In this document: one piece after another, positions 1 to 64,000 of the stretch
Position numbering within the stretch: position 1 is the stretch's first letter
Layout of the letters: each line of letters begins with the position of its first letter
From: Geobacteraceae bacterium
Lineage (GTDB): Bacteria > Desulfobacterota > Desulfuromonadia > Geobacterales > Pseudopelobacteraceae
Direction of reading: 5' to 3'
Length of the DNA: 64,000 bases
NCBI GenBank assembly: GCA_025355965.1
Contig: JANXYR010000043.1
Coordinates: 62,001-126,000 of the forward strand
Program-made: the position numbers and the translations under genes
The notes under the pieces: generated by a model
What the model saw: the letters and a program-made list of their open reading frames with translations, nothing else
Told to the model about the DNA's origin: nothing
The model's database searches: none

Positions 1-1437
1 ATTGTCCTGATAAACAAGAAAGGTTCTAAGATTCTCGGTTATAGGGACAATGAACTGATAGGCAAAAACTGGTTTGATGTCTGCCTTCCAGAATACATCC
101 AAGAAAAGGTGAGAGCAGTCTTTGCACTCCAACTCGCCGGTAAACTTACTCCTGTCGAGTTCTATGAAAACCCGGTTATCAACCAAAATGGCGAAGAACG
201 ACTCATCGCCTTTCACAACACGCTCCTGTATGACGAGAACGGAATTAGCGGCGTGCTGTTTTCCGGGGAAGACATTACCGAGCAACGCATGACGCAAAAC
301 GAACTCCTAAAAAATCAAAAGTTGGAATCTCTTGGTGTCCTTGCTGGCGGCATTGCACACGACTTCAACAACATCCTCACCGGCATTATGGGAAACATCT
401 CCTTTGCCCGTATGTCACTTGGAAAACCCGAAAAAGCGGAACAACTGCTTGAAAACGCCGAGATGGCATCCCTGCGAGCATCTTCGCTTGCCACCCAGCT
501 CTTGACTTTTGCAAAAGGTGGTAAGCCGATTAAGCAAAGAGTCTCTGTTGTCCATATTCTGGAAGAAACACTGTCATTGACCCTTAGGGGCGCAAACGTA
601 AAAGGAGTCGTTGAAATTCCTGAGTCCCTTCACGCCATCGAGGCGGATGAAGGGCAAATAAGTCAGGTATTCAACAATCTTATAATCAATGCCGTGCAAG
701 CTATGCCTGGAGGAGGGACACTGACTGTTAAGGCTGAAAACACCACTTTGAAGGCTAACAACAAGCTGTTACTTTCGCAAGGTGGGTACGTTATTCTGTC
801 GTTTTCCGACCAAGGCTGCGGTATTTCTAAAGAGGATCAGAAGAAGATATTTGACCCCTATTTCACCACCAAGTCAGGTGGTAATGGCTTAGGACTCGCT
901 TCTGCCAACTCTATAATAAGCAGGCACGGTGGACATATCGGTTTAGAATCAATTGTAGGAGAAGGGGCTATCTTCACAATATACCTGCCATCAATCGACG
1001 AAACAGACTCAAAATATCAAGCAACCTCCCTTACACAGACGACAGATAACCATATTGGCGGTTCCATTCTTGTCATGGATGACGAGAAGATGATCTTGGA
1101 TTTACTAACTGAAATGTTGGAATTCCTGGGATATCAGGTGACGACGTGTGAGAATGGCGCAGAGGCAGTTGCAAAGTATAAAGCAAACATGGAATCAGGA
1201 ACACCGTTTTTGGCGGTTATTATGGACCTGACCATACCAGGCGGCATGGGAGGGAAAGAAGCAGCAGAGCAGATTCTTTCCATTGAACCAAATGCGAGTC
1301 TGATCGTATCGAGCGGGTATTCAAACGACCCAATCATGTCTGACTACGGCTCCCACGGTTTTATCGGGGCGGTGACAAAACCGTACAACATTAAGCAATT
1401 AAGTCAACTTTTCAGTTCAGTACTGTGTAAATGTTAG
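1..1437 (+). CDS. PAS sensor hybrid histidine kinase with C-terminal receiver (5' partial)
   Basis: The reading frame is open from base 1, so the gene starts outside the window and the ORF-track start at 109 is internal. The order of domains is PAS (the first residues, LINKKGSKILGY, are PAS-like), HisKA with an H-box GGIAHDFNN, a HATPase with N-box (FNNLIINAVQAMP), G1 (DQGCGIS) and G2 (GNGLGLA) motifs, and a receiver domain (VMDDEK, phospho-acceptor Asp in VIMDLTIPG, conserved Lys in TKPYN). It should autophosphorylate on the His and relay to its own Asp. No transmembrane segment is visible in the part present. The input signal is unknown because the N-terminus is missing. No output domain follows the receiver, so a separate phosphotransfer protein or response regulator is expected. 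Confidence 0.93.
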   Translation: MVLINKKGSKILGYRDNELIGKNWFDVCLPEYIQEKVRAVFALQLAGKLTPVEFYENPVINQNGEERLIAFHNTLLYDENGISGVLFSGEDITEQRMTQNELLKNQKLESLGVLAGGIAHDFNNILTGIMGNISFARMSLGKPEKAEQLLENAEMASLRASSLATQLLTFAKGGKPIKQRVSVVHILEETLSLTLRGANVKGVVEIPESLHAIEADEGQISQVFNNLIINAVQAMPGGGTLTVKAENTTLKANNKLLLSQGGYVILSFSDQGCGISKEDQKKIFDPYFTTKSGGNGLGLASANSIISRHGGHIGLESIVGEGAIFTIYLPSIDETDSKYQATSLTQTTDNHIGGSILVMDDEKMILDLLTEMLEFLGYQVTTCENGAEAVAKYKANMESGTPFLAVIMDLTIPGGMGGKEAAEQILSIEPNASLIVSSGYSNDPIMSDYGSHGFIGAVTKPYNIKQLSQLFSSVLCKC

Positions 1438-1519
1438 ACATTTCAACCGGGGATACTATGTTGGCATAATAGCTACTTGGGAGAGGATGTGTAATATTAT
1501 CAGACTGTTCTGAGCAGCT

Positions 1520-1548
1520 AAAGGCGGTCATCCGGCCGCCTTTATTGT
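1520..1548 (+). terminator. Rho-independent terminator after the hybrid kinase
   Basis: An 8-bp stem, aaaggcgg paired with ccgccttt around an 8-nt loop, followed by a short T-rich run (tttattgtt). It sits about 80 bases after the kinase stop codon and before the convergent DTW gene, so it may serve both directions. Confidence 0.7.
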
Positions 1549-1570
1549 TATAAAGTCGCGCCTCACATTG

Positions 1571-2077
1571 CTAATGCCCCTGTACTCCTCCCCTCATAAC
1601 TCCTGGCGGTCTGATAAACGCCAAAAACTGTTCCTGAAGCCGCTCTGCCTCCACTATATTACCAGACAGGCGCAGAACTTCAATTACGCATTCGGCCGTA
1701 CACAACCCAAACTCTTTCTGGTTTTTCCTGAGGTTGTATACTGATTTTTCACCTGTGGACAGACAGATACGACGAATATTCTGAAGGTAGGGACTTCGTT
1801 GGTGGATCTTACGAGCTTCATGCCAAGTGCCATCAATCAGGACAACCCGGTGTATACCGGTAAAATCATCTCCAGTTTCGTCCATGGATCCTGGATAAAT
1901 CAGTGCAACACCTCCTCCAGCAATCTCCTCCAGCAACCTGTCAGGAGGATTCATCCGGTCCCAGCAAACCTGTTCGGCTGCATCTCCCAAAACATCCACC
2001 ACAAGGCGGCCGGTATTGGATCGTTTTTCGAACTCTTTGAAATGGGTCAGCAGTGTGATTTTCATATCATGATCCAT
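1571..2077 (-). CDS. DTW-domain protein, probable tRNA-uridine aminocarboxypropyltransferase
   Basis: The signature DGTWHEARK around residue 84 is the DTW motif, and the N-terminal THFKEFEKRSNTGRLV matches the family's conserved block. Known DTW proteins (TapT/YfiP, TuaA) move the 3-amino-3-carboxypropyl group of SAM to uridine in tRNA (acp3U). At 168 residues it is a short version: the Cys-rich N-terminal zinc site of YfiP-type members is not visible. It starts 6 bases after the stop of the Gre-like gene and is probably co-transcribed with it. Two in-frame ATGs (2077 and 2065) are possible; neither has a strong ribosome site, so the longer is kept. The exact tRNA target cannot be told from the sequence. 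Confidence 0.82.
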   Translation of the reverse strand: MDHDMKITLLTHFKEFEKRSNTGRLVVDVLGDAAEQVCWDRMNPPDRLLEEIAGGGVALIYPGSMDETGDDFTGIHRVVLIDGTWHEARKIHQRSPYLQNIRRICLSTGEKSVYNLRKNQKEFGLCTAECVIEVLRLSGNIVEAERLQEQFLAFIRPPGVMRGGVQGH

Positions 2078-2083
2078 CTGCTA

Positions 2084-2554
2084 TCATTGGACCGCAACGA
2101 TGGTAAACGACGTTGCACCAGCCTTCACTTCATCGCCGCTCCGCAACCCCAGTAATGAGCGTCCCAGCGGTGAACCGGGTGTAATGACCACAATTTCATC
2201 ATCACTATTGCCAATTTTCATGCCTCCAGCCTGGGGACCAAGAAAAATCCGCTTGACAGCCCCAGCCAAATCTTCAAGGGTAACCAGAGCAGTCAGACGA
2301 ATCGGCGCTTCATCGTCAAAATCATGTAGCGTCAGGGTACGGTAGCTTTCCAACGCAACCCGAATCTCCTGGGCGCGGTTGGCCTGTCCCTGGGCAATAT
2401 AGGAGGCCTCAAGAGCTGTGGTATCGTACTTGTTATCGGGAAGGCATTCGGAGTGGGTGGCGGCCGCGTGGGCCGCCCTTGCAGCGGTTGAGGATACAGC
2501 AAGATCGGCAGAAAGCACTGTGATAATTTCTTGTATTATTTGCTCTTTGGACAT
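2084..2554 (-). CDS. GreA/GreB-family elongation factor-like protein
   Basis: The C-terminal half carries the Gre FKBP-like signature ITPGSPLGRSLLGLRSGDEV, and the N-terminal half (about residues 1-75) has the KYDTTALEASYIAQGQA pattern of the short Gre-like subfamily. GreA/GreB enter the RNA polymerase secondary channel and stimulate transcript cleavage through acidic residues at the tip of an N-terminal coiled coil. Here the N-terminal part is Ala-rich and a typical acidic tip is not obvious, so real cleavage activity is uncertain; it may be a regulator binding the same channel. It is followed after 6 bases by the DTW gene. Length 156 aa is close to GreA (158). Confidence 0.82.
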   Translation of the reverse strand: MSKEQIIQEIITVLSADLAVSSTAARAAHAAATHSECLPDNKYDTTALEASYIAQGQANRAQEIRVALESYRTLTLHDFDDEAPIRLTALVTLEDLAGAVKRIFLGPQAGGMKIGNSDDEIVVITPGSPLGRSLLGLRSGDEVKAGATSFTIVAVQ

Positions 2555-2606
2555 GCAGTTAAAATATCCTTTTGAAAAGTTTCATATCGAAAAAGCCTCT
2601 TTGATC

Positions 2607-2987
2607 TTATTCCAGCACCTTGGCATCAACAGCAAAATATTCAGATTCGCCAAAGCAGTTAGTCGGTATTCCTTTGTGCTGTTCGTAAGAAAGAGAAACC
2701 TTTTTTCCAATGGATGAATTGATTCTGTTGATCACCGCCTTGTCCCGCACAGAAAAAAGGAATTTTTCCGGCAACGCGCCAGGGACCGGCAGCATTTGCA
2801 ACTCTCCCTCCCAGGTCTTGCATAGCCACCCTTTTTCTGAAAACTTTTGAACGTAACCGACTCTATCCCCTTTGGAATAGCTCCAGTTCAGCGCCATAAG
2901 GAGATAACCACTACACAGAACAAGCACGACTACAATAAGCAGCAGAGCTATTTTAATCACCTTTTTCTTCATTTGTTCACCCGTCAT
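2607..2987 (-). CDS. Small membrane-anchored protein of unknown function
   Basis: I do not recognise a characterised function. Residues about 6-30 form one strongly hydrophobic segment (KIALLLIVVVLVLCSGYLL), consistent with a signal anchor, followed by a soluble domain of about 90 residues containing GWLCKTWEGELQM and EQHKGIPTNCFGESEYF. These motifs recur in a conserved family of small proteins whose database names are unreliable. Two conserved Cys (in WLCKTW and TNCFGE) could pair in the periplasm. ATG 2987 has a close GGGGGA; ATG 2972 (MKKKVIK) is an equally possible start. It is upstream of and in the same direction as the Gre-like gene, with a 52-base gap. Confidence 0.7.
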   Translation of the reverse strand: MTGEQMKKKVIKIALLLIVVVLVLCSGYLLMALNWSYSKGDRVGYVQKFSEKGWLCKTWEGELQMLPVPGALPEKFLFSVRDKAVINRINSSIGKKVSLSYEQHKGIPTNCFGESEYFAVDAKVLE

Positions 2988-3141
2988 TAGTCCCCCATGA
3001 TCTGTTTATTGTATTAAACCATGTTTTTAAATTGGAATGACATGTTCATCCCGTTCTCATCTATAAACTACAATTCAACTACGCCCTGACCATACCATGC
3101 TCCATGACAAAATGAAACCTCGCGGGCCTTGAGTTTCATAC

Positions 3142-4002
3142 TCAGTGCGCTCGGATGGACAGTGTTTCAAGACGCGCGATGCGTTCCTCCATTGGTGGGT
3201 GTGTCGAAAAGAGCGACATCAATCCGCCTCCTGTCAGCGGGTTGACGATAAACATGTGAGCTGTCGCGGGTCGGGCATCCAGCATCGGTATAGCTTGGGA
3301 AGCTGTCTGCAGTTTGCGCAGCGCACTGGCCAGCGCCAGCGGCCTACCGCAGATCTCCGCGCCGGAAGCATCTGCCAGATATTCGCGAGAGCGTGACACG
3401 GCCATCTGGATCAGCATTGCAGCGATGGGAGCGACAATCGCCATCACCAACGTAGCAACCAAGCCTCCTCCACCCTCTTCATCATCACCCCGTCCGGCGC
3501 CGAACATTGCACCCCACTGCAGCATGTGGCCGATCATAGAGATGGCACCGGCAAAGGTTGCGGCAATGCTGGAGATCAGTATGTCGCGGTTTTTGACATG
3601 AGCCAGTTCATGGGCCATGACCCCTTCCAACTCATCCGGCGTAAGAACACGCAGAATGCCTTGGGTGGCGGCAACAGCAGCATGATCCGGGTTTCGTCCT
3701 GTTGCAAAGGCATTGGGGGAGTCGTCAGGAATGATGTACACCTTGGGCATGGGGAGCCCGGCCCTACCGGCAAGTGACTCAATCATTCCGTAAAAAGATG
3801 GGTGAATCTCACTGGTAATTTCCTGGGCGTTGTACATTCTGAGGACAATCTTGTCGGAAAACCAGTAGGAACCGAAGTTCATGGCGGCCGCCATCAGGAA
3901 GGCAATCATCATACCACCCTTACCACCAATTGCGCCCCCCATAGCAACCAGTAAAAGAGTAAGCAGGGAAAGAAGAAATGTTGTTTTGATGATATTGCTC
4001 AT
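3142..4002 (-). CDS. htpX: Membrane zinc metalloprotease HtpX
   Basis: HtpX is an inner-membrane M48 protease that degrades damaged membrane proteins. The zinc motif HELAH (in [13 protein letters not shown], about residue 128) and the downstream [13 protein letters not shown] supplying the third ligand are present. Two N-terminal transmembrane segments and a hydrophobic pair after the active site ([27 protein letters not shown]) fit the family. The ORF track starts at a GTG at 4011, but a perfect GGAGGTG ribosome site overlaps that codon and lies 7 bases before ATG 4002, so ATG 4002 (286 aa) is chosen. It lies downstream of the UPF0182 gene in the same direction (31-base gap). Confidence 0.95.
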
Positions 4003-4032
4003 TTTTATCACCTCCGACGATTTGATTTGGCG

Positions 4033-6708
4033 TTACTGCGCCATCCGTTTTAAAACCTGCTCCAGTTTGCGCAACTCCTCGCCGTAACCGCCCCAGTTAC
4101 CCTGACGTTGCAGATTGATTGCCTTTTCATAAATGCTCATCGCCTCTTTGGCTAGCGCAGATGGTGATGCTTTAGAATCCGTTGCAACCGTCGTAGCGGC
4201 AGTAGCAGCAGCTTTTTTAGCTCCGAATAATCTTTGCAGGGCGAGTTCCAGGTTTTCTTCCATGACGACCTGATCGCCGAAGGCGACAATTACCCGTTTC
4301 AACTCAGGTAGACCGGCTTTATCAGCTGCAAGGAACAGTGGTTGGACGTAGAGCAACGATTTTTCAATCGGAATTACCAGTAAACTTCCACGGATAACTT
4401 CTGATCCTCGCTGGTTCCAGAGCGTCAACTGTTGAGAAATAAAAGAATCCTGGTTGATGCGGGCGTCGATCTGTTTCGGGCCATAAATCAGGCGGTCACG
4501 CGGGAATGTATAGGCACGGATCTTACCGTAATTGGGTCCATCACAACGGGCCGTCAGCCAAGCCGCCAGATTGTCACGCTTGGAGGGGGTAAACGGCAGC
4601 AGCAGGATGTACTCTTCCACTTTTTCACCCGGCAGCTTCATGATAGTGTAGTAGGGCTCCATCGGCTTTTCGCCAAGAGCTGGGACCTGCCAGAGATTCT
4701 CCTTGTTGTAGAAGACCTTCGGGTCGGTCATGTGGTATGCGGCAAACATGGCAGCCTGCAGTTGAAGAAACTGATGCGGGTAGCGGACATGTTTACGCAG
4801 ATCATCCGGCATTGCGGTCATCGGCTTCAGCAGCTCAGGAAACATCTTGGCATAGGCCTTCACCAGTATATCGTTCGGGTCGCTGATGTAGAAGCTGACT
4901 GACCCGTTGTAAGCGTCAATAACCGCCTTTACCGAGTTTCTCATATAGTTGATGCCACCCTGAATCGGTTTTGAATAGGGGAGCCTGTCCGAATAGGTAT
5001 AGGCATCGATGATCCATTTGAGCGCGCCCTTCTCGTCAACAACCATGTAGGGGTCACCATCGAAACGGAGGAAGGGCGCAATTGCTCTGACCCGCTCATT
5101 GATATTGCGGTTATAGACAATCCGGCTCTCGGGGGTTATATCTGACGAAAGCAGGATTTTTTCTGTTTTGAATTTGGCCGCAAAAAGGGCTTTTTTAAGA
5201 AGAGAATCGATCGGCACCCCACCGTTACCGGCATAGGTCGTGTTGATATTTCCTGTAGCGGTTGGATAGCTGAATTCCGGCACCTTTGTCTTAACTACAA
5301 CATAGTCGTTAGACAGCTCACCGAAATAGATTTCCGGTCTGGTCACTTTTATATCGGCCAGGCTGACGGCCGGGATGTCTTTTACGAAAAACTCGGGGAG
5401 TCCTTCCTTGCTGATACGACTGACCGGACCGAAGGTAATGCCGTTACCGTGGGTAAAGATGAGACGCTCATTAATCCAGTTTTTACTCGGAAGATCGGCG
5501 TAGGAAAGCTCTCGCGGCGATAGCATGACCTGTGTGTACTGGCCGTTCACCTTATAACGGTCGTTATCTACATCAAAAAATTTGTAATAGGTCCTAATCT
5601 GCTGCAGCTGGCTGTACGTCTTAAGCAGCGGTTCATGGTCCCAAAGCCGGATGTTTTTGATGGTGGCATCATTGTTGGCTATATCAGCAGCCGAAAGCTT
5701 CGTGTCAACATCGAATGGTACGGTTTCAATCTTTTCCAGATCGTAGCCAAAACGGGTAAACTTAAGATTGTTCTCGATGTAAGGTGTCTCAAGGGCCAGT
5801 TCGTTTGGTGCAACCTTGAATTTCTGCAGTACACCCGGATAGAGCCTTATGCCGATTACGTACAGTGCAACCACTACCAGCGGCGGCAGCAGCGCCATGC
5901 GCCATGCACCTTTCCAGATTCCGATCGCCAGTATGCCACCCGCCAGTGGCGTCAGGAAAGTCAAAATTTCATAGGTCAGCAGGCGGGAATTGATATCCAC
6001 ATATCCCGCGCCATAAAAAGCGCCGTTATTCGAATACAGCAGCCTGAAACTATCTAGATAGAAACCGGCCGCGAGCACGCAGGCAAAAACCCAGGCCAAG
6101 ACCGCCAAGTGGCGCCGAACCTTTTCGTCAACCGCTGCACCGCGCTCGGTCAGGGTGATACCGCCATGGACATAATAAACCAACCCGGTGATGACTACTG
6201 CTGCCAACAGCGCGAATCCGGCAAATCCTTGAAGTATTTCCCAGAACGGCAAACTGAACAGGTAGAAACCGATATCCTTGCCGATGACCGGATCAACTGT
6301 TCCGACGTTCACTCTGTTACTAAAAAGCAGTACCTCTTCCCAGCGTAAAGCACCCCAATTGCCTGCAAATAGCGCAAGTAGCATGCCGGCCAGCATACTT
6401 ATCGGCTTTACAAGGCGAGCGGCTTCATCTCTGTTTATCCGGAGATTGCCACCTCCTAAAATGAATATGCCGGACATTGAAAATTGTGCTCTGTTCGCAT
6501 ATAGAAGATTAATCACTATAACTGCAAACAGAACAACTCCGAAGAGCAGCCCGATCCCTGTTTTTGCGTACAGGGTGGTCATGAATACCGATGAGAAACC
6601 TGTCTCAATAAAAAAGAGCCAATCCGTATAGTAATTAAGCAGAGATGACACAAAGGGGAGTATCACCGAAATGAGAATCAGAAGCAGAATGAACTTGTTT
6701 TTAAGCAT
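4033..6708 (-). CDS. UPF0182 family large membrane protein
   Basis: An 891-residue protein of the UPF0182/COG1615 family, typical of Geobacter relatives, actinobacteria and cyanobacteria. The first 300 residues contain about seven hydrophobic segments (starting FILLLILISVILPFVSSLLNYYTDWLFF). The long remainder is a soluble, probably extracytoplasmic domain with conserved blocks such as ENNLKFTRFGYDL and ERLIFTHGNGITFGPV, followed by an Ala-rich linker and a short helical C-terminus. No enzymatic function is established for the family. The start has AAGGAG five to seven bases upstream of the ATG. It precedes htpX in the same orientation, suggesting a possible envelope quality-control unit, though this is inference from position only. 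Confidence 0.9.
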   Translation of the reverse strand: MLKNKFILLLILISVILPFVSSLLNYYTDWLFFIETGFSSVFMTTLYAKTGIGLLFGVVLFAVIVINLLYANRAQFSMSGIFILGGGNLRINRDEAARLVKPISMLAGMLLALFAGNWGALRWEEVLLFSNRVNVGTVDPVIGKDIGFYLFSLPFWEILQGFAGFALLAAVVITGLVYYVHGGITLTERGAAVDEKVRRHLAVLAWVFACVLAAGFYLDSFRLLYSNNGAFYGAGYVDINSRLLTYEILTFLTPLAGGILAIGIWKGAWRMALLPPLVVVALYVIGIRLYPGVLQKFKVAPNELALETPYIENNLKFTRFGYDLEKIETVPFDVDTKLSAADIANNDATIKNIRLWDHEPLLKTYSQLQQIRTYYKFFDVDNDRYKVNGQYTQVMLSPRELSYADLPSKNWINERLIFTHGNGITFGPVSRISKEGLPEFFVKDIPAVSLADIKVTRPEIYFGELSNDYVVVKTKVPEFSYPTATGNINTTYAGNGGVPIDSLLKKALFAAKFKTEKILLSSDITPESRIVYNRNINERVRAIAPFLRFDGDPYMVVDEKGALKWIIDAYTYSDRLPYSKPIQGGINYMRNSVKAVIDAYNGSVSFYISDPNDILVKAYAKMFPELLKPMTAMPDDLRKHVRYPHQFLQLQAAMFAAYHMTDPKVFYNKENLWQVPALGEKPMEPYYTIMKLPGEKVEEYILLLPFTPSKRDNLAAWLTARCDGPNYGKIRAYTFPRDRLIYGPKQIDARINQDSFISQQLTLWNQRGSEVIRGSLLVIPIEKSLLYVQPLFLAADKAGLPELKRVIVAFGDQVVMEENLELALQRLFGAKKAAATAATTVATDSKASPSALAKEAMSIYEKAINLQRQGNWGGYGEELRKLEQVLKRMAQ

Positions 6709-6747
6709 GAGGGTCTCCTTGGTTCGAGGTTTGAAACGGTTATAGCC

Positions 6748-7485
6748 TTAATCTGCCAGATGTGGTTGATGAAGTTTGACCGGCGTACTCCGCCGGAGTC
6801 TCAGGTTAAGCATCTCAACCAACACCGAGAAAGCCATGGCGAAATAGATGTATCCCTTAGGTATGTGCATGTCGAATCCATCACCGATAAGAGCTACGCC
6901 GATCAAGAGTAGAAAACTGAGCGCCAGCATCTTGATGGTCGGGTGTTTCTCAACAAATGCGCTGATCTTTCCGGAAAAGAGCATCATGAACCCGACTGCT
7001 ATGACTACCGCTGCAATCATTATAGCAAGCTGACTAGCCATCCCCAGGGCGGTGATGATTGAATCAAGGGAGAATACAATATCGAGGAGGAGGATTTGAA
7101 CAATAACCGCACCAAATGTTGTCCCGACACTGGCAGATGAGATTTCCTCCTCACCTTCAAGCTTCTCGTGTATTTCCATGGTGCTTTTCCAGAGCAGAAA
7201 AAGTCCACCGGAAATCAGGATCAGGTCGCGTCCGGAAATTTCGTTGCCCAGCACTGTAAACAGTGGTGCAGTGAGTCCCATCAGCCATGTCAGTGAAAAA
7301 AGCAACCCAATGCGGATAAACATCGCCAAACCGAGACCAACAAGCCTGGCTTTCTCCTGCTGATGCACGGGGAGCTTGCTCGCTTGAATAGAGACAAAAA
7401 TAATATTGTCAATCCCGAGTACAATCTCCAATGCGCTGAGTGTCACCAGTGCCATCCAAACCTGCGGATCAGTAAACCATTCCAT
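6748..7485 (-). CDS. TerC-family membrane protein, probable Mn2+ exporter
   Basis: A 245-residue integral membrane protein of the TerC/Alx family with about seven hydrophobic segments. The family's acidic membrane motifs are visible: ALEIVLGIDNIIF near residue 20 and LLDIVFSLDSIITALGM near residue 135. Some TerC/Alx/MeeF/YkoY proteins export or load Mn2+. The case for Mn2+ here is strong because the leader carries a yybP-ykoY riboswitch, which binds Mn2+. The ribosome site GGAGGGAA precedes ATG. It is monocistronic or followed by UPF0182 after 39 bases. Confidence 0.9.
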   Translation of the reverse strand: MEWFTDPQVWMALVTLSALEIVLGIDNIIFVSIQASKLPVHQQEKARLVGLGLAMFIRIGLLFSLTWLMGLTAPLFTVLGNEISGRDLILISGGLFLLWKSTMEIHEKLEGEEEISSASVGTTFGAVIVQILLLDIVFSLDSIITALGMASQLAIMIAAVVIAVGFMMLFSGKISAFVEKHPTIKMLALSFLLLIGVALIGDGFDMHIPKGYIYFAMAFSVLVEMLNLRLRRSTPVKLHQPHLAD

Positions 7486-7526
7486 CGTTGTTCCCTCCTA
7501 AATTTCTTCAACCCTCACATTATACC

Positions 7527-7677
7527 AAAAAAAAGACCTTTACCCACGGCGTAAAAAACGCATTGGATAAAGGTCTTGCTTGCGATAATCATCGTTCCCG
7601 GCCCGAGTCTTGCGACTGTGTTGACGAACGCGGGATCAGCCATGTCTCCGGCTGATAGCTACTCCCCTTCATTGAAG
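7527..7677 (-). promoter_or_regulatory. yybP-ykoY (manganese) riboswitch with terminator platform, upstream of terC
   Basis: Reading the minus strand from about 7672, the leader has the family's conserved blocks in order: AAGGGGAGTAGC at the 5' side, CGTCAACAC in the middle, GCCGGGAACGA, and GCAAGACCTTTATCC closing the aptamer. The last block then competes with a downstream copy: aagacctttatcc can pair with gggtaaaggtctt, which is followed by eight Ts, forming a Rho-independent terminator about 30 bases before the terC start. This is the usual arrangement in which Mn2+ binding to the aptamer frees the downstream gene. Seen: sequence blocks and pairing. Known: Mn2+ specificity of the family. 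Confidence 0.92.
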
Positions 7678-7712
7678 CTGTTACTCTAGAGGTACAGCTT
7701 CACATCTGTCAA
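7674..7712 (-). promoter_or_regulatory. Promoter and palindromic operator before the Mn riboswitch
   Basis: On the minus strand a perfect TTGACA (7707-7712) is followed 16-18 bases later by a weak -10 (TCTAGA/TAGAGT), placing the start near 7677, directly at the beginning of the aptamer. Overlapping the -10 is a 28-bp dyad (7674-7701): 8-bp perfect arms GAAGCTGT / ACAGCTTC around a CTCTAGAG centre. This looks like a repressor or activator site. Confidence 0.6.
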
Positions 7713-7721
7713 GCAGTTTTA

Positions 7722-8576
7722 TCATTTACCTCCACCATAGCTATGCAGTCCTGACAGAAAAAGGTTGACCCCTAAGTAGCAGAAGATTGTAGCTGCAAAG
7801 CCGATGATCGAAAGCCAGGCGGCACGCTTGCCAACCCACCCCTTCGTAATACGTGCGTGCAGGAAGGCCGCGTACACGAACCAGACGATTAGCGACCACG
7901 TTTCTTTCGGATCCCAGCTCCAGTAGGTTCCCCAAGCGTAATTGGCCCAGGCTGCACCGGTAATTATGCCCAGCGTAAGCAGAGGGAAGCCGACCATGAT
8001 TGCCTGATAATTGAGGTCGTCAAGCACCCTGATGGGAGGAAACATACTCATAACACTAGCTTCGCCAGTTTTTTGATCGTTTGCATCATGATTTGCCTTG
8101 ATCAGATACATGATTGAAATACCACAGGCCACGGCAAAAGCGGCGTAACCAAGGAAGCAGGTGACAACGTGATATAGCAGCCAGTTACTCTGCAGGGCAG
8201 GAACGAGCGGTTCTATTCCTGTGTTTAGTCCGAGTTGCGCCCATGCCATGCCAAGCAGGGCAAAGGGCATGACAAAGGCGCCGATCACACGGTACTTGTA
8301 CTTAATGTCGAGCAGGGCATAAATCAGTACGATCGTCCAGGCAAAGAAGACTACCGACTCGTAAAGGTTTGAGAGCGGAGCATGTCCCACGCCCATGTCA
8401 TATGATTCCTTCCAGCGCAGGGCTATTGCAACGGACTGGGCAAGGAGACCTAAGTATGCCGTTATCATGGCTGCTGTGCCAAGCGTCTTGGCACGCGAAG
8501 CAAGAAAAATAAAAAAGAGAATCATTGATGTTAGGTAAGCAAAGGTTGTTATGTTGAAAAGCAGTGAACTGGTCAT
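7722..8576 (-). CDS. ccsB: Cytochrome c biogenesis protein CcsB (ResC/CcsA type, system II)
   Basis: A 284-residue polytopic membrane protein with about eight hydrophobic segments and the haem-handling Trp-rich signature (WGTYWSWDPKETW, about residue 215) of the CcsA/ResC family. Conserved His residues in the membrane (for example in LLYHVVTCFLGYAAF) likely ligate haem. With ResB it forms the system II haem exporter-ligase that attaches haem to CXXCH motifs outside the inner membrane. It starts two bases after the resB stop, with AAGGAG upstream of ATG, so the two are one operon. The divergent multiheme cytochrome nearby is an obvious client. Confidence 0.93.
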   Translation of the reverse strand: MTSSLLFNITTFAYLTSMILFFIFLASRAKTLGTAAMITAYLGLLAQSVAIALRWKESYDMGVGHAPLSNLYESVVFFAWTIVLIYALLDIKYKYRVIGAFVMPFALLGMAWAQLGLNTGIEPLVPALQSNWLLYHVVTCFLGYAAFAVACGISIMYLIKANHDANDQKTGEASVMSMFPPIRVLDDLNYQAIMVGFPLLTLGIITGAAWANYAWGTYWSWDPKETWSLIVWFVYAAFLHARITKGWVGKRAAWLSIIGFAATIFCYLGVNLFLSGLHSYGGGK

Positions 8577-8578
8577 GA

Positions 8579-9955
8579 CTATTTCTCCTTGGTGAGATCT
8601 GATTTAAGCCGATCTACAAGCCCCTCGAATGTCTGCTGGAAGGCGCCCTGGTTTTTGCTGGCATTACCGCCGATGGTGACGGATCCATTCTGAATACGCA
8701 CCCAGATGCGGCGGTGTGACATGAAAAAAGCGGCATAAATACCGATCACCATCAGGAAACAACCCAACCATACAACCTCTACACCCGGATCTTTGGCCAC
8801 CTGCAGACCGGTGTACATCAACTCTTCAGCACCCTTGAAGTGGATGACCGGCCCTGTACCATGCTGCCGGGCGTGCTGGATGTTCAACTCCGGATGGTTG
8901 GCATAGACGACAAAACTTTCCGCTTTCCCATCTGCGGTATGCAGCTCTACTTGAGCAGCCGGTCCGGAAAGCCCAGGGGAGAATTGAGATACATCTTTCG
9001 TTGCCTCCATAACATGCATGCTGCTGCCATCAGGAAGGTTAACAGACGACTGACCTGCAATGGACAGTGACACAGGATTCTTACCATCCAGATCGCTAAC
9101 TGTGAAAAAATAGTTACCTGCATTGCCATAACTGGATTGATAGAAGGTAATCCCCTTGTAAGTAAGCGGGTCGTTAACTATGACACGAACATTTGTGTAA
9201 CCGGGTACAGGCTTGCCATTCTCCAGCACCGTCAGGATACTCTTAAACTCCTTAGGTGCGCCGTTCGCATATTTGGCCACGCTAAACTTCTCCAAGCGCA
9301 GCGAGAAACCAAGGTCAAGCTCCTTTTCAGAGCGTAACATGATTTTGGAAACACTCCCTCCTTCGGGAATATTTACAAAGCTCTTGAACCCAATAAGCGA
9401 ACCGATCATGGCACCGATAAAGATAATGATGACACTCAGATGGACGAAATAGACTGACAGCCTGCACCAAGGAGTTTTCTGGGCAAAGAGGTGCCAAGTG
9501 CCATCGACCTCAGTCACTACCGGTTCGGCAAATTCTGCACTTAGAAAGGCAACAACCCGTTCCTTGACTGGCGTCGACTCATTCGAACTCTTGATCGTTG
9601 CCTGGTTGGCAAGTGACTTTTCCAAACCGTCACTCATTATCGTTACCGGGAGGGTGATAATTTTCCAGATATGGGGTAGCCGCTTGATGGAACAGGATAT
9701 CAGGTTCGAGGTCAGCAGATATAGCAGCAGGATGAACCACCACGAATGGTACATATCGAAAAAGCCAAGTGTCTTGTAGAGCTTGATTTTGGCAGGGCTG
9801 ATTTGGGCAAGATATTCCTCCGGAGGTACCCCTTGTGGGATTACCGTCCCAATGATCGAGAGTATAGCCAGAGAGATCAACAGAAACATGGTCAGTTTAA
9901 GTGAACAGAAAAAATCCCAGAGGGAATGCAGAAAATTACGTTTAGGGGTTGTCAC
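8579..9955 (-). CDS. resB: Cytochrome c biogenesis protein ResB (system II)
   Basis: A 458-residue protein with the ResB/Ccs1 layout: N-terminal transmembrane pair (LTMFLLISLAILSIIGTVIPQG, then WWFILLLYLLTSNLISC), a third segment near residue 175 (FVHLSVIIIFIGAMIGSLIGF), a large periplasmic domain and a last segment near residue 400 (LGCFLMVIGIYAAFFM). It partners CcsB/ResC in delivering haem and keeping apocytochrome thiols in place. The start is GTG at 9955, with AAGGAG nine bases upstream. It is the first gene of the two-gene resB-ccsB unit. Confidence 0.93.
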   Translation of the reverse strand: MTTPKRNFLHSLWDFFCSLKLTMFLLISLAILSIIGTVIPQGVPPEEYLAQISPAKIKLYKTLGFFDMYHSWWFILLLYLLTSNLISCSIKRLPHIWKIITLPVTIMSDGLEKSLANQATIKSSNESTPVKERVVAFLSAEFAEPVVTEVDGTWHLFAQKTPWCRLSVYFVHLSVIIIFIGAMIGSLIGFKSFVNIPEGGSVSKIMLRSEKELDLGFSLRLEKFSVAKYANGAPKEFKSILTVLENGKPVPGYTNVRVIVNDPLTYKGITFYQSSYGNAGNYFFTVSDLDGKNPVSLSIAGQSSVNLPDGSSMHVMEATKDVSQFSPGLSGPAAQVELHTADGKAESFVVYANHPELNIQHARQHGTGPVIHFKGAEELMYTGLQVAKDPGVEVVWLGCFLMVIGIYAAFFMSHRRIWVRIQNGSVTIGGNASKNQGAFQQTFEGLVDRLKSDLTKEK

Positions 9956-10108
9956 GAGTTAGTTCTCCTTAAAAAAGTATACCGACATCCCTGTTAGTCA
10001 TGGGATTTATCGGAGTGTCTCCTGGTGCGGTAGCTGGTTAGTAGCCGTATTTCAAGAGCTGAATATTGATCTGACCAGCCAGATGTACATCTGTTGATAT
10101 AAAGTGTG

Positions 10109-10486
10109 TCATGTGAGATTTTGCGGGGGTACAAAAATAGGTCGGTAAACCCTGGGTAATGACCAAGATGGTTCTCGAAAGCTTTGTAAAGAAACCACCG
10201 GTGCATAGCTGAGCAATAAACTCTGACTAAGCGGGGCATGGCACGCGCAGCTGCAGAAGATCTTGCCGCAACAGCCTGAACCTTGTTCGCCGGTGCAGGG
10301 GCAATCGTCATCAGAAACATTAATTGTAGTACTGTAGGACAACTGTGCCGAGGCCAGGCCCGAATCCAGAGTGACGGTGCTGGCAAAGTTAGTTGCCGGC
10401 AGGGTTAGATAGATGGCAACTAGTAGAGTGGCGACCAGATATTTGTATGCTCGTGCGAAGTTCATTAGGTAACCCGAAATAGACAT
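10109..10486 (-). CDS. Small exported Cys-rich protein, function unknown
   Basis: About 125 residues: an N-terminal hydrophobic signal-like stretch (LVATLLVAIYLTLPATNFAS) followed by a compact Cys cluster, DDDCPCTGEQGSGCCG then CSCACHAPL, and a C-terminal YRPIFVPPQNLT. The end motif (PxIFVPPQNL) and CHAPL block resemble small leader proteins found with metal-efflux loci, but no efflux genes are here. One CACH-like motif is not a canonical CXXCH haem site. ATG 10486 is chosen because AGGATAAC lies 8 bases upstream; the ORF-track start is a TTG at 10504. It is divergent from the multiheme cytochrome and may bind metal or haem in the periplasm (inference). Confidence 0.6.
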   Translation of the reverse strand: MSISGYLMNFARAYKYLVATLLVAIYLTLPATNFASTVTLDSGLASAQLSYSTTINVSDDDCPCTGEQGSGCCGKIFCSCACHAPLSQSLLLSYAPVVSLQSFREPSWSLPRVYRPIFVPPQNLT

Positions 10487-10566
10487 GACCGTTATCCTAT
10501 GCAATTAGTCGAAAAACGTCAACCATGTTAGTTGACACTACATCTCTTTTTTATTGAATATTTTGA

Positions 10567-10589
10567 TCTGTCACAGAACGTGGTATAGT
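10567..10589 (+). promoter_or_regulatory. Sigma-70-type promoter for the multiheme cytochrome gene
   Basis: A good -10 TATAGT (10584-10589) has weak -35-like T-rich sequence (TTTTGA/TTTGAT) 16-17 bases upstream. A second candidate -35, TTGACA at 10532, lacks a convincing -10. The transcript would begin about 40 bases before the ATG. Confidence 0.45.
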
Positions 10590-10635
10590 TGCGCCATGTT
10601 TTGTGGCATAGAGCGGATGGAACGAAGGAGCAATC

Positions 10636-12516
10636 ATGAAAGCAGTAATGACAGCGGTTTTAGTACTGATGGCAATTGCTACAGCCTGGGGATTTGATGT
10701 CGGATCGAGCTGTGTGACCTGCCACGGGGACCTGAGCAGAATGAAAGCGCTGGGCGCAGAATCGATGTATCTTGACCCAGCCAAGGTTGACCGTGAGGTT
10801 GCCATGAAGGGCAAGCCCACATGCGTTGACTGTCACCAAGGTAATCCTGCAGCGTTGGAAACAAAGGACGCCCATGCTGGCCTGCAACGCCCTTTTCTTG
10901 TTGGTGCCGGCAAAAAATTAAAGGGGGAAGCTATTTCCCGTGAAGACGCCGGTGCCATGCAGCCGATCGTGCCGAGAGGAAAAGGTATGAGTAGCCTGAT
11001 TCCCAAGGGAGATCCTAAAAAGCTTGAGTCTGCCGGGGTTAACAAGATTGTCGGCATTCAATGGCATGATCGTGATCGTGAAACTATGGCCTATTCCCCC
11101 AAGGTGGCAGAGCAGACCTGTGGGCGCTGCCACAGCAAAGAGGTCAAAGATTACAATACTTCGGCCAAGGGGCTGATGAAAAATCAACGTTCCTACCGCA
11201 GTTGGGCAGAGAAGCTGCCTGGACCACAGAACTGCGGGATGTGGTTTGGACAAAATGAGGAGAGGATCAAAGCAGAAACTTCGGTCCCATATACGAAAGC
11301 TCAAAACAGTGCCTCGGATCGCGCCTGCAATATGTGCCATGCCAGCTGCAACGACTGTCACTATAAACCGGTTGCAAACAAAGGAAGCCATTCTTTTGGA
11401 CAGCCGGACACACCAAGTTGCTATGGGGGCGGTCGCGCCAGCATCTGTCATGCTGGCCCAATGGATCGTCGTCGTGGGGCCGGTTACGTACGGGGAGAAT
11501 ATTCTTTCCCTGCAAATCTGCCAGAGGATACCCATTCCAAATCAGGCCTTCAATGCACAGATTGCCACAAACCGGCCAACCATCAGTTCGGACACCTTTC
11601 TGCCGAAGATGCCCGTAAATCATGTGCCACCTGTCACGGTGACATTGCCAAGGCAGTGGACAGTTCCGCTCATGGCAAGGTTGACTGTACCTCCTGCCAC
11701 GTCACAGTATCTGGCGCCTACCAGTACACCTTCTGGGGCCAGGGAAATACTCTCGGCGTCGAAACACCTTACGGCAAGCATAAAGAATATTACGGCACCC
11801 GTGATCTGCCGACTATCATCAAGAACGCTTCCGGTCGTTGGATTCCGGTTAAGCCCTATCCGATGGCGGTCATGAATCAGACAACAGAAATTGGTCCCTC
11901 GGGTCTCCTGTTCCGATCCATCCCCAAGCGTACCATTCCTGGGAACCCATCAATCGGTGAGCCGCTAACCTTTGAGGTAGCCCGCGCCGTAACCGACGTG
12001 AATGATGCCTTCATCATCGTCGGAACACGTAATGATCTGCCATCCGGCAACAAAGCGATTCTCTGGGTGCAGATGGACAAGCTCAGCCACGCTATCGGCA
12101 AACCGCGCAGTTGCGGCAGTTGCCATGATTCACATGATCAGGTGGGAAAATCAGAGTGGAGTTACTTTGAGGACAAGGATGTGACAAAGCCATTCAAGGG
12201 GAGTTATACCGTGGTGGCCGGCAAAAACGGCATCCACTTCACAAACCTTGTCTGGGAGCAACCTACACTGGCCGCAAAACGCAAACTGGAGGATATCGCC
12301 CCGTTTGCCGTGTTACCTCCAACCGCCTGGGATGTAAAAGGAGTCGATCTCTCCCTCCCTTTCCGTGACAATAAAACCTCTACAGCCCGCAAGGAGCTGG
12401 ATAGCTTTTTGGCCGTACTTGACAAGTGGCCGAAGGATACACGCACAAATGAAATTCGGGTAATTGCCCACCACAACCTGACCATGGCCAAAAAGATGAT
12501 GAGCGGGAAAAAATAG
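10636..12516 (+). CDS. Exported multiheme c-type cytochrome (nine CXXCH motifs)
   Basis: The protein begins with a signal peptide (MKAVMTAVLVLMAIATAWG) and holds nine canonical haem-attachment motifs: CVTCH, CVDCH, CGRCH, CNMCH, CNDCH, CTDCH, CATCH, CTSCH and CGSCH. A further CYGGGRASICH could be an unusual CX8CH site. Motifs cluster in the first 500 residues; the last 130 have none. Such periplasmic or outer-surface cytochromes carry electrons for metal or other respiratory reduction in Geobacter relatives. The electron acceptor cannot be deduced. AAGGAG lies upstream of ATG. It is divergent from the resB-ccsB maturation genes. Confidence 0.92.
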   Translation: MKAVMTAVLVLMAIATAWGFDVGSSCVTCHGDLSRMKALGAESMYLDPAKVDREVAMKGKPTCVDCHQGNPAALETKDAHAGLQRPFLVGAGKKLKGEAISREDAGAMQPIVPRGKGMSSLIPKGDPKKLESAGVNKIVGIQWHDRDRETMAYSPKVAEQTCGRCHSKEVKDYNTSAKGLMKNQRSYRSWAEKLPGPQNCGMWFGQNEERIKAETSVPYTKAQNSASDRACNMCHASCNDCHYKPVANKGSHSFGQPDTPSCYGGGRASICHAGPMDRRRGAGYVRGEYSFPANLPEDTHSKSGLQCTDCHKPANHQFGHLSAEDARKSCATCHGDIAKAVDSSAHGKVDCTSCHVTVSGAYQYTFWGQGNTLGVETPYGKHKEYYGTRDLPTIIKNASGRWIPVKPYPMAVMNQTTEIGPSGLLFRSIPKRTIPGNPSIGEPLTFEVARAVTDVNDAFIIVGTRNDLPSGNKAILWVQMDKLSHAIGKPRSCGSCHDSHDQVGKSEWSYFEDKDVTKPFKGSYTVVAGKNGIHFTNLVWEQPTLAAKRKLEDIAPFAVLPPTAWDVKGVDLSLPFRDNKTSTARKELDSFLAVLDKWPKDTRTNEIRVIAHHNLTMAKKMMSGKK

Positions 12517-12534
12517 CTGAACTGACGTACGCTG

Positions 12535-12562
12535 GTGGACCGTCATTACGAGGGCGGTCCAC
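12535..12562 (+). terminator. Hairpin after the cytochrome gene
   Basis: A perfect 8-bp stem, GTGGACCG pairing with CGGTCCAC around a 12-nt loop, lies 18 bases after the cytochrome stop. There is no T-run after it, so it may stabilise the mRNA end or mark Rho-dependent termination. Confidence 0.4.
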
Positions 12563-12661
12563 TTCGTGTACATTGGGCTAATTAGAATATTCCGTGTAAG
12601 GACTAAATATTGTGATACGCTAGCTATGTGATTGTAAATTAATTGGCAACAGGTGTTGAGA

Positions 12662-13882
12662 ATGGGAGATAACTGCATAATCGGTCGGCAACCAATTCTG
12701 GACAGGAATGAGCGTATTTACGGATACGAACTTCTCTTCCGTTCCACTGATGTTAATGCAGCAGACATACAGAATGCAGGCAAAGCTACAGCCAATGTAA
12801 TTATCAATACTATTACATCGTTCGGAATTACAGAGCTCCTTGGTGAACACAAGGGCTTCATAAATGTCGATTTAGATATGCTGATGGACGAAGTCCTGGA
12901 AGTATTACCCTGTGAGAATATCGTCATAGAACTGCTGGAATCTATTGAACCGTCACAAGCCTTGACGGAGCGCTGTCTGACACTCAAGGAAGCCGGATTC
13001 AGTCTGGCCCTGGATGACCACGAATACAGCCCGAACTTTGCCGAACTATATGCCATAGTGGACATTATCAAGATTGACCTTCTCCTGACACCACTTGAAT
13101 CATTGCCTGAAATAATTGATCACCTGCGCCATTTTCCCTGCAAGCTGCTGGCCGAAAAAGTCGAGAACATCGAGCTGTTCACAGCCTGTCACGCTCTCGG
13201 TTTCGACTACTTTCAAGGATATTATTTTGCGCGTCCGGACATACTCAAAAAGAAGAAAATGGACGCCAATACAGCATCTCTTCTCAAGCTGGTACGCCTT
13301 TTGGCAGAAGACGCCGACATCGAGGACATTGAACAGGCATTCCGAATAAGTCCGACTCTGGCATACAAATTATTGATGATTGTCAACTCAGTGGGATTCG
13401 GAAATCGCAGTAAAATCCAGGGAGTGCGCCATGCTATCGCAATGACAGGGCGAGTACAGATCAAACGCTGGTTACAATTGGCACTATTTGCCACAGATGG
13501 CGATGATGCTTTTGAACACCCTCTGCTTGATATGGCCGCGACCAGAGCCGGCCTTATGGAACAGCTGGCTATGGTTCATCCTGAACTGCAGGGCGACCGT
13601 GAATCTTCTGAACGGGCATTTATGACAGGAATCCTCTCGCTGATGGAGAGGATCTATAATATTTCCATCGAAGAGCTCATCGTAAACCTCAACCTCAACG
13701 AAGAAGTTGCCTCCGCACTGATGGACCGCACAGGGCACTATGGCAAACTACTTCAAATAATGGAAGATATTGAAGAGCTTGATATGTGGTCAGCGTCAGT
13801 GGAACTCACGTCAATAGGCATCAGCCCCGACTCCATACTTGATCTTCAAATGCGCGCATTTAACTGGCGTAAAGCCGGATAA
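12662..13882 (+). CDS. EAL-HDOD (YuxH-type) signalling protein, probably catalytically dead EAL
   Basis: Residues about 1-200 form an EAL-like domain, but the catalytic signature reads YELLFR in place of ExLxR with degenerate DDxx (LDDHEYS); KID and QGYYFARP remain. Residues about 200-406 form an HDOD domain (SPTLAYKLLMIVNSVGFG). EAL-HDOD proteins of this type usually lack c-di-GMP hydrolysis and act as regulators or c-di-GMP sensors, for example of motility. The ORF-track GTG start at 12653 has no ribosome site. ATG 12662 (MGDNCIIGRQPI) is preceded by AGGTG at a suitable distance and aligns with the family start. Confidence 0.88.
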   Translation: MGDNCIIGRQPILDRNERIYGYELLFRSTDVNAADIQNAGKATANVIINTITSFGITELLGEHKGFINVDLDMLMDEVLEVLPCENIVIELLESIEPSQALTERCLTLKEAGFSLALDDHEYSPNFAELYAIVDIIKIDLLLTPLESLPEIIDHLRHFPCKLLAEKVENIELFTACHALGFDYFQGYYFARPDILKKKKMDANTASLLKLVRLLAEDADIEDIEQAFRISPTLAYKLLMIVNSVGFGNRSKIQGVRHAIAMTGRVQIKRWLQLALFATDGDDAFEHPLLDMAATRAGLMEQLAMVHPELQGDRESSERAFMTGILSLMERIYNISIEELIVNLNLNEEVASALMDRTGHYGKLLQIMEDIEELDMWSASVELTSIGISPDSILDLQMRAFNWRKAG

Positions 13883-13933
13883 CCCAAAAGCGTCAGTAGC
13901 CCCCTCAAGCCGGCTTCTTGAATTTTCAACGCA

Positions 13934-15970
13934 TTATTCCCTACTCTTTTCAGTTTTTTCCGCACCTTTTTCGACATTTTCAGGCTGTTGTCCACCAGTA
14001 TTAGGCGGTAACATGGTTGGCAATGTCTTTTTGTGATCATCTCCACCATGTTTGGGGCAATATTCACTAGGTTCAGTCCCAACGATGTAGAATTCATCCC
14101 GTTTTACCGGACAGTTCTCTGTTGCCAGATAGCCGGTTGCAGGATCTATGGAAACGGAAACAACCGTATCCGGCATAGGAAAATCTACAACCGGTTTTAC
14201 GGCAACAGTCTTGCGCATGAAACGTTCCCAAATAGGGGCTGCAATAGCCCCACCTGTAAAACTTTTCCCGCCTGGCCGTGGTTTGTCATATCCAACCCAG
14301 ACCCCGATTATGACGTTCGGAGTATAGCCGACAAACCAGGCATCTCGACCATCATCGGTGGTGCCGGTCTTGCCGGCAGATGGGTGCAGCTGGCTAAATT
14401 TTTTTAGACTCTTGGCAGTACCATAAGTCAGTACGTCTTTCAGCATCTGGGTGGTAACGTAGGCAACTGCCGGTGAAACCACCGGCGTAATCACTGGAGG
14501 ATTCTCCGTCCATATACGACGTTTACTGTCATATATACGGATAATGGTTCGGGCTTCAGGCCGCATTCCTCCGTTAGCCAGGGGGATGTAAGCCAGCGCC
14601 AGATCATTCAACGTCACCTCATCCGTCCCCAGAGCCAGGGACAAACCATTCTCCCTCCGTAACGGCAGCCCCATCTTACCTGCAAAATCAGTAAAATACT
14701 GGACTCCTAACGTCTCCAGCAGTTTTACCGAAATAATATTGTTCGAATAGGCCAGGGCCTGTCTGAGGGAAAGATTTCCATATAGCTCCCGACCATAGTT
14801 TAGCGGCTTCCAGATTTCACCATTTCCTCGATTGTAGGTTGCCGGCGTATCGTCCCAGATGCTGCCGGCCGTAATCCCCTTTTCCACGGCTGCAGCATAG
14901 ATGATCGGTTTTATGGCCGAGCCTGGCTGACGCTTGGCAGAGTAAGCACGATTATAGCCGCCAGGGATAACGTCAACGCCACCAACCGCCGCCAGAACAT
15001 CACCCGTATTGGTGTCCAAACAGAGAAGAGCACCCTGCAGCTCTGGGGAAACTCGTTTAACCCCTTCGCGCAAAGTCTGCTCTGCTTGTTTTTGCAGCTT
15101 AAGATCCAGGGCAGCAGTCACCTCCAAACCACCTTGTTCAATAACTTCAGCTCCATAGCGTTCGAGCAGCTTACTGCGTATATGGGCCAAATATTGCGGA
15201 GCCTGTCCCGGCTTGACAACAGAGGGCGGATTAGCTCGCAACGTTTTTCTTTGCCGGATAGAGATCATGCCCAGGTCGAGCATACGTTTGAGCACAATAT
15301 CTCGCCGCCCGGTTACTTGGGCAGATTTCCCCAAGGGGTTGTAGCGGGACGGATTTTTTTGCACACCTGCCAGCATGGCACACTCGGCATCAGTCAACTC
15401 CTCCGGACTTTTATCAAAATAGAGCCTGGCCGCCTGGGCTATGCCCCAGGCACCGTTCCCGTAATAAATTTCGTTAAAATACATCTCCAATATTCGCTGT
15501 TTGCTGTATTTATTCTCAAATTCCATAGCCATGCGGGCTTCATCGAATTTTCTCTCTAATGTTTTTGCTCCGGTCAAATACCTGTTCTTGATAAGCTGCT
15601 GGGTTATGGTCGACCCACCTTCGGCCAATCGCCCCTTAACAACATCCTTCACCAGTGCCCTGGCAATCCCGCGCACATCAATACCGCCATGCTGATAAAA
15701 ACGAGCGTCTTCAACAGCCACCACAGCCTTTTGCAAAAACGCGGGGATGCGATCTATGGAGACCCAGTATCGTTTCTCCGGCAGAATTCGGCCGACAAAT
15801 TGTCTCTGATTGTCGAATACCTTGATAGAGGTGTAACCAGATGGAAGTTGGGGATAGGTGGCAAAATTATCCTGGGCAGGCACCGAAGTGGCAATGATCA
15901 AAACAAGCACCGCCACCAGCAAAACAGAATAGAACAATCTACAGCGTAGGGGACATATCGTGTAACTCAA
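13934..15970 (-). CDS. Class A penicillin-binding protein (transglycosylase-transpeptidase)
   Basis: A bifunctional peptidoglycan synthase. After an N-terminal signal anchor (LFYSVLLVAVLVLIIATSV) comes the GT51 domain with EDARFYQHGGID, GGSTITQQLIKN and EMYFNEIYYGNGAWGI. Then comes the penicillin-binding domain with the SxxK in RQPGSAIKPIIY, the SxN in AYSNNI, and KTG in GKTGTTDDGRDAWFVGY. A Pro/Lys-rich tail follows. Length is about 678 aa, PBP1a-like but on the short side. ORF-track start is GTG 16003; TTG 15970 is preferred because AAGGAG lies 11 bases upstream and the anchor begins soon after. Convergent with the EAL-HDOD gene. Confidence 0.92.
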   Translation of the reverse strand: MSYTICPLRCRLFYSVLLVAVLVLIIATSVPAQDNFATYPQLPSGYTSIKVFDNQRQFVGRILPEKRYWVSIDRIPAFLQKAVVAVEDARFYQHGGIDVRGIARALVKDVVKGRLAEGGSTITQQLIKNRYLTGAKTLERKFDEARMAMEFENKYSKQRILEMYFNEIYYGNGAWGIAQAARLYFDKSPEELTDAECAMLAGVQKNPSRYNPLGKSAQVTGRRDIVLKRMLDLGMISIRQRKTLRANPPSVVKPGQAPQYLAHIRSKLLERYGAEVIEQGGLEVTAALDLKLQKQAEQTLREGVKRVSPELQGALLCLDTNTGDVLAAVGGVDVIPGGYNRAYSAKRQPGSAIKPIIYAAAVEKGITAGSIWDDTPATYNRGNGEIWKPLNYGRELYGNLSLRQALAYSNNIISVKLLETLGVQYFTDFAGKMGLPLRRENGLSLALGTDEVTLNDLALAYIPLANGGMRPEARTIIRIYDSKRRIWTENPPVITPVVSPAVAYVTTQMLKDVLTYGTAKSLKKFSQLHPSAGKTGTTDDGRDAWFVGYTPNVIIGVWVGYDKPRPGGKSFTGGAIAAPIWERFMRKTVAVKPVVDFPMPDTVVSVSIDPATGYLATENCPVKRDEFYIVGTEPSEYCPKHGGDDHKKTLPTMLPPNTGGQQPENVEKGAEKTEKSRE

Positions 15971-16269
15971 GGTATATACAACTCCTTCATGAAAATTTGG
16001 CACCGGTCAGTGGCAGGTTCCACCTTGCAATATCCTGCACCTTACCCCTATTCCACTCGGAGCACAACAGCACTGACGACATACCGGCGGCGGTCAATAG
16101 CACATCGCATTTTCTCATCATACAGACTCAAGCCCAGCGCATCCGGTGCGGCATAATTGAGCCGGTTAATCGATGGCACTTACAAAACAAGGTCATTATG
16201 AAGCGGTATAACGCTGTATAATTTGGCCGTGCCCCCAGCGGGTATCTAAAAAACTGATCCAGGTCTATT

Positions 16270-16314
16270 ACCTTACAACAGCAAAGGCAGCCAAGTGGCC
16301 CCCTTTGCTGTCCC
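16270..16314 (+). repeat. REP-like dispersed repeat, copy a
   Basis: This copy begins ACCTTACAACAGCAAAGGCAG and forms a stem CAGCAAAGG/CCTTTGCTG. It shares the opening ACCTTACAACA and the GGCAGCCA-GGCC core with the copy at 20950. It lies in the otherwise empty 16004-16429 interval, where no gene is seen. Confidence 0.6.
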
Positions 16315-16429
16315 TTTTTAGTCTCCCACTCATATTCTATTTCCTTCTACCCCTTTTTATCAGCAGCCATTTGTTGTAAATTTGTGATCTCCAGTAATCA
16401 GTGGTGTCCCCTAGATTATTAAATATTTC

Positions 16430-16457
16430 TTGACAAGCCTCCCCGTTGGGGTAAGAT
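16430..16457 (+). promoter_or_regulatory. Promoter for the riboswitch-controlled L,D-transpeptidase operon
   Basis: TTGACA (16430-16435), a 16-base spacer and TAAGAT (16452-16457) give a sigma-70-type promoter whose start would lie just before the GEMM aptamer. The spacer holds a small palindrome, CCCC-gtt-GGGG, which could be a protein site. Confidence 0.65.
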
Positions 16458-16487
16458 GCCCGCGAACAAAGCATGGTTCTATACATT

Positions 16488-16603
16488 GGTTAAACGATAA
16501 TACTAAACCATTCGTGAGAATGGGACGGAAAGCCTACAGGGTCTCACAGAGACAGCCGGGTCGCCGAAATATCCAGAAGATATTCGGTGACCCGGCTTTT
16601 TTT
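16488..16603 (+). promoter_or_regulatory. GEMM-I riboswitch, cGAMP-type (GEMM-Ib), with terminator
   Basis: The GEMM core is complete: AAACCATTCGTGAGAATGG (P2 stem with its tetraloop region), GGACGGAAAGCCTACAGGG, a P3 hairpin (GTCTCACAGAGAC), and AGCCGGGTCGCCGAA. The last strand also pairs with TTCGGTGACCCGGC, followed by seven Ts, making a terminator that competes with the aptamer. Aligning to the Vibrio Vc2 aptamer by the AAACC block places A where c-di-GMP-selective aptamers have G20. That G20A change is the published hallmark of Geobacter riboswitches preferring 3',3'-cGAMP. Ligand preference is inferred from my hand alignment. Confidence 0.88.
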
Positions 16604-16717
16604 GTGCCATCATATTGGATCAGGGCAAGTGTGCCGGACGCACGATAATTGTCAGGAAAGAGTAGAGCTGCGGTGAGGCTCGGCGTAACGATCCGGGTAG
16701 AAGAGAGGAATACAATA

Positions 16718-18076
16718 TTGAAAGGACCTTATTTACCCATGTGCCGAATCATTGAGCTGTTACCCTTATCCAATACACTTCGTCTTATAGCTCTTTTTGT
16801 CGTTATATTATCTCTTCAGGGATGTACGACAATGACAAGAGCTCATGAGGAAGAGCAGCTTATTCCAAGATATATGGAAGAAAATATCGAACGAAATGAG
16901 TTTTCTGTTGCAAAAGGAGATGATGTCATTGGTCGATTGAGTTTCATTCGTCTTGAGAAGGGAGATACGCTACCGGATATTGCAAGACACTTCAGCTTGG
17001 GACTTAATGGAGTCAGCGCATCTAATCCTGGAGTAGATATATGGGTGCCTAAAGCTGGAGAACGTATCATGTTGCCTCTGAGTTTTATCCTGCCGGACGC
17101 CCCTAGAAAAGGCATTGTGATCAACTTGGCCGCAATGAGGCTTTTTGAATTTAAAGGAAATAGTGAGCCACTGGCAGTGTTGACCTACCCGGTCGGTGTC
17201 GGTACCGAAGAGCGCCCCACGCCCAGAGGTATAATGCGTGTGGAGCGCAAGGTAACCAGGCCGACCTGGCATGTACCGGCCTCAATTGCCAAGGATCATC
17301 TGAAAAAAGGAGATCCTTTGCCCGCTGCAGTTCTGCCGGGACCTCTTAATCCCTTGGGAGAATACGCGCTCTATTTAAGTGCGCCGAGTTACTTGATCCA
17401 TGGCACTAACAAACCGGCCAGCATTGGTCTTAGGGCATCCAATGGATGCATAAGACTCTTTCCGGAAAGCGTGAAAAAGCTCTATGAGAACACTCCGGTT
17501 AAAACCCCTGTAAACATTGTTAACCAGCCATATCTCTTAGGTCTTAGCAATGGAGTGGTTTACATGGAAGTTCATGCGTCCACGGACAACTTGGACGCCG
17601 CTGAGTTTGATAAGGTATATGCAAAATTGAAAGCTATTGAAAAGGAATCAGGACGCATGTTTGACTGGAGTAAAGTTAAGAACGTATTGGCCGAGGCTCG
17701 CGGGATTCCTGTCCCCATATTCGAGATCAGGCAAGGAAGTGGAAAAGAGGTTGCGGAACCCATAGAGGTTAAGCACCCAGGCAAATTATTTGGCAGCCCA
17801 GAAATACCGGAGCTGAAAACAGATGCGTGGTCTGTTTTGGCTGCTGATGTGCGTGACGAGATTGATGCAGTGAGGCTTTCCGCCATTATCAACCACCAGG
17901 GCCCACAAATCCCGGCAAGCGTGATAGCAGAGAACGATAGCTACCGTGTTGTCGCTGGTCCTTTCAATGATATCAGAGAGGCCAAAGATGCAATCAAACG
18001 TTTGAAAATTGATTTGGAACTGGATGGTAAATTGATTGAACCTATCAAGCGAGAGAGAGGAGGTGAAAAACTATGA
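16718..18076 (+). CDS. LysM-YkuD-SPOR lipoprotein, L,D-transpeptidase
   Basis: An N-terminal lipoprotein signal ends in the lipobox LSLQGC (lipidated Cys about residue 36). A LysM-like segment follows (LEKGDTLPDIARHFSLG). The YkuD catalytic domain has the conserved His in LIHGTN and the catalytic Cys in RASNGCIRLF. The last 60 residues look like a SPOR domain (YRVVAGPFNDIREAKDAIKRL). Such enzymes make 3-3 crosslinks or attach Lpp-type lipoproteins to meso-DAP. The start is uncertain: TTG 16718 has GAGAGGA upstream, ATG 16739 is also possible, and the ORF-track TTG 16649 lacks a ribosome site. It is first gene behind the GEMM riboswitch, overlapping the next gene by 4 bases. Confidence 0.88.
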   Translation: MKGPYLPMCRIIELLPLSNTLRLIALFVVILSLQGCTTMTRAHEEEQLIPRYMEENIERNEFSVAKGDDVIGRLSFIRLEKGDTLPDIARHFSLGLNGVSASNPGVDIWVPKAGERIMLPLSFILPDAPRKGIVINLAAMRLFEFKGNSEPLAVLTYPVGVGTEERPTPRGIMRVERKVTRPTWHVPASIAKDHLKKGDPLPAAVLPGPLNPLGEYALYLSAPSYLIHGTNKPASIGLRASNGCIRLFPESVKKLYENTPVKTPVNIVNQPYLLGLSNGVVYMEVHASTDNLDAAEFDKVYAKLKAIEKESGRMFDWSKVKNVLAEARGIPVPIFEIRQGSGKEVAEPIEVKHPGKLFGSPEIPELKTDAWSVLAADVRDEIDAVRLSAIINHQGPQIPASVIAENDSYRVVAGPFNDIREAKDAIKRLKIDLELDGKLIEPIKRERGGEKL

Positions 18077-18417
18077 AGAAGAATCTTTTAGTGATCTCAA
18101 TGATGCTTGTTCTTGCAACTACTTTGGGTGGTTGTGCAACAACGGGTGACCTTGCGAAAGTTCAGTCGCAGCAAATGGCGACTGGTGCAAAAGCTGATCA
18201 GGCAGCGCAGGATGCGCAGGCTGCCAAGGCGGCAGCTGATGCGGCCACGATAAAGGCAGAGGCTGCCGCAACCCGAGCAGAAAATGCTCTAAAGCTGGCA
18301 GAAGAAAGGTCTAAAATTGCAGATGAAAAGGCAAAGATTGCAGATGAAAAAGCGAAGATCGCAGATGAAAAGGCGCAGAAGGCTGACGAGACTTTCCGCA
18401 AATCAATGAGGAAGTAA
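18073..18417 (+). CDS. Lpp/OprI-like alanine-zipper outer-membrane lipoprotein
   Basis: A 114-residue protein with a lipobox (TLGGCATTG, Cys about residue 21). A long helix follows, made of Ala-rich heptads and a near-perfect 7-residue repeat (IADEKAK three times, with flanking variants). The C-terminus ends FRKSMRK, with a terminal Lys like the E. coli Braun lipoprotein end (YRK) that L,D-transpeptidases link to peptidoglycan. It overlaps the transpeptidase stop by 4 bases (ATGA), so translation is coupled. The combination suggests a tether between outer membrane and cell wall. The repeat means length may vary between strains. Crosslinking is inferred, not shown. Confidence 0.85.
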   Translation: MKKNLLVISMMLVLATTLGGCATTGDLAKVQSQQMATGAKADQAAQDAQAAKAAADAATIKAEAAATRAENALKLAEERSKIADEKAKIADEKAKIADEKAQKADETFRKSMRK

Positions 18418-18461
18418 GTCGATTTATGTGGAACTGTTAACTTTTCTGTTAGTGCTCCGGA

Positions 18462-18498
18462 AAGGAAGTGGCAGGGTTTTGATACTCTGCCACTTCCT
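18462..18498 (+). terminator. Long hairpin between the Lpp-like gene and the second transpeptidase
   Basis: A perfect 13-bp stem, AAGGAAGTGGCAG with CTGCCACTTCCTT, around an 11-nt loop. No T-run follows, so it may only attenuate or protect the upstream mRNA. Confidence 0.55.
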
Positions 18499-18540
18499 TA
18501 TGCTTCCACCGTTCGATAAATGTCAGGAAGAGGAAGAAGA

Positions 18541-19575
18541 ATGGTTCTGCGATCATCAAACATATTACTAACTAACACGAAGTCGAATATGGGTAAAAAG
18601 CTACGTATATTGGGTAAACATCTAAGTTTATTATTTGCCTGCATCTTAATGACACCAATGCTGATATGCGGATGCAGCCACTTTAATGGGGGATTTGAGA
18701 CCAAGTCATCCTTTATAGAAGCAAATGATTTTTTCAGCCAGGGAAACTACAAGGCCTCTCTGAGCAAATATCAGCAGATTATTGAAAAATATCCCACGGC
18801 GGGAGAGAGGGCTCTTTTCGAGATGGGTATTATTTATGCGCATCCTGGCAATGGGCAGAAGGATTATCAGAAATCTCTCGAATGTTTTCATAAACTCATA
18901 AAGGATTACCCGGGGAGTGAATATAAGAAGGACAGTGAGTTGATGATATTTAATGTCAATAATGTCATTGTCAAAGATCAGACGATTGCTACGCAGCAGG
19001 CACAGATCGAGGCTCTCCGACAAGATGTTCAACGTAGAGGGAATGAGAATATTACCCTGCAAAAAAAGATTGAAGCGCTTGAACAAGAGGTTAGGAGTAA
19101 AGAGAATGAACATATTAAACTGCAAAAAGAGATTTTTGTAATCCCGAAGGAACCGGCAGACAAGATTCTGATAGAAAAGAAAGAACGACTATTGACCTTG
19201 ATTTCAAAGGGCAAGGTACTCAAAACCTACAAAATAGCCTTGGGTGGGAACCCTAATGGTCCAAAAGAAAGACAAGGTGATAACAAAACCCCGGAGGGAA
19301 CATACGTTATCGATTCAAGAAATAGGGACAGCAATTATCACCAGTCTCTTCATATCTCCTATCCAAACGAGAAAGACAAAAAACGAGCAAAACAACTTGG
19401 TGTTTCTCCGGGCGGAGACATCATGGTCCACGGTCTTAAGAATGGATTTTCGTGGGTTGGTAATCTCCACACAGAGGTTGACTGGACGAAAGGGTGTATT
19501 GCCGTTACCGACGAAGAAATAGAGGAAATTGACAGGTTGGCGCCAAATGGCACGATAGTTGAGATAAGGCCATGA
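18541..19575 (+). CDS. TPR/coiled-coil lipoprotein with C-terminal YkuD L,D-transpeptidase domain
   Basis: The signal region ends in LICGCS, a lipobox. Residues about 40-130 resemble the TPR-like fold of BamD/YbgF (FFSQGNYKASLSKYQQIIEKYP, FHKLIKDYPGSEYKKDSE). A coiled coil of two imperfect repeats follows (LQKKIEALEQEVRSKENEH). The C-terminal YkuD domain carries MVHGL and the catalytic Cys in DWTKGCIAVTDEE. It is the second L,D-transpeptidase in the cluster. ATG 18541 is chosen because GGAAGAGGAAGAAG precedes it; the ORF-track ATG 18520 lies upstream of that site. It is separated from the Lpp-like gene by a hairpin and may have read-through or its own promoter. Confidence 0.85.
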   Translation: MVLRSSNILLTNTKSNMGKKLRILGKHLSLLFACILMTPMLICGCSHFNGGFETKSSFIEANDFFSQGNYKASLSKYQQIIEKYPTAGERALFEMGIIYAHPGNGQKDYQKSLECFHKLIKDYPGSEYKKDSELMIFNVNNVIVKDQTIATQQAQIEALRQDVQRRGNENITLQKKIEALEQEVRSKENEHIKLQKEIFVIPKEPADKILIEKKERLLTLISKGKVLKTYKIALGGNPNGPKERQGDNKTPEGTYVIDSRNRDSNYHQSLHISYPNEKDKKRAKQLGVSPGGDIMVHGLKNGFSWVGNLHTEVDWTKGCIAVTDEEIEEIDRLAPNGTIVEIRP

Positions 19576-19610
19576 AGACATAGTGGGGCGAAGTTGATTG
19601 GGATAGAAAA

Positions 19611-19640
19611 CGAGGCCCCTGATTGAATTCAGGGGCCTCG
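19611..19640. terminator. Bidirectional terminator between convergent genes
   Basis: A GC-rich stem, CGAGGCCCCTGA with TTCAGGGGCCTCG (loop about 5 nt), flanked by A/T-rich sequence on both sides, lies between the second transpeptidase and the convergent outer-membrane protein gene. Confidence 0.75.
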
Positions 19641-19682
19641 CTATTTAAATAAATCCTATTTCACGAACCGGGGAACACCTCA

Positions 19683-20486
19683 CTACTGACCAGGTTTCGC
19701 CTCTGGGACCTTCTCCTGAACCGGTTTCAACGCTGGAACCTGCCCCGGAACTTGAGTCGCAGGAGCCGTTTCAAGTATGGTTTCGCTGGTCTTTTTCTCT
19801 TTGCTTGGGTCATCCTTAACTTTCAGTTTGGTTATTGGAGGTGGCGCAGGTTTTTTCTTGCGCTCCTTGCCAAAGTAATAGCTTACACCAACGCCGATTT
19901 CAAAATTGTTTCTGGGGTAACTACTAGTGTTGTAGACCATCAGATGTCGTCCATCGATTCTGACTGCCAGGTAGTTTTCAAAGAAATATTTTAGGCCAAT
20001 TCCATAATTTATCAGAGGCTTTTTTTCAGAATCAGTGCCAGTATCAATGGCAATACCGCCAGCACCAACCGCCAGAAATGGCATCCATTTCACACCTTGG
20101 ACAAAGGGGTAAATTGCGTCAAGACGTATAAGGTAACCGGTGGTTTTGTCTACAACGGATTTAGATTTGGCAGAGAAGTAGTTAAATGTTGCTTCAACGC
20201 CAAGGCTGTCCTCAAGAGAGCTGCCAATTTTATCATAGCCGACTTTGAGCCCATACATCAAAGCCGGATTTAGCTGTTCCGGTTTTGCAAACGAATAACC
20301 ACTTACTGTAGGAGTAAGAGAGAAACCACCCAAGGCACCAACAGGTGCAGGTTTTGAAACAGGCGCAGGTTTTGCTTTAGGTTCAGGTTTTTCATCAGGT
20401 TCAGTAGCGGCAAAGGCAGCCACTGAAACCAACACTGATATGACAAGGGTGAGTATGAGAACAAAGAGGGATTTCGCCACGGACAT
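19683..20486 (-). CDS. Outer-membrane beta-barrel protein with Pro-rich linkers
   Basis: A 267-residue protein with a clear signal peptide (LFVLILTLVISVLVSVAAFA). A Pro/Lys/Ala linker (KPEPKAKPAPVSKPAPVG) follows, then an OmpA-type small beta-barrel of about 150 residues whose strands end in aromatic residues (LGVEATFNYFSAKS, FLAVGAGGIAIDTG, FEIGVGVSYYFG). A second Pro/Lys-rich tail of about 60 residues replaces the peptidoglycan-binding OmpA domain. It may be a structural porin or adhesin; no specific function is recognised. It converges on the L,D-transpeptidase cluster, which also concerns the outer envelope. Confidence 0.8.
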   Translation of the reverse strand: MSVAKSLFVLILTLVISVLVSVAAFAATEPDEKPEPKAKPAPVSKPAPVGALGGFSLTPTVSGYSFAKPEQLNPALMYGLKVGYDKIGSSLEDSLGVEATFNYFSAKSKSVVDKTTGYLIRLDAIYPFVQGVKWMPFLAVGAGGIAIDTGTDSEKKPLINYGIGLKYFFENYLAVRIDGRHLMVYNTSSYPRNNFEIGVGVSYYFGKERKKKPAPPPITKLKVKDDPSKEKKTSETILETAPATQVPGQVPALKPVQEKVPEAKPGQ

Positions 20487-20713
20487 CTCCGGATATGTTC
20501 AGGTATTAGCGATCAATAACTGGCTATGATCTTAAAAAAACAGGAATTTGTTTTTTGCGAGTGGGAACAATATCACTCGAATGAGCAGGTCGTCAATTCA
20601 ATTTCGGGAGATTGAAGGTGGAACTTCCAAACATAATAGTGTAATGTCGTCACATAAGCCGGAACGCGACCCCGGCGCAAGAAGCACATATTAACTCTGC
20701 TGGAGAGCATCGT

Positions 20714-20929
20714 ATGAACGTAGACGTGACCTTACTGAAAAACCTGATAAGCAAACGAGGTGATGAGATTGAAAATAAAGTTGCCGGGACCGGCTATATT
20801 GCAAAAACAGTCATAGGTGTTGGCACGTTTTTACTCGACAACGAAGGGGACATAGATTTAATGACCGCCAAGCAAAAGGTTATCTATGAAAAGTTTCTTT
20901 TGCCGCTGCTTGTTGCGCCACGCCGGTAG
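20714..20929 (+). CDS. Small hypothetical protein (71 aa)
   Basis: Not recognised. It reads MNVDVTLLKNLISKRG and later GVGTFLLDNEGDIDLMTAKQ, with a mixed charged, helical character, no signal peptide and no membrane segment. GGAG lies about 8 bases before the ATG, which supports translation. It stands alone between the outer-membrane protein gene and a REP-like repeat, with about 230 bases of apparently empty sequence upstream. Confidence 0.5.
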   Translation: MNVDVTLLKNLISKRGDEIENKVAGTGYIAKTVIGVGTFLLDNEGDIDLMTAKQKVIYEKFLLPLLVAPRR

Positions 20930-20949
20930 GGCAATTCAAAACAGAGCAA

Positions 20950-21012
20950 ACCTTACAACAAAAGAGGCAGCCACTTGGCCGCCTTTTGAATTAAGTGAAC
21001 TGTCCCGGTAAT
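20950..21012 (+). repeat. REP-like dispersed repeat, copy b
   Basis: ACCTTACAACAAAAGAGGCAG, then GGCCGCCTTTTGAATTAAG and TGAACTGTCCCGGTAATT. It abuts the stop codon of the dus gene. The AATTAAG-ACTGTCCC-GG-AATT tail is the reverse complement of the units tandemly repeated at 27.4-27.5 kb. Confidence 0.75.
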
Positions 21013-21972
21013 TCAGCACAGCCCGTGCAGAGCTGCCTCAAACGCCCGCACGGTTTTGGCCCGCCGCAGCTCCTTGAGCGGTTTTGCCAGTTCCGGATCA
21101 TCCAGGTACGCGATGATCTCCTTGATCTTGTTCAGCACCTGCGTATCACCGCAGAACAGCTGGCCATAGCGACTCAGCATCTCCCTCAGGTAGCGGCCAA
21201 GTTCTGGTCTCCGCTCTTCCCGGCCCGGCTCGGGGTTCACCACTCCCCGCAGGCGCCGGAACAGCTGCGGATCGGCAATCGCCCCCCGCCCCAGCATCAG
21301 CCCGGCAGCGCCGGTCTCGCCCAGCACCCGTCCGCCATCGGCAACGTTCCGGATATCCCCGTTGGCAATCACCGGCAGCCGGGTTTCCCGCACCACCCGG
21401 GCGGTCACCCCATGGTCAGCAACTCCGTCGTACTTCTGGACCACGGTACGAGGGTGCAGCACCAGGAAATCCACCCCGCTCGACTCGAAGAGCGGCAGCA
21501 GCGACAGGATCTGGTCAGGATCGTCATACCCGGTCCGGATCTTGACGGAGAAGGAGCCGTCGATGGCCTCCCGCAAAGCGGGGATGATCTCCGCAAGATT
21601 GTCCGGACATCGGAGCATTCCCCCACCGGTCAGGCCGCCGCCCATCCGGCCATAGGGGCACCCCATATTGAGGTTAATATGTACAGCACCGGCCTCCTGC
21701 GCGACCCGGGCCGCCAAGACCAGCGCCTCCCGCTCATGACCCACCAACTGCACCACCAGCGGCACACCCTCCTGCTCAGTGGCAACGTCCCGAAGATCAG
21801 CAGCTGTGAGCCCCGCTCCCACCGGCGCAGTATTGACGCGCATGAACTCCGTAAAGATAACGTCAGGGCGGACATGCTCAATAAAATAGGCGCGCAAGGC
21901 CCGGTTGGTCAACCCCTGCATCGGCGCCAACATTAACGGCGTAGTTCCAGGTTGCCACGGGAGCACCGTCAT
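21013..21972 (-). CDS. tRNA-dihydrouridine synthase
   Basis: A 319-residue FMN enzyme reducing uridine in the tRNA D-loop (or nearby) to dihydrouridine. The N-terminal APMQGLTNRALRAYF, the catalytic Cys region NMGCPYGRMGGG (about residue 100), VKIRTGYDD, LVLHPRT and the FMN phosphate motif GAAGLMLGRGAIADP are all present, followed by the C-terminal helical tRNA-binding domain. Which uridine is modified (DusA/B/C-type) is not decided. It stands alone, flanked on both sides by REP-like repeats. GC is higher than in nearby intergenic sequence, as for a core gene. Confidence 0.93.
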   Translation of the reverse strand: MTVLPWQPGTTPLMLAPMQGLTNRALRAYFIEHVRPDVIFTEFMRVNTAPVGAGLTAADLRDVATEQEGVPLVVQLVGHEREALVLAARVAQEAGAVHINLNMGCPYGRMGGGLTGGGMLRCPDNLAEIIPALREAIDGSFSVKIRTGYDDPDQILSLLPLFESSGVDFLVLHPRTVVQKYDGVADHGVTARVVRETRLPVIANGDIRNVADGGRVLGETGAAGLMLGRGAIADPQLFRRLRGVVNPEPGREERRPELGRYLREMLSRYGQLFCGDTQVLNKIKEIIAYLDDPELAKPLKELRRAKTVRAFEAALHGLC

Positions 21973-22080
21973 GTCGTGCTCACCGTTTCCGGCGTGTTCT
22001 GAAAGGCGCAGCGGACGGTCGCGTCGTTATGGAAGAAAAAGGTATGCATGCGGCCTATTGTTGCTCAGCTGGTAGGGAAA

Positions 22081-22143
22081 TTACAAGCATGGAAATAGCA
22101 CACTGGCCGATTGGCCATCTCTTGAATTAAGCAGACTGTCACC
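22081..22143 (+). repeat. REP-like dispersed repeat, copy c
   Basis: Contains CACTGGCCGATTGGCCATC, then TTGAATTAAGCAGACTGTCA, a diverged copy of the family. The surrounding 21973-22287 stretch holds no gene that I can support. Confidence 0.6.
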
Positions 22144-22287
22144 ATAACCCCATCTCTCTGCAACAAACTTCCAGAGAGATGTTGCGCCGCACCGGTCTAA
22201 AATGCTACATAGATGGATAATCCTCTTTACTTACCCCTGATGGGATCGGGGAATGCGGGGTCATATCAAATTTGTGAGGTTGAAAGA

Positions 22288-23607
22288 ATGACAATGAAAC
22301 ACTTTGGTCCGACAAAACTCGACGCAACGCTAATCCCGAAAATAGCTCAGCAGTGGGGAACACCGGTATATCTGCATGATAAAGAATATATAGAAAAAAG
22401 CTGCGAACAGTTGTTGAATATGCCAAATGCCTACGGTCTGCATGTCCGCTACGCCATGAAGGCAAACTCGGATCGCACCGTACTGCGTATTGTCACCAAT
22501 AAAGGACTGGATCTGGATTGCTCGTCACTTGAGGAAGCGGCCCGTGCTTTTGCCGCCGGGGTGCCGTATTCCCGGATGATGCTGACAACCCAGGAGGTTG
22601 CGTCCGGTCAGGAGCGCACCGAACTTGAGGAGATGATCAAAGCGGGCCTGAAGTACAACGTCTGCTCCATGACGCAGTTTCAACTGATTGCCAACTTTGC
22701 CAAAAGCATCAACCTGGACCTGTCCATGAGGGTCCACCCGGGAGCCACCGGCGGCGGTGAAAGCACCACCCGCGATACCGGCAGTGAATATTCCTGCTTC
22801 GGCGTACACTTAAACGATGTCCCCACGGTCAAGGCCCAGGCGGACAATCTGGGGCTGCGTTTTACCCAGGTCCATGTCCATATCGGTTCCGGAGGCGACC
22901 CGGAAAAATGGCGCCAGAACATCGACCGTGAACTGGGCTTTGTGAAGAGCTATTTCCCAGATGCCACCACCGTCAGCTTCGGCGGCGGGCTCAAGGTTGC
23001 CAGGATGCCGGGTGAAAAACAGGCCGACATCGCGGCGCTGGGCGCTTATGCGAAGCAGCGGATCGAGGAGTTCAAGGTGGCCACCGGACGCGAACTACAG
23101 ATGGAAATAGAGCCGGGAACCTTTGTGGTGGCCAACTCGGGCCATATCATTACCCGAATTATCGACAAAAAGCTGACCAACGAACTGAACTTCCTAATCG
23201 TTGACGGCGGCATGGAACTGCTGACACGCCCACTGCTGTACGGCTCCGAACATCCCATTGCTATCGTGCGCCAGGATGGCACACTGCTCTCCAGCGAGTA
23301 TGAAGGCATTCCGGCGACCGGGCTGAACTCGTTCGGGATCGTGGGGCGCTGCTGCGAAAGTGGCGATTCAGTCCGCCTGGACAATGACGGCAACATCGTG
23401 CCGGTGCTGATTGCCGAGCCGGAAATCGGTGACTATGTTGTAATCGGCGGCACGGGAGCCTATTCCGAGAGTATGTCGCCGGAAAACTACAACTCCCACC
23501 GCAAACCAGGCGCGGTCATGAAGTCCAAGAGCGGCGAGCTGGTGCAGATCAGGAAGAAACAGGTGCGTGAGCAGATCTACCAGAACGAGCTGGATGTGAA
23601 ACTGTAA
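22288..23607 (+). CDS. PLP-dependent decarboxylase of the diaminopimelate decarboxylase group
   Basis: A fold-type III PLP enzyme of about 439 residues. The PLP lysine lies in VRYAMKANSD, the glycine-rich phosphate site in VSFGGGLK, and the CESGD motif in VGRCCESGDSV supplies the Cys/Asp at the other subunit's active site. The His motif is VHVHIGSGGD, where standard LysA has HCHIGSQ. It is therefore a divergent member, probably decarboxylating meso-DAP to lysine, but another amino-acid substrate is possible. ATG 22288 follows GAGG by 8 bases; the ORF-track start at 22213 lacks a ribosome site. Its importance rises because the lysA at the head of the dap operon (32.1 kb) is broken. Confidence 0.85.
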   Translation: MTMKHFGPTKLDATLIPKIAQQWGTPVYLHDKEYIEKSCEQLLNMPNAYGLHVRYAMKANSDRTVLRIVTNKGLDLDCSSLEEAARAFAAGVPYSRMMLTTQEVASGQERTELEEMIKAGLKYNVCSMTQFQLIANFAKSINLDLSMRVHPGATGGGESTTRDTGSEYSCFGVHLNDVPTVKAQADNLGLRFTQVHVHIGSGGDPEKWRQNIDRELGFVKSYFPDATTVSFGGGLKVARMPGEKQADIAALGAYAKQRIEEFKVATGRELQMEIEPGTFVVANSGHIITRIIDKKLTNELNFLIVDGGMELLTRPLLYGSEHPIAIVRQDGTLLSSEYEGIPATGLNSFGIVGRCCESGDSVRLDNDGNIVPVLIAEPEIGDYVVIGGTGAYSESMSPENYNSHRKPGAVMKSKSGELVQIRKKQVREQIYQNELDVKL

Positions 23608-23632
23608 TGGATCAAGCAGTTATACATGGTGA

Positions 23633-23668
23633 GAGGCCAAGGGATACGCTCCCTTGGCCTCTTTTATA
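23633..23668 (+). terminator. Rho-independent terminator after the decarboxylase gene
   Basis: A perfect 12-bp stem, GAGGCCAAGGGA with TCCCTTGGCCTC, 5-nt loop, followed by TTTTAT. It lies between convergent genes. Confidence 0.85.
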
Positions 23669-23698
23669 TGAGACAGGCTGACAACAGGAAGGGGTTTC

Positions 23699-24157
23699 CT
23701 AATTCCAGTTATCAATTTTCAGATCATGGGGCGAGGGCTTCCCTTTACCGGTTTCCACATATTCACGCAGGCTTAACAGGAATGTCGCCCACTTCATACT
23801 ACAGTGATAAGTCGCCTCAACCGCCTCGCGCCAGTTTCTGTGGCCGAAGAGGACAATTGTCTGACCATCCTGCTCTGACAATTGAAAAGTTATGTCAGTG
23901 CCGAGCCATTCAGCGGGCCCCTCTACGCAGCGCCAGTGAACTGCTTCATCTTCAACCAGCTCCTGCACTTCCATCACAGCTCCGCCCAGAAGCTCGCCTG
24001 TTTTCGTGCGAAAACTGAAGTCAATCTTGCCTCCGATCTGAGTATCTCCTGTTACTCCCTCGGTCCACCAGTGGGCCAGACCATCCAAAGTTGTCAATGC
24101 GCTATATACTTGAGCTACCGGGGATTTGATCCCGATTCGATGAAGAATATCTACCAT
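23699..24157 (-). CDS. SRPBCC/AHSA1-like domain protein
   Basis: A 152-residue START/Bet v1-like (SRPBCC) protein. The opening IGIKSPVAQVYSALTTLDGLAHWWTEGV is the classic AHSA1-type start, followed by GGKIDFSF and the terminal helix SMKWATFLLSLREYVETG. These proteins bind hydrophobic ligands or act as co-chaperone-like factors; the ligand is unknown. ATG 24157 is chosen because GGAGGT lies 7 bases upstream; the ORF-track TTG at 24172 overlaps that site. It is a single gene. Confidence 0.85.
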   Translation of the reverse strand: MVDILHRIGIKSPVAQVYSALTTLDGLAHWWTEGVTGDTQIGGKIDFSFRTKTGELLGGAVMEVQELVEDEAVHWRCVEGPAEWLGTDITFQLSEQDGQTIVLFGHRNWREAVEATYHCSMKWATFLLSLREYVETGKGKPSPHDLKIDNWN

Positions 24158-24229
24158 CTCAACCACCTCCAATACTATGTAGCCGTGATTTATTGTAATC
24201 CTGTAGCTGGGAAAATGCGAGGATGATGA

Positions 24230-24287
24230 AACAGCAAAGGTGACCGATTGGCCGCCTTTTGAATTATGTATGCTGTCCCTGGAATTC
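24230..24287 (+). repeat. REP-like dispersed repeat, copy d
   Basis: ACAGCAAAGGTGACCGATTGG, then CCGCCTTTTGAATTATG and CTGTCCCTGGAATTC. A close family member lying in the 24158-24502 intergenic stretch. Confidence 0.75.
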
Positions 24288-24423
24288 CCCTTTTTGTTTG
24301 GCTGACTATTTGCTGAACAGACCGAAAGTAATCAGCACAAGTTTCCAGCACCAGCCACACCAATCTGGCAGCCCCGCAAAAGCTATTACCTTGTAATTAC
24401 AGACAAATCACACAACAACTTAT

Positions 24424-24439
24424 TGGCACAATATAAGCA
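24424..24439 (+). promoter_or_regulatory. Sigma-54-type promoter before the PII-like gene
   Basis: TTGGCACAATATAAGCA has the -24 element TGGCAC and a GC exactly 10 bases after the GG, as sigma-54 requires. The -12 element (AAGCA) deviates from TTGCA. The start codon is about 65 bases downstream. Sigma-54 control of a PII-family gene is what nitrogen regulation would predict. Confidence 0.55.
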
Positions 24440-24502
24440 GTGTCCAGATCAGGATGTACAACACAGCCGGTAGGCAACGGGGCCTGCCTACGGAGGTAGG
24501 CC

Positions 24503-24799
24503 ATGCAACAGATTGAAGCCGTTATTGATCAGTTCAAGCTGCAGGAGGTACGAAGCGCCCTTGAGGAGATGGGCATAAATGATTTTATGGAGAGCGCCAT
24601 CATGTGCCACAAGAAGGGACAGGTGATGATGTTTCGCGGCGCCACGTTCATGTCTAACATCGTCGAAAAGGTTAAACTGGAGATCATTGCGGCAGACGAT
24701 TCGGTGTCCAGGATTGTCGAGGCGATCGGCGCCATTGCCAGGACCGGGCGCAAGGAAGATTGCCGCATTGCCATTCTTCCCTATCTGGAATTGAGCTGA
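24503..24799 (+). CDS. Short PII-family (GlnB/GlnK-like) signalling protein
   Basis: MQQIEAVIDQFKLQEVRSAL matches the PII N-terminus, and the T-loop base and B-loop regions align (KKGQVMMFRGATFMSNIVEKVKLEI; AIARTGRKEDCRIAI). The position of the uridylylated Tyr51 (RGAEY in GlnB) reads RGATF, so Tyr is replaced by Phe. The protein ends about 14 residues early (98 aa against 112), losing the usual C-terminal RIRTGE stretch. No amtB or glnA is adjacent. It is likely a PII-like sensor not controlled by uridylylation; whether it still binds ATP or 2-oxoglutarate is unclear. Confidence 0.8.
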   Translation: MQQIEAVIDQFKLQEVRSALEEMGINDFMESAIMCHKKGQVMMFRGATFMSNIVEKVKLEIIAADDSVSRIVEAIGAIARTGRKEDCRIAILPYLELS

Positions 24800-24840
24800 A
24801 TTCCTGAGCATCACCCGGTGTCAGCAGATCGTATGGGTGA

Positions 24841-24899
24841 ATACAGCTAAGGCGGCCAATTGATTGGCCGCCTTAGAATTAAATATGTCCCCGGAATTC
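24841..24899 (+). repeat. REP-like dispersed repeat, copy e
   Basis: ATACAGCTAAGGCGGCCAAT with its partner ATTGGCCGCCTTAG forms a perfect hairpin (AAGGCGGCCAAT/ATTGGCCGCCTT), then AATTAAATATGTCCCCGGAATT. The hairpin probably also terminates transcription between the convergent PII-like and MerR genes. Confidence 0.8.
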
Positions 24900-24904
24900 G
24901 TCCT

Positions 24905-26170
24905 CTATTTCCTCAGAACAAAGAAGGTATAGCCATAGCAGGTCGAGTTCCTCCTGAACATATCGATCTCGGCCTCGCACCTGGCGTAAACTTCTTCCGC
25001 TTCAGCCATGCCGGCGTTGTGCCGTTTGAGTTCCCGTATCCGTTCGAGCATCGGTATGTAGTAATCATCCCACCAGGCGCTGTCAGGCAGGTTAAAACGG
25101 TCAATCACCCGGTAGCCGCTGTCGGCAGCCATCTGACAGACTTCAGGTATGGTTTTCATATCCGGATAAGCGTCAGCAAAAAAAGCTTTCACCTCAGCAG
25201 GAGGATCATCGACAAACCAGCACATCTCGGTAAAGGCAAGATAGCCGCCCGGCTTGAGATAGTGCGCGAAGTCCCGCAGACCGCGCAACAGGCCGATGAT
25301 AAATATGGAGCCTTCGGCCCAGAGCAGATCGAAACTCTCCTGAGCAAAGGGCATCTCCACCATGGACAGCTCACGGGTTTCAATATCCAGGCCTGCCTGC
25401 ATGGCGGACAGATTCAGGGCATCCAGCAGCGGACGGTGGTTGTCGAGCGCTACTATTTTTGTCTTCAACTCCTCGGCAAGCACCAGTGTCTGCATGCCGG
25501 ACCCGCAGCCGATATCCAACACCACAGGATGTGCCGGCAGATCAGCCAAAAGCCCCAGAGCACGCTGGGTTGCCTCCCGGCAGCCCGGTCCCTGCCGGGG
25601 CAGTTTTTCAAACAGTTCGTAAAAGTATTCCATGGTCATACTATTCTCCATGGCCGCTGACCATTTGCGGATCAGCAGCGCTTCTTTTTCTGATATGCCG
25701 AGGGAAAGCAAAAAAGCGTGGTGGGCCTCCGGCTCCCGCCGTTCAAACTCCACATGCAACTTCTTCATGGCGGCGTCATCCATACCGGCAGCACGAAGCA
25801 TGGCGACGAACATCTCCTTGTTCACGGCAGCGCCCGGGCCACCCGCACCCTGCACCTTCAACATCCCGGCCAGCAGATGCTGCTTGGTGCGCAACGCCTC
25901 GATCTCCGCGCCGATCTCATCCAAACGCCGCCGCAGCACCGTGGTCGTATCGTCACCGGCAGTAGCGAGGATCGCCCTGATCCCGTCGATATCCATACCG
26001 GCCCGGCGCAGGGAGCAGATCGATTCCAACCGGTCCCGATCAGCGGAAGAGTAGTGGCGATAGCCGGCCTCGCTGCGCCCCGATGGCGACAACAGCCCGA
26101 TCCGGTCGTAGTAGAGCAGCGTACTGCGGGACAGGCCGAACTGTCGGGCCAGTTGGGTAATGCGGTACAT
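24905..26170 (-). CDS. MerR-family regulator fused to a SAM-dependent methyltransferase
   Basis: Residues 1-110 are a MerR winged helix plus dimerisation helix (ITQLARQFGLSRSTLLYYDRIGLL, RLESICSLRRAGMDIDGIRAIL). Residues about 125-185 form a small helical domain (GMDDAAMKKLHVEFERREPE). From about residue 205 there is a class I methyltransferase with motif I VVLDIGCGSGMQT and a KPGGYLAFTEM block. A MerR-type N-terminus suggests it binds DNA and may sense or modify the compound it methylates. The substrate is unknown. It lies downstream of a 61-residue gene whose product resembles the middle domain. The family is known for drug or metal responses, but no ligand cysteines stand out. Confidence 0.85.
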   Translation of the reverse strand: MYRITQLARQFGLSRSTLLYYDRIGLLSPSGRSEAGYRHYSSADRDRLESICSLRRAGMDIDGIRAILATAGDDTTTVLRRRLDEIGAEIEALRTKQHLLAGMLKVQGAGGPGAAVNKEMFVAMLRAAGMDDAAMKKLHVEFERREPEAHHAFLLSLGISEKEALLIRKWSAAMENSMTMEYFYELFEKLPRQGPGCREATQRALGLLADLPAHPVVLDIGCGSGMQTLVLAEELKTKIVALDNHRPLLDALNLSAMQAGLDIETRELSMVEMPFAQESFDLLWAEGSIFIIGLLRGLRDFAHYLKPGGYLAFTEMCWFVDDPPAEVKAFFADAYPDMKTIPEVCQMAADSGYRVIDRFNLPDSAWWDDYYIPMLERIRELKRHNAGMAEAEEVYARCEAEIDMFRRNSTCYGYTFFVLRK

Positions 26171-26221
26171 ACAGCACCTCCATAAGAAATGCCCCCGGCG
26201 CGCAGCCGGGGGCGAGTCATT

Positions 26222-26407
26222 TCAAGCAGATTTTGTTCTGATGTCGCTGATCTTTTCTGCCGACAGCCCCAGCCACTCCAGGAAGCTCTGGTGACCGACC
26301 GGATTCTCCTGCTCTAACAGGCGGTGCCACTTCTCCATTGCCGCCTGATCCAGGCCGATGGCCTTGAAGCGGGTCACCCACTCCTCTACGGTTACTTTTG
26401 CGTTCAT
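26222..26407 (-). CDS. Small helical protein matching the middle domain of the adjacent MerR-methyltransferase
   Basis: 61 residues. GLDQAAMEKWHRLLEQENP, then GHQSFLEWLGLS and IRTKSA, lines up with GMDDAAMKKLHVEFERREPE, HHAFLLSLGIS and IRKWSA inside the neighbouring fusion protein. So a free-standing copy of that domain is encoded directly upstream of it, 51 bases away and in the same direction. ATG 26407 follows AAGGAG by 7 bases; the ORF-track start at 26425 lies before that site. Function unknown: it could be an accessory ligand-binding module, a titrating partner or the parent of the domain. Confidence 0.75.
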   Translation of the reverse strand: MNAKVTVEEWVTRFKAIGLDQAAMEKWHRLLEQENPVGHQSFLEWLGLSAEKISDIRTKSA

Positions 26408-26435
26408 TGTTTTTCTCCTTTTCATGTCGTTTGTA

Positions 26436-26453
26436 ATTATATCATGGCCATGA
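26436..26453 (-). promoter_or_regulatory. Promoter -10 with adjacent MerR-type palindrome
   Basis: On the minus strand a perfect TATAAT (26436-26441) directly follows a perfect 12-bp palindrome TCATGGCCATGA (26442-26453). No good -35 is seen at 17 bases. A dyad in the spacer and a poor or long spacer are the hallmarks of MerR-activated promoters, so the fusion protein probably controls its own operon. Confidence 0.55.
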
Positions 26454-26509
26454 CAAGGATAATGCTAAACTGTGAAGTAGTAGACGGGTCAAGAGGAATT
26501 TTTGAAATG

Positions 26510-26565
26510 TTACAGAAACAACAAAGCGGCCGATTAGGCACCTTATGAAATATATCTTCTGCCCC
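26510..26565 (+). repeat. REP-like dispersed repeat, copy f
   Basis: ACAACAAAGCGGCCGATTAGG, then CACCTTATGAAATATATCTTC. A diverged copy that keeps the start and GGCCGATT core but has lost the CTGTCCC tail. Confidence 0.5.
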
Positions 26566-26716
26566 CGCCCGCAGCCACCTCACTGGAATTTTTTTATAAA
26601 ATATTTTCGCCAAAGAGAATAAAATGAGGGTGACAAATAAATCGTAATGGGCCCGGCTCACTGACCGCTCACTACCGGCACAATTTAAGAGCGGCGCATC
26701 ATGAAGGAGAAGTGAT

Positions 26717-27202
26717 ATGAAATCGCATGCTAAGAACACAATCTGCCTTTGGTACGACCGCGACGCCGAGGAGGCGGCGCGGTTTTATGCTGCAACCTTT
26801 CCCGATTCATCCGTTGACGCTGTACACCTGGCACCGGGGGACTACCCGTCCGGCAAACAGGGGGATGTGCTGACAGTCGAGTTTACCGTGATGGGGATTC
26901 CCTGCCTCGGGCTTAATGGCGGCCCCGAGGTCACGCAGAATATGTCATTCTCGTTTCAGGTGGCAACCGTTGATCAGGAAGAAACGGATCGTTACTGGGA
27001 AGCCATCGTCGGCAACGGCGGCGAGGAGAGTGAGTGCGGCTGGTGCAGGGACAAATGGGGCCTGTCGTGGCAGATTACTCCGATTGCACTGATCCAGGCG
27101 ATAAACAATCCCGATCCCGCCGCCGCCAAGCGAGCGTTCGATGCGATGATGCAGATGAAAAAGATCGACATCGCGGCAATAGAGGCGGCGCGCCGCGGTT
27201 GA
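26717..27202 (+). CDS. VOC-family (PhnB/YjdN-like) protein
   Basis: A 161-residue protein of the vicinal oxygen chelate fold. The typical opening ICLWYDRDAEEAARFYAATFPDS, the central GIPCLGLNGGP and the WEAIVGNGGEESECGWCRDKWGLSWQI block match the group annotated PhnB or 3-demethylubiquinone-methyltransferase-like. Members are metal-dependent enzymes or binding proteins; no substrate can be assigned. AAGGAG precedes the ATG. It stands alone between repeats. Confidence 0.85.
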   Translation: MKSHAKNTICLWYDRDAEEAARFYAATFPDSSVDAVHLAPGDYPSGKQGDVLTVEFTVMGIPCLGLNGGPEVTQNMSFSFQVATVDQEETDRYWEAIVGNGGEESECGWCRDKWGLSWQITPIALIQAINNPDPAAAKRAFDAMMQMKKIDIAAIEAARRG

Positions 27203-27240
27203 AGCTGCGGAAACAGCAATCGGGGCCAGGCCATAAAATA

Positions 27241-27404
27241 TCTGCCTGGGTGTAGACGCCGGTCAAATTGCGCATGCCAGAGGATAGGTTACCTTCCGGA
27301 GTTTAAATGAGGAGGTGATAGTGATTGTCCATCAGGCAGTAGGCGTGACAGAGGCAGTTGTAGCGTTTTACAGTCTGGCCGAGGGTTGTGAGGAACGTCT
27401 GATA
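27241..27404 (-). pseudogene. Relic of a REP-associated tyrosine transposase (RAYT)
   Basis: The minus strand reads QTFLTTLGQTVKRYNCLCH, then AYCLMDNHYHLLI, a stop, then TPEGNLSSGMRNLTGVYTQAD, all in one frame. This is the core of a Y1 (IS200-like) RAYT, including the HUH metal motif HYH. The stop replaces the Glu of the usual IETP, a GAA to TAA change. Sequence before QTFL and after YTQAD is lost. It sits directly beside a tandem array of the repeat family it would have mobilised. Confidence 0.85.
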
Positions 27405-27528
27405 ATTCCGGGGACGGATAATTCCGGGGACAGTTTACTTAATTACCCGATAATTCCGTGATAATTCCGGGGACAGTTTACTTAATTACCCCACGGATAA
27501 TTCCGGGGACAGTTTACTTAATTACCCC
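27403..27528 (-). repeat. REP-like array: three full and one partial tandem copies
   Basis: Three copies of a 29-30-bp unit beginning AATTCCGGGGACAGTTTACT start at 27420, 27463 and 27499, with a partial copy at 27403. Read on the minus strand they match the AATTAAGTA-ACTGTCCCCGGAATT tail of the dispersed copies. Spacing is irregular (43 and 36 bases) and units are too short and close for CRISPR. The last copy supplies the stop codon of vapC. Confidence 0.88.
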
Positions 27529-27940
27529 ACGGATTACTTACCCGCACCCCGCATCTCTCAATATCCTTAACATTCCGCGTAACCACAATCAACCCATGCG
27601 CCGCAGCGGTAGCGGCGATAAGCGAATCCATTACCGGCAACTTCTCGCCCGCCTGTTGCGCCTCTCCCTGGAGCCTTCCCCAACAGAGTGCTGTTTCCAG
27701 ATCTATCTCAAGAATCCGGCCTGTAAAACGTTCAACCAGATCAAGCGCAACCCACGCCTGTAGTTCGTCTTTTCTTGTGCCGTCCGGAAGCTTGCTGATT
27801 CCCTTCTGCAACTCACCCAGATTAAGGACACTCAGAAACAGTGTCTGCTCATCCTGTTCGTCCAGCCAGTTCACCACCGACGGATTCGGCTCTTTCTTTA
27901 CCAGTTCGGAAATCAGACAGGTATCGAGCAGATACTTCAC
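27518..27940 (-). CDS. vapC: VapC-type PIN-domain toxin (FitB-like)
   Basis: A 140-residue PIN-domain ribonuclease. The acidic residues of the active site are visible in YLLDTCLISEL (Asp), NLGELQKGI (Glu), and LPVMDSLIAATAAAHG (Asp). VapC toxins cleave RNA, often tRNA or rRNA, when not held by antitoxin. It overlaps the antitoxin gene by 4 bases (ATGA), a typical toxin-antitoxin layout. The last residues (PWGN) and the stop codon come from an inserted REP-like repeat, so the native C-terminus may have been replaced. Confidence 0.9.
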   Translation of the reverse strand: MKYLLDTCLISELVKKEPNPSVVNWLDEQDEQTLFLSVLNLGELQKGISKLPDGTRKDELQAWVALDLVERFTGRILEIDLETALCWGRLQGEAQQAGEKLPVMDSLIAATAAAHGLIVVTRNVKDIERCGVRVSNPWGN

Positions 27941-28218
27941 AACTCCACCTCTCGGGAGAGATCGGCACTACGGCTAAGGTCAAGTTCAACGTCACGCAGA
28001 GGAGATTGCCTGAAAAACTGCGATAAACCGGTGCGCGGCTGAGTGAGCCTCCGGTATTCATCGAAAGAAACAACCACCGCGGAAGGCTTGCCCCGCAAGG
28101 TTATGGTCTGTGGGCCGTCATGCAGGGCCAGATCAACCACCCGGCTCAAACGGTTCTTGGCTTCCTGAAGCTGCCATTCCCGGTCATGCGATAAACGATC
28201 CGCTTTATTTACTTTCAT
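27937..28218 (-). CDS. Phd/YefM-family antitoxin
   Basis: A 93-residue protein with the Phd/YefM N-terminal DNA-binding fold (EWQLQEAKNRLSRVVDLAL, ITLRGKPSAVVVSFDEYRRL) and a C-terminal Asp/Arg-rich tail (LRDVELDLSRSADLSREVEL) that should wrap the toxin. It precedes vapC with a 4-base overlap. GAGGAGGGAG lies just upstream of ATG. The mixed Phd antitoxin with PIN toxin pairing is common. Confidence 0.9.
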   Translation of the reverse strand: MKVNKADRLSHDREWQLQEAKNRLSRVVDLALHDGPQTITLRGKPSAVVVSFDEYRRLTQPRTGLSQFFRQSPLRDVELDLSRSADLSREVEL

Positions 28219-28230
28219 ACTCCCTCCTCA

Positions 28231-28247
28231 AGCTAGACAGTCTAGCT
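28231..28247 (-). promoter_or_regulatory. Palindromic operator of the toxin-antitoxin operon
   Basis: AGCTAGACAGTCTAGCT is a perfect dyad with 8-bp arms and one central base, 13 bases before the antitoxin start. Phd/YefM antitoxins autoregulate through such sites. Confidence 0.7.
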
Positions 28248-28303
28248 ATCCAAGAATAGCACGGCACAGATGTAAATCAAATATAAATTATGACACCAAA
28301 ACA

Positions 28304-28327
28304 AAGGGCGCCTCGGTGGGCGCCCTT
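28304..28327 (-). terminator. Terminator after dapL
   Basis: A 9-bp GC-rich stem, AAGGGCGCC with GGCGCCCTT around a 6-nt loop, followed on the minus strand by TTGTTTT. It closes the dap operon. Confidence 0.7.
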
Positions 28328-28332
28328 CTAAT

Positions 28333-29565
28333 CTACTTCAAATTCTTCTTTATCCTCTCCACCGCCTCAATCACATTATCCCGATTCCCAAAGGCCGACA
28401 ACCGGAAGTACCCTTCCCCGCTCGGCCCAAAACCTGAACCCGGCGTCCCGACCACATTGCATTCGGTCAGCAGCTTGTCGAAGAAGTCCCAACTGGTCAG
28501 GTTGCCCGGGGTCTTGAGCCAGATGTACGGGGCGTTGACGCCGCCGAAGATCGTCACACCGACTTCCGTCAGGCCTTCACGGATTATGCGGGCGTTCTCC
28601 ATGTAATAGTCGATAATCTCCTTGGTCTGCTTCCAACCTTCGTCGCTATAAACCGCAGCAGCGGCCTTCTGCACCGGGTAGGAGGCGCCGTTGAACTTGG
28701 TGGTGGTGCGGCGCAGCCAGAGCTTGTTGAAACTGTACTTCTCACCGCTGGTCGTGGTGCCCATAACCTCTTCCGGTACTACTACCAAGCCGCAACGGAC
28801 ACCGGTGAAACCGGCTGTCTTGGAAAACGAACGGAATTCTATGGCGCACTTCTTAGCTCCTTCGATCTCGTAGATGGAATGCGGGATGGAGGGGTCGGTG
28901 ATGAACGCCTCGTAGGCGGCGTCGAAGAAGATCACCGCGTCGTTGGCGTTGGCGTAATCGACCCACTTTTTCAGCTCGGCCTTGCTGGCCACCACGCCGG
29001 TCGGGTTGTTGGGGAAGCAGAGATAGATGATGTCCACCTTCCCGGTCGGCAGGGCCGGAATGAAGCCGTTGGCCTCGTTGCACGGCATGTAGACGACGCC
29101 CTTGTAATACCCCTTGTCATCGGCATCGCCGGTGCGTCCGATCATGACGTTGGTGTCGTTGTAAACCGGATAGACCGGATCACCAATGGCAACGATGTTG
29201 TCCAGAGCGAAGATGTCGAGGATGTTGGCGCAGTCGCACTTGGAACCGTCGGAGATGAACATCTCTTCGGTTTTGAGGCTGACGCCCAGCGGCTTGTAGG
29301 ATTTCTCGATGATGGCGTTTATCAGCCAGTCATAGCCCTGCTCCGGGCCGTAGCCGGCAAAGTGGTCGGTGGTACCCAGATCGTCTACGGCATCGTGAAA
29401 TGCTTTCAGCACAGCCGGTGCCAACGGACGGGTTACATCGCCAATGCCAAGACGAATGACCTTGGCAGTTGGGTTGGCTGCAGCAAATTCACGTACTCGT
29501 CGACCGATCTCGGGAAACAGGTAGCCTGCTTTCAGTTTCAGATAATTATCATTGATTTTTGCCAT
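28333..29565 (-). CDS. dapL: LL-diaminopimelate aminotransferase
   Basis: About 410 residues of a class I/II PLP aminotransferase that converts tetrahydrodipicolinate directly to LL-DAP, skipping the succinyl or acetyl steps. The start [24 protein letters not shown] is diagnostic of DapL. The substrate/PLP sites FPNNPTG and the Schiff-base Lys in [12 protein letters not shown] are present. ATG 29565 has GGAGG 11 bases upstream; the ORF-track start (29622) precedes it. It is the last gene of the dapA-lipoprotein-dapB-dapL unit. Confidence 0.96.
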
Positions 29566-29602
29566 GTTCGGTAAATCCTCCAAAATGTAATGTATAAAGT
29601 TA

Positions 29603-29620
29603 GGGCGGCCTAAGCCGCCC
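29603..29620 (-). other. Intercistronic hairpin between dapB and dapL
   Basis: A perfect 7-bp stem GGGCGGC/GCCGCCC with a 4-nt loop in the 63-base dapB-dapL gap, without T-run. It may set relative mRNA levels rather than end transcription. Confidence 0.5.
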
Positions 29621-29628
29621 ATTTCAAT

Positions 29629-30432
29629 TTATTTCAGACCTAAAACATCCTGCATATCATACAACCCAGGCGACTTACCGACCACCCATTTGGCGGCGCG
29701 AACGGAGCCCCGCGAGAACATGTCGCGGGTCATGGCACGGTGGGAGATCTCGATCCGCTCTCCCTGGCCGATGAAGTAGACAGTATGTTCGCCGACGATA
29801 TCGCCGCCACGCACAGTCTGCATGCCGATCTCTTCCTTGGTGCGCTCACCGCAGATTCCCTCGCGGTGATAGTTGGCCACCTTGTTGTAGTCCCGCCCCA
29901 GCGCTTCAGCGACGATTTCCCCCATCCGCACGGCGGTTCCTGACGGTGAGTCTTTTTTCTTGTTGTGGTGCAGTTCGACTATTTCGACGTCGAAATCATC
30001 GCCAAGCGTCTTGGCGACATCCTTCAACACCTTGAAGCAGACGTTGACACCGACAGACATGTTCGGAGCCAGCACCGCCGGAATATCTTTGGCAAGTTCG
30101 GCTGCCAGCGCCCGTTCCTCGGGGGTGAAGCCGGTGGAACCGATAACGATGGACTTCTTGAGCAGCGCGCAGACCTCAAGGTTTTTCAGTGACACCTTTG
30201 GAGAGGTAAAATCGATCAGTACATCGCAGGCGGCAACGACGGCATTGAGATTGTCGGTTATACGGACATCCGTCTTACCGCAGCCAGCCAACTGTCCGGC
30301 GTCTTCGCCGATCTGTGGATGCCCCGGGCGCTCCAGCGCGCCGCAAAACTGGGCACCTTCTGTTTCAATTATGGAAGTAATAATGCGCTGGCCCATCCGT
30401 CCTGCAGCGCCGCAAACGGCTACTTTTATCAT
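29629..30432 (-). CDS. dapB: 4-hydroxy-tetrahydrodipicolinate reductase
   Basis: 267 residues. The NAD(P)H site is VAVCGAAGRMGQRI at the N-terminus; the active-site motif ELHHNKKKDSPSGTA (about residue 155) contains the catalytic His and Lys. It reduces the DapA product to tetrahydrodipicolinate. Full length for the family. It follows the small lipoprotein gene by 29 bases. Confidence 0.96.
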   Translation of the reverse strand: MIKVAVCGAAGRMGQRIITSIIETEGAQFCGALERPGHPQIGEDAGQLAGCGKTDVRITDNLNAVVAACDVLIDFTSPKVSLKNLEVCALLKKSIVIGSTGFTPEERALAAELAKDIPAVLAPNMSVGVNVCFKVLKDVAKTLGDDFDVEIVELHHNKKKDSPSGTAVRMGEIVAEALGRDYNKVANYHREGICGERTKEEIGMQTVRGGDIVGEHTVYFIGQGERIEISHRAMTRDMFSRGSVRAAKWVVGKSPGLYDMQDVLGLK

Positions 30433-30461
30433 GGTGAACCTCTCTCAATAGTCTCTACAGC

Positions 30462-31043
30462 TTACTCTTCATACATCTTGTCAAACAGTTCGTCTGCAAC
30501 ATCGTCAATAACATTTAGGACTTTGCCTATAGCGCCGTCCTTCTTAACCCGACCCACAATTATTATTTTTCTATCGGCCACCCGAATCAGATAGAACAGT
30601 GCCGATACAACGGTTTTGTTATCCGCTTCTCCCAGATAGAGCAGGTCGCCGGCAACGACATATTCAAGACCCAACTTGTCCGCATCGTGAAGCACCTGCT
30701 TTGCCTTAAACGATTTGTCCGTTTTGACCAAGGCAAGTTTGCTGCCGAGCTTTTCTTCCAGCCGTAGCCGCAACCTTTGAGAAAACGTCTGCGGATGACC
30801 CAGATCCGTGCACTTGTGGTAGAAAATTGCTTTCGCGTCCTGCGCGTGATAATCGAGGTTCAGCTTGTCCAGATAGCTCCCACCGCAGATAGTAAATTCA
30901 GTCATACCGATCCGGGCTTTCTTTGGCAGCGCCCCGACATCGTCCAGGCGGTGCAACGTTACCGAACTAACTGGGCCTATGGCGCAGCCGCATATCAGTA
31001 GCAGAGCAACCAGCAGGCCAACCCAGCCGGAATACTTTTTCAC
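30462..31043 (-). CDS. Putative lipoprotein inside the dap operon
   Basis: 193 residues starting with a lipoprotein signal (WVGLLVALLLICGCA). The mature part contains a Cys pair region (FTICGGSYLDKLN, FYHKCTDLG) and a C-terminal half (LEYVVAGDLLYLGEADNKTVVSALFYLI) that recalls CsgG/LpoB-like envelope lipoproteins, though I cannot assign a family. It is between dapA and dapB, 61 and 29 bases away, and would be co-transcribed with meso-DAP synthesis genes. A link to cell-wall synthesis is attractive but only positional. Confidence 0.72.
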   Translation of the reverse strand: MKKYSGWVGLLVALLLICGCAIGPVSSVTLHRLDDVGALPKKARIGMTEFTICGGSYLDKLNLDYHAQDAKAIFYHKCTDLGHPQTFSQRLRLRLEEKLGSKLALVKTDKSFKAKQVLHDADKLGLEYVVAGDLLYLGEADNKTVVSALFYLIRVADRKIIIVGRVKKDGAIGKVLNVIDDVADELFDKMYEE

Positions 31044-31104
31044 AAGCGATCCTTAGTGAACCAGAGGAAATAGTATTTCTGGCTCTGACTCCGACATTCT
31101 TTAT

Positions 31105-31977
31105 TTAAATCAGTTTGTACTCTTTCATGATCGCCGCAAGCTTGGCCTTGTTCGCCGCGCCCATTTCGCAAAGTGGCAGTCTGACTTCGTCGGAGCATTT
31201 GCCCATCAGCCCCAGGGCGCTCTTGACCGGGATCGGGTTGCTCTCGATAAACATGGCATTACCTATTTTCAGAGTATCCAGATGCAGTTGACGGGCCTTT
31301 TTCAGGTCACCGGCAAAGAAAGCGTCGGTCAGATCGCCGACAGTTTTCGGCATGATGTTGGCCAATACGGATATAACCCCTACGGCGCCGCAGGCCATCA
31401 TCGGAAAGGTTATGAAGTCGTCGCCGGAGAAGACGTCGATCTGGCCACCGCAGAGAGCGATCACTTCTGATGCCTGCTGCAAGGAACCGGTTGCCTCCTT
31501 GATCGCGACGATATTTTTATGGGGCGCCAGACGGGCCACAGTCTCTGGGAGCAGGTTGACGCCGGTGCGACCCGGTACATTGTAGAGAATCTGGGGGATA
31601 TCGACCGCATCGGCAATGGCGGTGTAGTGACGATAGAGCCCTTCCTGAGTCGGCTTATTGTAGTAGGGAGTCACCAGCAGCACGCCAGCAACGCCCATCT
31701 CTTTCGCTTCGCGGGTAAGGTTGATGGCTTCGGCGGTGGAGTTGGAGCCGGTGCCGGCAATAACCGGGACACGCCCTTTGGCCTGTTCGAAGACAATCCT
31801 GATGACGTCAAGATGTTCTTCGTTATCAAGCGTGGATGACTCGCCGGTGGTGCCGCAGGCAACGATGGCGTCGGTGCCGTTGTCGATCTGGAAATCCACC
31901 AGTTCACGCAGCTTCTGCTCGTCAACCGCGCCGTTTATAAATGGCGTCACTATTGCTACAATACTTCCTTTAAACAT
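31105..31977 (-). CDS. dapA: 4-hydroxy-tetrahydrodipicolinate synthase
   Basis: 290 residues, class I aldolase fold. TTGESSTL near residue 44, the YNVPGRTG motif with the catalytic Tyr (about residue 132) and the Schiff-base Lys in IVAIKEATG (about residue 161) are all present. It condenses pyruvate with aspartate semialdehyde. GGAGG lies 8-10 bases upstream of the ATG. In Geobacter relatives as I remember them lysA precedes dapA; here only a decayed piece remains. Confidence 0.96.
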   Translation of the reverse strand: MFKGSIVAIVTPFINGAVDEQKLRELVDFQIDNGTDAIVACGTTGESSTLDNEEHLDVIRIVFEQAKGRVPVIAGTGSNSTAEAINLTREAKEMGVAGVLLVTPYYNKPTQEGLYRHYTAIADAVDIPQILYNVPGRTGVNLLPETVARLAPHKNIVAIKEATGSLQQASEVIALCGGQIDVFSGDDFITFPMMACGAVGVISVLANIMPKTVGDLTDAFFAGDLKKARQLHLDTLKIGNAMFIESNPIPVKSALGLMGKCSDEVRLPLCEMGAANKAKLAAIMKEYKLI

Positions 31978-32043
31978 AACCTTTTCCTCCTTGTGGAGTT
32001 GTATTTTAAATTACACGCCATGATAAACATGATAAGTGCGTTA

Positions 32044-32231
32044 ACGAAGTGTTTTCTGCCAGGGTGTACTCGATCTCATCATCCTTTTTTACCAACCCCG
32101 GAATAAACAACTTTCCGGGGGTCTGCTCCTATTCCAGGACACGGTAAAGGGGTGCCGACTGTGCCGGCTATCTCTTTGAGGGCAACGTCCTCCGCGTAAA
32201 GTTCGCTGTCCTTGAACTGAAAATGATTCAT
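32044..32231 (-). pseudogene. lysA: Remnant of lysA (diaminopimelate decarboxylase) at the head of the dap operon
   Basis: From ATG 32231 the minus strand reads [20 protein letters not shown], then IAGTVGTPL, a LysA N-terminus. It then jumps in frame to [15 protein letters not shown], which in LysA lies far downstream, so roughly 70 codons appear deleted. A frameshift in an A6 run follows; the continuing sequence in another frame gives [13 protein letters not shown], again LysA-like, and then homology ends before dapA. The order matches the lysA-dapA-dapB-dapL arrangement I know from Geobacter relatives. Confidence 0.85.
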
Positions 32232-32287
32232 ACATGCCTTCTATTTAAAATATAGTTCATCATAGGAAGATTGAAAAAAAGTGGATA

Positions 32288-32317
32288 CTTATAGCACAGG
32301 AGGCGGCTGTAAGTCAA
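32288..32317 (-). promoter_or_regulatory. Promoter of the dap operon
   Basis: On the minus strand TTGACT (32312-32317), an 18-base spacer and TATAAG (32288-32293) form a good sigma-70 promoter. It lies upstream of the lysA remnant, so dapA expression now depends on transcription through the relic. Confidence 0.6.
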
Positions 32318-32396
32318 AAAATAAGGAGAATTATTAACAATCAGTGGCGGCAAACAAAACCGTCCGGTTATGGTTCTTACATCAACATTTCAGCCA

Positions 32397-33404
32397 TCAA
32401 GGCAGCGTATCGGCAACCGAGACACCGTTACGTCCGCCTGCTTTAGCCTTGTACAGAGCAGCATCGGCTCGCTTCAGCAATGTTTCGTCGTCATCATCAC
32501 CGCAAGCTTCGGCAACCCCGATTGAAAGCGTCATAGAAAGCGTAGCAGCATCAAGAAAAAAGCGGCTTGCCCTCACCTCCTCGCAAAGTTTCCAGGCAAC
32601 TTCCGTAGCCGCCTTAGCATCGGTCTTGATCAGAATAATCGCATATTCATCACCACCAAAACGGGCAAGAAAGTCACTTCCGCGTAAGGAAGCTTTGATC
32701 TTCAGGGCAACCCCTTTTAAAACTCGATCACCAGCCGGATGCCCGTACGAATCATTAATAGTCTTAAAATCATCGAGATCGATCATCATAAGAGAGAACG
32801 GATCACCATGCCGCTTACGTAAAGCTAACATCTCATTCAGTTTTTCATCAAAATAGGTTCGATTCGCAAGTTGGGTCAACCCGTCAATCCGCACTGCCGT
32901 GCGCAGATCATCAATCTGCAGTTGCTGTTCTGTTAATACCGCTTGGGACACTGCCAACTCACTCTTCAAAACAGCATTACTTAATATCACACGATCAATT
33001 TCCGTCATTAAAAGGGAGTGCGCATCTCTTAAATCCATCGGCAACTCTAAAGTGTTTATTGTGCTTTTCACATCCCCGAGCACAAGAGAAGAGTCGCTGG
33101 CAGCTTTGTCGGTCCGCTGGATATTCGTCGCCATAATCAGCATAATATTCCTGATTGCTTGTGCAGAATCGTACAGACTCTGTTCGCGGGGATCAACCGG
33201 CGGCAGATTAGTCTCACTCTCATCCGTCTCTTCTCCCACTTCTGACGACCTGCGAAGAACTCTTGGCAACATCGAAAACAATCGCCCTACTCCACTAAAG
33301 AAATTAAACTCTTCTCCGGAGTTGATTTTACCGACTACAAAAAGAATCATCATGCCGGCTATCAGGCCAGATCCAAACACCAGAAGATATGCTGTAATAC
33401 TCAC
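32397..33404 (-). CDS. Membrane-anchored GGDEF diguanylate cyclase
   Basis: One N-terminal transmembrane segment (AYLLVFGSGLIAGMMILFVVG), a helical region of about 150 residues and a complete GGDEF domain: DLDDFKTINDSYGHPAGD, active site RFGGDEY, and an RxxD inhibitory I-site (RGSD) five residues before it. The Asp after GHPAG is the canonical guanine-binding residue; Hypr cGAMP synthases carry a Ser there, so this enzyme should make c-di-GMP rather than the presumed ligand of the 16.5-kb riboswitch. Monocistronic. Confidence 0.9.
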   Translation of the reverse strand: MSITAYLLVFGSGLIAGMMILFVVGKINSGEEFNFFSGVGRLFSMLPRVLRRSSEVGEETDESETNLPPVDPREQSLYDSAQAIRNIMLIMATNIQRTDKAASDSSLVLGDVKSTINTLELPMDLRDAHSLLMTEIDRVILSNAVLKSELAVSQAVLTEQQLQIDDLRTAVRIDGLTQLANRTYFDEKLNEMLALRKRHGDPFSLMMIDLDDFKTINDSYGHPAGDRVLKGVALKIKASLRGSDFLARFGGDEYAIILIKTDAKAATEVAWKLCEEVRASRFFLDAATLSMTLSIGVAEACGDDDDETLLKRADAALYKAKAGGRNGVSVADTLP

Positions 33405-33511
33405 GGAAAATCCTCCAGAAAGGAAATAATAGTCACTGCAGTATTGTAATCGTTCTTGTCAGAGTATCAAGAACTTTGTACAACACGAGTATTAAGATAA
33501 AGGAGTAACTG

Positions 33512-34084
33512 ATGACAGAAGCTCTGTACCGTTGCCCATGGTGTGGCAATGATCCGCTTTACCAGGACTATCACGATCACGAATGGGGAGTGCCGCTTCA
33601 TGACGACACACGCCTGTTCGAGATGCTGACTCTGGAGGGGGCACAGGCCGGCTTGTCCTGGATTACAATTTTGCGAAAACGGGATGGTTACCGCCGTGCC
33701 TTTGCAGGATTTGACATTCAAAAAGTCGCAATTTTTAACGATGATGACTTCGCTAGGCTTATGGTCGATTCCAGCATTGTCCGCAACCGTCTCAAAATAG
33801 CTTCAACCATAACCAATGCCCGTGCGGCACTGGAGGTGCAGGCCAGCCACGGAAGCTTTGACAGCTACCTCTGGAGTTTTGTGGACGGTGTACCAATCCG
33901 CAACGGCTGGAAGACAATGTCCGAAATCCCTGCCAGCACGCCACTTTCAGACACCATGAGCATAGAGCTGAAGCGGCTTGGCTTCCGCTTTGTCGGGACA
34001 ACGATCTGTTATGCTTTTATGCAGGCAACCGGCATGGTAAACGACCACCTTACCGGTTGTTTCTGCTATGACAGAAACAAATGA
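33512..34084 (+). CDS. tag: DNA-3-methyladenine glycosylase I
   Basis: 190 residues of the Tag family. [19 protein letters not shown] holds the N-terminal zinc-binding Cys pair and substrate residues; [17 protein letters not shown] is the helix-hairpin region with the aromatic recognition residue; C-terminal His/Cys ligands lie in [12 protein letters not shown]. It removes 3-methyladenine from alkylated DNA. AAAGGAG precedes ATG. It is followed by trmB, probably one operon. Confidence 0.95.
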
Positions 34085-34148
34085 TAAATCACTCCCATCA
34101 GTCCGCAAGACATGCTACAGTTATACAATTTTCAATAGAGGATCGTTC

Positions 34149-34763
34149 ATGCTTATCCCTAACACATCCCCCACTTTCCTCCCCTGGGAGGATAATGACC
34201 CTGCCCCGTCGTGGAGCGAAATATTTGGCAACGACAATCCCATAGCGTTGGAAATAGGTTGTGGCGTAGGTGATTTTGTCGTGCAGATGGCTGTTCTGCA
34301 CCCTGACCTCAATTTTATTGCACTTGATTTCTATAACAAAGGGTGCATAAAAACGTGCAAACGGGTCGACAAGATTGGACTCGCCAATGTGCGTGTGCTG
34401 CGGGCCGAAGCACGTAGCTTCATCGAAGCCTGCATACCGGCTGAGGCACTGCAAATGGTTGTCATCAACTGCCCCGACCCATGGCCAAAACTGCGCCACA
34501 GGAAAAGGCGCCTGGTCAACGCCGGGTTTGTTGCCTACCTGTCACGCTTCATGGAGCCCGAAGCCGATTTTTACTTTGCAACCGATTTTGTTGACTACGG
34601 GCAGGATGTCGCCGAGTTCATGGCCGTACAAACCGGATTCGCCAACCAGCTCGCTCCTGACACCTTTCGTCACCACCTGGAAAGATATCCGGTTTCAAAA
34701 TATATGCGCCGGTTTCTGGATATGGGACAACCGATTTATTACGTTCATTACCGAAAAGATTAG
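34149..34763 (+). CDS. trmB: tRNA (guanine-N7-)-methyltransferase
   Basis: A class I methyltransferase with SAM motif [16 protein letters not shown] and the TrmB signature [18 protein letters not shown], making m7G46 in tRNA. ATG 34149 has GAGG 7 bases upstream and starts a 204-residue protein of normal size; the ORF-track start at 34068 lies inside tag and lacks a ribosome site. It is 64 bases after tag. Confidence 0.93.
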
Positions 34764-34784
34764 AATCACGGGTTGGGGGAAATC

Positions 34785-35132
34785 ATGAACGAACATACCG
34801 ACTGCAAGGGACTCAGTTTTTTCAAACCGCGTGGAGCAACCATGCGGAGCGAAGTTCGCGTTATCAAGCTGATTTTGTCAGGATGGCTAATTACAATTGT
34901 CGGATTTCAACTCTTTGCGTATTTCCTGGAAGCGGGATACTCCGAACTGCTCCTTACGGATCTTGTTTTTTTTAACCTGCCGATTCAATTTTGGCTGAGC
35001 GGCCAACTTCTGCCACTCTGGTTCATCATTCTCTGCGGGCTTTTTAATTTCTGGATGGACCGCCACACCCCGCAATCCACGGAAGGCTCTCTCCGTTTTC
35101 GCTTAAAACCGCTCAAAAAGGAGGACAACTAG
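34785..35132 (+). CDS. Small membrane subunit paired with a sodium/solute symporter
   Basis: About 115 residues with two hydrophobic segments (LILSGWLITIVGFQLFAYFL and FWLSGQLLPLWFIILCGLFNFWM). Size, topology and position, its stop directly abutting the start of an SSS-family transporter, match the small companion subunits (DUF485/DUF4212-like) of acetate and related symporters. ATG 34785 follows GGGGGA by a few bases; the ORF-track start is a TTG at 34773. Exact family membership is uncertain. Confidence 0.75.
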   Translation: MNEHTDCKGLSFFKPRGATMRSEVRVIKLILSGWLITIVGFQLFAYFLEAGYSELLLTDLVFFNLPIQFWLSGQLLPLWFIILCGLFNFWMDRHTPQSTEGSLRFRLKPLKKEDN

Positions 35133-36662
35133 ATGGCATACGGTATGATACAGTTTGTGCCAATAGCGATTGTAGCGGGCATGTTTTTACTCTTTATTTT
35201 TTCAGGGTTGCGCAATCGCAGCAAACAAAATACGGAATACGGTTTCAGAGGCAACTATTATGGCCGTGTAGGCATCGGAGCCGGCATTGCCAGTAACTGG
35301 ATGAGCGCCGCCAGCTTTCTGGGTCTGGCCGGCGTGTTTTATCTGAAGGGCTATTTTGCCATGGCCTACGTAGTCGGATGGACCGGAGGATATGTTCTGC
35401 TGCTGGTGCTGATGGCTACTCAAATCAGACGTTTTGGTAAATTTACAGCACCGGATTTTGTCGGTTTCCGCTATGAATCGGACGCAGCCCGCACCTTGGC
35501 AGCCATGATTTCAATCATCATCACGATCATTTACTGTGTCGCCCAATTTCGCGGCATCGCTCTTCTGGTATCCTGGCTATTCGGTATAGACTATATCCCC
35601 GCAGTTATCATCGGGGCTTCACTGCTTGTGTCACATGTTGTCGTATCAGGCGCCATGGGGGTAGCCCGCAATCAAAAACTGCAATATTTCGTATTGATCA
35701 TCACCTTTATCCTGCCGTTGATGCTTCTGACCCGCAAGCTGGGATATTTCTGGATACTGCCCCAGTTTGGCTACGGGGCGGCCATTGGAGAGTTGCGGCA
35801 GCAGTTCGGTTTTAACTGGTCAGAGCCATTTGCCAATACATCCCTGTTCGAGTGGCTTGCACTCTGCTTTACGTTGATGTTTGGTACCGCTGGACTACCG
35901 CACGTACTTTCCCGTTTCTACATGGTCCCAGGGATTCGGGATGCACGCTGGGGGGTAGTATGGGGGTTATTCTTTATTGCTCTGATCTACTGGTCGGCAC
36001 CGGCTTACGGCGTACTGGCCAGGCTTTTTGAAGCTCGCAACGGCCTGACACTCAATACTGGCAGTTACAATGCCGCCGACATGATCGTACTCACTGCAGC
36101 TGGTCTGGGTGGGCTGCCTCTCTGGGCGGTCGGTCTCCTGGCCGCCGGCGGTATGAGCGCCGCTTTTTCAACAGCAGCCGGACTATTGATGACCGGCTCT
36201 GCTTCATTTTCCTATGATATTTACCCCCGCCTGATCAGACCGAGTGCCTCTGAGCGTGACAAAGTCTTTGCCGCGAAAGGTTTTTTCCTGATTTTGGCTG
36301 CGGTAGTTATGGTACTAACCTTTCAGCCGTTGGGGATGATCGCAGAGATTGCCGCCTTTGCCTTTGCATTGGCCGGCAACACTATATTTCCTGCCTTTCT
36401 GCTAGGAATATGGTGGCCTCGGGCCAATGCTGCCGGAGTCATCTGTGGCATGCTGACAGGGCTGTTTATCAGTTTTGCATCTCTTTTGTTGGGTGACATT
36501 CTGCCATATATTTCACACCTGTTCCCACTAACATCATCCGCTTTTATCGGTGCACCAATAGTCATAATCGTCATGATTGCAATTTCATCGATGACCGCCC
36601 CACCATCTGACGCCATTCGGCTTTTTATAAGCCATGATGTGCATGACTGTATGGAAGATTAA
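35133..36662 (+). CDS. Sodium:solute symporter family transporter (ActP-like subfamily)
   Basis: 509 residues with about 13 hydrophobic segments and SSS features: NYYGRVGIGAGIASNWMSAASFLG near the start, the QFRGIALL block in helix 5, GTAGLPHVLSRFYMV, and GGMSAAFSTAAGLLMT with the SSS signature near residue 350. The subfamily transports acetate or other small organic anions with Na+ or H+. AAGGAGG lies upstream. It overlaps the next gene by one base and follows the small subunit without gap, so all three are co-expressed. The substrate is not certain. Confidence 0.9.
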   Translation: MAYGMIQFVPIAIVAGMFLLFIFSGLRNRSKQNTEYGFRGNYYGRVGIGAGIASNWMSAASFLGLAGVFYLKGYFAMAYVVGWTGGYVLLLVLMATQIRRFGKFTAPDFVGFRYESDAARTLAAMISIIITIIYCVAQFRGIALLVSWLFGIDYIPAVIIGASLLVSHVVVSGAMGVARNQKLQYFVLIITFILPLMLLTRKLGYFWILPQFGYGAAIGELRQQFGFNWSEPFANTSLFEWLALCFTLMFGTAGLPHVLSRFYMVPGIRDARWGVVWGLFFIALIYWSAPAYGVLARLFEARNGLTLNTGSYNAADMIVLTAAGLGGLPLWAVGLLAAGGMSAAFSTAAGLLMTGSASFSYDIYPRLIRPSASERDKVFAAKGFFLILAAVVMVLTFQPLGMIAEIAAFAFALAGNTIFPAFLLGIWWPRANAAGVICGMLTGLFISFASLLLGDILPYISHLFPLTSSAFIGAPIVIIVMIAISSMTAPPSDAIRLFISHDVHDCMED

Positions 36663-37894
36663 TGGATATCCTTTTATCTACAAAAGGTGGTGATATCACC
36701 GCCAGGCGGGTGGTTGAAGATTTTGCCGCTGCATATCGGCAATCCCTGCTGAATCGTACAGCTTCAGATCACAGCGGCAGCGCTGAAACCGTTTTTGAAG
36801 AGACATATGCCGCCGTGGAAACCGCCATAACCACACACCGAAATCTCTTGAAAAACATGAACCGTCTCATTGAAAAAGTTGCAGCAGCGACTCCTGATTT
36901 GCTAAAAGAATTAACCGGTGCTTTCTATAGTGAGCTGTATCGCCATTTTGGGCACTTCAGTTCGGCTCCGGCATTCTACCAACTGAGCATGGCCTTTCTG
37001 CACCAACTAAGCGCCACCATCATTACCCATGCAAAGGATCAGCTCGGGCTGCTTGCCCACCATCTGCCGGAGATCACGCTGATAGCGATAGGCCCGGCCG
37101 GACGCTGCGAATACTCACCATTCTGCCCGCTGCAGCTCCTGCTTGTCCATAGAGAAGTTTCAGAGTCACAACTCCAGACTATCAGCCTGTTCTGCCATAC
37201 GCTTCATACAGGATTTGAAGAGACCGGACTATTTATTGATCCGATAGTCACCCCGCATAACCCAAACTGGCGAGGAACGCTGATACAGTGGAAGCAACGC
37301 TGTGAAGATGGTTTGCGGCCACGGGCGGATGAAGAATTAATCAATCTGTGCCGCCTTGTTGACCAATACCCGCTCCACCCTGTTGAGGGTTTCGCCACAG
37401 AGCTGAAGAAAATCAGCACTGATGCCCTGAACGGAAGCCGCCCGGCACAGGCAAATCTGATAGAACGAATGAAATCACTTTCAAACGGCCTTGGCCTCAT
37501 GGGAAGGCTGAAGCTGGAGCGTAGCGGAAGCGGAAGTGGCCAGTTCAGGCTGCTGGATCATGGTCTGCTGCCGCTTTCTGCTGCTTTATCAGCCCTGGCT
37601 CTGATAAAGGAAAGCGCAGCCATCTCCAGCTGCGAAAGAATTCATGACCTTCTTAAGCGGCGCGAGCTCGACGTTGAACTCGCGGAGCGGATGATGACAA
37701 CCTGGCATAGCCTGCATGGCTTAAGGCTGCGGCGGGAGCAATCTTTTCAAATTGAACACCACACTAACCAGCCTTTATTTCTGGACCCGAACGAGCTGAC
37801 TTTTGAACAGCGACAGTCACTTGAAAAATCCCTTGAATCAGTAGCAATCATTCAGCGACATGTTGAAATTATTTTCTTCGGTATGAGGGAATAG
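36662..37894 (+). CDS. DUF294-like nucleotidyltransferase-fold protein, degenerate active site
   Basis: 410 residues. The middle contains IAIGPAGRCEYSPFCPLQLLLV, which aligns with the GSxGRxE...DxD active site of GlnD/DUF294 nucleotidyltransferases, but the two metal-binding Asp residues are absent (CPLQ where DND would be). The C-terminal part (LGLMGRLKLERSGSG and LRLRREQSFQIEHHTNQPLFLDPNELTFEQ) matches the substrate-binding domain of that group. No CBS domains are visible. Its start overlaps the symporter stop by one base, the usual pairing with SSS transporters, so it may regulate transport. Confidence 0.75.
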   Translation: MDILLSTKGGDITARRVVEDFAAAYRQSLLNRTASDHSGSAETVFEETYAAVETAITTHRNLLKNMNRLIEKVAAATPDLLKELTGAFYSELYRHFGHFSSAPAFYQLSMAFLHQLSATIITHAKDQLGLLAHHLPEITLIAIGPAGRCEYSPFCPLQLLLVHREVSESQLQTISLFCHTLHTGFEETGLFIDPIVTPHNPNWRGTLIQWKQRCEDGLRPRADEELINLCRLVDQYPLHPVEGFATELKKISTDALNGSRPAQANLIERMKSLSNGLGLMGRLKLERSGSGSGQFRLLDHGLLPLSAALSALALIKESAAISSCERIHDLLKRRELDVELAERMMTTWHSLHGLRLRREQSFQIEHHTNQPLFLDPNELTFEQRQSLEKSLESVAIIQRHVEIIFFGMRE

Positions 37895-37900
37895 GTCACC

Positions 37901-38746
37901 ATGATTCTATCGCTTTCAAGTGGGACTCTGTTTACCCTGCCGCTGCAAAGGGTATTCGAACTGGCGACCGAGTCCGGTTTCGATGGGCTTGAGCTCATCA
38001 TTAACCAGGATTTTCAGCGGGTCAACTCCGTAAAGCTGGTACGTTCACTTCAGGAGATCGCAACGATCCATTCCATCCATGCCCCGTTTATGGAACTGGA
38101 TGGCTGGGGTGGCCCTATTGAATCTCTTAAGCTTTCAATTGAACTGGCGGCTGAATGTGACATCCCACTGGTTAATTTCCATCCTCCTTCCTGGATGGGA
38201 TTTGAACTCGGCTTCTGGCGCTGGCTCTACAGCATACATGACTATCAAAAAGAGCTTGGGCTGGGCGGGAAAGTGGCCATTGCCATGGAGAACATGCCGT
38301 GGGTTGGAAAGTGGAAGGTCAACCCTAATATCCTCTCAAACATACAACGGATGGTAGATTTCATCCGGGATCACAATCTGTACATGACATTCGACTGCAC
38401 CCACATAGGTTCAGGAAAAACAGATTTTATCAACGACTTCTTTCTCTGTTACGACTCGGACCGCATTCTTAATATCCATTTTTCGGACTATGGTCATGGT
38501 CGCGAGCACCTGCTTCCAGGGCATGGAATCCTGCCACTTACCCGATTCCTTAATCATCTGCGCAACACAGAGTACCAGAACACCGTCACTCTTGAACTAG
38601 ATCCAAGGGAGCTCCCCAAAGCGGAACACAATATTCTTGAAAGCCTGAAAGATATACTATCCTTCCTGCGCAAGGAGACAACTCTCCAGGCCGATTTCCA
38701 CCGCCAGTATACGCAGGAAACGATTCAGGTGTCTTCAACTCCATGA
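37901..38746 (+). CDS. Sugar phosphate isomerase/epimerase-like TIM-barrel protein
   Basis: 281 residues of the AP-endonuclease family 2 fold. Metal-binding positions are visible in FDGLELIIN, IHSIHAPFMELDG, NFHPPSW, VAIAMENMPW, TFDCTHIGSG, NIHFSDYGHGREHLLPG and VTLELDPREL. It likely isomerises or epimerises a small sugar or polyol; no substrate is indicated. It begins 6 bases after the DUF294-like gene and so extends the symporter operon. Confidence 0.85.
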   Translation: MILSLSSGTLFTLPLQRVFELATESGFDGLELIINQDFQRVNSVKLVRSLQEIATIHSIHAPFMELDGWGGPIESLKLSIELAAECDIPLVNFHPPSWMGFELGFWRWLYSIHDYQKELGLGGKVAIAMENMPWVGKWKVNPNILSNIQRMVDFIRDHNLYMTFDCTHIGSGKTDFINDFFLCYDSDRILNIHFSDYGHGREHLLPGHGILPLTRFLNHLRNTEYQNTVTLELDPRELPKAEHNILESLKDILSFLRKETTLQADFHRQYTQETIQVSSTP

Positions 38747-38803
38747 GTTATATAATTACATGACCTTGGCAACAACACCGCAGATGGAAACGAACTAAAT
38801 TAT

Positions 38804-39595
38804 ATGTCCAATCAATATATTGAAAAAAAGTTTCTCTATTTAGTTTTTATCTCTCTCCTTCTGCACCTGGGAGTGTTTGCAGGGCTTTATTATTTTCCTC
38901 CGTCGCAACAAGAGCCTCCAAAAGAACCGGTTTTTATCGATTTACAACAGATGCCTGAACCAAAGCAACCGCCTGAACCGCGCCAGCAAGACACTAAGCG
39001 GCGTTCTGAACAGCGCATCAGAGTCCCCAGGGAGAGTGCCCCTCACGGTGATGCGCCACAAGATGTACAGGCTATTGAAAAACAGACCGTATCAAGACAG
39101 CCTCCGATCACTCCCGGCTCTTCAGCAGCAAGCCTATTGAAACCAAAACAACAGGCGGTGCAGCAACCACCGCCCACACAGAATCTGTTCCCAGGAGCCA
39201 GCCGTTTGGCTAAACTGGAAGAAAGCTATCGGCGCAAGTTTGAAGACAACATCGCCGATGGCGACACCCGCTTTTTGAACAGCGATGATATCGTGTTCGG
39301 CTCTTTCCTGCGCCGCTTCGAAGGAGCTGTATATGGAGTATGGCGCTACCCGCAGGAAGCCGCCATGAAGGGGATAGAAGGGATCACACCGGTTCGGATC
39401 ACCTTCAATCGGCAAGGTGAGATCACTAAAATACAGCAACTTGAAAGCTCCGGCGCCCGTATACTGGACGAAGAGGTGCTACGCACCCTGCGGGCCATCG
39501 GACCGGTGGGTGGCTTTCCCAAAGGTTATGACAAGGACGAGTTCCACTTGATTGCTTTTTTTCAGTATGGCGGAGCGAGAAGGTCGCTGAGATGA
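38804..39595 (+). CDS. TonB-family energy transducer
   Basis: 263 residues: an N-terminal membrane anchor ([19 protein letters not shown]), a Pro/Gln/Lys-rich periplasmic spacer ([11 protein letters not shown] and similar), and a C-terminal TonB domain ([22 protein letters not shown] through [14 protein letters not shown]). It would pass proton-motive energy to outer-membrane receptors. No exbB/exbD lie next to it. It overlaps cbiA by 4 bases, hinting at a role in cobalt or corrinoid uptake, but that is positional. Confidence 0.88.
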
Positions 39596-40965
39596 ACAAA
39601 GCCAATGGTTTCCTGATATCAGCACCGCAAAGCGGCAGCGGCAAGACAACGGTCAGCCTGGCGATAATGGCGGCACTCGTGCGGCGGGGTCTGGACGTGT
39701 CGCCCTTCAAGTGCGGACCAGATTTTATTGACCCAAGTTATCACCGTTTGGTGACAGGCCGCCCTTCGGTTAACCTTGATGGCTGGATGTGCGGCGAGGC
39801 ATTTGTAAGTGAGACTTTTCTTACCAACCTCGTAGGACAGACAATCGCTGTCATTGAAGGAGTCATGGGGCTTTTTGACGGCATCGGCGCATCTTCCAGA
39901 GAAGGGAGCAGCGCCCAGATTGCCGCCATGACAGGAGCGCCGGTTATTTTAGTCGTTAATGCACGCGGCATGGCGGCCAGCGCTGCGGCCCTAGTCAAAG
40001 GTTTTGCCGGTTTTGATCCGCGGGTCAGGCTGGCGGGCGTCATCTTCAATAACGTCGGCAGCGAAAACCATTCAGCACTTCTCAAGGAAGCACTTGCCTG
40101 CCATTGCCCCGAAATTTTCTGTTTTGGCTGCATCCCCCGCGATGAGTCGCTGGTTATCCCTTCGCGCCACCTGGGGCTGATAACAGCGGAAGATAACCCG
40201 CTTTCTGCCGATTTTATCGGGCGGCTGGCAGATAGTGCTGAACGTTTTCTGGATCTTGATCGACTGGCCGGACTGGGCTTCGACTCCACTCAGCCTGCAG
40301 ATAGTATACGGTTGGTGAGCGGAGTCGAGCCAGTCCGAATCGCCGTTGCCCGCGATTCAGCGTTCTGTTTCATGTACGAGGACAATATGCGCCTGCTGCG
40401 AGAAGCAGGAGCAGAGCTCGTCTTTTTCTCGCCGCTTAATGATACCACCCTGCCAACCGATATCCATGGCATCTATCTGCCGGGTGGCTATCCCGAGCTG
40501 CATGCCGTGGAACTGGCTAAAAATGTAAGCATGAAAGAGTCTCTCCGGGCAGCAGTCGCTAAGGATATGCCGGTTTATGCAGAGTGTGGCGGATTTGTCT
40601 ATCTCACCGAGGGGATTGATGCTTCTGACAATCAGTTGCCGGCAGATTTTGTGGGAATTTTTCCGGTACGCTGCCGGATGCTGCCACGCCGGAAGTCGCT
40701 AGGCTATAGGCAGGTAGAGCTGACTGAAGATGTCAGCATCGGCACTGCAGGAACTGTGGTCCGGGGCCATGAATTTCATTACTCGGAGATCGGCAAGATG
40801 CCGGAAGAGATCAAGCACTGTTACAGAGTGTCAAGAAAGGGAGTTATGTTAGGGGTTGAGGGATTCCGAATCCAGAACTGTCTTGCTTCATATATTCATT
40901 TGCACTTTGGCAGTAACCGGGAAATCGCCGGAACGTTTGTGGCCGCATGTAAAGGACCGATATAA
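39592..40965 (+). CDS. cbiA: Cobyrinate a,c-diamide synthase
   Basis: 457 residues. The N-terminal P-loop ATPase ([21 protein letters not shown]) and [13 protein letters not shown] block are followed by a class I glutamine amidotransferase domain with the nucleophile in [10 protein letters not shown] and the His in GHEFHYSEI. It amidates cobyrinate in the anaerobic B12 pathway. Its ATG overlaps the tonB stop (ATGA), so the two are translationally coupled. Other cob/cbi genes are not in the window. Confidence 0.94.
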
Positions 40966-40974
40966 GCTGACTTA

Positions 40975-41883
40975 CTAAAGCGTGGTCATGGTATTGAACA
41001 GAACATCAACCTCACGGCTGATGACTTCATATTCCTCGTCCAGATCGGATAGAAAATTCTCCAGGCACGTAGCCAGCGGATTTGCTGAAGACTCCGTCAG
41101 AACGTTCCAGGCATTTTCTTCTGACGGCCCCGGAATACTGGCCTGTGCCACACTGTTGGCTGTGACATGAGATAGACAGTAAAAATCAGCCAACGCAATA
41201 ATTGCCGCCAGCAGTGGGTCCTCAGTGGCCATTTCCGAAGAGTGGTGGTGAGAGATAACATCACAGTACACGGAAGGGAAATTCCAGCGTTGCGCCAGGC
41301 AGAGCCCCACCTCGCAGTGCGTGGTTCCGAAAGAATCATATTCCGCTTCGTAGGTGGTACGACTTGTATTACTGATGCTGGTCAACATCAGGCCGTATTC
41401 TTCTTTGCAGTAGTGCCCCAGAAAAACCTTGCCAATATCGTGTAGGATCCCCACCAGATAGGCCTTTTCTGAGTCCATATAGTTTACCATGCTCGATATC
41501 CGCCTGGAGATGGCGCCAACACTGAAGGAATGTATCCAGAACATCTTCATATCGAATGGCTGCTCCTTCTGCTTGAAGCCATCCACAAAATAACTGGTCA
41601 AAATCATCTCACGCACGCTTTTAAAGCCGAGAAACAACAGGGCGCGTTTGACTGATACAATGGCATTGTTTGTGCGGTACAAAGGTGAATTAACAACTCT
41701 GATAACCCTGGCAGCCAGTACCTGATCGGACAGAATCAAGTCGGCAATGTCATCCGGGGCGGCATCCGGGTCGTCAAGCAGTGCGACAACTTTGGAAACA
41801 ATGGCGGGGATGGTCGGCAGATCGCTGATATCCTTGAAAAGCTTTCGGGCTTTTATCATCATTGCTACTTTATCCACAAACAT
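40975..41883 (-). CDS. HDOD-domain signalling protein
   Basis: 302 residues. An HDOD domain begins DLPTIPAIVSKVVALLDDPDAA, with VVNSPLYRTNNAI. An HD-like pattern GILHDIGKVFLGHY and ISHHHSSEM is also visible. HDOD proteins act in signalling and gene control without known catalysis. No receiver or other output domain is attached. It is 9 bases downstream of ligA and in the same direction, so the two may share a transcript. Confidence 0.88.
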   Translation of the reverse strand: MFVDKVAMMIKARKLFKDISDLPTIPAIVSKVVALLDDPDAAPDDIADLILSDQVLAARVIRVVNSPLYRTNNAIVSVKRALLFLGFKSVREMILTSYFVDGFKQKEQPFDMKMFWIHSFSVGAISRRISSMVNYMDSEKAYLVGILHDIGKVFLGHYCKEEYGLMLTSISNTSRTTYEAEYDSFGTTHCEVGLCLAQRWNFPSVYCDVISHHHSSEMATEDPLLAAIIALADFYCLSHVTANSVAQASIPGPSEENAWNVLTESSANPLATCLENFLSDLDEEYEVISREVDVLFNTMTTL

Positions 41884-41892
41884 TACCTCCAG

Positions 41893-44797
<2,905 letters not shown>

Positions 44798-44853
44798 CAT
44801 ATCCGAGTTAGCTTTACACAATGCCGTCCTTAATTTATTTATAGGAGTCCTTG

Positions 44854-47289
44854 ATGTCTGACCGTTACCTTATACCTGCTGATAAACTACGTTGGAACTG
44901 CGATCCGGACCTTCTCGGCTTTGAAACGACTGCAGAACTTCCCGATTTCAATGATGCCATCGGGCAGAAGCGGGCACTGCGTTCCATTGAATTCGGCCTG
45001 GGAGTTGATGGTTCCGGCTTCAATCTGTATATATCCGGCGAAACCGGCACCGGTCGCACATCTACTATCGCCAGCATTCTCAGCAAACGCGCAAAAAACG
45101 AGCCACAGCCACACGACTGGGTATATGTCAATAATTTCAAGGACTCGGATTCTGCAATTTCGCTCGATCTTCCTGCCGGAAAAGGGAGTGAACTAGCCGT
45201 AGATATGAAGGAGTTGATCGAAGCTTTTCGAAAGGACATCCCTAAAGCACTTGAAAGCAGCGAATATGAAAGCAAACGGGCCGAACTGCTTGAGGGCTAC
45301 CAGACCGCTTCAAACGATCTTTTTCAAGAGCTGGAAAAAGGTGCTGAAAAGCTGGGATTCTCACTACAGAGAACTGTCTCCGGCCTGGTGATCGTACCCC
45401 AGAAGACTGGTCGCAACTATACCCAGGAAGAATATGATGCCCTTAACGATAAAAAACGCCTGAAGCTTGAAAAACTTGGCAAGGAACTGACTGAGCAGCT
45501 AAATGAGGTGCTGCGCCAAGTACGTGAGCAGGAAAAGATAACAAAAGACGCTCTCGCTCAGGCCGATCGTGATCTTGGTATGTCCTGCCTTGGACACCGC
45601 CTTGATCCGCTGAGAGAAAAGTATGGTGAACTTGAAAAAATACTCGGTTACCTGGACTCTGTCCAAGAGGACATCTTGATCACTCTGGACGATTTTAAAC
45701 CGCAATCGACGCAACCACAGATTCCCGGCATCAAGATGCCACGTCAGGAGCCCTCTTTTGACCGCTATCAGGTCAATGTTCTGGTTGACAACAAGGATAC
45801 TGATGGTGCTCCTGTGGTATTTGAGTCTAACCCGACTTATAACAACCTTTTCGGGCGAATTGAGCACGTAATGCAGTACGGCGGTGTGGCTGTTACCGAT
45901 TTCACCATGATTCGTTCCGGTGCACTGCATCGTGCCAACGGCGGATATCTGGTAATAGATGCCCGCGAAGTACTGATAAATCCTTTTGTCTGGGATTCAT
46001 TGAAGCGTTGCATCCGCAATAATGAGATCAGGATAGAGGATGTGCTGGAGCAGTACCGTTTCATGACCATGGTTTCACTCAAACCGGAACCGGTCCAGAT
46101 GAGAGCCAAAATTGTCCTAATCGGTACTCCATGGATTTATTACCTGCTGTTCCATCTTGACCCTGATTATCGCAAGTTTTTCAAAGTAAAAGCAGAGTTT
46201 GATAGCCGTGTATCCCGAACACCTGAAATTATGCACGATTATTCTCTTTTTGTTGCCAGCCATTGCCGTACCGAAGGATTGCTTCCATTTCACAATAGTG
46301 GTGTTGCTGCTCTGCTGGAACATACCGCACGTATGGCCGACGACCAGTCAAAGCTTTCCTCCCAGTTTATGGAGATTGCAGATTTTATCCGTGAAATCAG
46401 TTTTTGGGCTAATAAAGCTGGCCGTACTATAATCAGCGGTGACGATGTCCGCGCGGCGGCTGAAGAGAGTCTTTATCGCGTTAACCGTATTGAAGAGCGG
46501 ATGCAGGAACTGTACGATGATGGCATTATCATGGTTGACACCTCTGGTGCCGTTGCAGGACAGATCAACGGCCTGTCCGTCATTTCCCTCGGAGATCATA
46601 CCTTCGGTCGCCCGACCCGCATTACTGCTACTGTCTATACCGGGCAGGACGGAATGATCAACATCGAACGCGAAGTAAAACTTTCCGGGCCAATTCATGA
46701 CAAGGGGGTCCTGATCCTGACCGGCTATCTGGGAGGAACTTTTGCTTCAGAACGTCCGCTGTCATTGTCAGCTTCAATCTGCTTCGAACAGTCCTACGAT
46801 GGCATAGAGGGGGACAGCGCCTCTTCTACTGAACTCTACGCACTTCTGTCGGCTCTTTCAGGCATTGCCATCAAACAGGGCATTGCGGTAACCGGCAGCG
46901 TCAACCAGCGCGGCATGGTTCAACCGATAGGCGGTGTTAATCACAAGATCGAAGGGTTCTTCGCGGTCTGCCGCTCTCAGGGACTGACTGGAGAGCAAGG
47001 GGTCATGATTCCTAAATCTAACGAACGTCATCTTATGCTGCACGAAGATGTAGTTAAGGCGGTCGATGCCGGACAGTTTCATATCTGGAGTGTAGAAACG
47101 ATTGAGCAGGGGATTGAAATCCTGACCGACGCCAAAGCTGGGCAGCGCGGCAAAAACGGTCGGTTTCCCAAAGGTTCAATTTACCAGTTGGTTGATGCAC
47201 GCTTGCTAGCCATGGCAAATCGGCTGAAAGAGCAAAAGCAGAAACCGAAAGTCAAAAAACGGGCAGTCTCAAAAACAAAAGAAAACTGA
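44854..47289 (+). CDS. Lon-like ATP-dependent protease (AAA_32/YcbZ type)
   Basis: 811 residues. The N-terminal part has a Walker A-like ISGETGTGRTSTIAS in which the usual Lys is Arg. A long coiled-coil region (about residues 135-260) follows, then an AAA lid region (VIDAREVLINPFVWDSLKR). The C-terminal Lon protease domain holds the catalytic Ser in EGDSASSTEL and the catalytic Lys in GGVNHKIEGFF. The family resembles E. coli YcbZ (LonH). Because the P-loop Lys is absent, ATP use may differ from standard Lon. ATG 44854 follows AGGAG; the ORF track starts one codon earlier at TTG. Confidence 0.9.
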   Translation: MSDRYLIPADKLRWNCDPDLLGFETTAELPDFNDAIGQKRALRSIEFGLGVDGSGFNLYISGETGTGRTSTIASILSKRAKNEPQPHDWVYVNNFKDSDSAISLDLPAGKGSELAVDMKELIEAFRKDIPKALESSEYESKRAELLEGYQTASNDLFQELEKGAEKLGFSLQRTVSGLVIVPQKTGRNYTQEEYDALNDKKRLKLEKLGKELTEQLNEVLRQVREQEKITKDALAQADRDLGMSCLGHRLDPLREKYGELEKILGYLDSVQEDILITLDDFKPQSTQPQIPGIKMPRQEPSFDRYQVNVLVDNKDTDGAPVVFESNPTYNNLFGRIEHVMQYGGVAVTDFTMIRSGALHRANGGYLVIDAREVLINPFVWDSLKRCIRNNEIRIEDVLEQYRFMTMVSLKPEPVQMRAKIVLIGTPWIYYLLFHLDPDYRKFFKVKAEFDSRVSRTPEIMHDYSLFVASHCRTEGLLPFHNSGVAALLEHTARMADDQSKLSSQFMEIADFIREISFWANKAGRTIISGDDVRAAAEESLYRVNRIEERMQELYDDGIIMVDTSGAVAGQINGLSVISLGDHTFGRPTRITATVYTGQDGMINIEREVKLSGPIHDKGVLILTGYLGGTFASERPLSLSASICFEQSYDGIEGDSASSTELYALLSALSGIAIKQGIAVTGSVNQRGMVQPIGGVNHKIEGFFAVCRSQGLTGEQGVMIPKSNERHLMLHEDVVKAVDAGQFHIWSVETIEQGIEILTDAKAGQRGKNGRFPKGSIYQLVDARLLAMANRLKEQKQKPKVKKRAVSKTKEN

Positions 47290-47312
47290 ATTCGACGAGA
47301 AGGGAGTTTATC

Positions 47313-47720
47313 ATGAGCATACAGTGGAGAGAATCTTTAGCGATCGGCGTAGAAGCAATTGACAATCAACACAAGGAGCTTTTGCTTCGTTTTGACAGGT
47401 TATTGAACGCATGCCAAGCAGGTCAAGGAATTGAAGAGCTCAAAAAACTGCTGGTGTTTCTTGGTGAGTACGTGCATACCCATTTCAATGATGAAGAAGC
47501 ACTTCAGCGCCTGCACCGTTATCCCGAATATGAAACCCATCGGGCAGAACACCTCTATTTTATTGAGCAACTTAATATACTTAATTCTGAAACAGAGGCA
47601 GAGGGCGTTTCCACTCATCATGTCATAGGGACCAACAACATGCTACTAAAATGGTTGCTTAACCACATCTCCAAATCAGATAAGGATTTAGGGGATTTTA
47701 TCAAATCGGGCACTCACTGA
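47313..47720 (+). CDS. Bacteriohemerythrin
   Basis: 135 residues of the four-helix hemerythrin fold. Di-iron ligands lie in AIDNQHKELL, THFNDEEAL, THRAEHLYF and LLNHISKSDKDLGDF. It binds O2 reversibly and may protect an anaerobe from oxygen or deliver it. AAGGGAG lies upstream. It follows the Lon-like gene by 23 bases and ends before a terminator. Confidence 0.95.
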   Translation: MSIQWRESLAIGVEAIDNQHKELLLRFDRLLNACQAGQGIEELKKLLVFLGEYVHTHFNDEEALQRLHRYPEYETHRAEHLYFIEQLNILNSETEAEGVSTHHVIGTNNMLLKWLLNHISKSDKDLGDFIKSGTH

Positions 47721-47727
47721 CAAACAA

Positions 47728-47760
47728 AGCACGGGGGCCCAAACTCTGCGCCCCTGTGCT
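47728..47760 (+). terminator. Hairpin terminator after the hemerythrin gene
   Basis: An 11-bp stem AGCACGGGGGC with GCCCCTGTGCT (one G-T pair) around an 11-nt loop. There is no long T-run. Confidence 0.6.
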
Positions 47761-47787
47761 GGGTAAACATTTATAATCCATCCACAA

Positions 47788-47967
47788 TCAGACGCAGTCT
47801 GCTCGCCAGAGGCACTCTGCCTGACCACATTCAGAAACCTGCCCGGTTTCAAAACAGATGGCGTTACCTTCTGCCAACTGTATGGCTCGCACCAATTCAG
47901 CCTTTTTCAGCTTGCCAACCTTGATATCATGTTGCTTTGCAATCTTTTTGATTTCTTCAAGATTCAT
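47788..47967 (-). CDS. Small SAP/Rho-N-like protein with C-terminal Cys cluster (59 aa)
   Basis: Missed by the ORF track because it is under 60 residues. It reads MNLEEIKKIAKQHDIKVGKL, then KKAELVRAIQLAEGN (a SAP/Rho-N-type helix-extended-helix), then CFETG, CGQAECLWRADC. Four or more Cys in the C-terminal 22 residues could bind a metal. AGGAG lies 9 bases before ATG. It is convergent with the hemerythrin gene. The same architecture recurs as small orphan proteins in related bacteria, as far as I recall. Nucleic-acid binding is inferred. Confidence 0.8.
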   Translation of the reverse strand: MNLEEIKKIAKQHDIKVGKLKKAELVRAIQLAEGNAICFETGQVSECGQAECLWRADCV

Positions 47968-48049
47968 TTTTAAATTCTCCTACTCATGTGGTGGGTAACA
48001 ATTGGCGGTATTCTACCGTACTATTTTTCATAGTCAAGCTCTTGATACA

Positions 48050-48088
48050 AAAAAAAAGGCGGAACAGCAACTGTCCGCCTCTTTTTTT
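48050..48088. terminator. Terminator downstream of purC
   Basis: Stem GGCGGA/TCCGCC (extended by flanking A/T pairs) with long A- and T-runs on both sides. It works in the purC direction (minus) and could also act on the plus strand. Confidence 0.8.
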
Positions 48089-48104
48089 ATTTTTGGGTCT
48101 AAAT

Positions 48105-48995
48105 CTATACTGAAATTCCGGCAATTCTCTGCAACGCTTCGCGATATTTATCAGCTGTCTTATCCAAAATCTCCTGCGGCAGCACTGGTGCCGGAGCACA
48201 CTTTCCCCAGTCAAGGGTTTCCAGGTAATCACGCAAGAATTGCTTATCGAAACTCGGTTGCTGTCCACCCGGCTTATATGCTTCCTTCAGCCAGAACCGG
48301 CTTGAATCGGGGGTCATGCATTCATCAATAATAATCAGTTCACCATTATAAACACCAAACTCGAACTTCGTATCGGCAATAATAATTCCCTTTTTATCAG
48401 CCAGATCACGCGCACGGATATAAATCTTAAGGGTGTAATCACGCGCTTTTTCCGCAAGATCACGACCACAGAGTTCCACCATCTTTTCAAAGGAAATTGT
48501 TTCATCGTGAGCGCCTAGATCGGCCTTGGTAGAAGGGGTGAAGATCGGCTCCGGCAGGCGATCTGACTCTTTCAGACCAGTCGGCAATTTAATGCCACTG
48601 ATTTCACCTGTTGTCTTGTAATCCTTCCAGCCAGAACCGGAGACATAACCACGCACGATACATTCTACCGGCAGCGGAGTTGCCTTTTTGACCAACATCG
48701 AACGCCCTTTGAGAATTTCAGCGTAAGGCTGGCATTCAGCGGGGTAGTCAGCGACATCAATAGATATAATGTGGTTAGGAACGATGTCTTCCATCTGGCG
48801 GAACCAGAAGGCAGATATCTGGGTCAGAACAAATCCCTTATCCGGAATTGGCTCATTCATGATCACATCAAAAGCCGAAATTCGGTCAGATGTCACCAGC
48901 AAAAGAGTCTCGCCCAGATCATAAATATCGCGCACCTTACCTCGAGCTATCAGGTTCAAACCGGGAAAATCAGTTTGCAGAACAAGTGTTGACAT
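48105..48995 (-). CDS. purC: Phosphoribosylaminoimidazole-succinocarboxamide synthase
   Basis: 296 residues, the longer SAICAR synthetase form. [32 protein letters not shown] is the diagnostic N-terminus; [15 protein letters not shown] and DTKFEFGVY and [15 protein letters not shown] follow. It joins aspartate to CAIR in purine synthesis. It begins 9 bases after the ppiD stop, suggesting co-transcription. Confidence 0.96.
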
Positions 48996-49004
48996 ATCAG
49001 CCTC

Positions 49005-50591
49005 CTATTTATCGGTAATCAGTGCCTGATTTATCTCTATTTTTGCTTTTCCCCGCAACCCTTTGACCCATTCGGCCAAGATATTTTCCTGTTTTTTAGG
49101 GAGCATCGTCTTCTTTAGCGTTTCCTTTACTGAATCAAACTGTTCTTTTGGCGCGTCCGTACGGCTCTTTACTCGAACAGCGTACCAGCGATTTGCGACT
49201 TTAAAGGGAGTGGCAGGTACCTGTGATGCCGAGAGTTTAAAAACTGCTTCTACTATTTCGGGAGAGGTGCCTATGACTGGGATATCACCTTTGGCAGAGT
49301 AACCGAAGCTTCCAGTAGTTTGGGTTTTGAGTGCGACTTTAGTCGACAACTGTTTTGCCGCATTTTCAGCTTTTGCCTTAGCCAGCTCGACCGCTTTGGC
49401 CGCCTTGGCTTTTTCCTCAACAGCTCCTCTTATTTCGGCCAGCGCCGGGACAGTTGAAGCTTTACGTTCTTTAGCCTTGAGAATATATATTCCCTTTGCT
49501 GTTTCAACCGGTCCGCCAAGCTCACCCTGCTTAAGCTCAAGAGCTTTTTTGATCACTGCTGTTTCGCCAATGAGTGAGGCAGGAGGTGCGCTCGCAGGAA
49601 ACAGAGTCGTTTCCTGAACCTTTTGTTTCAACTCACCGGCAATCAGGCTCAAATCACCTGACTTGATATTTTTATACAATGTGTCGGCAGCCAGTTCAAA
49701 CATTTGCTTGGCCGTCTTCTGTTTAGTCGCTTCAACCTTAACCTTTTCCTTAACTTCAGTTAAAGGCTGAATACCGTCCTTTCCTTGCCAACGGTCAATA
49801 TTTTTCTGATAAAATGTCTGAATTTCCTCTTCCGACACGGATGTTTTTGCGGCCTGTGAAGCCGGGTCGAGCAGAATATACGAAAGCGCCACTTTTTCAG
49901 CAGTTTTAAAATCATTTGGATTTTTCTGCAGATGCTCGTTCAAGTCGGCATCACCAAGCTTTACCTCCGCGACCACATCTGAGGGGGCATAGGCAATATA
50001 CTCAAGATCCAGTTTGTCATTCTCTTTTTTATACTGTGCCAGGGCATCGGCATCAGTAACAACGGCCTTATTCTTGATTGATTGTTGAACTTTTCTGAGC
50101 ATAACTTCAGCTTCATGCCCTTCCTCAAAATCCTTTGCAGTCATACGGTTTGACCTTAAAATTTGCTGATATTGGTCAAAACTGAATTTGCCACCTCTCT
50201 GGAACATCGGCATGGATTCTATTGAGGCAGAAACCTCCGCTTTTGAAACCTTGATTCCGAGTGATTTGGCCTCCTTCATCGCTAGCAGATTATCAATCAA
50301 ACCATCGAGTGCAACTTTTCTTAATCCCAGCATTTTTTCCATCTCGGGCGGAATCGACTGGCCATAGATTTGCTGGTACATACTTCTGATACGCTGGTAG
50401 GCAGTCTGGTACTCTTCGAGAGAAATCTTTGTGCCGTTCACCTTGGCGGCATACCCCCCTTTCCCCCCACCCATTCCATCACTACCCTTCCCCCACACGA
50501 GAAAGATAGTTCCCACAAAGGAAAGGACAATGATAACAAAGACAATCTTGATGACAATTGAATCTTTCTGCTTACGCATGGTACTCAGCAT
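49005..50591 (-). CDS. PpiD/SurA-like membrane-anchored peptidyl-prolyl isomerase or periplasmic chaperone
   Basis: 528 residues. One N-terminal anchor (IVIKIVFVIIVLSFVGTIFLVWG), a SurA_N-like domain (VNGTKISLEEYQTAYQRIRSMY) and a parvulin-like central region (TLYKNIKSGDLSLIAGELKQ and LKQGELGGPVETAKGIYILKAKE), then a second chaperone segment. PpiD helps newly exported proteins fold at the Sec exit. ATG 50591 follows AAGGAG by 8 bases; the ORF-track start 50636 is rejected. It precedes purC by 9 bases. Confidence 0.88.
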   Translation of the reverse strand: MLSTMRKQKDSIVIKIVFVIIVLSFVGTIFLVWGKGSDGMGGGKGGYAAKVNGTKISLEEYQTAYQRIRSMYQQIYGQSIPPEMEKMLGLRKVALDGLIDNLLAMKEAKSLGIKVSKAEVSASIESMPMFQRGGKFSFDQYQQILRSNRMTAKDFEEGHEAEVMLRKVQQSIKNKAVVTDADALAQYKKENDKLDLEYIAYAPSDVVAEVKLGDADLNEHLQKNPNDFKTAEKVALSYILLDPASQAAKTSVSEEEIQTFYQKNIDRWQGKDGIQPLTEVKEKVKVEATKQKTAKQMFELAADTLYKNIKSGDLSLIAGELKQKVQETTLFPASAPPASLIGETAVIKKALELKQGELGGPVETAKGIYILKAKERKASTVPALAEIRGAVEEKAKAAKAVELAKAKAENAAKQLSTKVALKTQTTGSFGYSAKGDIPVIGTSPEIVEAVFKLSASQVPATPFKVANRWYAVRVKSRTDAPKEQFDSVKETLKKTMLPKKQENILAEWVKGLRGKAKIEINQALITDK

Positions 50592-50900
50592 AAATGGTGC
50601 TCCTTGGCATATTGAAAGTACGTAAAACGCCGCCAAGAGCGGCGGGAGCGAATACTACTATACGTACACACTGATTGCAAGCGCTTGTTTATAGTGTCCT
50701 CACCCCGCCAAACTGGATAAGTACTTTAACAACGTTGTTTTTTGTCCAAAAACAACTTTTAACTTACTAATATTGCATATACATGTTGAGGCGATTTTAT
50801 TTAGTCTGAATATATTCTTGAGTTTACGCAGCCATTCAGGTACGATTTTTAGTTCGGGAGCAATTTATCTATCATCACTGAAAAATGGTACGGGAGCCTT

Positions 50901-51977
50901 ATGAGTACAGAATATGTTCCGAAATGGATAGCATGGGAAACCACGCAAAAATGCAACCTACACTGTGTACACTGCCGTTGTTCATCTGATCTGACCTCTT
51001 CAGAAGGTGACTTTACTACTGCAGAAGGAAAGAAACTCCTTAAGGATATTGCCGATTTTTCCAAACCGGTTGTCGTTCTTTCCGGTGGAGAGCCGCTGTT
51101 ACGCCCCGACATCTTTGAACTTGCAGAGTACGGCACATCCCTTGGCCTACGGATGTGCATGGCGACCAATGGTTCATTAGTTACTGACGAAATCTGTCAA
51201 AAAATGAAACTGGCCGATATAAAAATGGTTTCTCTGTCGCTTGATGGATCTACAGCCGAAGTACACGACAATTTCCGCCAGTCCCCCGGTTCATTTGAAG
51301 GAGTAGTACGGGCAGCAGAAATATTCCGAAGAAATGGCCAAAAGTTTTTGATTAATTCTTCTTTCACCAAACGGAATCAAACAGACATTGCCGCCACCTT
51401 CAAGACGGCAAAAGGACTGGGTGCTACCGCTTGGTATATGTTCATGATCGTCCCGACCGGGCGCGGCGAAGAGATTATGAGTGAACTTATCTCAAAAGAA
51501 GATTACGAAGAGATTCTGGACTGGCACTACCAGCAGGAAAAGATGGAGGACGATATCCTGATGCGCCCGACCTGCGCTCCTCACTACTACAGAATCGTAC
51601 CACAGAAAGCGAAAGCAGAAGGAACCACGTTCGAACGTCGCTCCCTGACCTTTTCCACCGGAGGCGGAAAGGGTTGCATCGCCGCACAATCCATCTGTTT
51701 GATTGACTGCTTTGGCAACGTAAAGCCTTGCTCCTATTTTCACAGAACAGCCGGCAACATAAAGCAGACCCCTTTCCGTGAAATTTGGGAAAGTTCCGAA
51801 CTATTTAAAGATCTGCGAGATTTTAAATCTTATAAAGGGAAGTGCGGCCAGTGCGAATATATCAACGTCTGTGGTGGGTGTCGTGCCAGGGCCGATGCTG
51901 TATATGGCGACTATATGGAAGAGGAACCATTCTGTAACTATGTTCCGATTAAAATGCAGCGGGAAAATGCCAAATAG
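50901..51977 (+). CDS. AhbD/NirJ-like radical SAM protein with SPASM domain
   Basis: 358 residues. The radical SAM cluster motif is CNLHCVHC, with [13 protein letters not shown] and SLSLDG. The C-terminal SPASM-type Cys set ([19 protein letters not shown] and [13 protein letters not shown]) binds further Fe-S clusters. The opening [16 protein letters not shown] is typical of the AhbD/NirJ group acting in siroheme-dependent haem or haem d1 synthesis. AhbD oxidatively decarboxylates iron-coproporphyrin side chains. No other ahb genes are nearby, so the precise role is uncertain. Confidence 0.85.
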
Positions 51978-51989
51978 CACATTTTCCTA

Positions 51990-52018
51990 TTGACAGCAGC
52001 GACCTGAGACGTTATAAG
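51990..52018 (+). promoter_or_regulatory. Promoter of the tRNA-Phe gene
   Basis: TTGACA (51990-51995), a 17-base spacer and TATAAG (52013-52018), 12 bases before the tRNA. A near-consensus sigma-70 promoter. Confidence 0.75.
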
Positions 52019-52030
52019 AGAAATCCTTTT

Positions 52031-52106
52031 GCCCAGGTAGCTCAGTCGGTAGAGCAGAGGATTGAAAATCCTCGTGTCGGCGGTTCGATTCCGTCCCTGG
52101 GCACCA
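52031..52106 (+). tRNA. tRNA-Phe (GAA)
   Basis: 76 bases that fold as a tRNA: acceptor GCCCAGG/CCTGGGC, D arm GCTCAGTCGGTAGAGC, anticodon stem GAGGA/TCCTC with loop TTGAAAA (anticodon GAA, Phe), T arm with GGTTCGATTCC, and an encoded CCA. Its 3' end is the integration site of the island that follows. The tRNA stays intact because the element carries a copy of the 3' end. Confidence 0.98.
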
Positions 52107-52108
52107 CT
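52088..52108 (+). repeat. attL core: 3' end of tRNA-Phe
   Basis: A 21-bp sequence starting ATTCCGTCCCTGGGCACCAC is repeated exactly at 60475-60495. This copy is the last 19 bases of tRNA-Phe plus two bases beyond it. Confidence 0.9.
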
Positions 52109-52209
52109 TAGTTTTGTTTGGTAATGATTTCACTATGTTACAGCTTTTTTGAAAGCCTCCAAGTCATGACGGTACACAACCGGCACACAGACTTCTGGAG
52201 GCTTTTTTT

Positions 52210-53637
52210 ATGCAGAATTTGCTCTGTACACCGCACGGTTATTATTTTAGAATGCGAGTCCCGCAACGGTATCGTGACCACTTCAAACGTCGTGAGTTTA
52301 AAAAGTCCCTGAAAACAGTCGATTTGCAAGAAGCACAAAAGAAGGCGTTATGTCTTGCCGCCCAGATTGAAGACTGCATTCAACGACTGGATGTACTTAA
52401 AGGATATCGTATGGCAAGACTGCCGTTATTCACAGACATAAAAGTCGCAGAAGTTGCCGTGACACGGGACGGTTACAGAATCATCGGCCTTGAGACAGAT
52501 CCACTTCATGCGGAAACTGAAGCAGCGCAAGCCAGAGAACTATATGCAGCAGCTGAAGCAGCTCATTTGAAATTCGTCAATGATACACCGCCCGTACCAG
52601 TGCCTGTACAAGATGACAGTGCCGCACCAGTAAAACTGTTTGCGCAATTGATCGAAGATTTCGTAGCCGAGAAAATGATCTCCGGCTCATGGAAGAATGC
52701 CCGGACTAAAGGCAGAAAACAGCAGCTACTGCGATGCCTTGAGTATTTCGGAAATTGCAACATAGCGACAATCACACGCGATGACGCGATGCAATTCATG
52801 CAGACGGTTATGAAACTGCCGCTGAACATAAAGAAAAACAAACGATTTGACGGCATGACATTAACCGAGATCGCGACAAAGAACAAAGGCCCAACACTAT
52901 CGCCAAAATCGATCAACATGCTGATGACAGATATCGCATCGCTGTTCAAGTGGTGTAAGCGATTCGGGTATATCGAAAATAACAATTTTGAAGGACTATC
53001 AGTAAAAGAAACAGCACAGGAAATTACGCAGCGTCTACCATACACGACAGCAGAACTGAAACTGCTATTTAACGACACCATATTCCAGCACCAAAAGTGT
53101 GAAGCGTCAGAAGTCTTCATACCGCTAATCGGACTGTTCACCGGTGCTCGTCTCAACGAAATATGCCAGCTGCATACCGACGATATCCAAGAGATCGGCG
53201 GAATCTGGACAATTGACATAAACACCAACGACGAGCAAAAATCGGTAAAGACAAAAGACAGTCGGAGAATAATACCATTGCACCCAGATATTATTACCGC
53301 CGGGTTCATAAAATACGTGCAGAAACTTAAACCGGGTAGAGTGTTCCCAAACTTGAAACACAAAGACGGCACATTCTCAGCGGACTACACCAAGAGATTT
53401 AAAACCGTGCGTGACCGTGCAGGCATCGCTAAAGCAGACTTCCACTCATTCCGGCACCTTTTCTCGTCAGAAATGGAAAAACGAAACATACCTGAGCATC
53501 TGGTAGCGATGCTCTTAGGACATCATCACCAGCAGATAACTTTCAGCCGATACGGAGGCCCAAAAGATATCGAGCGGCTTGCAGAAATTGTGAATAGCCT
53601 AACGTTTCCGATTACCATTCCAGCATGGAACAACTAG
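52210..53637 (+). CDS. Tyrosine-type site-specific integrase
   Basis: 475 residues. An N-terminal DUF6538-like start (MQNLLCTPHGYYFRMRVPQRYRDHFKRREFKKSL), a SAM-like core-binding region (about 140-240) and a catalytic domain with Arg in LFTGARLNEICQL, HxxR in FHSFRHLFSSEM, His in LLGHHHQQ and the nucleophile Tyr in FSRYGG. Its gene starts about 100 bases inside the island next to tRNA-Phe and reads away from it. A stem-loop overlapping the start region (AAAGCCTCC/GGAGGCTTT, 52152-52206) may end tRNA transcription or limit integrase expression. It should insert and excise the island. Confidence 0.95.
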   Translation: MQNLLCTPHGYYFRMRVPQRYRDHFKRREFKKSLKTVDLQEAQKKALCLAAQIEDCIQRLDVLKGYRMARLPLFTDIKVAEVAVTRDGYRIIGLETDPLHAETEAAQARELYAAAEAAHLKFVNDTPPVPVPVQDDSAAPVKLFAQLIEDFVAEKMISGSWKNARTKGRKQQLLRCLEYFGNCNIATITRDDAMQFMQTVMKLPLNIKKNKRFDGMTLTEIATKNKGPTLSPKSINMLMTDIASLFKWCKRFGYIENNNFEGLSVKETAQEITQRLPYTTAELKLLFNDTIFQHQKCEASEVFIPLIGLFTGARLNEICQLHTDDIQEIGGIWTIDINTNDEQKSVKTKDSRRIIPLHPDIITAGFIKYVQKLKPGRVFPNLKHKDGTFSADYTKRFKTVRDRAGIAKADFHSFRHLFSSEMEKRNIPEHLVAMLLGHHHQQITFSRYGGPKDIERLAEIVNSLTFPITIPAWNN

Positions 53638-54277
53638 AATCAACCCTGATGCCTCAGGAACCATCAGAATATTTGAGATAATAGTAACTATCCAGTTACA
53701 AATTGAAACACCCTGAGAAACTACAGGTTCCCCCTGTCTGTGCGCCTACCCGCTCAAATATCTGCAAATAATTCTGAATATTGCTGAAAGTGTGTTTCTG
53801 AGCGCACTTTCAGCTTTCCAATCTTTTCGATGTAGTCACCCATCTTCCCATTTTTTAGCGTAATCCGTGATATTTTCAGCCTTGATATAGTCTCCCCAGT
53901 ACCCAACGCCCAGAAACATTAAAAATTACCAAAACAACCTACTGGCGCCTTAACATGAATACACCCTAAAGGGCGTATTCATTCAGGAACCTACAGTACC
54001 CTGTAGTCTGTTGGGTCATGGAAAAATATTTATTTTTCGTACCCAACATGGGTTCGTTGGACTATCCGGCTGGTTCTGGCCGGACTGGCTGGCCGAAGAC
54101 AACACTACCGGCAGAAACAGGATATGATAGAAAAATCAGAAAATAGTACGGACGCCAGCAACAGGCAGAACCTGTTCCGGCGTGTTTGTATCGCGTTGAA
54201 CTCTTCTCTCTGCGGCTTTTCTTGATAATTCAATCATGCAGCATATTTCTGAATTTTCTAAGTAAGGAGGCAAAGCG
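53638..54277 (+). other. Gene-free island stretch with three strong hairpins
   Basis: No convincing ORF in 640 bases. Three stem-loops: GCTGAAAGTGTG/CGCACTTTCAGC (53783-53814), TGAATACACCC/GGGCGTATTCA (53956-53981) and CTACAG/CTGTAG (53991-54006). One may end integrase transcription. The sequence then contains CGGCTGGTTCTGGCCGG-type short repeats near 54067. Role otherwise unknown. Confidence 0.5.
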
Positions 54278-54970
54278 ATGAACCCAGAGTTTTTAAGTAA
54301 ACTGCGGACAACTGGTGGCACTGTAAAAGCAAACGAACAGAGACGTGGGCGACCTACATCAGGAGCCATGCGCTACAACGGCACAGATATGACGTGGTTG
54401 TGGGCGATGGTTGCAATTGAGAAACAGGATGCGGCAGATTTGACAGCTACCGCAGTCGAAGATGGAGCCAATGAAACCGCACTTGTTACGTTGCTAATTG
54501 AGCGATTCTTACGGGCGCAATCGGATCGAGTAGTCTACTCCGGCGGTCTTGGCTCTGAAAGCAAGACCAACTGCCGGAAGTTTAAATCAGGTGGAGCGAA
54601 CGGCAAAGTATATATGCCGGTCGGTTTAAAAGAAGGGCTTGCTGGCGATCTTCGGAAATTTAAAGATAAAACGCCAGAACTCACCGGAATGACAGATTAT
54701 CAGGTGCTCTCCTATGTTCTCAAGCGCACGTTGGCAGACGCGCGTAAGGGAATTATTCCAGCAGTAACTCAGCCACAATTGATACAAGCAACACAACCAG
54801 AACCAATAAAACCGGCAGCAATACAGAAACCTAAACCGGAATATGTACCAAGACCAGAACCAATAGCAAAACCAGCACCAGCAGATACGCCGAAACCAGA
54901 GACACCAGCAACACCATATCGACGAGATCAAGCAATGGACAATGTCTTGAAAACGATGCTAAATCGATAA
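54278..54970 (+). CDS. Island protein of unknown function with Pro/Lys/Glu-rich tail
   Basis: Not recognised. 230 residues: a basic N-terminus (VKANEQRRGRPTSGAM), a helical centre (WLWAMVAIEKQDAADLTATAVEDGANETALVTLLIERF), a predicted soluble middle with SGGANGKVYMPVGLKEGLAGDL, and a low-complexity tail of PKPEP-type repeats (KPEYVPRPEPIAKPAP) ending in a short helix. AAGGAGG precedes ATG, so translation is likely. The GRPTSGAMRYNG start has an AT-hook-like GRP. It could be a DNA-binding or replication accessory protein (inference). Confidence 0.6.
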   Translation: MNPEFLSKLRTTGGTVKANEQRRGRPTSGAMRYNGTDMTWLWAMVAIEKQDAADLTATAVEDGANETALVTLLIERFLRAQSDRVVYSGGLGSESKTNCRKFKSGGANGKVYMPVGLKEGLAGDLRKFKDKTPELTGMTDYQVLSYVLKRTLADARKGIIPAVTQPQLIQATQPEPIKPAAIQKPKPEYVPRPEPIAKPAPADTPKPETPATPYRRDQAMDNVLKTMLNR

Positions 54971-55058
54971 TCTGGAACCGACCACTAAAAAGAATGTCGG
55001 ACTTTTTGCACAATGGAAAAAGGTCTCCGGGCGCGCAGATATTCCGATTCTTAACGTC

Positions 55059-55231
55059 CCCCTTGACCATGATTACTGTGTGACCACGGAAGGTCACCCT
55101 AACATTTATTCGCCGTGGTAGCGGCCCCGGAGTCTGTCCAGTGGTCAAGGGAGGGTTCTAAGGTTCTGCCTCCCCCTTGTCCACTGGACGGGCCACCACC
55201 ACGGCGAATTCATGAAATCATGGTCAAGGGG
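55059..55231. repeat. Nested inverted-repeat structure, about 173 bases
   Basis: Outer arms are a perfect 16-bp pair, CCCCTTGACCATGATT (55059-55074) and its complement (55216-55231). Inside are a hairpin GTGACC/GGTCAC (about 55080-55096) and a long imperfect cruciform. Its arms, about 40 bases each (55108-55155 and 55169-55210), share GCCGTGGT, GGCCC, GTCCAGTGG and CAAGGG blocks. The whole folds as a three-level stem. No ORF spans it convincingly. It lies between the unknown protein and the methyltransferase. Confidence 0.75.
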
Positions 55232-55239
55232 TTTTGAAG

Positions 55240-55782
55240 TTAGGAAGTGACAACAATCTGACCCCTAAGAAACAGTTTGTAAGTGATGATATTTCGTTTG
55301 CCCCTCGGCAGACGTGCCGTGACCCGTGGAAGTGCAGACATCAAAAGCCTCGCGGACACTGCGTGTCACCGTGGCTATTTGGGTCGAGAGTATGGATGGT
55401 GATGATCTAAAATGGTGGTTATCGGTGGCGCGAGCAGCAGAAATGTTTCGTCGGCAGGCAAGACAGCAACCTTCACCATCAGTCCGCCTTTTCTGGCTTA
55501 ACATGGCACAGGGCACATACAGGGTGCGAAGTACTGCCAGAATAGGCCGCCTTATCACCCCGACCACTCTTTTTGGTGGATGTTCCGCGCATCGTGACAG
55601 ACGAAACCGCCCGTAGCTCCCGGCGCAGTTTCATGTGGGCACGAGTCATGACGCAGGCGAAACCGGCTACGGAGCTGCGGGTGGTTTCGGTCAGGTAATC
55701 ATGCAGGCGGTGAGTAAACTCTGTACAGATTTTTCCAGAAATAATGTATAGTCATGAGATAACGGAATCAGGAGGAATATGA
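55240..55782. other. Gene-poor stretch before the methyltransferase, with a second inverted repeat
   Basis: ORFs here (55265-55567 minus, 55326-55616 plus) overlap each other on opposite strands, lack ribosome sites and look spurious. An inverted repeat with arms GAAACCGCCCGTAGCTC (55603-55619) and GAGCTGCGGGTGGTTTC (55672-55688), 15 of 17 positions pairing canonically and the rest as wobble, spans 86 bases. It is about 95 bases upstream of the methyltransferase start and could be a terminator, attenuator or operator region for restriction-modification timing. Confidence 0.55.
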
Positions 55783-56700
55783 ATGGTTGCAGTCACTGCA
55801 AAAACAATTCTTGGAGATTGTCGGGAAGCCTTATGTGATCTGCGCGAAAACTCAGTTGATTTGATTTTCACTTCACCGCCGTACGCTGACCAACGGTCAC
55901 AAACTTACGGCGGCATCAAGCCAGATCAGTATGTCGAATGGTTCATGCCCATAGCGGCAGAGTTGCTCAGAGTCCTCAAACCAGACGGAACCTTTGTACT
56001 CAACATCAAAGAAAAAGCACAGAATGGAGAGCGGCACACCTACGTGCTGGAACTGATCCTTGCCATGCGGAAAATGGGCTGGTTCTGGACAGAAGAAATG
56101 ATCTGGCACAAGAAAAACTGTTATCCAGGGAAATGGCCTAACCGGTTCAGGGATTCATGGGAGCGGTTACTTCAATTCAATAAGTCCAGACACTTCAACA
56201 TGTACCAGGAAGAAGTGATGGTGCCTATGGGAAGTTGGGCAGAGAAAAGACTACAGAACCTTAGCGACACTGATAAAATACGAGATAATTCGAAAGTCGG
56301 TAGCGGATTCGGGAAAAACATATCTAACTGGATCGGCAAAGAAAAAGCATATCCTACAAACGTCCTGCAGCTGGCGACAGAATGCTCCAACAAAAATCAT
56401 AGCGCAGCATTCCCAGAATCCTTGCCAGAATGGTTCATCAAGCTGTTCACTAAGGAAGGTAACACGGTACTCGATCCATTCATGGGATCAGGTACCACAC
56501 TTAAAGTCGCGCAGCGAATGAAGCGAAACGTAGTCGGCATAGAAATTCTGCCGCAGTATTATGACATGGTAAACCAAGCAATCAGGCCAACTGAATGTTA
56601 TCTTTTCGAAAAGAAAGAAGAATATGCCGCCAATCACAAACAACGAAGTGGAACAGTACGTAAGAGAAAACATATCGACATTTCACAACAAACGGCTTGA
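55783..56700 (+). CDS. Beta-class DNA methyltransferase (N4-cytosine/N6-adenine) of a type II R-M system
   Basis: 305 residues. The catalytic motif IV comes first, LIFTSPPYADQRSQTYGG (TSPPY is typical of N4-cytosine enzymes but also some N6-adenine), then LKPDGTFVLNI, and the SAM-binding motif near the C-terminus, TVLDPFMGSGTTLKVA with GIEILPQYYD. That order defines the beta class. It should protect the site cut by the overlapping endonuclease. AGGAGG lies upstream of ATG. The recognition sequence is not deducible here. Confidence 0.93.
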   Translation: MVAVTAKTILGDCREALCDLRENSVDLIFTSPPYADQRSQTYGGIKPDQYVEWFMPIAAELLRVLKPDGTFVLNIKEKAQNGERHTYVLELILAMRKMGWFWTEEMIWHKKNCYPGKWPNRFRDSWERLLQFNKSRHFNMYQEEVMVPMGSWAEKRLQNLSDTDKIRDNSKVGSGFGKNISNWIGKEKAYPTNVLQLATECSNKNHSAAFPESLPEWFIKLFTKEGNTVLDPFMGSGTTLKVAQRMKRNVVGIEILPQYYDMVNQAIRPTECYLFEKKEEYAANHKQRSGTVRKRKHIDISQQTA

Positions 56701-57358
56701 AAGCATCAACAGAATCAAGCTGGGACAAATTCTCAAGCGCAAAAATCCTTACCTGTTCAGAGCAAAAAACATCATTGCGGCTCCGGATCTTATCAAGACC
56801 CTGCTGGATGCACACCTATCGTCACAGGAAGAAACCATTTTCGGTGATTTTCTCGAAGGCCTGGCTATCCATATAAACAAGACAGTCTACCACGGCCATA
56901 AATCAGCCGCTGAAGGTATCGACTTAGAATTTGATACAGACAACATCAAGTACATTGTGTCAATCAAATCCGGCCCCAACTGGGGCAACAGCTCACAAAT
57001 CAAGAAAATGAAAGACAACTTCAACAAAGCCATGCGGATTCTGAGAACTTCAAATTCCACCATGAATATTATAGCAGTCAACGGATGCTGTTACGGTGTC
57101 GATAATCAGCCAGACAAAGGCGAATACAGAAAACTTTGCGGACAAGGTTTCTGGCACTTCATCTCAGGTGATGAATCCCTGTTTACGCAAATCATTGAAC
57201 CACTCGGGCATGAAGCGCGCGAGCGCAACGACGAATTTTTAGAACGCTATGCGCAGATCATCACTAAATTTACGTGTGAATTTGCAGACCAATTTTGCGA
57301 CGACGGCAAGATAGACTGGGAACGGCTGGTCATATTCAATTCTGGAACCAAGAAGTAA
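56624..57358 (+). CDS. PmeII-like type II restriction endonuclease
   Basis: 244 residues. RKNPYLFRAKNIIAAPDLIKTLLDAHLSSQEETIFGDFLEGLAIHI is the family's N-terminal signature as I remember it. The PD-(D/E)xK site is best seen in GIDLEFDTDNIKYIVSIKSGPNW. Its start lies 77 bases inside the methyltransferase gene in another frame, a long overlap that couples expression and places the toxic enzyme after its partner. GAAAGAAG precedes the ATG. Genuine restriction activity is likely since both genes are intact. The specificity is unknown. Confidence 0.88.
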   Translation: MPPITNNEVEQYVRENISTFHNKRLESINRIKLGQILKRKNPYLFRAKNIIAAPDLIKTLLDAHLSSQEETIFGDFLEGLAIHINKTVYHGHKSAAEGIDLEFDTDNIKYIVSIKSGPNWGNSSQIKKMKDNFNKAMRILRTSNSTMNIIAVNGCCYGVDNQPDKGEYRKLCGQGFWHFISGDESLFTQIIEPLGHEARERNDEFLERYAQIITKFTCEFADQFCDDGKIDWERLVIFNSGTKK

Positions 57359-57970
57359 TAAGAATCCATTATCAAAAGGTACCCCTATATATAACTCTAT
57401 ATCGAAGGTTTAAGGCACTTGAGGGGGGTAAGGTTTAAAAGTGCTTCAACTGACTCCGGGGCCAAGTATTCCGGGACTCCGGTTCTAGCTTCTACATAAA
57501 TGTGTCGAAGGGTTCCGGTATCGAATGGGAGCAAGAAGCTTGATAATTGGCTACTGCTCGTCTTGCTCCTCTGTACCTCGCGAGAGCGTTGGAACAACGA
57601 TCTTGTGCGGCAGCTTCCATACGGTATTACAAAAAACCAGACCAGAATCTAAATACCACCAGCACATGCTTCCCGTGGTTCAGCCCACCATATCACCAAG
57701 TCAAAGTCTCGCTCGAAAACCTCCTTGGAGAATGTGCGTTGTTCACCAGCACATAATCCAAGTGTGATATGTGGGATGAATCACACTACCCAACCGAAAA
57801 GATTCATCTCACTAACACCATTACCAAACATAGAGGCTCCAGAATCATCCTAGAACGCCTTAAATCCACTTACCTATAAGCTACTATAGACAATTTTTCC
57901 CGTATGCCCCTAGGACACCTTACGCATACTCCTGCACCCTTGCGCGGCGGCGGCACCACGGCATGAATAG
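57359..57970. other. Gene-free stretch between endonuclease and primase-like genes
   Basis: Only short ORFs without ribosome sites. A pair of direct repeats, AAGGTTTAAGGCACTTGA and AAGGTTTAAAAGTGCTTCA, occurs near 57405-57455, and an interrupted inverted repeat GTATGC/GCATAC near 57903-57931. The two flanking genes converge here, so terminators are expected, but no classic T-tailed hairpin is evident. Confidence 0.4.
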
Positions 57971-59416
57971 CTACAGGCCACGATCATTTAAAAACCGACA
58001 AGCATTCGGCTTTGCTACACCATTCTGCGTCAGCATTTGATACACATTTTTCCGGCCTACTTCTTCGATGCACTCATCAAGAGTCAAGGCCTGGCCGAGA
58101 TTGTCCTTAAGAACGGCAACATCCTCAAAAGATTTAAATGACGGTCGAAGCTGGTCGGACAGCTGAATAGCCTTAGAAAAACCATCTGGCCGGAAATTAT
58201 GCTCCCGTGTCCAAAGTCCCAACTGTTCAACTCGCTCTGTATGCTTAAAGTAATTGTTTTTATGATGCTGAGAACCTGGCCGGCTGCAAAAATCTTGTAA
58301 CTTTGCATGGTGCACATTCAGCCGCATCTTCCCGCGAACATTGAAGTACGCCAGCACATTGCAGAGATACTTAAACAGCGGAATATTGCCGCCGCAATTC
58401 TGGGCAACTGTCACCATATCCGCCTCGGTGAGATACCCATAATGACAATTATGCGCGGACGCTGGTAAGATCGCATATTTCTCAAAGTCAGCGTAGACAT
58501 GCTCAACCATGCTAGCAATCTCCTTCTGAACCTGCGCAATCTCCCTGTATGAATCCCGGCCACCACCATTGATAATCTCGGCTGACTTAGAGTAACCATT
58601 AGTACGCTCAAGAACCCAGGTATAAGCTAAGACATTATTCAGCTCCGGCGGTGTATTGCGGTGCCAGAGATACTGCACAACCTTACGGGTCGAAAAAAAT
58701 CGGCTCTCAGAATCGGCTTGCATACCATATTCAAAAAGGTCTTGGCCTTCTTTCATAACGCCTTTGGTCGGTTTTGGGATAACTGGGGCTGACGTGGGAG
58801 TCGTCCGGATCATCGGCTTATAGGATTTCATATCCACAAAATCCAAGCCGTCGTAGGCCATCATTTTACGCTCTAGGCTATCAAGTACCGGCAACGACGG
58901 GTCACGGTGTGTAATCGGACAAGCTGGCGGAAAAGGTGCCCTAATGACATGGCTGAACTTCGGGAATAGCTCAACATCTTTTTGAGTACGGAGAACATCC
59001 TTACAGATCAGCTGAACAAGGTTAACTGAAACCGGCTTGCCATTGTACTGCGGCTTAAAAATTGTATGACATGAACCAGGCGAAGTTTCGTAGGTAATAG
59101 AATTATCGCTATCAAGACCAAAGACTTTGTGAACATTTTCAACATCTGCATAAGTTCTTGCTCTCTTATGACCATCGATATCAAGAATCGCATACTGGCT
59201 ATAGTGCTGCGCAAAAGTCCCATAAACCTTGATACCATCATTATGCTCCATGACCTTATCGTCAGTAAACGGTCCGGCAGGATACCACCCAGTATCAGTT
59301 TTGACGTTGCAGTGCGGAAGACGCTGGATAAAACGGCTGGCGTAATTTAGATAAATTGTGTGCGGATTATAAGTGGACTCACACCCACCTGGACTTCTCA
59401 GTATATCTTCAATCAT
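57971..59416 (-). CDS. Primase-polymerase-like (AEP-like) replication protein
   Basis: 481 residues. Residues about 90-200 resemble the catalytic region of archaeo-eukaryotic-type primases of mobile elements: YAILDIDGH (the DxD metal motif), TYETSPGSCHTIFKP (motif with the His), and DVELFPKFSHVIRAPFPP, matching the conserved 'VElfPK...iRlPf' stretch. The C-terminal half is helical with Cys/His residues (ASAHNCHYGYLTEADM) and may be a DNA-binding or PriCT-like region. It probably primes replication of the excised island. AAGGAG precedes ATG. Assignment is from motif reading only. Confidence 0.65.
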   Translation of the reverse strand: MIEDILRSPGGCESTYNPHTIYLNYASRFIQRLPHCNVKTDTGWYPAGPFTDDKVMEHNDGIKVYGTFAQHYSQYAILDIDGHKRARTYADVENVHKVFGLDSDNSITYETSPGSCHTIFKPQYNGKPVSVNLVQLICKDVLRTQKDVELFPKFSHVIRAPFPPACPITHRDPSLPVLDSLERKMMAYDGLDFVDMKSYKPMIRTTPTSAPVIPKPTKGVMKEGQDLFEYGMQADSESRFFSTRKVVQYLWHRNTPPELNNVLAYTWVLERTNGYSKSAEIINGGGRDSYREIAQVQKEIASMVEHVYADFEKYAILPASAHNCHYGYLTEADMVTVAQNCGGNIPLFKYLCNVLAYFNVRGKMRLNVHHAKLQDFCSRPGSQHHKNNYFKHTERVEQLGLWTREHNFRPDGFSKAIQLSDQLRPSFKSFEDVAVLKDNLGQALTLDECIEEVGRKNVYQMLTQNGVAKPNACRFLNDRGL

Positions 59417-59452
59417 AACGCGACTCCTTCTCAGTCGTGATACGCTTCATCG

Positions 59453-59478
59453 AAGACACGGCTCTCAACCCGTGTCTT
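59453..59478 (-). other. Leader hairpin upstream of the primase-like gene
   Basis: AAGACACGG pairs with CCGTGTCTT (8-nt loop), about 37 bases before the primase-like ATG on the minus strand. It may terminate transcripts from the upstream gene or regulate translation. Confidence 0.45.
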
Positions 59479-59603
59479 TGACTTTTTCAAATCTAATAAG
59501 AAAGTATATGCGATGCTCCACCTGAAGACGAAAAAAATGCCGCCCGCACCCAAATCAATAAGACCGGAAACAGGCGGCACAGTAAATCAACGATCAGCCG
59601 AAG

Positions 59604-60095
59604 TTACAGCTTGCCAGCTGACGACGGCGTTGCAGCCGATTGTGAAGCTGCAAGTGTCAGCGAAACGCATTTGAACGGCGGATAGCCTTTCAAGCCTTTG
59701 TTATCCGCCAGATCCTGAGACAGTTGTTCAGTGACAACTTCAACATCAACAAGATCCCCGTCCATAATTTCTTCACCGAATTCTTCGAGAAAAACAGCGG
59801 TGGCGGACTTTGTCAGGATAAAAGAACGCAACGGACGGTAGCCTTTGGCGTTTTTGGGTTGAGTCTCCCCATCCAAAAGCAAACACAGATAGATCATGCC
59901 GTGCTTTGCTTCATCAGCCACAAACTTCAGAAGACCCCTCAAACTTTCGGTAGCCATATACTTTTCAACTTTCTGGGAACAATACCCGGTTGTTACAAAT
60001 GGGAGCACACTTGCCCGAGGCCACATGGCGTCCTGCGCGACAGACCAATTTTCGATTCCGGCAACCACCACCTTTCGTTCAGATCTATTTGACAT
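59604..60095 (-). CDS. Island protein of unknown function, upstream of the primase-like gene
   Basis: 163 residues, not recognised. It has a compact mixed composition without signal or membrane segments: VVVAGIENWSVAQDAMWP, FVADEAKHGMIYLCLLLDGE, LRSFILTKSATAVFLEEFGEEI, and KGYPPFKCVSLTL, ending in a Ser/Ala-rich tail. The position before a primase-like gene, in the same direction and 187 bases away, suggests a replication partner such as a single-strand DNA-binding or accessory protein; this is not demonstrated by any motif. Confidence 0.6.
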   Translation of the reverse strand: MSNRSERKVVVAGIENWSVAQDAMWPRASVLPFVTTGYCSQKVEKYMATESLRGLLKFVADEAKHGMIYLCLLLDGETQPKNAKGYRPLRSFILTKSATAVFLEEFGEEIMDGDLVDVEVVTEQLSQDLADNKGLKGYPPFKCVSLTLAASQSAATPSSAGKL

Positions 60096-60204
60096 ATTTA
60101 TATATGTAGCACTAACCGTGCCAATAACTCAAGCCAGTGAAACAGCCAAAAACGGGTCAAGAAAATAAAAAATATTTTACTTATTCAATTTTTTTTGCAA
60201 TTCG

Positions 60205-60414
60205 GAGAGTACTCAGGAATATGCACTGACGTTATTGAGCCGAATGACATGACAAAATTCGTCAATAGACCGCTTGCAGCGCATATTCAGGAATCGAACC
60301 TGCTGCACAATCAGGAATCTAATTACTGTACTAAAGCTCTCGCCCCATATATACTTGATTCCGGTACTCATTGGTACTCAGGTTGGTACTCAAAAATCAT
60401 GGATTCGAGTACTT
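60205..60414 (+). repeat. GGTACTCA iterated repeats next to attR
   Basis: GGTACTCA occurs at 60363-60370, 60373-60380 and 60385-60392, with relatives AGTACTCA (near 60208) and AGTACTTT (near 60409). A second pair, TCAGGAATCGAA and TCAGGAATCTAA, lies at about 60288 and 60310. These clustered direct repeats within 300 bases of attR could be integrase arm sites or iterons of the island origin. Confidence 0.6.
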
Positions 60415-60474
60415 TCATTAAGCGAAATAGTGTTGTTTAACAACACTTTACAAAACTTCAGAACGGTTACCCCT

Positions 60475-60495
60475 ATTCCGTCCCTGGGCACCACT
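60475..60495 (+). repeat. attR core: duplicated tRNA-Phe 3' end
   Basis: An exact copy of the 21-bp attL core (ends GGGCACCACT), without the rest of a tRNA. Marks the far end of the island. Confidence 0.9.
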
Positions 60496-60505
60496 ACTCA
60501 TTAAA

Positions 60506-60540
60506 ACGCTAAGTATTTAAAATACTTGGCGTTTTTCTTT
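60506..60540 (+). terminator. Terminator just beyond attR, probably the original tRNA-Phe terminator
   Basis: Stem ACGCTAAGTAT/ATACTTGGCGT with a T-run (TTTTTCTTTTT), 11 bases past the att core. Before the island inserted, this would have followed tRNA-Phe directly. Confidence 0.75.
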
Positions 60541-60843
60541 TTAAGGCACTTCCCCTCCGAAGTACACCGCCGGTACACCGATTTTAAATTATCCGCAATT
60601 TCAGGTAGTTATAGCTTTTTTCTACATGGAACCGATTTTACAAAAACACCAACAAAAACCCAGCATTTTCAGCATGTTACATACAATTTTCGAAAAAAAT
60701 CGGTTCCAGAAACACGCTCGGCACCATGCTTTTTAAGTAAAATGAATAATATCGAATGTTTATGGTTTACCAGCAGTATATCGCACGCATTTTTTAATTA
60801 ATACATTTATCCCCACTTGAACATACTCTATGCCGCAATACTT
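60541..60843. other. Intergenic stretch beyond attR
   Basis: No supported gene. It contains GTACACCGCCGGTACACCGA at 60562, closely similar to the GTACACAACCGGCACACAGA motif at 52172; each copy is 64-67 bases past its att core. This may be an arm-type site of the same or a former element. Confidence 0.5.
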
Positions 60844-61116
60844 TCAGCCCCTGCCAATCGTTGCACACAGAATGCGGACACCATCTAAAACAAGCGGAAC
60901 ATTTTTTTTGATTTCACACTCCCAGGCTATGAAGACATTCCAACCAAGCTTTACCAAATCATCGTGATTTTTTTTATCTCTCTGGACATTAGCATCAATC
61001 TTACTCTCCCAGAACTCGACATTAGTTTTCGGAAGAGTCGATTTCCTGCATCCTTCGTGGTGATGCCAGAAACAACCATGAACAAAGACGACACATTTGT
61101 ATTTGGGGATATCCAG
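60844..61116 (-). pseudogene. 5'-truncated very-short-patch repair endonuclease (vsr) fragment
   Basis: The minus strand reads KYKCVVFVHGCFWHHHEGC, then TLPKTNVEFWESKI and LGWNVFIAWECEI, the C-terminal two-thirds of Vsr including the zinc and catalytic His residues. About 50 N-terminal residues are missing and an in-frame stop lies just before the fragment. Vsr normally repairs T:G mismatches near cytosine methylase sites; no dcm-type gene is in the window. Confidence 0.85.
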
Positions 61117-61124
61117 AATGAATC

Positions 61125-61442
61125 ATGTAGCTTCATAAGCACCGTTGAGTGTCCAAGGCGATAGACCGTATTATTCGGCGCGTCGATCAACTGCTGCCTG
61201 GATAACGCTTGAACAGGTATGTCTCCAATAGGCCGAGTGTTCTCAGGCTTATTGAAAAGGAAATCCCATATAACGCCCGCTTGTTCAAGCTTCCCACCTT
61301 TGGTCACCATGACCGGAGTTTTTAGGTTGTTTTCGGGTGACGGCGCTGAATGGTTCTGGGCAGCGCCGGTTTTATTAAGCAGTATGGTTGCCATGATAAT
61401 CACAACTCCTAGTATCAGACTATAGAATATGATTCGTTTCAT
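61125..61442 (-). pseudogene. 3'-truncated MBL-fold hydrolase (UlaG-like) fragment, joined to the vsr remnant
   Basis: The ORF from 61442 starts with a signal-like segment (IIFYSLILGVVIIMATILL) and reaches NNTVYRLGHSTVLMKLHDSFW, the opening of the metallo-beta-lactamase fold of UlaG-like exported hydrolases. Normal homology would go on to LTDPVFS and the HxHxDH motif, but the frame instead runs out of phase through vsr DNA to a stop at 60951. The metal site is absent, so no activity is expected. Confidence 0.75.
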
Positions 61443-61451
61443 AGTCTTTGA

Positions 61452-62354
61452 TTAGCAATGATATTGAACATTCGTCAGACGCACCGACTCATCCCAAAGA
61501 GATGAATTGAGTGTTGCATCTTGAGCTTTTTCAGGCAGAGAAACTTCAACGGGAGTGCCCCACAACTGTAGACAACTCGGGCCATAGTATCTGCCGGACT
61601 TGACTGAATCTGTTGCTGCACGGATTGTTGGCTGAGCTCCTTTTGATGCATGCTGCCCAATGAATTTCATCAGGTATTTGTACTTGTGTTTTTGGAGATT
61701 TGTTGTTGCTCCCCCTGGGTGGGCAGCAACCGAAGTCAACCAGCCATATCTGCGTCCAAGCTCAAGCATAAAGGCCAGGTTTGCGAGTTTGGATTGAGCG
61801 TATGTCTCCATCGGTTCATATGACTTCTCGCTTTGCAGATTGTTCAAATCAATTTTTGCCATCTTCATGTTTGCTACTCCACTTGATACCGTTATTACCC
61901 TCGGTGAATCACTACGTTTTAAGGCTGGCAGCAACAAGCCTGTAAGAGCAAAATGACCGAGATGGTTGGTACCGAATTGCGCTTCAAATCCGTCAGAAGT
62001 CAGTTCACGTTGTGGCAACGCCATAATCCCCGCATTGTTGATAAGAATATCAAGCGGATGGTTTGTTCTTAGGTATCTCTCTGCGAACATACGAATCGAA
62101 ATGAGATCTGTTAAGTCGAGTAACTCAAGTTCAAAGGATGCATGCGGTGCCTGACTCTGTAGCTGGGTCAATGCAGATTTAGCTCGTGCCAAATCTCGGC
62201 AAGCGATGATTACAAGAGCTCCTGCCCGTCCGAGCTCTAACGCAGCATGGAAACCGATCCCACTATTTCCTCCTGTTATCACCACATTTTTCCCAATCAA
62301 GTTCCCAATCTTGTCAGCAGTCCATTTTTCTGATTTGCAGCAGTTACATTTCAT
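61452..62354 (-). CDS. Short-chain dehydrogenase/reductase (SDR) family oxidoreductase
   Basis: 300 residues. Rossmann motif VVITGGNSGIGFHAAL, NNAG in ILINNAGIMALPQ, catalytic Ser in VITVSSGV and the YxxxK in YAQSKLAN identify a retinol-dehydrogenase-like classical SDR. The N-terminus MKCNCCKSEKW adds a Cys cluster that SDRs normally lack and that might bind metal. ATG 62354 follows GGAGGT by 5 bases; the ORF-track start 62390 lies within the operator. It is downstream of an ArsR-type regulator with a similar operator, so expression is probably controlled by it. Substrate unknown. Confidence 0.88.
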   Translation of the reverse strand: MKCNCCKSEKWTADKIGNLIGKNVVITGGNSGIGFHAALELGRAGALVIIACRDLARAKSALTQLQSQAPHASFELELLDLTDLISIRMFAERYLRTNHPLDILINNAGIMALPQRELTSDGFEAQFGTNHLGHFALTGLLLPALKRSDSPRVITVSSGVANMKMAKIDLNNLQSEKSYEPMETYAQSKLANLAFMLELGRRYGWLTSVAAHPGGATTNLQKHKYKYLMKFIGQHASKGAQPTIRAATDSVKSGRYYGPSCLQLWGTPVEVSLPEKAQDATLNSSLWDESVRLTNVQYHC

Positions 62355-62380
62355 GACCGACCTCCGTTTGATAATTTCAC

Positions 62381-62400
62381 AATTCGACATATATCGAATT
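62381..62400 (-). promoter_or_regulatory. ArsR-type operator upstream of the SDR gene
   Basis: AATTCGACATATATCGAATT is a perfect dyad with 7-bp arms (AATTCGA/TCGAATT) about 27 bases before the SDR start. The TTCGA/TCGAA core matches the operator in front of the arsR-like gene. Confidence 0.75.
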
Positions 62401-62414
62401 ATTCTGGTAAATAA

Positions 62415-62434
62415 AAAGCCTTCGAGAAGGCTTT
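62415..62434 (-). terminator. Terminator between the arsR-like gene and the SDR gene
   Basis: On the minus strand AAAGCCTT-ctcg-AAGGCTTT followed by TTATTT. It would separate the two transcripts, consistent with the SDR having its own operator. Confidence 0.7.
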
Positions 62435-62455
62435 AAAACTCCCTTTGGGCTACGT

Positions 62456-62746
62456 TTATTGAGGAAGAACCTTTCTAACCTCTTCCCATGTTCCTAATAT
62501 CGGTTTGGCAATAAGGAATTTACCTTGTCTCTCCGTAGTAATCAGACCGGCATTGGTTAACTCTTTCAGATGGTGCGAAACCGTAGGCGCGCCAATTTTC
62601 AGCGAAGCCATTATCTCGGAAACACAGCATTCACACTCTGCCGCCTGGAATCCACCTTGATCACCTTTGACAATGCTCAGGTAAATCTCCAAGCGGTTAG
62701 GATGAGAAAGTGCTTTAAGTATTTTTGCCGCTTGCTTGATATCCAT
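62456..62746 (-). CDS. ArsR/SmtB-family metal- or redox-sensing repressor
   Basis: 96 residues with the ArsR winged helix: ALSHPNRLEIYLSIVKG, the recognition helix in LKIGAPTVSHHLKELTNAGLI and a wing (TTERQGKFLIAK). The Cys cluster AECECCVSEIM sits where ArsR-type sensors bind As(III)/Sb(III) or other thiophilic ligands (ELCVCDL in ArsR). ATG 62746 has GAGAG upstream; the ORF-track TTG 62758 is less likely. The operator just upstream (62761-62776) suggests autorepression. Confidence 0.9.
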   Translation of the reverse strand: MDIKQAAKILKALSHPNRLEIYLSIVKGDQGGFQAAECECCVSEIMASLKIGAPTVSHHLKELTNAGLITTERQGKFLIAKPILGTWEEVRKVLPQ

Positions 62747-62760
62747 AGTCACTCTCAAAG

Positions 62761-62776
62761 TTCGATAACTATCGAA
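62761..62776 (-). promoter_or_regulatory. ArsR-type operator of the arsR-like gene
   Basis: TTCGATAACTATCGAA is a perfect dyad (7-bp arms, 2-base centre) 15 bases before the start codon, sharing TTCGA/TCGAA with the site before the SDR gene. Confidence 0.75.
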
Positions 62777-62890
62777 ATGATATAGTCACCCCAAATGATT
62801 GTCAAGCAATTTAAAAAATGGACGCAATTTGCCTGCTGGGTACAATATTTTATGATTATTCCCACAACAAACCGACGGAGAGCACGTGAT

Positions 62891-64000
62891 ATGAGCTTTG
62901 AATGGGTACGAATTGAGAGAGAAGAACTGTATGAGATGGTTTGGAAGAAACCGATTACCGCGCTGGCAAAAGAGTATGGGCTCTCATATGGCGAGCTGCG
63001 TACGCTCTGCACACGGATGAATATACCCAGGCCACCAAATGGATATCATAGCCGGACAGTGAAAGAAGAGAAAACGCCGCTGCCACCTGCTGGCGACCAT
63101 GATCTGTTTTTCAACGTCAATCTTGGAAAAAAGTACCTTTCCGAAATTGATGGGGTGATTAACACAAAGAACATGCCCGAGATTGAGTTTGAGAAAAAGC
63201 TGAGGGACAGGATCGTCGTGGCCAAGCGCCTTATATCGCCGCATCCGTTGGTTCAGTCAATGGCTGAAAAAATTTACGGCGAGAAAAAGAATCGTACAGC
63301 AGGCCCTGACAGTTCGGTGGACAGTGGATCATTCGTATATGTCACTGTGAAAAATATCAATCGCGCGTTGAAAATAGCTGATGCACTGCTTAAAGCATTA
63401 GAGACGCGCGGATACCAGGTGAGCAAAGAACTTGGTTTCCAGTACTACGTCACGGTGCTCAATGTGAAGATCCATATTTCCCTTAAGGAACACAGCAAAC
63501 AAGTTCCGCATATACCGACCGATGAAGAATTACGCCGGCACCGACAATACAGCTGGCTGACATTCCCGAAATATGACTACGTGAATTCCGGTGAGCTGTA
63601 CATCAAACTGGATGGCCGCAGGAGTCAGGCCATTATTTCGGACAAAACCGACACCCCGTTAGAGGCACAGCTAAACACTGTCATGATGCGGATGCAGCGA
63701 CTTGCCGTTCGGCTCCATAATGATAAGGTCGAAGCGGAGCAGAGAAAAAGGGAGTGCATTGAGAGAAATGCGCGACGGGAACAGTTCGCCAAACGCCAGG
63801 AGCAGGAAAAGGCGAAACTTGAAAAACTCCACACAGATTCGGAGCAATGGCATACAAGTCAGCGGTTGCGAGCGTATATCGAAGCAGCGCGGCAAAAAGC
63901 CATCCAAACTGATGGTGGTTTCTATTCAGGAAGTGGGCTGGCGGATTGGGTCGCCTGGGCTCACCGGCAAGCTGACCGGATTGATCCTCTCGTGGAAAGT
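62891..64000 (+). CDS. HTH-containing protein of unknown function (3' partial)
   Basis: Not in the ORF track because no stop occurs before the window ends. At least 370 residues. The N-terminus (ELYEMVWKKPITALAKEYGLSYGELRTLCTRMNIPRP) is an HTH-like module seen in proteins of genomic islands that begin with a 'LYELVW..P...lA..yG.S...l...C' pattern. The middle is soluble with SFVYVTVKNINRALKIADALLKAL, and residues about 260-320 are a charged coiled coil (AEQRKRECIERNARREQFAKRQ). Function unknown. ATG 62891 has GGAG about 10 bases upstream; an in-frame ATG at 62852 is weaker. Confidence 0.75.
   Translation, partial: MSFEWVRIEREELYEMVWKKPITALAKEYGLSYGELRTLCTRMNIPRPPNGYHSRTVKEEKTPLPPAGDHDLFFNVNLGKKYLSEIDGVINTKNMPEIEFEKKLRDRIVVAKRLISPHPLVQSMAEKIYGEKKNRTAGPDSSVDSGSFVYVTVKNINRALKIADALLKALETRGYQVSKELGFQYYVTVLNVKIHISLKEHSKQVPHIPTDEELRRHRQYSWLTFPKYDYVNSGELYIKLDGRRSQAIISDKTDTPLEAQLNTVMMRMQRLAVRLHNDKVEAEQRKRECIERNARREQFAKRQEQEKAKLEKLHTDSEQWHTSQRLRAYIEAARQKAIQTDGGFYSGSGLADWVAWAHRQADRIDPLVES

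Follow-up and report, generated by a model that had tools for sequence, protein, structure and literature searches.

A putative cGAMP-responsive riboswitch upstream of a candidate Lpp-type tether operon in the Geobacterales

What is regulated when a GEMM riboswitch stands in front of two genes for YkuD-domain lipoproteins with a small alanine-zipper lipoprotein between them? This question is raised by a locus within a 64,000-nucleotide stretch of Geobacteraceae bacterium DNA (contig JANXYR010000043.1, positions 62,001 to 126,000; hereafter the window), for which a first-pass annotation had proposed cGAMP control of cell-wall to outer-membrane tethering. Comparison with related sequences makes it quite probable, in our judgement, that the leader is an ON switch for cGAMP and serves an Lpp-type tether together with enzymes for its attachment and perhaps its release. 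We know of no demonstration of second-messenger control of outer-membrane tethering. The features under discussion are collected in Table 1.

Table 1. Features of the switch-operon locus (window coordinates) and the second GEMM of the same genome.
Feature	Position	Strand	Evidence or remark
Candidate sigma-70 promoter, TTGACA-16-TAAGAT	16430..16457	+	Region's strongest promoter-like match, 10 of 12
GEMM-I aptamer (Rfam RF01051), GEMM-Ib type	16492..16568	+	46.1 bits; A at the nt-20 position
Intrinsic terminator	16555..16603	+	Arms 16555-16573 and 16579-16597, then a T run
Gene 1, lipoprotein, YkuD L,D-transpeptidase and SPOR domains	16718..18076	+	PF03734 2e-22; PF05036 2e-08
Gene 2, Lpp/OprI-type alanine-zipper lipoprotein	18073..18417	+	PF11839 (Alanine_zipper) 1.5e-08; NF040598 64.7 bits
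Strong hairpin between genes 2 and 3	18459..18496	+	Long stem around GGAAGTGGCAG...CTGCCACTTCC; no clean T run
Gene 3, lipoprotein, TPRs, probable coiled coil, C-terminal YkuD	18520..19575	+	PF03734 2.4e-17; TPR_6 6.2e-08
Second GEMM of the genome (L002)	G000:C41:10634-10710		A20; upstream of a multihaem cytochrome-like gene

The leader was assessed with the Rfam covariance model for c-di-GMP-I (GEMM-I) aptamers. The match lies above the curated gathering score of 35 (E-value of 7.9e-06 for the window), so the sequence belongs to this family and the full GEMM-I aptamer claimed in the first-pass annotation is confirmed. Only two GEMMs were found in the whole genome (3.35 Mb in 86 contigs), this being one of them, and in both the alignment has A at model position 11. 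If that position is equated with nucleotide 20 of Vc2, as we propose, both aptamers carry the A20 that marks the GEMM-Ib subclass, and the A reported earlier in place of G20 was correctly read. The gene behind the other GEMM encodes a multihaem protein with CXXCH motifs, which also contains MG2 and chitobiase C-terminal-like domains.

The overlap of aptamer and terminator, also noted earlier, was recovered in our analysis: the 5′ arm of this strong intrinsic terminator, GCCGGGUCGCCGAAAUAUC, comprises the aptamer's final 14 nt and the next 5 nt, which means that the two structures are mutually exclusive. The minimum-energy fold of the leader includes the terminator, at −49.8 kcal/mol compared with −22.6 kcal/mol when the terminator is forbidden. 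As far as can be read from its sequence, this layout is that of an ON switch. Promoter-like sites were sought with a sigma-70-type scan, in which the region contained no more of them than shuffled sequence did. The same scan gave no promoter-like site in the approximately 115 nt that separate gene 1 from the terminator, but such scans prove little.

A switch of this type calls for a signal source. Of the roughly 30 GGDEF domains encoded in the genome, almost every one keeps the canonical Asp. In one protein of 454 residues, L053 (G000:C7:180857-182218), which combines a receiver with a GGDEF domain, the signature reads GHLVGS, with Ser replacing the Asp. Its closest solved structure is the Geobacter Hypr GGDEF fusion 6D9M, matched at 1e-58 compared with 6e-42 for the next best. 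These signs identify L053 as orthologous to the cGAMP synthase GacA, complete with the Hypr serine, and place a Hypr GGDEF enzyme alongside the A20 aptamers in one genome. The finding led us to reject the possibility that no source of the signal is encoded in this genome. GacA orthologues are present in 124 of the 141 genomes of the order, and the signature Ser is kept in all 30 that were fetched. Two genomes, G129 and G067, have the switch and gave no GacA match under 1e-60; the former encodes a GGDEF protein (L230) with the identical GHLVGS signature, and no Ser-signature GGDEF was seen among the loci read from the latter. We also see Thr at the Hypr signature position in proteins from two genera, L057 (G000:C68:2895-3365) and L231, with the signatures GHFAGT and GHLAGT; the Thr-signature protein is possibly a second unusual cyclase.

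We then searched both the GTDB collection and the 141 genomes of the order for orthologues of gene 1 and removed identical rows. The surveyed loci are the better-scoring, and hence close, orthologues, some genomes having none. Within the order, a GEMM is found upstream in all 52 distinct operons examined, the window included, and 34 of these have two aptamers in tandem. The survey yielded 87 aptamers, namely 86 at the YkuD/Lpp operon and the cytochrome-linked one of the window's genome. A20 is present in 85, and a terminator pairs with the 3′ strand of the aptamer in 86; the sole surveyed aptamer for which no overlapping terminator was detected is at L085 (1393-1468). The top-scoring GEMMs in other contexts of the order have G20. 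The two G20 aptamers that do precede the YkuD/Lpp operon are at L145 (3836-3913) and L088 (4-80), and one of them has an A20 tandem partner, a pairing that possibly accepts both cGAMP and c-di-GMP as inputs. Where the sequence extends far enough, almost every locus has gene 2 close behind gene 1 and gene 3 behind gene 2. Further A20 GEMMs occur downstream of the operon in some relatives (L093 4811-4887, L096 5922-5998 and L098 8535-8611), those of L093 and L098 lying ahead of small secreted proteins with many charged residues. At the corresponding place in the window no such GEMM was found.

Outside the order the picture is different. No GEMM reached the gathering score in the 33 tree rows from Nitrospirota, Syntrophaceae, Desulfobacterales and other or loosely named lineages, where weak aptamers below the threshold are possible. 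One of these rows, L103, has about 390 nt of upstream sequence, which is sufficient for the usual aptamer distance. Because orthologous operons there stand without a GEMM, the operon does not require cGAMP control for its function. A quick tree splits the rows that have a GEMM between two places, with the group that contains the window next to Nitrospirota rows. A single origin of the GEMM at the operon was rejected on this tree (p 0.012, for a clade that includes three nested GEMM-less rows), which is moderate evidence only, as the grouping under test was chosen with the tree already in view. Three histories would fit: two separate attachments of the switch, an exchange of genes behind a switch already in place, or uptake of the genes by Nitrospirota without the switch.

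We now turn to the products of the operon. For gene 1, translation most plausibly begins at the TTG at 16718 or the ATG at 16739, the mechanically called start at 16649 being less good. The protein has the lipobox LQGC and the catalytic loop NGCIR. Its YkuD domain, its catalytic Cys and the Arg at Cys+2 place it among the YkuD L,D-transpeptidases, and that Arg suggests a transpeptidase-type enzyme; the pattern NGC[ILV]R is found in all 60 orthologues that could be read, the pattern having failed to read a further 18. Gene 1 scores similarly with models of the Lpp-attaching ErfK/YbiS type and the 3-3 crosslinking LdtE type, with E-values of 3e-45 to 2e-50, all under the model cut-offs. The top NCBIfam match is LdtE at 172 bits, narrowly ahead of PRK10190 at 170 bits. 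The first-pass annotation had described a LysM-YkuD-SPOR lipoprotein, of which the YkuD domain, the SPOR domain and the lipoprotein nature are retained; LysM is dropped, as no Pfam match to it was obtained even at E-values up to 5, and the supposed LysM stretch aligns inside the LdtE/ErfK-type models.

Gene 2 is assigned to the Lpp/OprI lipoproteins by NF040598, with a score above the cut-off of 43 and a lipobox at the end of its signal (ATTLGGC). The mature protein has 94 residues and ends in SMRK, thereby carrying the C-terminal lysine expected of a wall-linked Lpp, and the alanine-zipper lipoprotein ending in RK that was described earlier is well founded. The SMxK terminus is present in 64 of 64 distinct Lpp-like orthologues. 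Their mature lengths are mostly 73, 80, 87, 94, 101 or 108 residues, with a few at 76, 90 and 96, so that the usual step is one heptad while the end is constant, which gives a ready-made series of tether lengths. A fixed end behind a coiled coil that is resized by whole heptads is what would be expected of a tether joined through its last lysine.

The TPR-YkuD lipoprotein proposed for gene 3 is likewise upheld by the domain matches. Its catalytic loop reads TKGCIAV, and Ala is found at Cys+2 in its orthologues wherever the motif is readable (62 proteins). At this position many L,D-transpeptidases have Arg, whereas DpaA, which frees Lpp, has Ala (PMC10653827, the DpaA structure paper). The match to the DpaA/YafK (DpaA/LdtF) model NF040599 is weak, at 44.1 bits compared with a cut-off of 365, and for this reason gene 3 is not filed as DpaA. 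It may nonetheless be a YkuD protein of a hydrolase-like type, DpaA or carboxypeptidase, that trims or releases the lipoprotein. The hairpin between genes 2 and 3 (−30.5 kcal/mol for the fold of 18441-18520) is possibly a processing or attenuating element, and could adjust the ratio of the lipoprotein to the second YkuD enzyme.

Taken together, these observations suggest the following scheme. The GacA orthologue would make cGAMP, which would bind the aptamer; the occupied aptamer would hold the strand that the terminator needs, RNA polymerase would read through and the operon would be expressed. The YkuD domain of gene 1 would most likely join the C-terminal lysine of gene 2 to diaminopimelate of the wall, and gene 3, as a second YkuD enzyme, may trim or release the lipoprotein. 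Life on a surface or by metal respiration, with cGAMP as its signal, would in this way alter how tightly and at what spacing the outer membrane is held to the wall. The cGAMP-type assignment made at first pass appears to hold, given A20, the GacA orthologue in the genome and the almost exclusive use of A20 aptamers at the operon across the order.

The ligand is most likely cGAMP, and A20 alone does not decide the matter. That the aptamer responds chiefly to c-di-GMP, or to both dinucleotides, is in our estimation improbable. The matching Rfam model is that of c-di-GMP-I, the genome is rich in GGDEF domains of the canonical kind, and the omcST switch of Geobacter, which is of the same group, responds to both dinucleotides (PMC6456294). 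Against this we set the near uniformity of A20 at the operon and the Gmet_0970 switch, in which the substitution A20G turns selectivity to c-di-GMP. The same side is taken by published expression data from G. sulfurreducens, where expression of GSU0181-0183 falls 16-fold without gacA (PMC6456294). This drop also bears on constitutive readthrough, or a promoter downstream of the terminator, either of which would leave the switch of little importance. The space ahead of gene 1 would accommodate a promoter, and the scan covered sigma-70-type sites. Given that no such site was seen there and that the overlapping terminator is so widely kept, this explanation seems very improbable.

A different doubt concerns the output. 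An ON switch for cGAMP could govern an operon for 3-3 crosslinking and general wall remodelling, in which the alanine-zipper protein is free or a minor substrate. The narrow lead of the crosslinking enzyme LdtE among the matches of gene 1 speaks for this, as does its SPOR domain, a domain associated with septal or wall targeting. However, whatever the length of its middle part, the Lpp-like protein keeps its C-terminal lysine without exception, and its gene sits between two YkuD genes in almost all loci long enough to show it, so we regard general remodelling as unlikely. That the operon tethers the outer membrane is an inference strengthened by the comparative data. No published test of such a role was found in the literature searched, within which the tether reading is new; it is supported by conservation and unproven.

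If the link to Lpp is true, cGAMP would govern envelope mechanics in addition to cytochromes and pili, and envelope mechanics under cGAMP control would matter for bacteria that pass electrons through the envelope. We would extend the tether reading only tentatively to a wider proposal, namely that cGAMP sets the covalent coupling and the spacing of outer membrane and wall throughout the order by means of one attach/release operon, that the tether has evolved in heptad steps, and that the switch was attached more than once or the genes behind it replaced. The conservation of the operon makes G. sulfurreducens an easy test organism, and gacA and esnD mutants exist there.

Published work on that organism provides the closest known system. 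The first-pass annotation regarded control of tethering as a new output of cGAMP; the connection is already in print, since GSU0181-0183, 'uncharacterized lipoprotein transpeptidases', are listed among the GEMM-Ib operons of G. sulfurreducens in a single sentence, without functional study (eLife 2019, PMC6456294). In the same work GEMM-Ib genes are up without esnD, and GSU0182 is listed elsewhere as a murein lipoprotein (PMC11934962, PMC7962754). The order-wide presence of the switch at the close relatives of the operon examined is an addition to this one-line link. Judged by annotation, gene order and riboswitch, the operon of the window is probably orthologous to GSU0181-0183 and part of the published regulon: in both, a GEMM-I precedes a lipoprotein-transpeptidase operon whose middle gene encodes a murein lipoprotein, and expression of the G. 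sulfurreducens operon requires gacA. The window's operon has one aptamer, unlike the tandem majority of the order, and its genome has two GEMMs compared with 17 reported in G. sulfurreducens. It also belongs to another family of the order, provided that Geobacter corresponds to family f4 of our grouping.

More distant parallels are found in E. coli. Gene 3 shares with the amidase DpaA/YafK, which frees Lpp, a YkuD domain, a weak model match and the Ala at Cys+2, but differs in its long TPR N-terminus and in a score so far below the cut-off, and may be a carboxypeptidase or a transpeptidase. With Lpp and LdtA/B/C of E. coli, the operon has in common an alanine-zipper lipoprotein, a C-terminal lysine and a transpeptidase-type YkuD loop. 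Unlike that system, it is a single unit under a riboswitch and its gene 1 carries SPOR, and the lipoprotein, at 94 mature residues (73-108 among orthologues), is longer than E. coli Lpp, which has 58.
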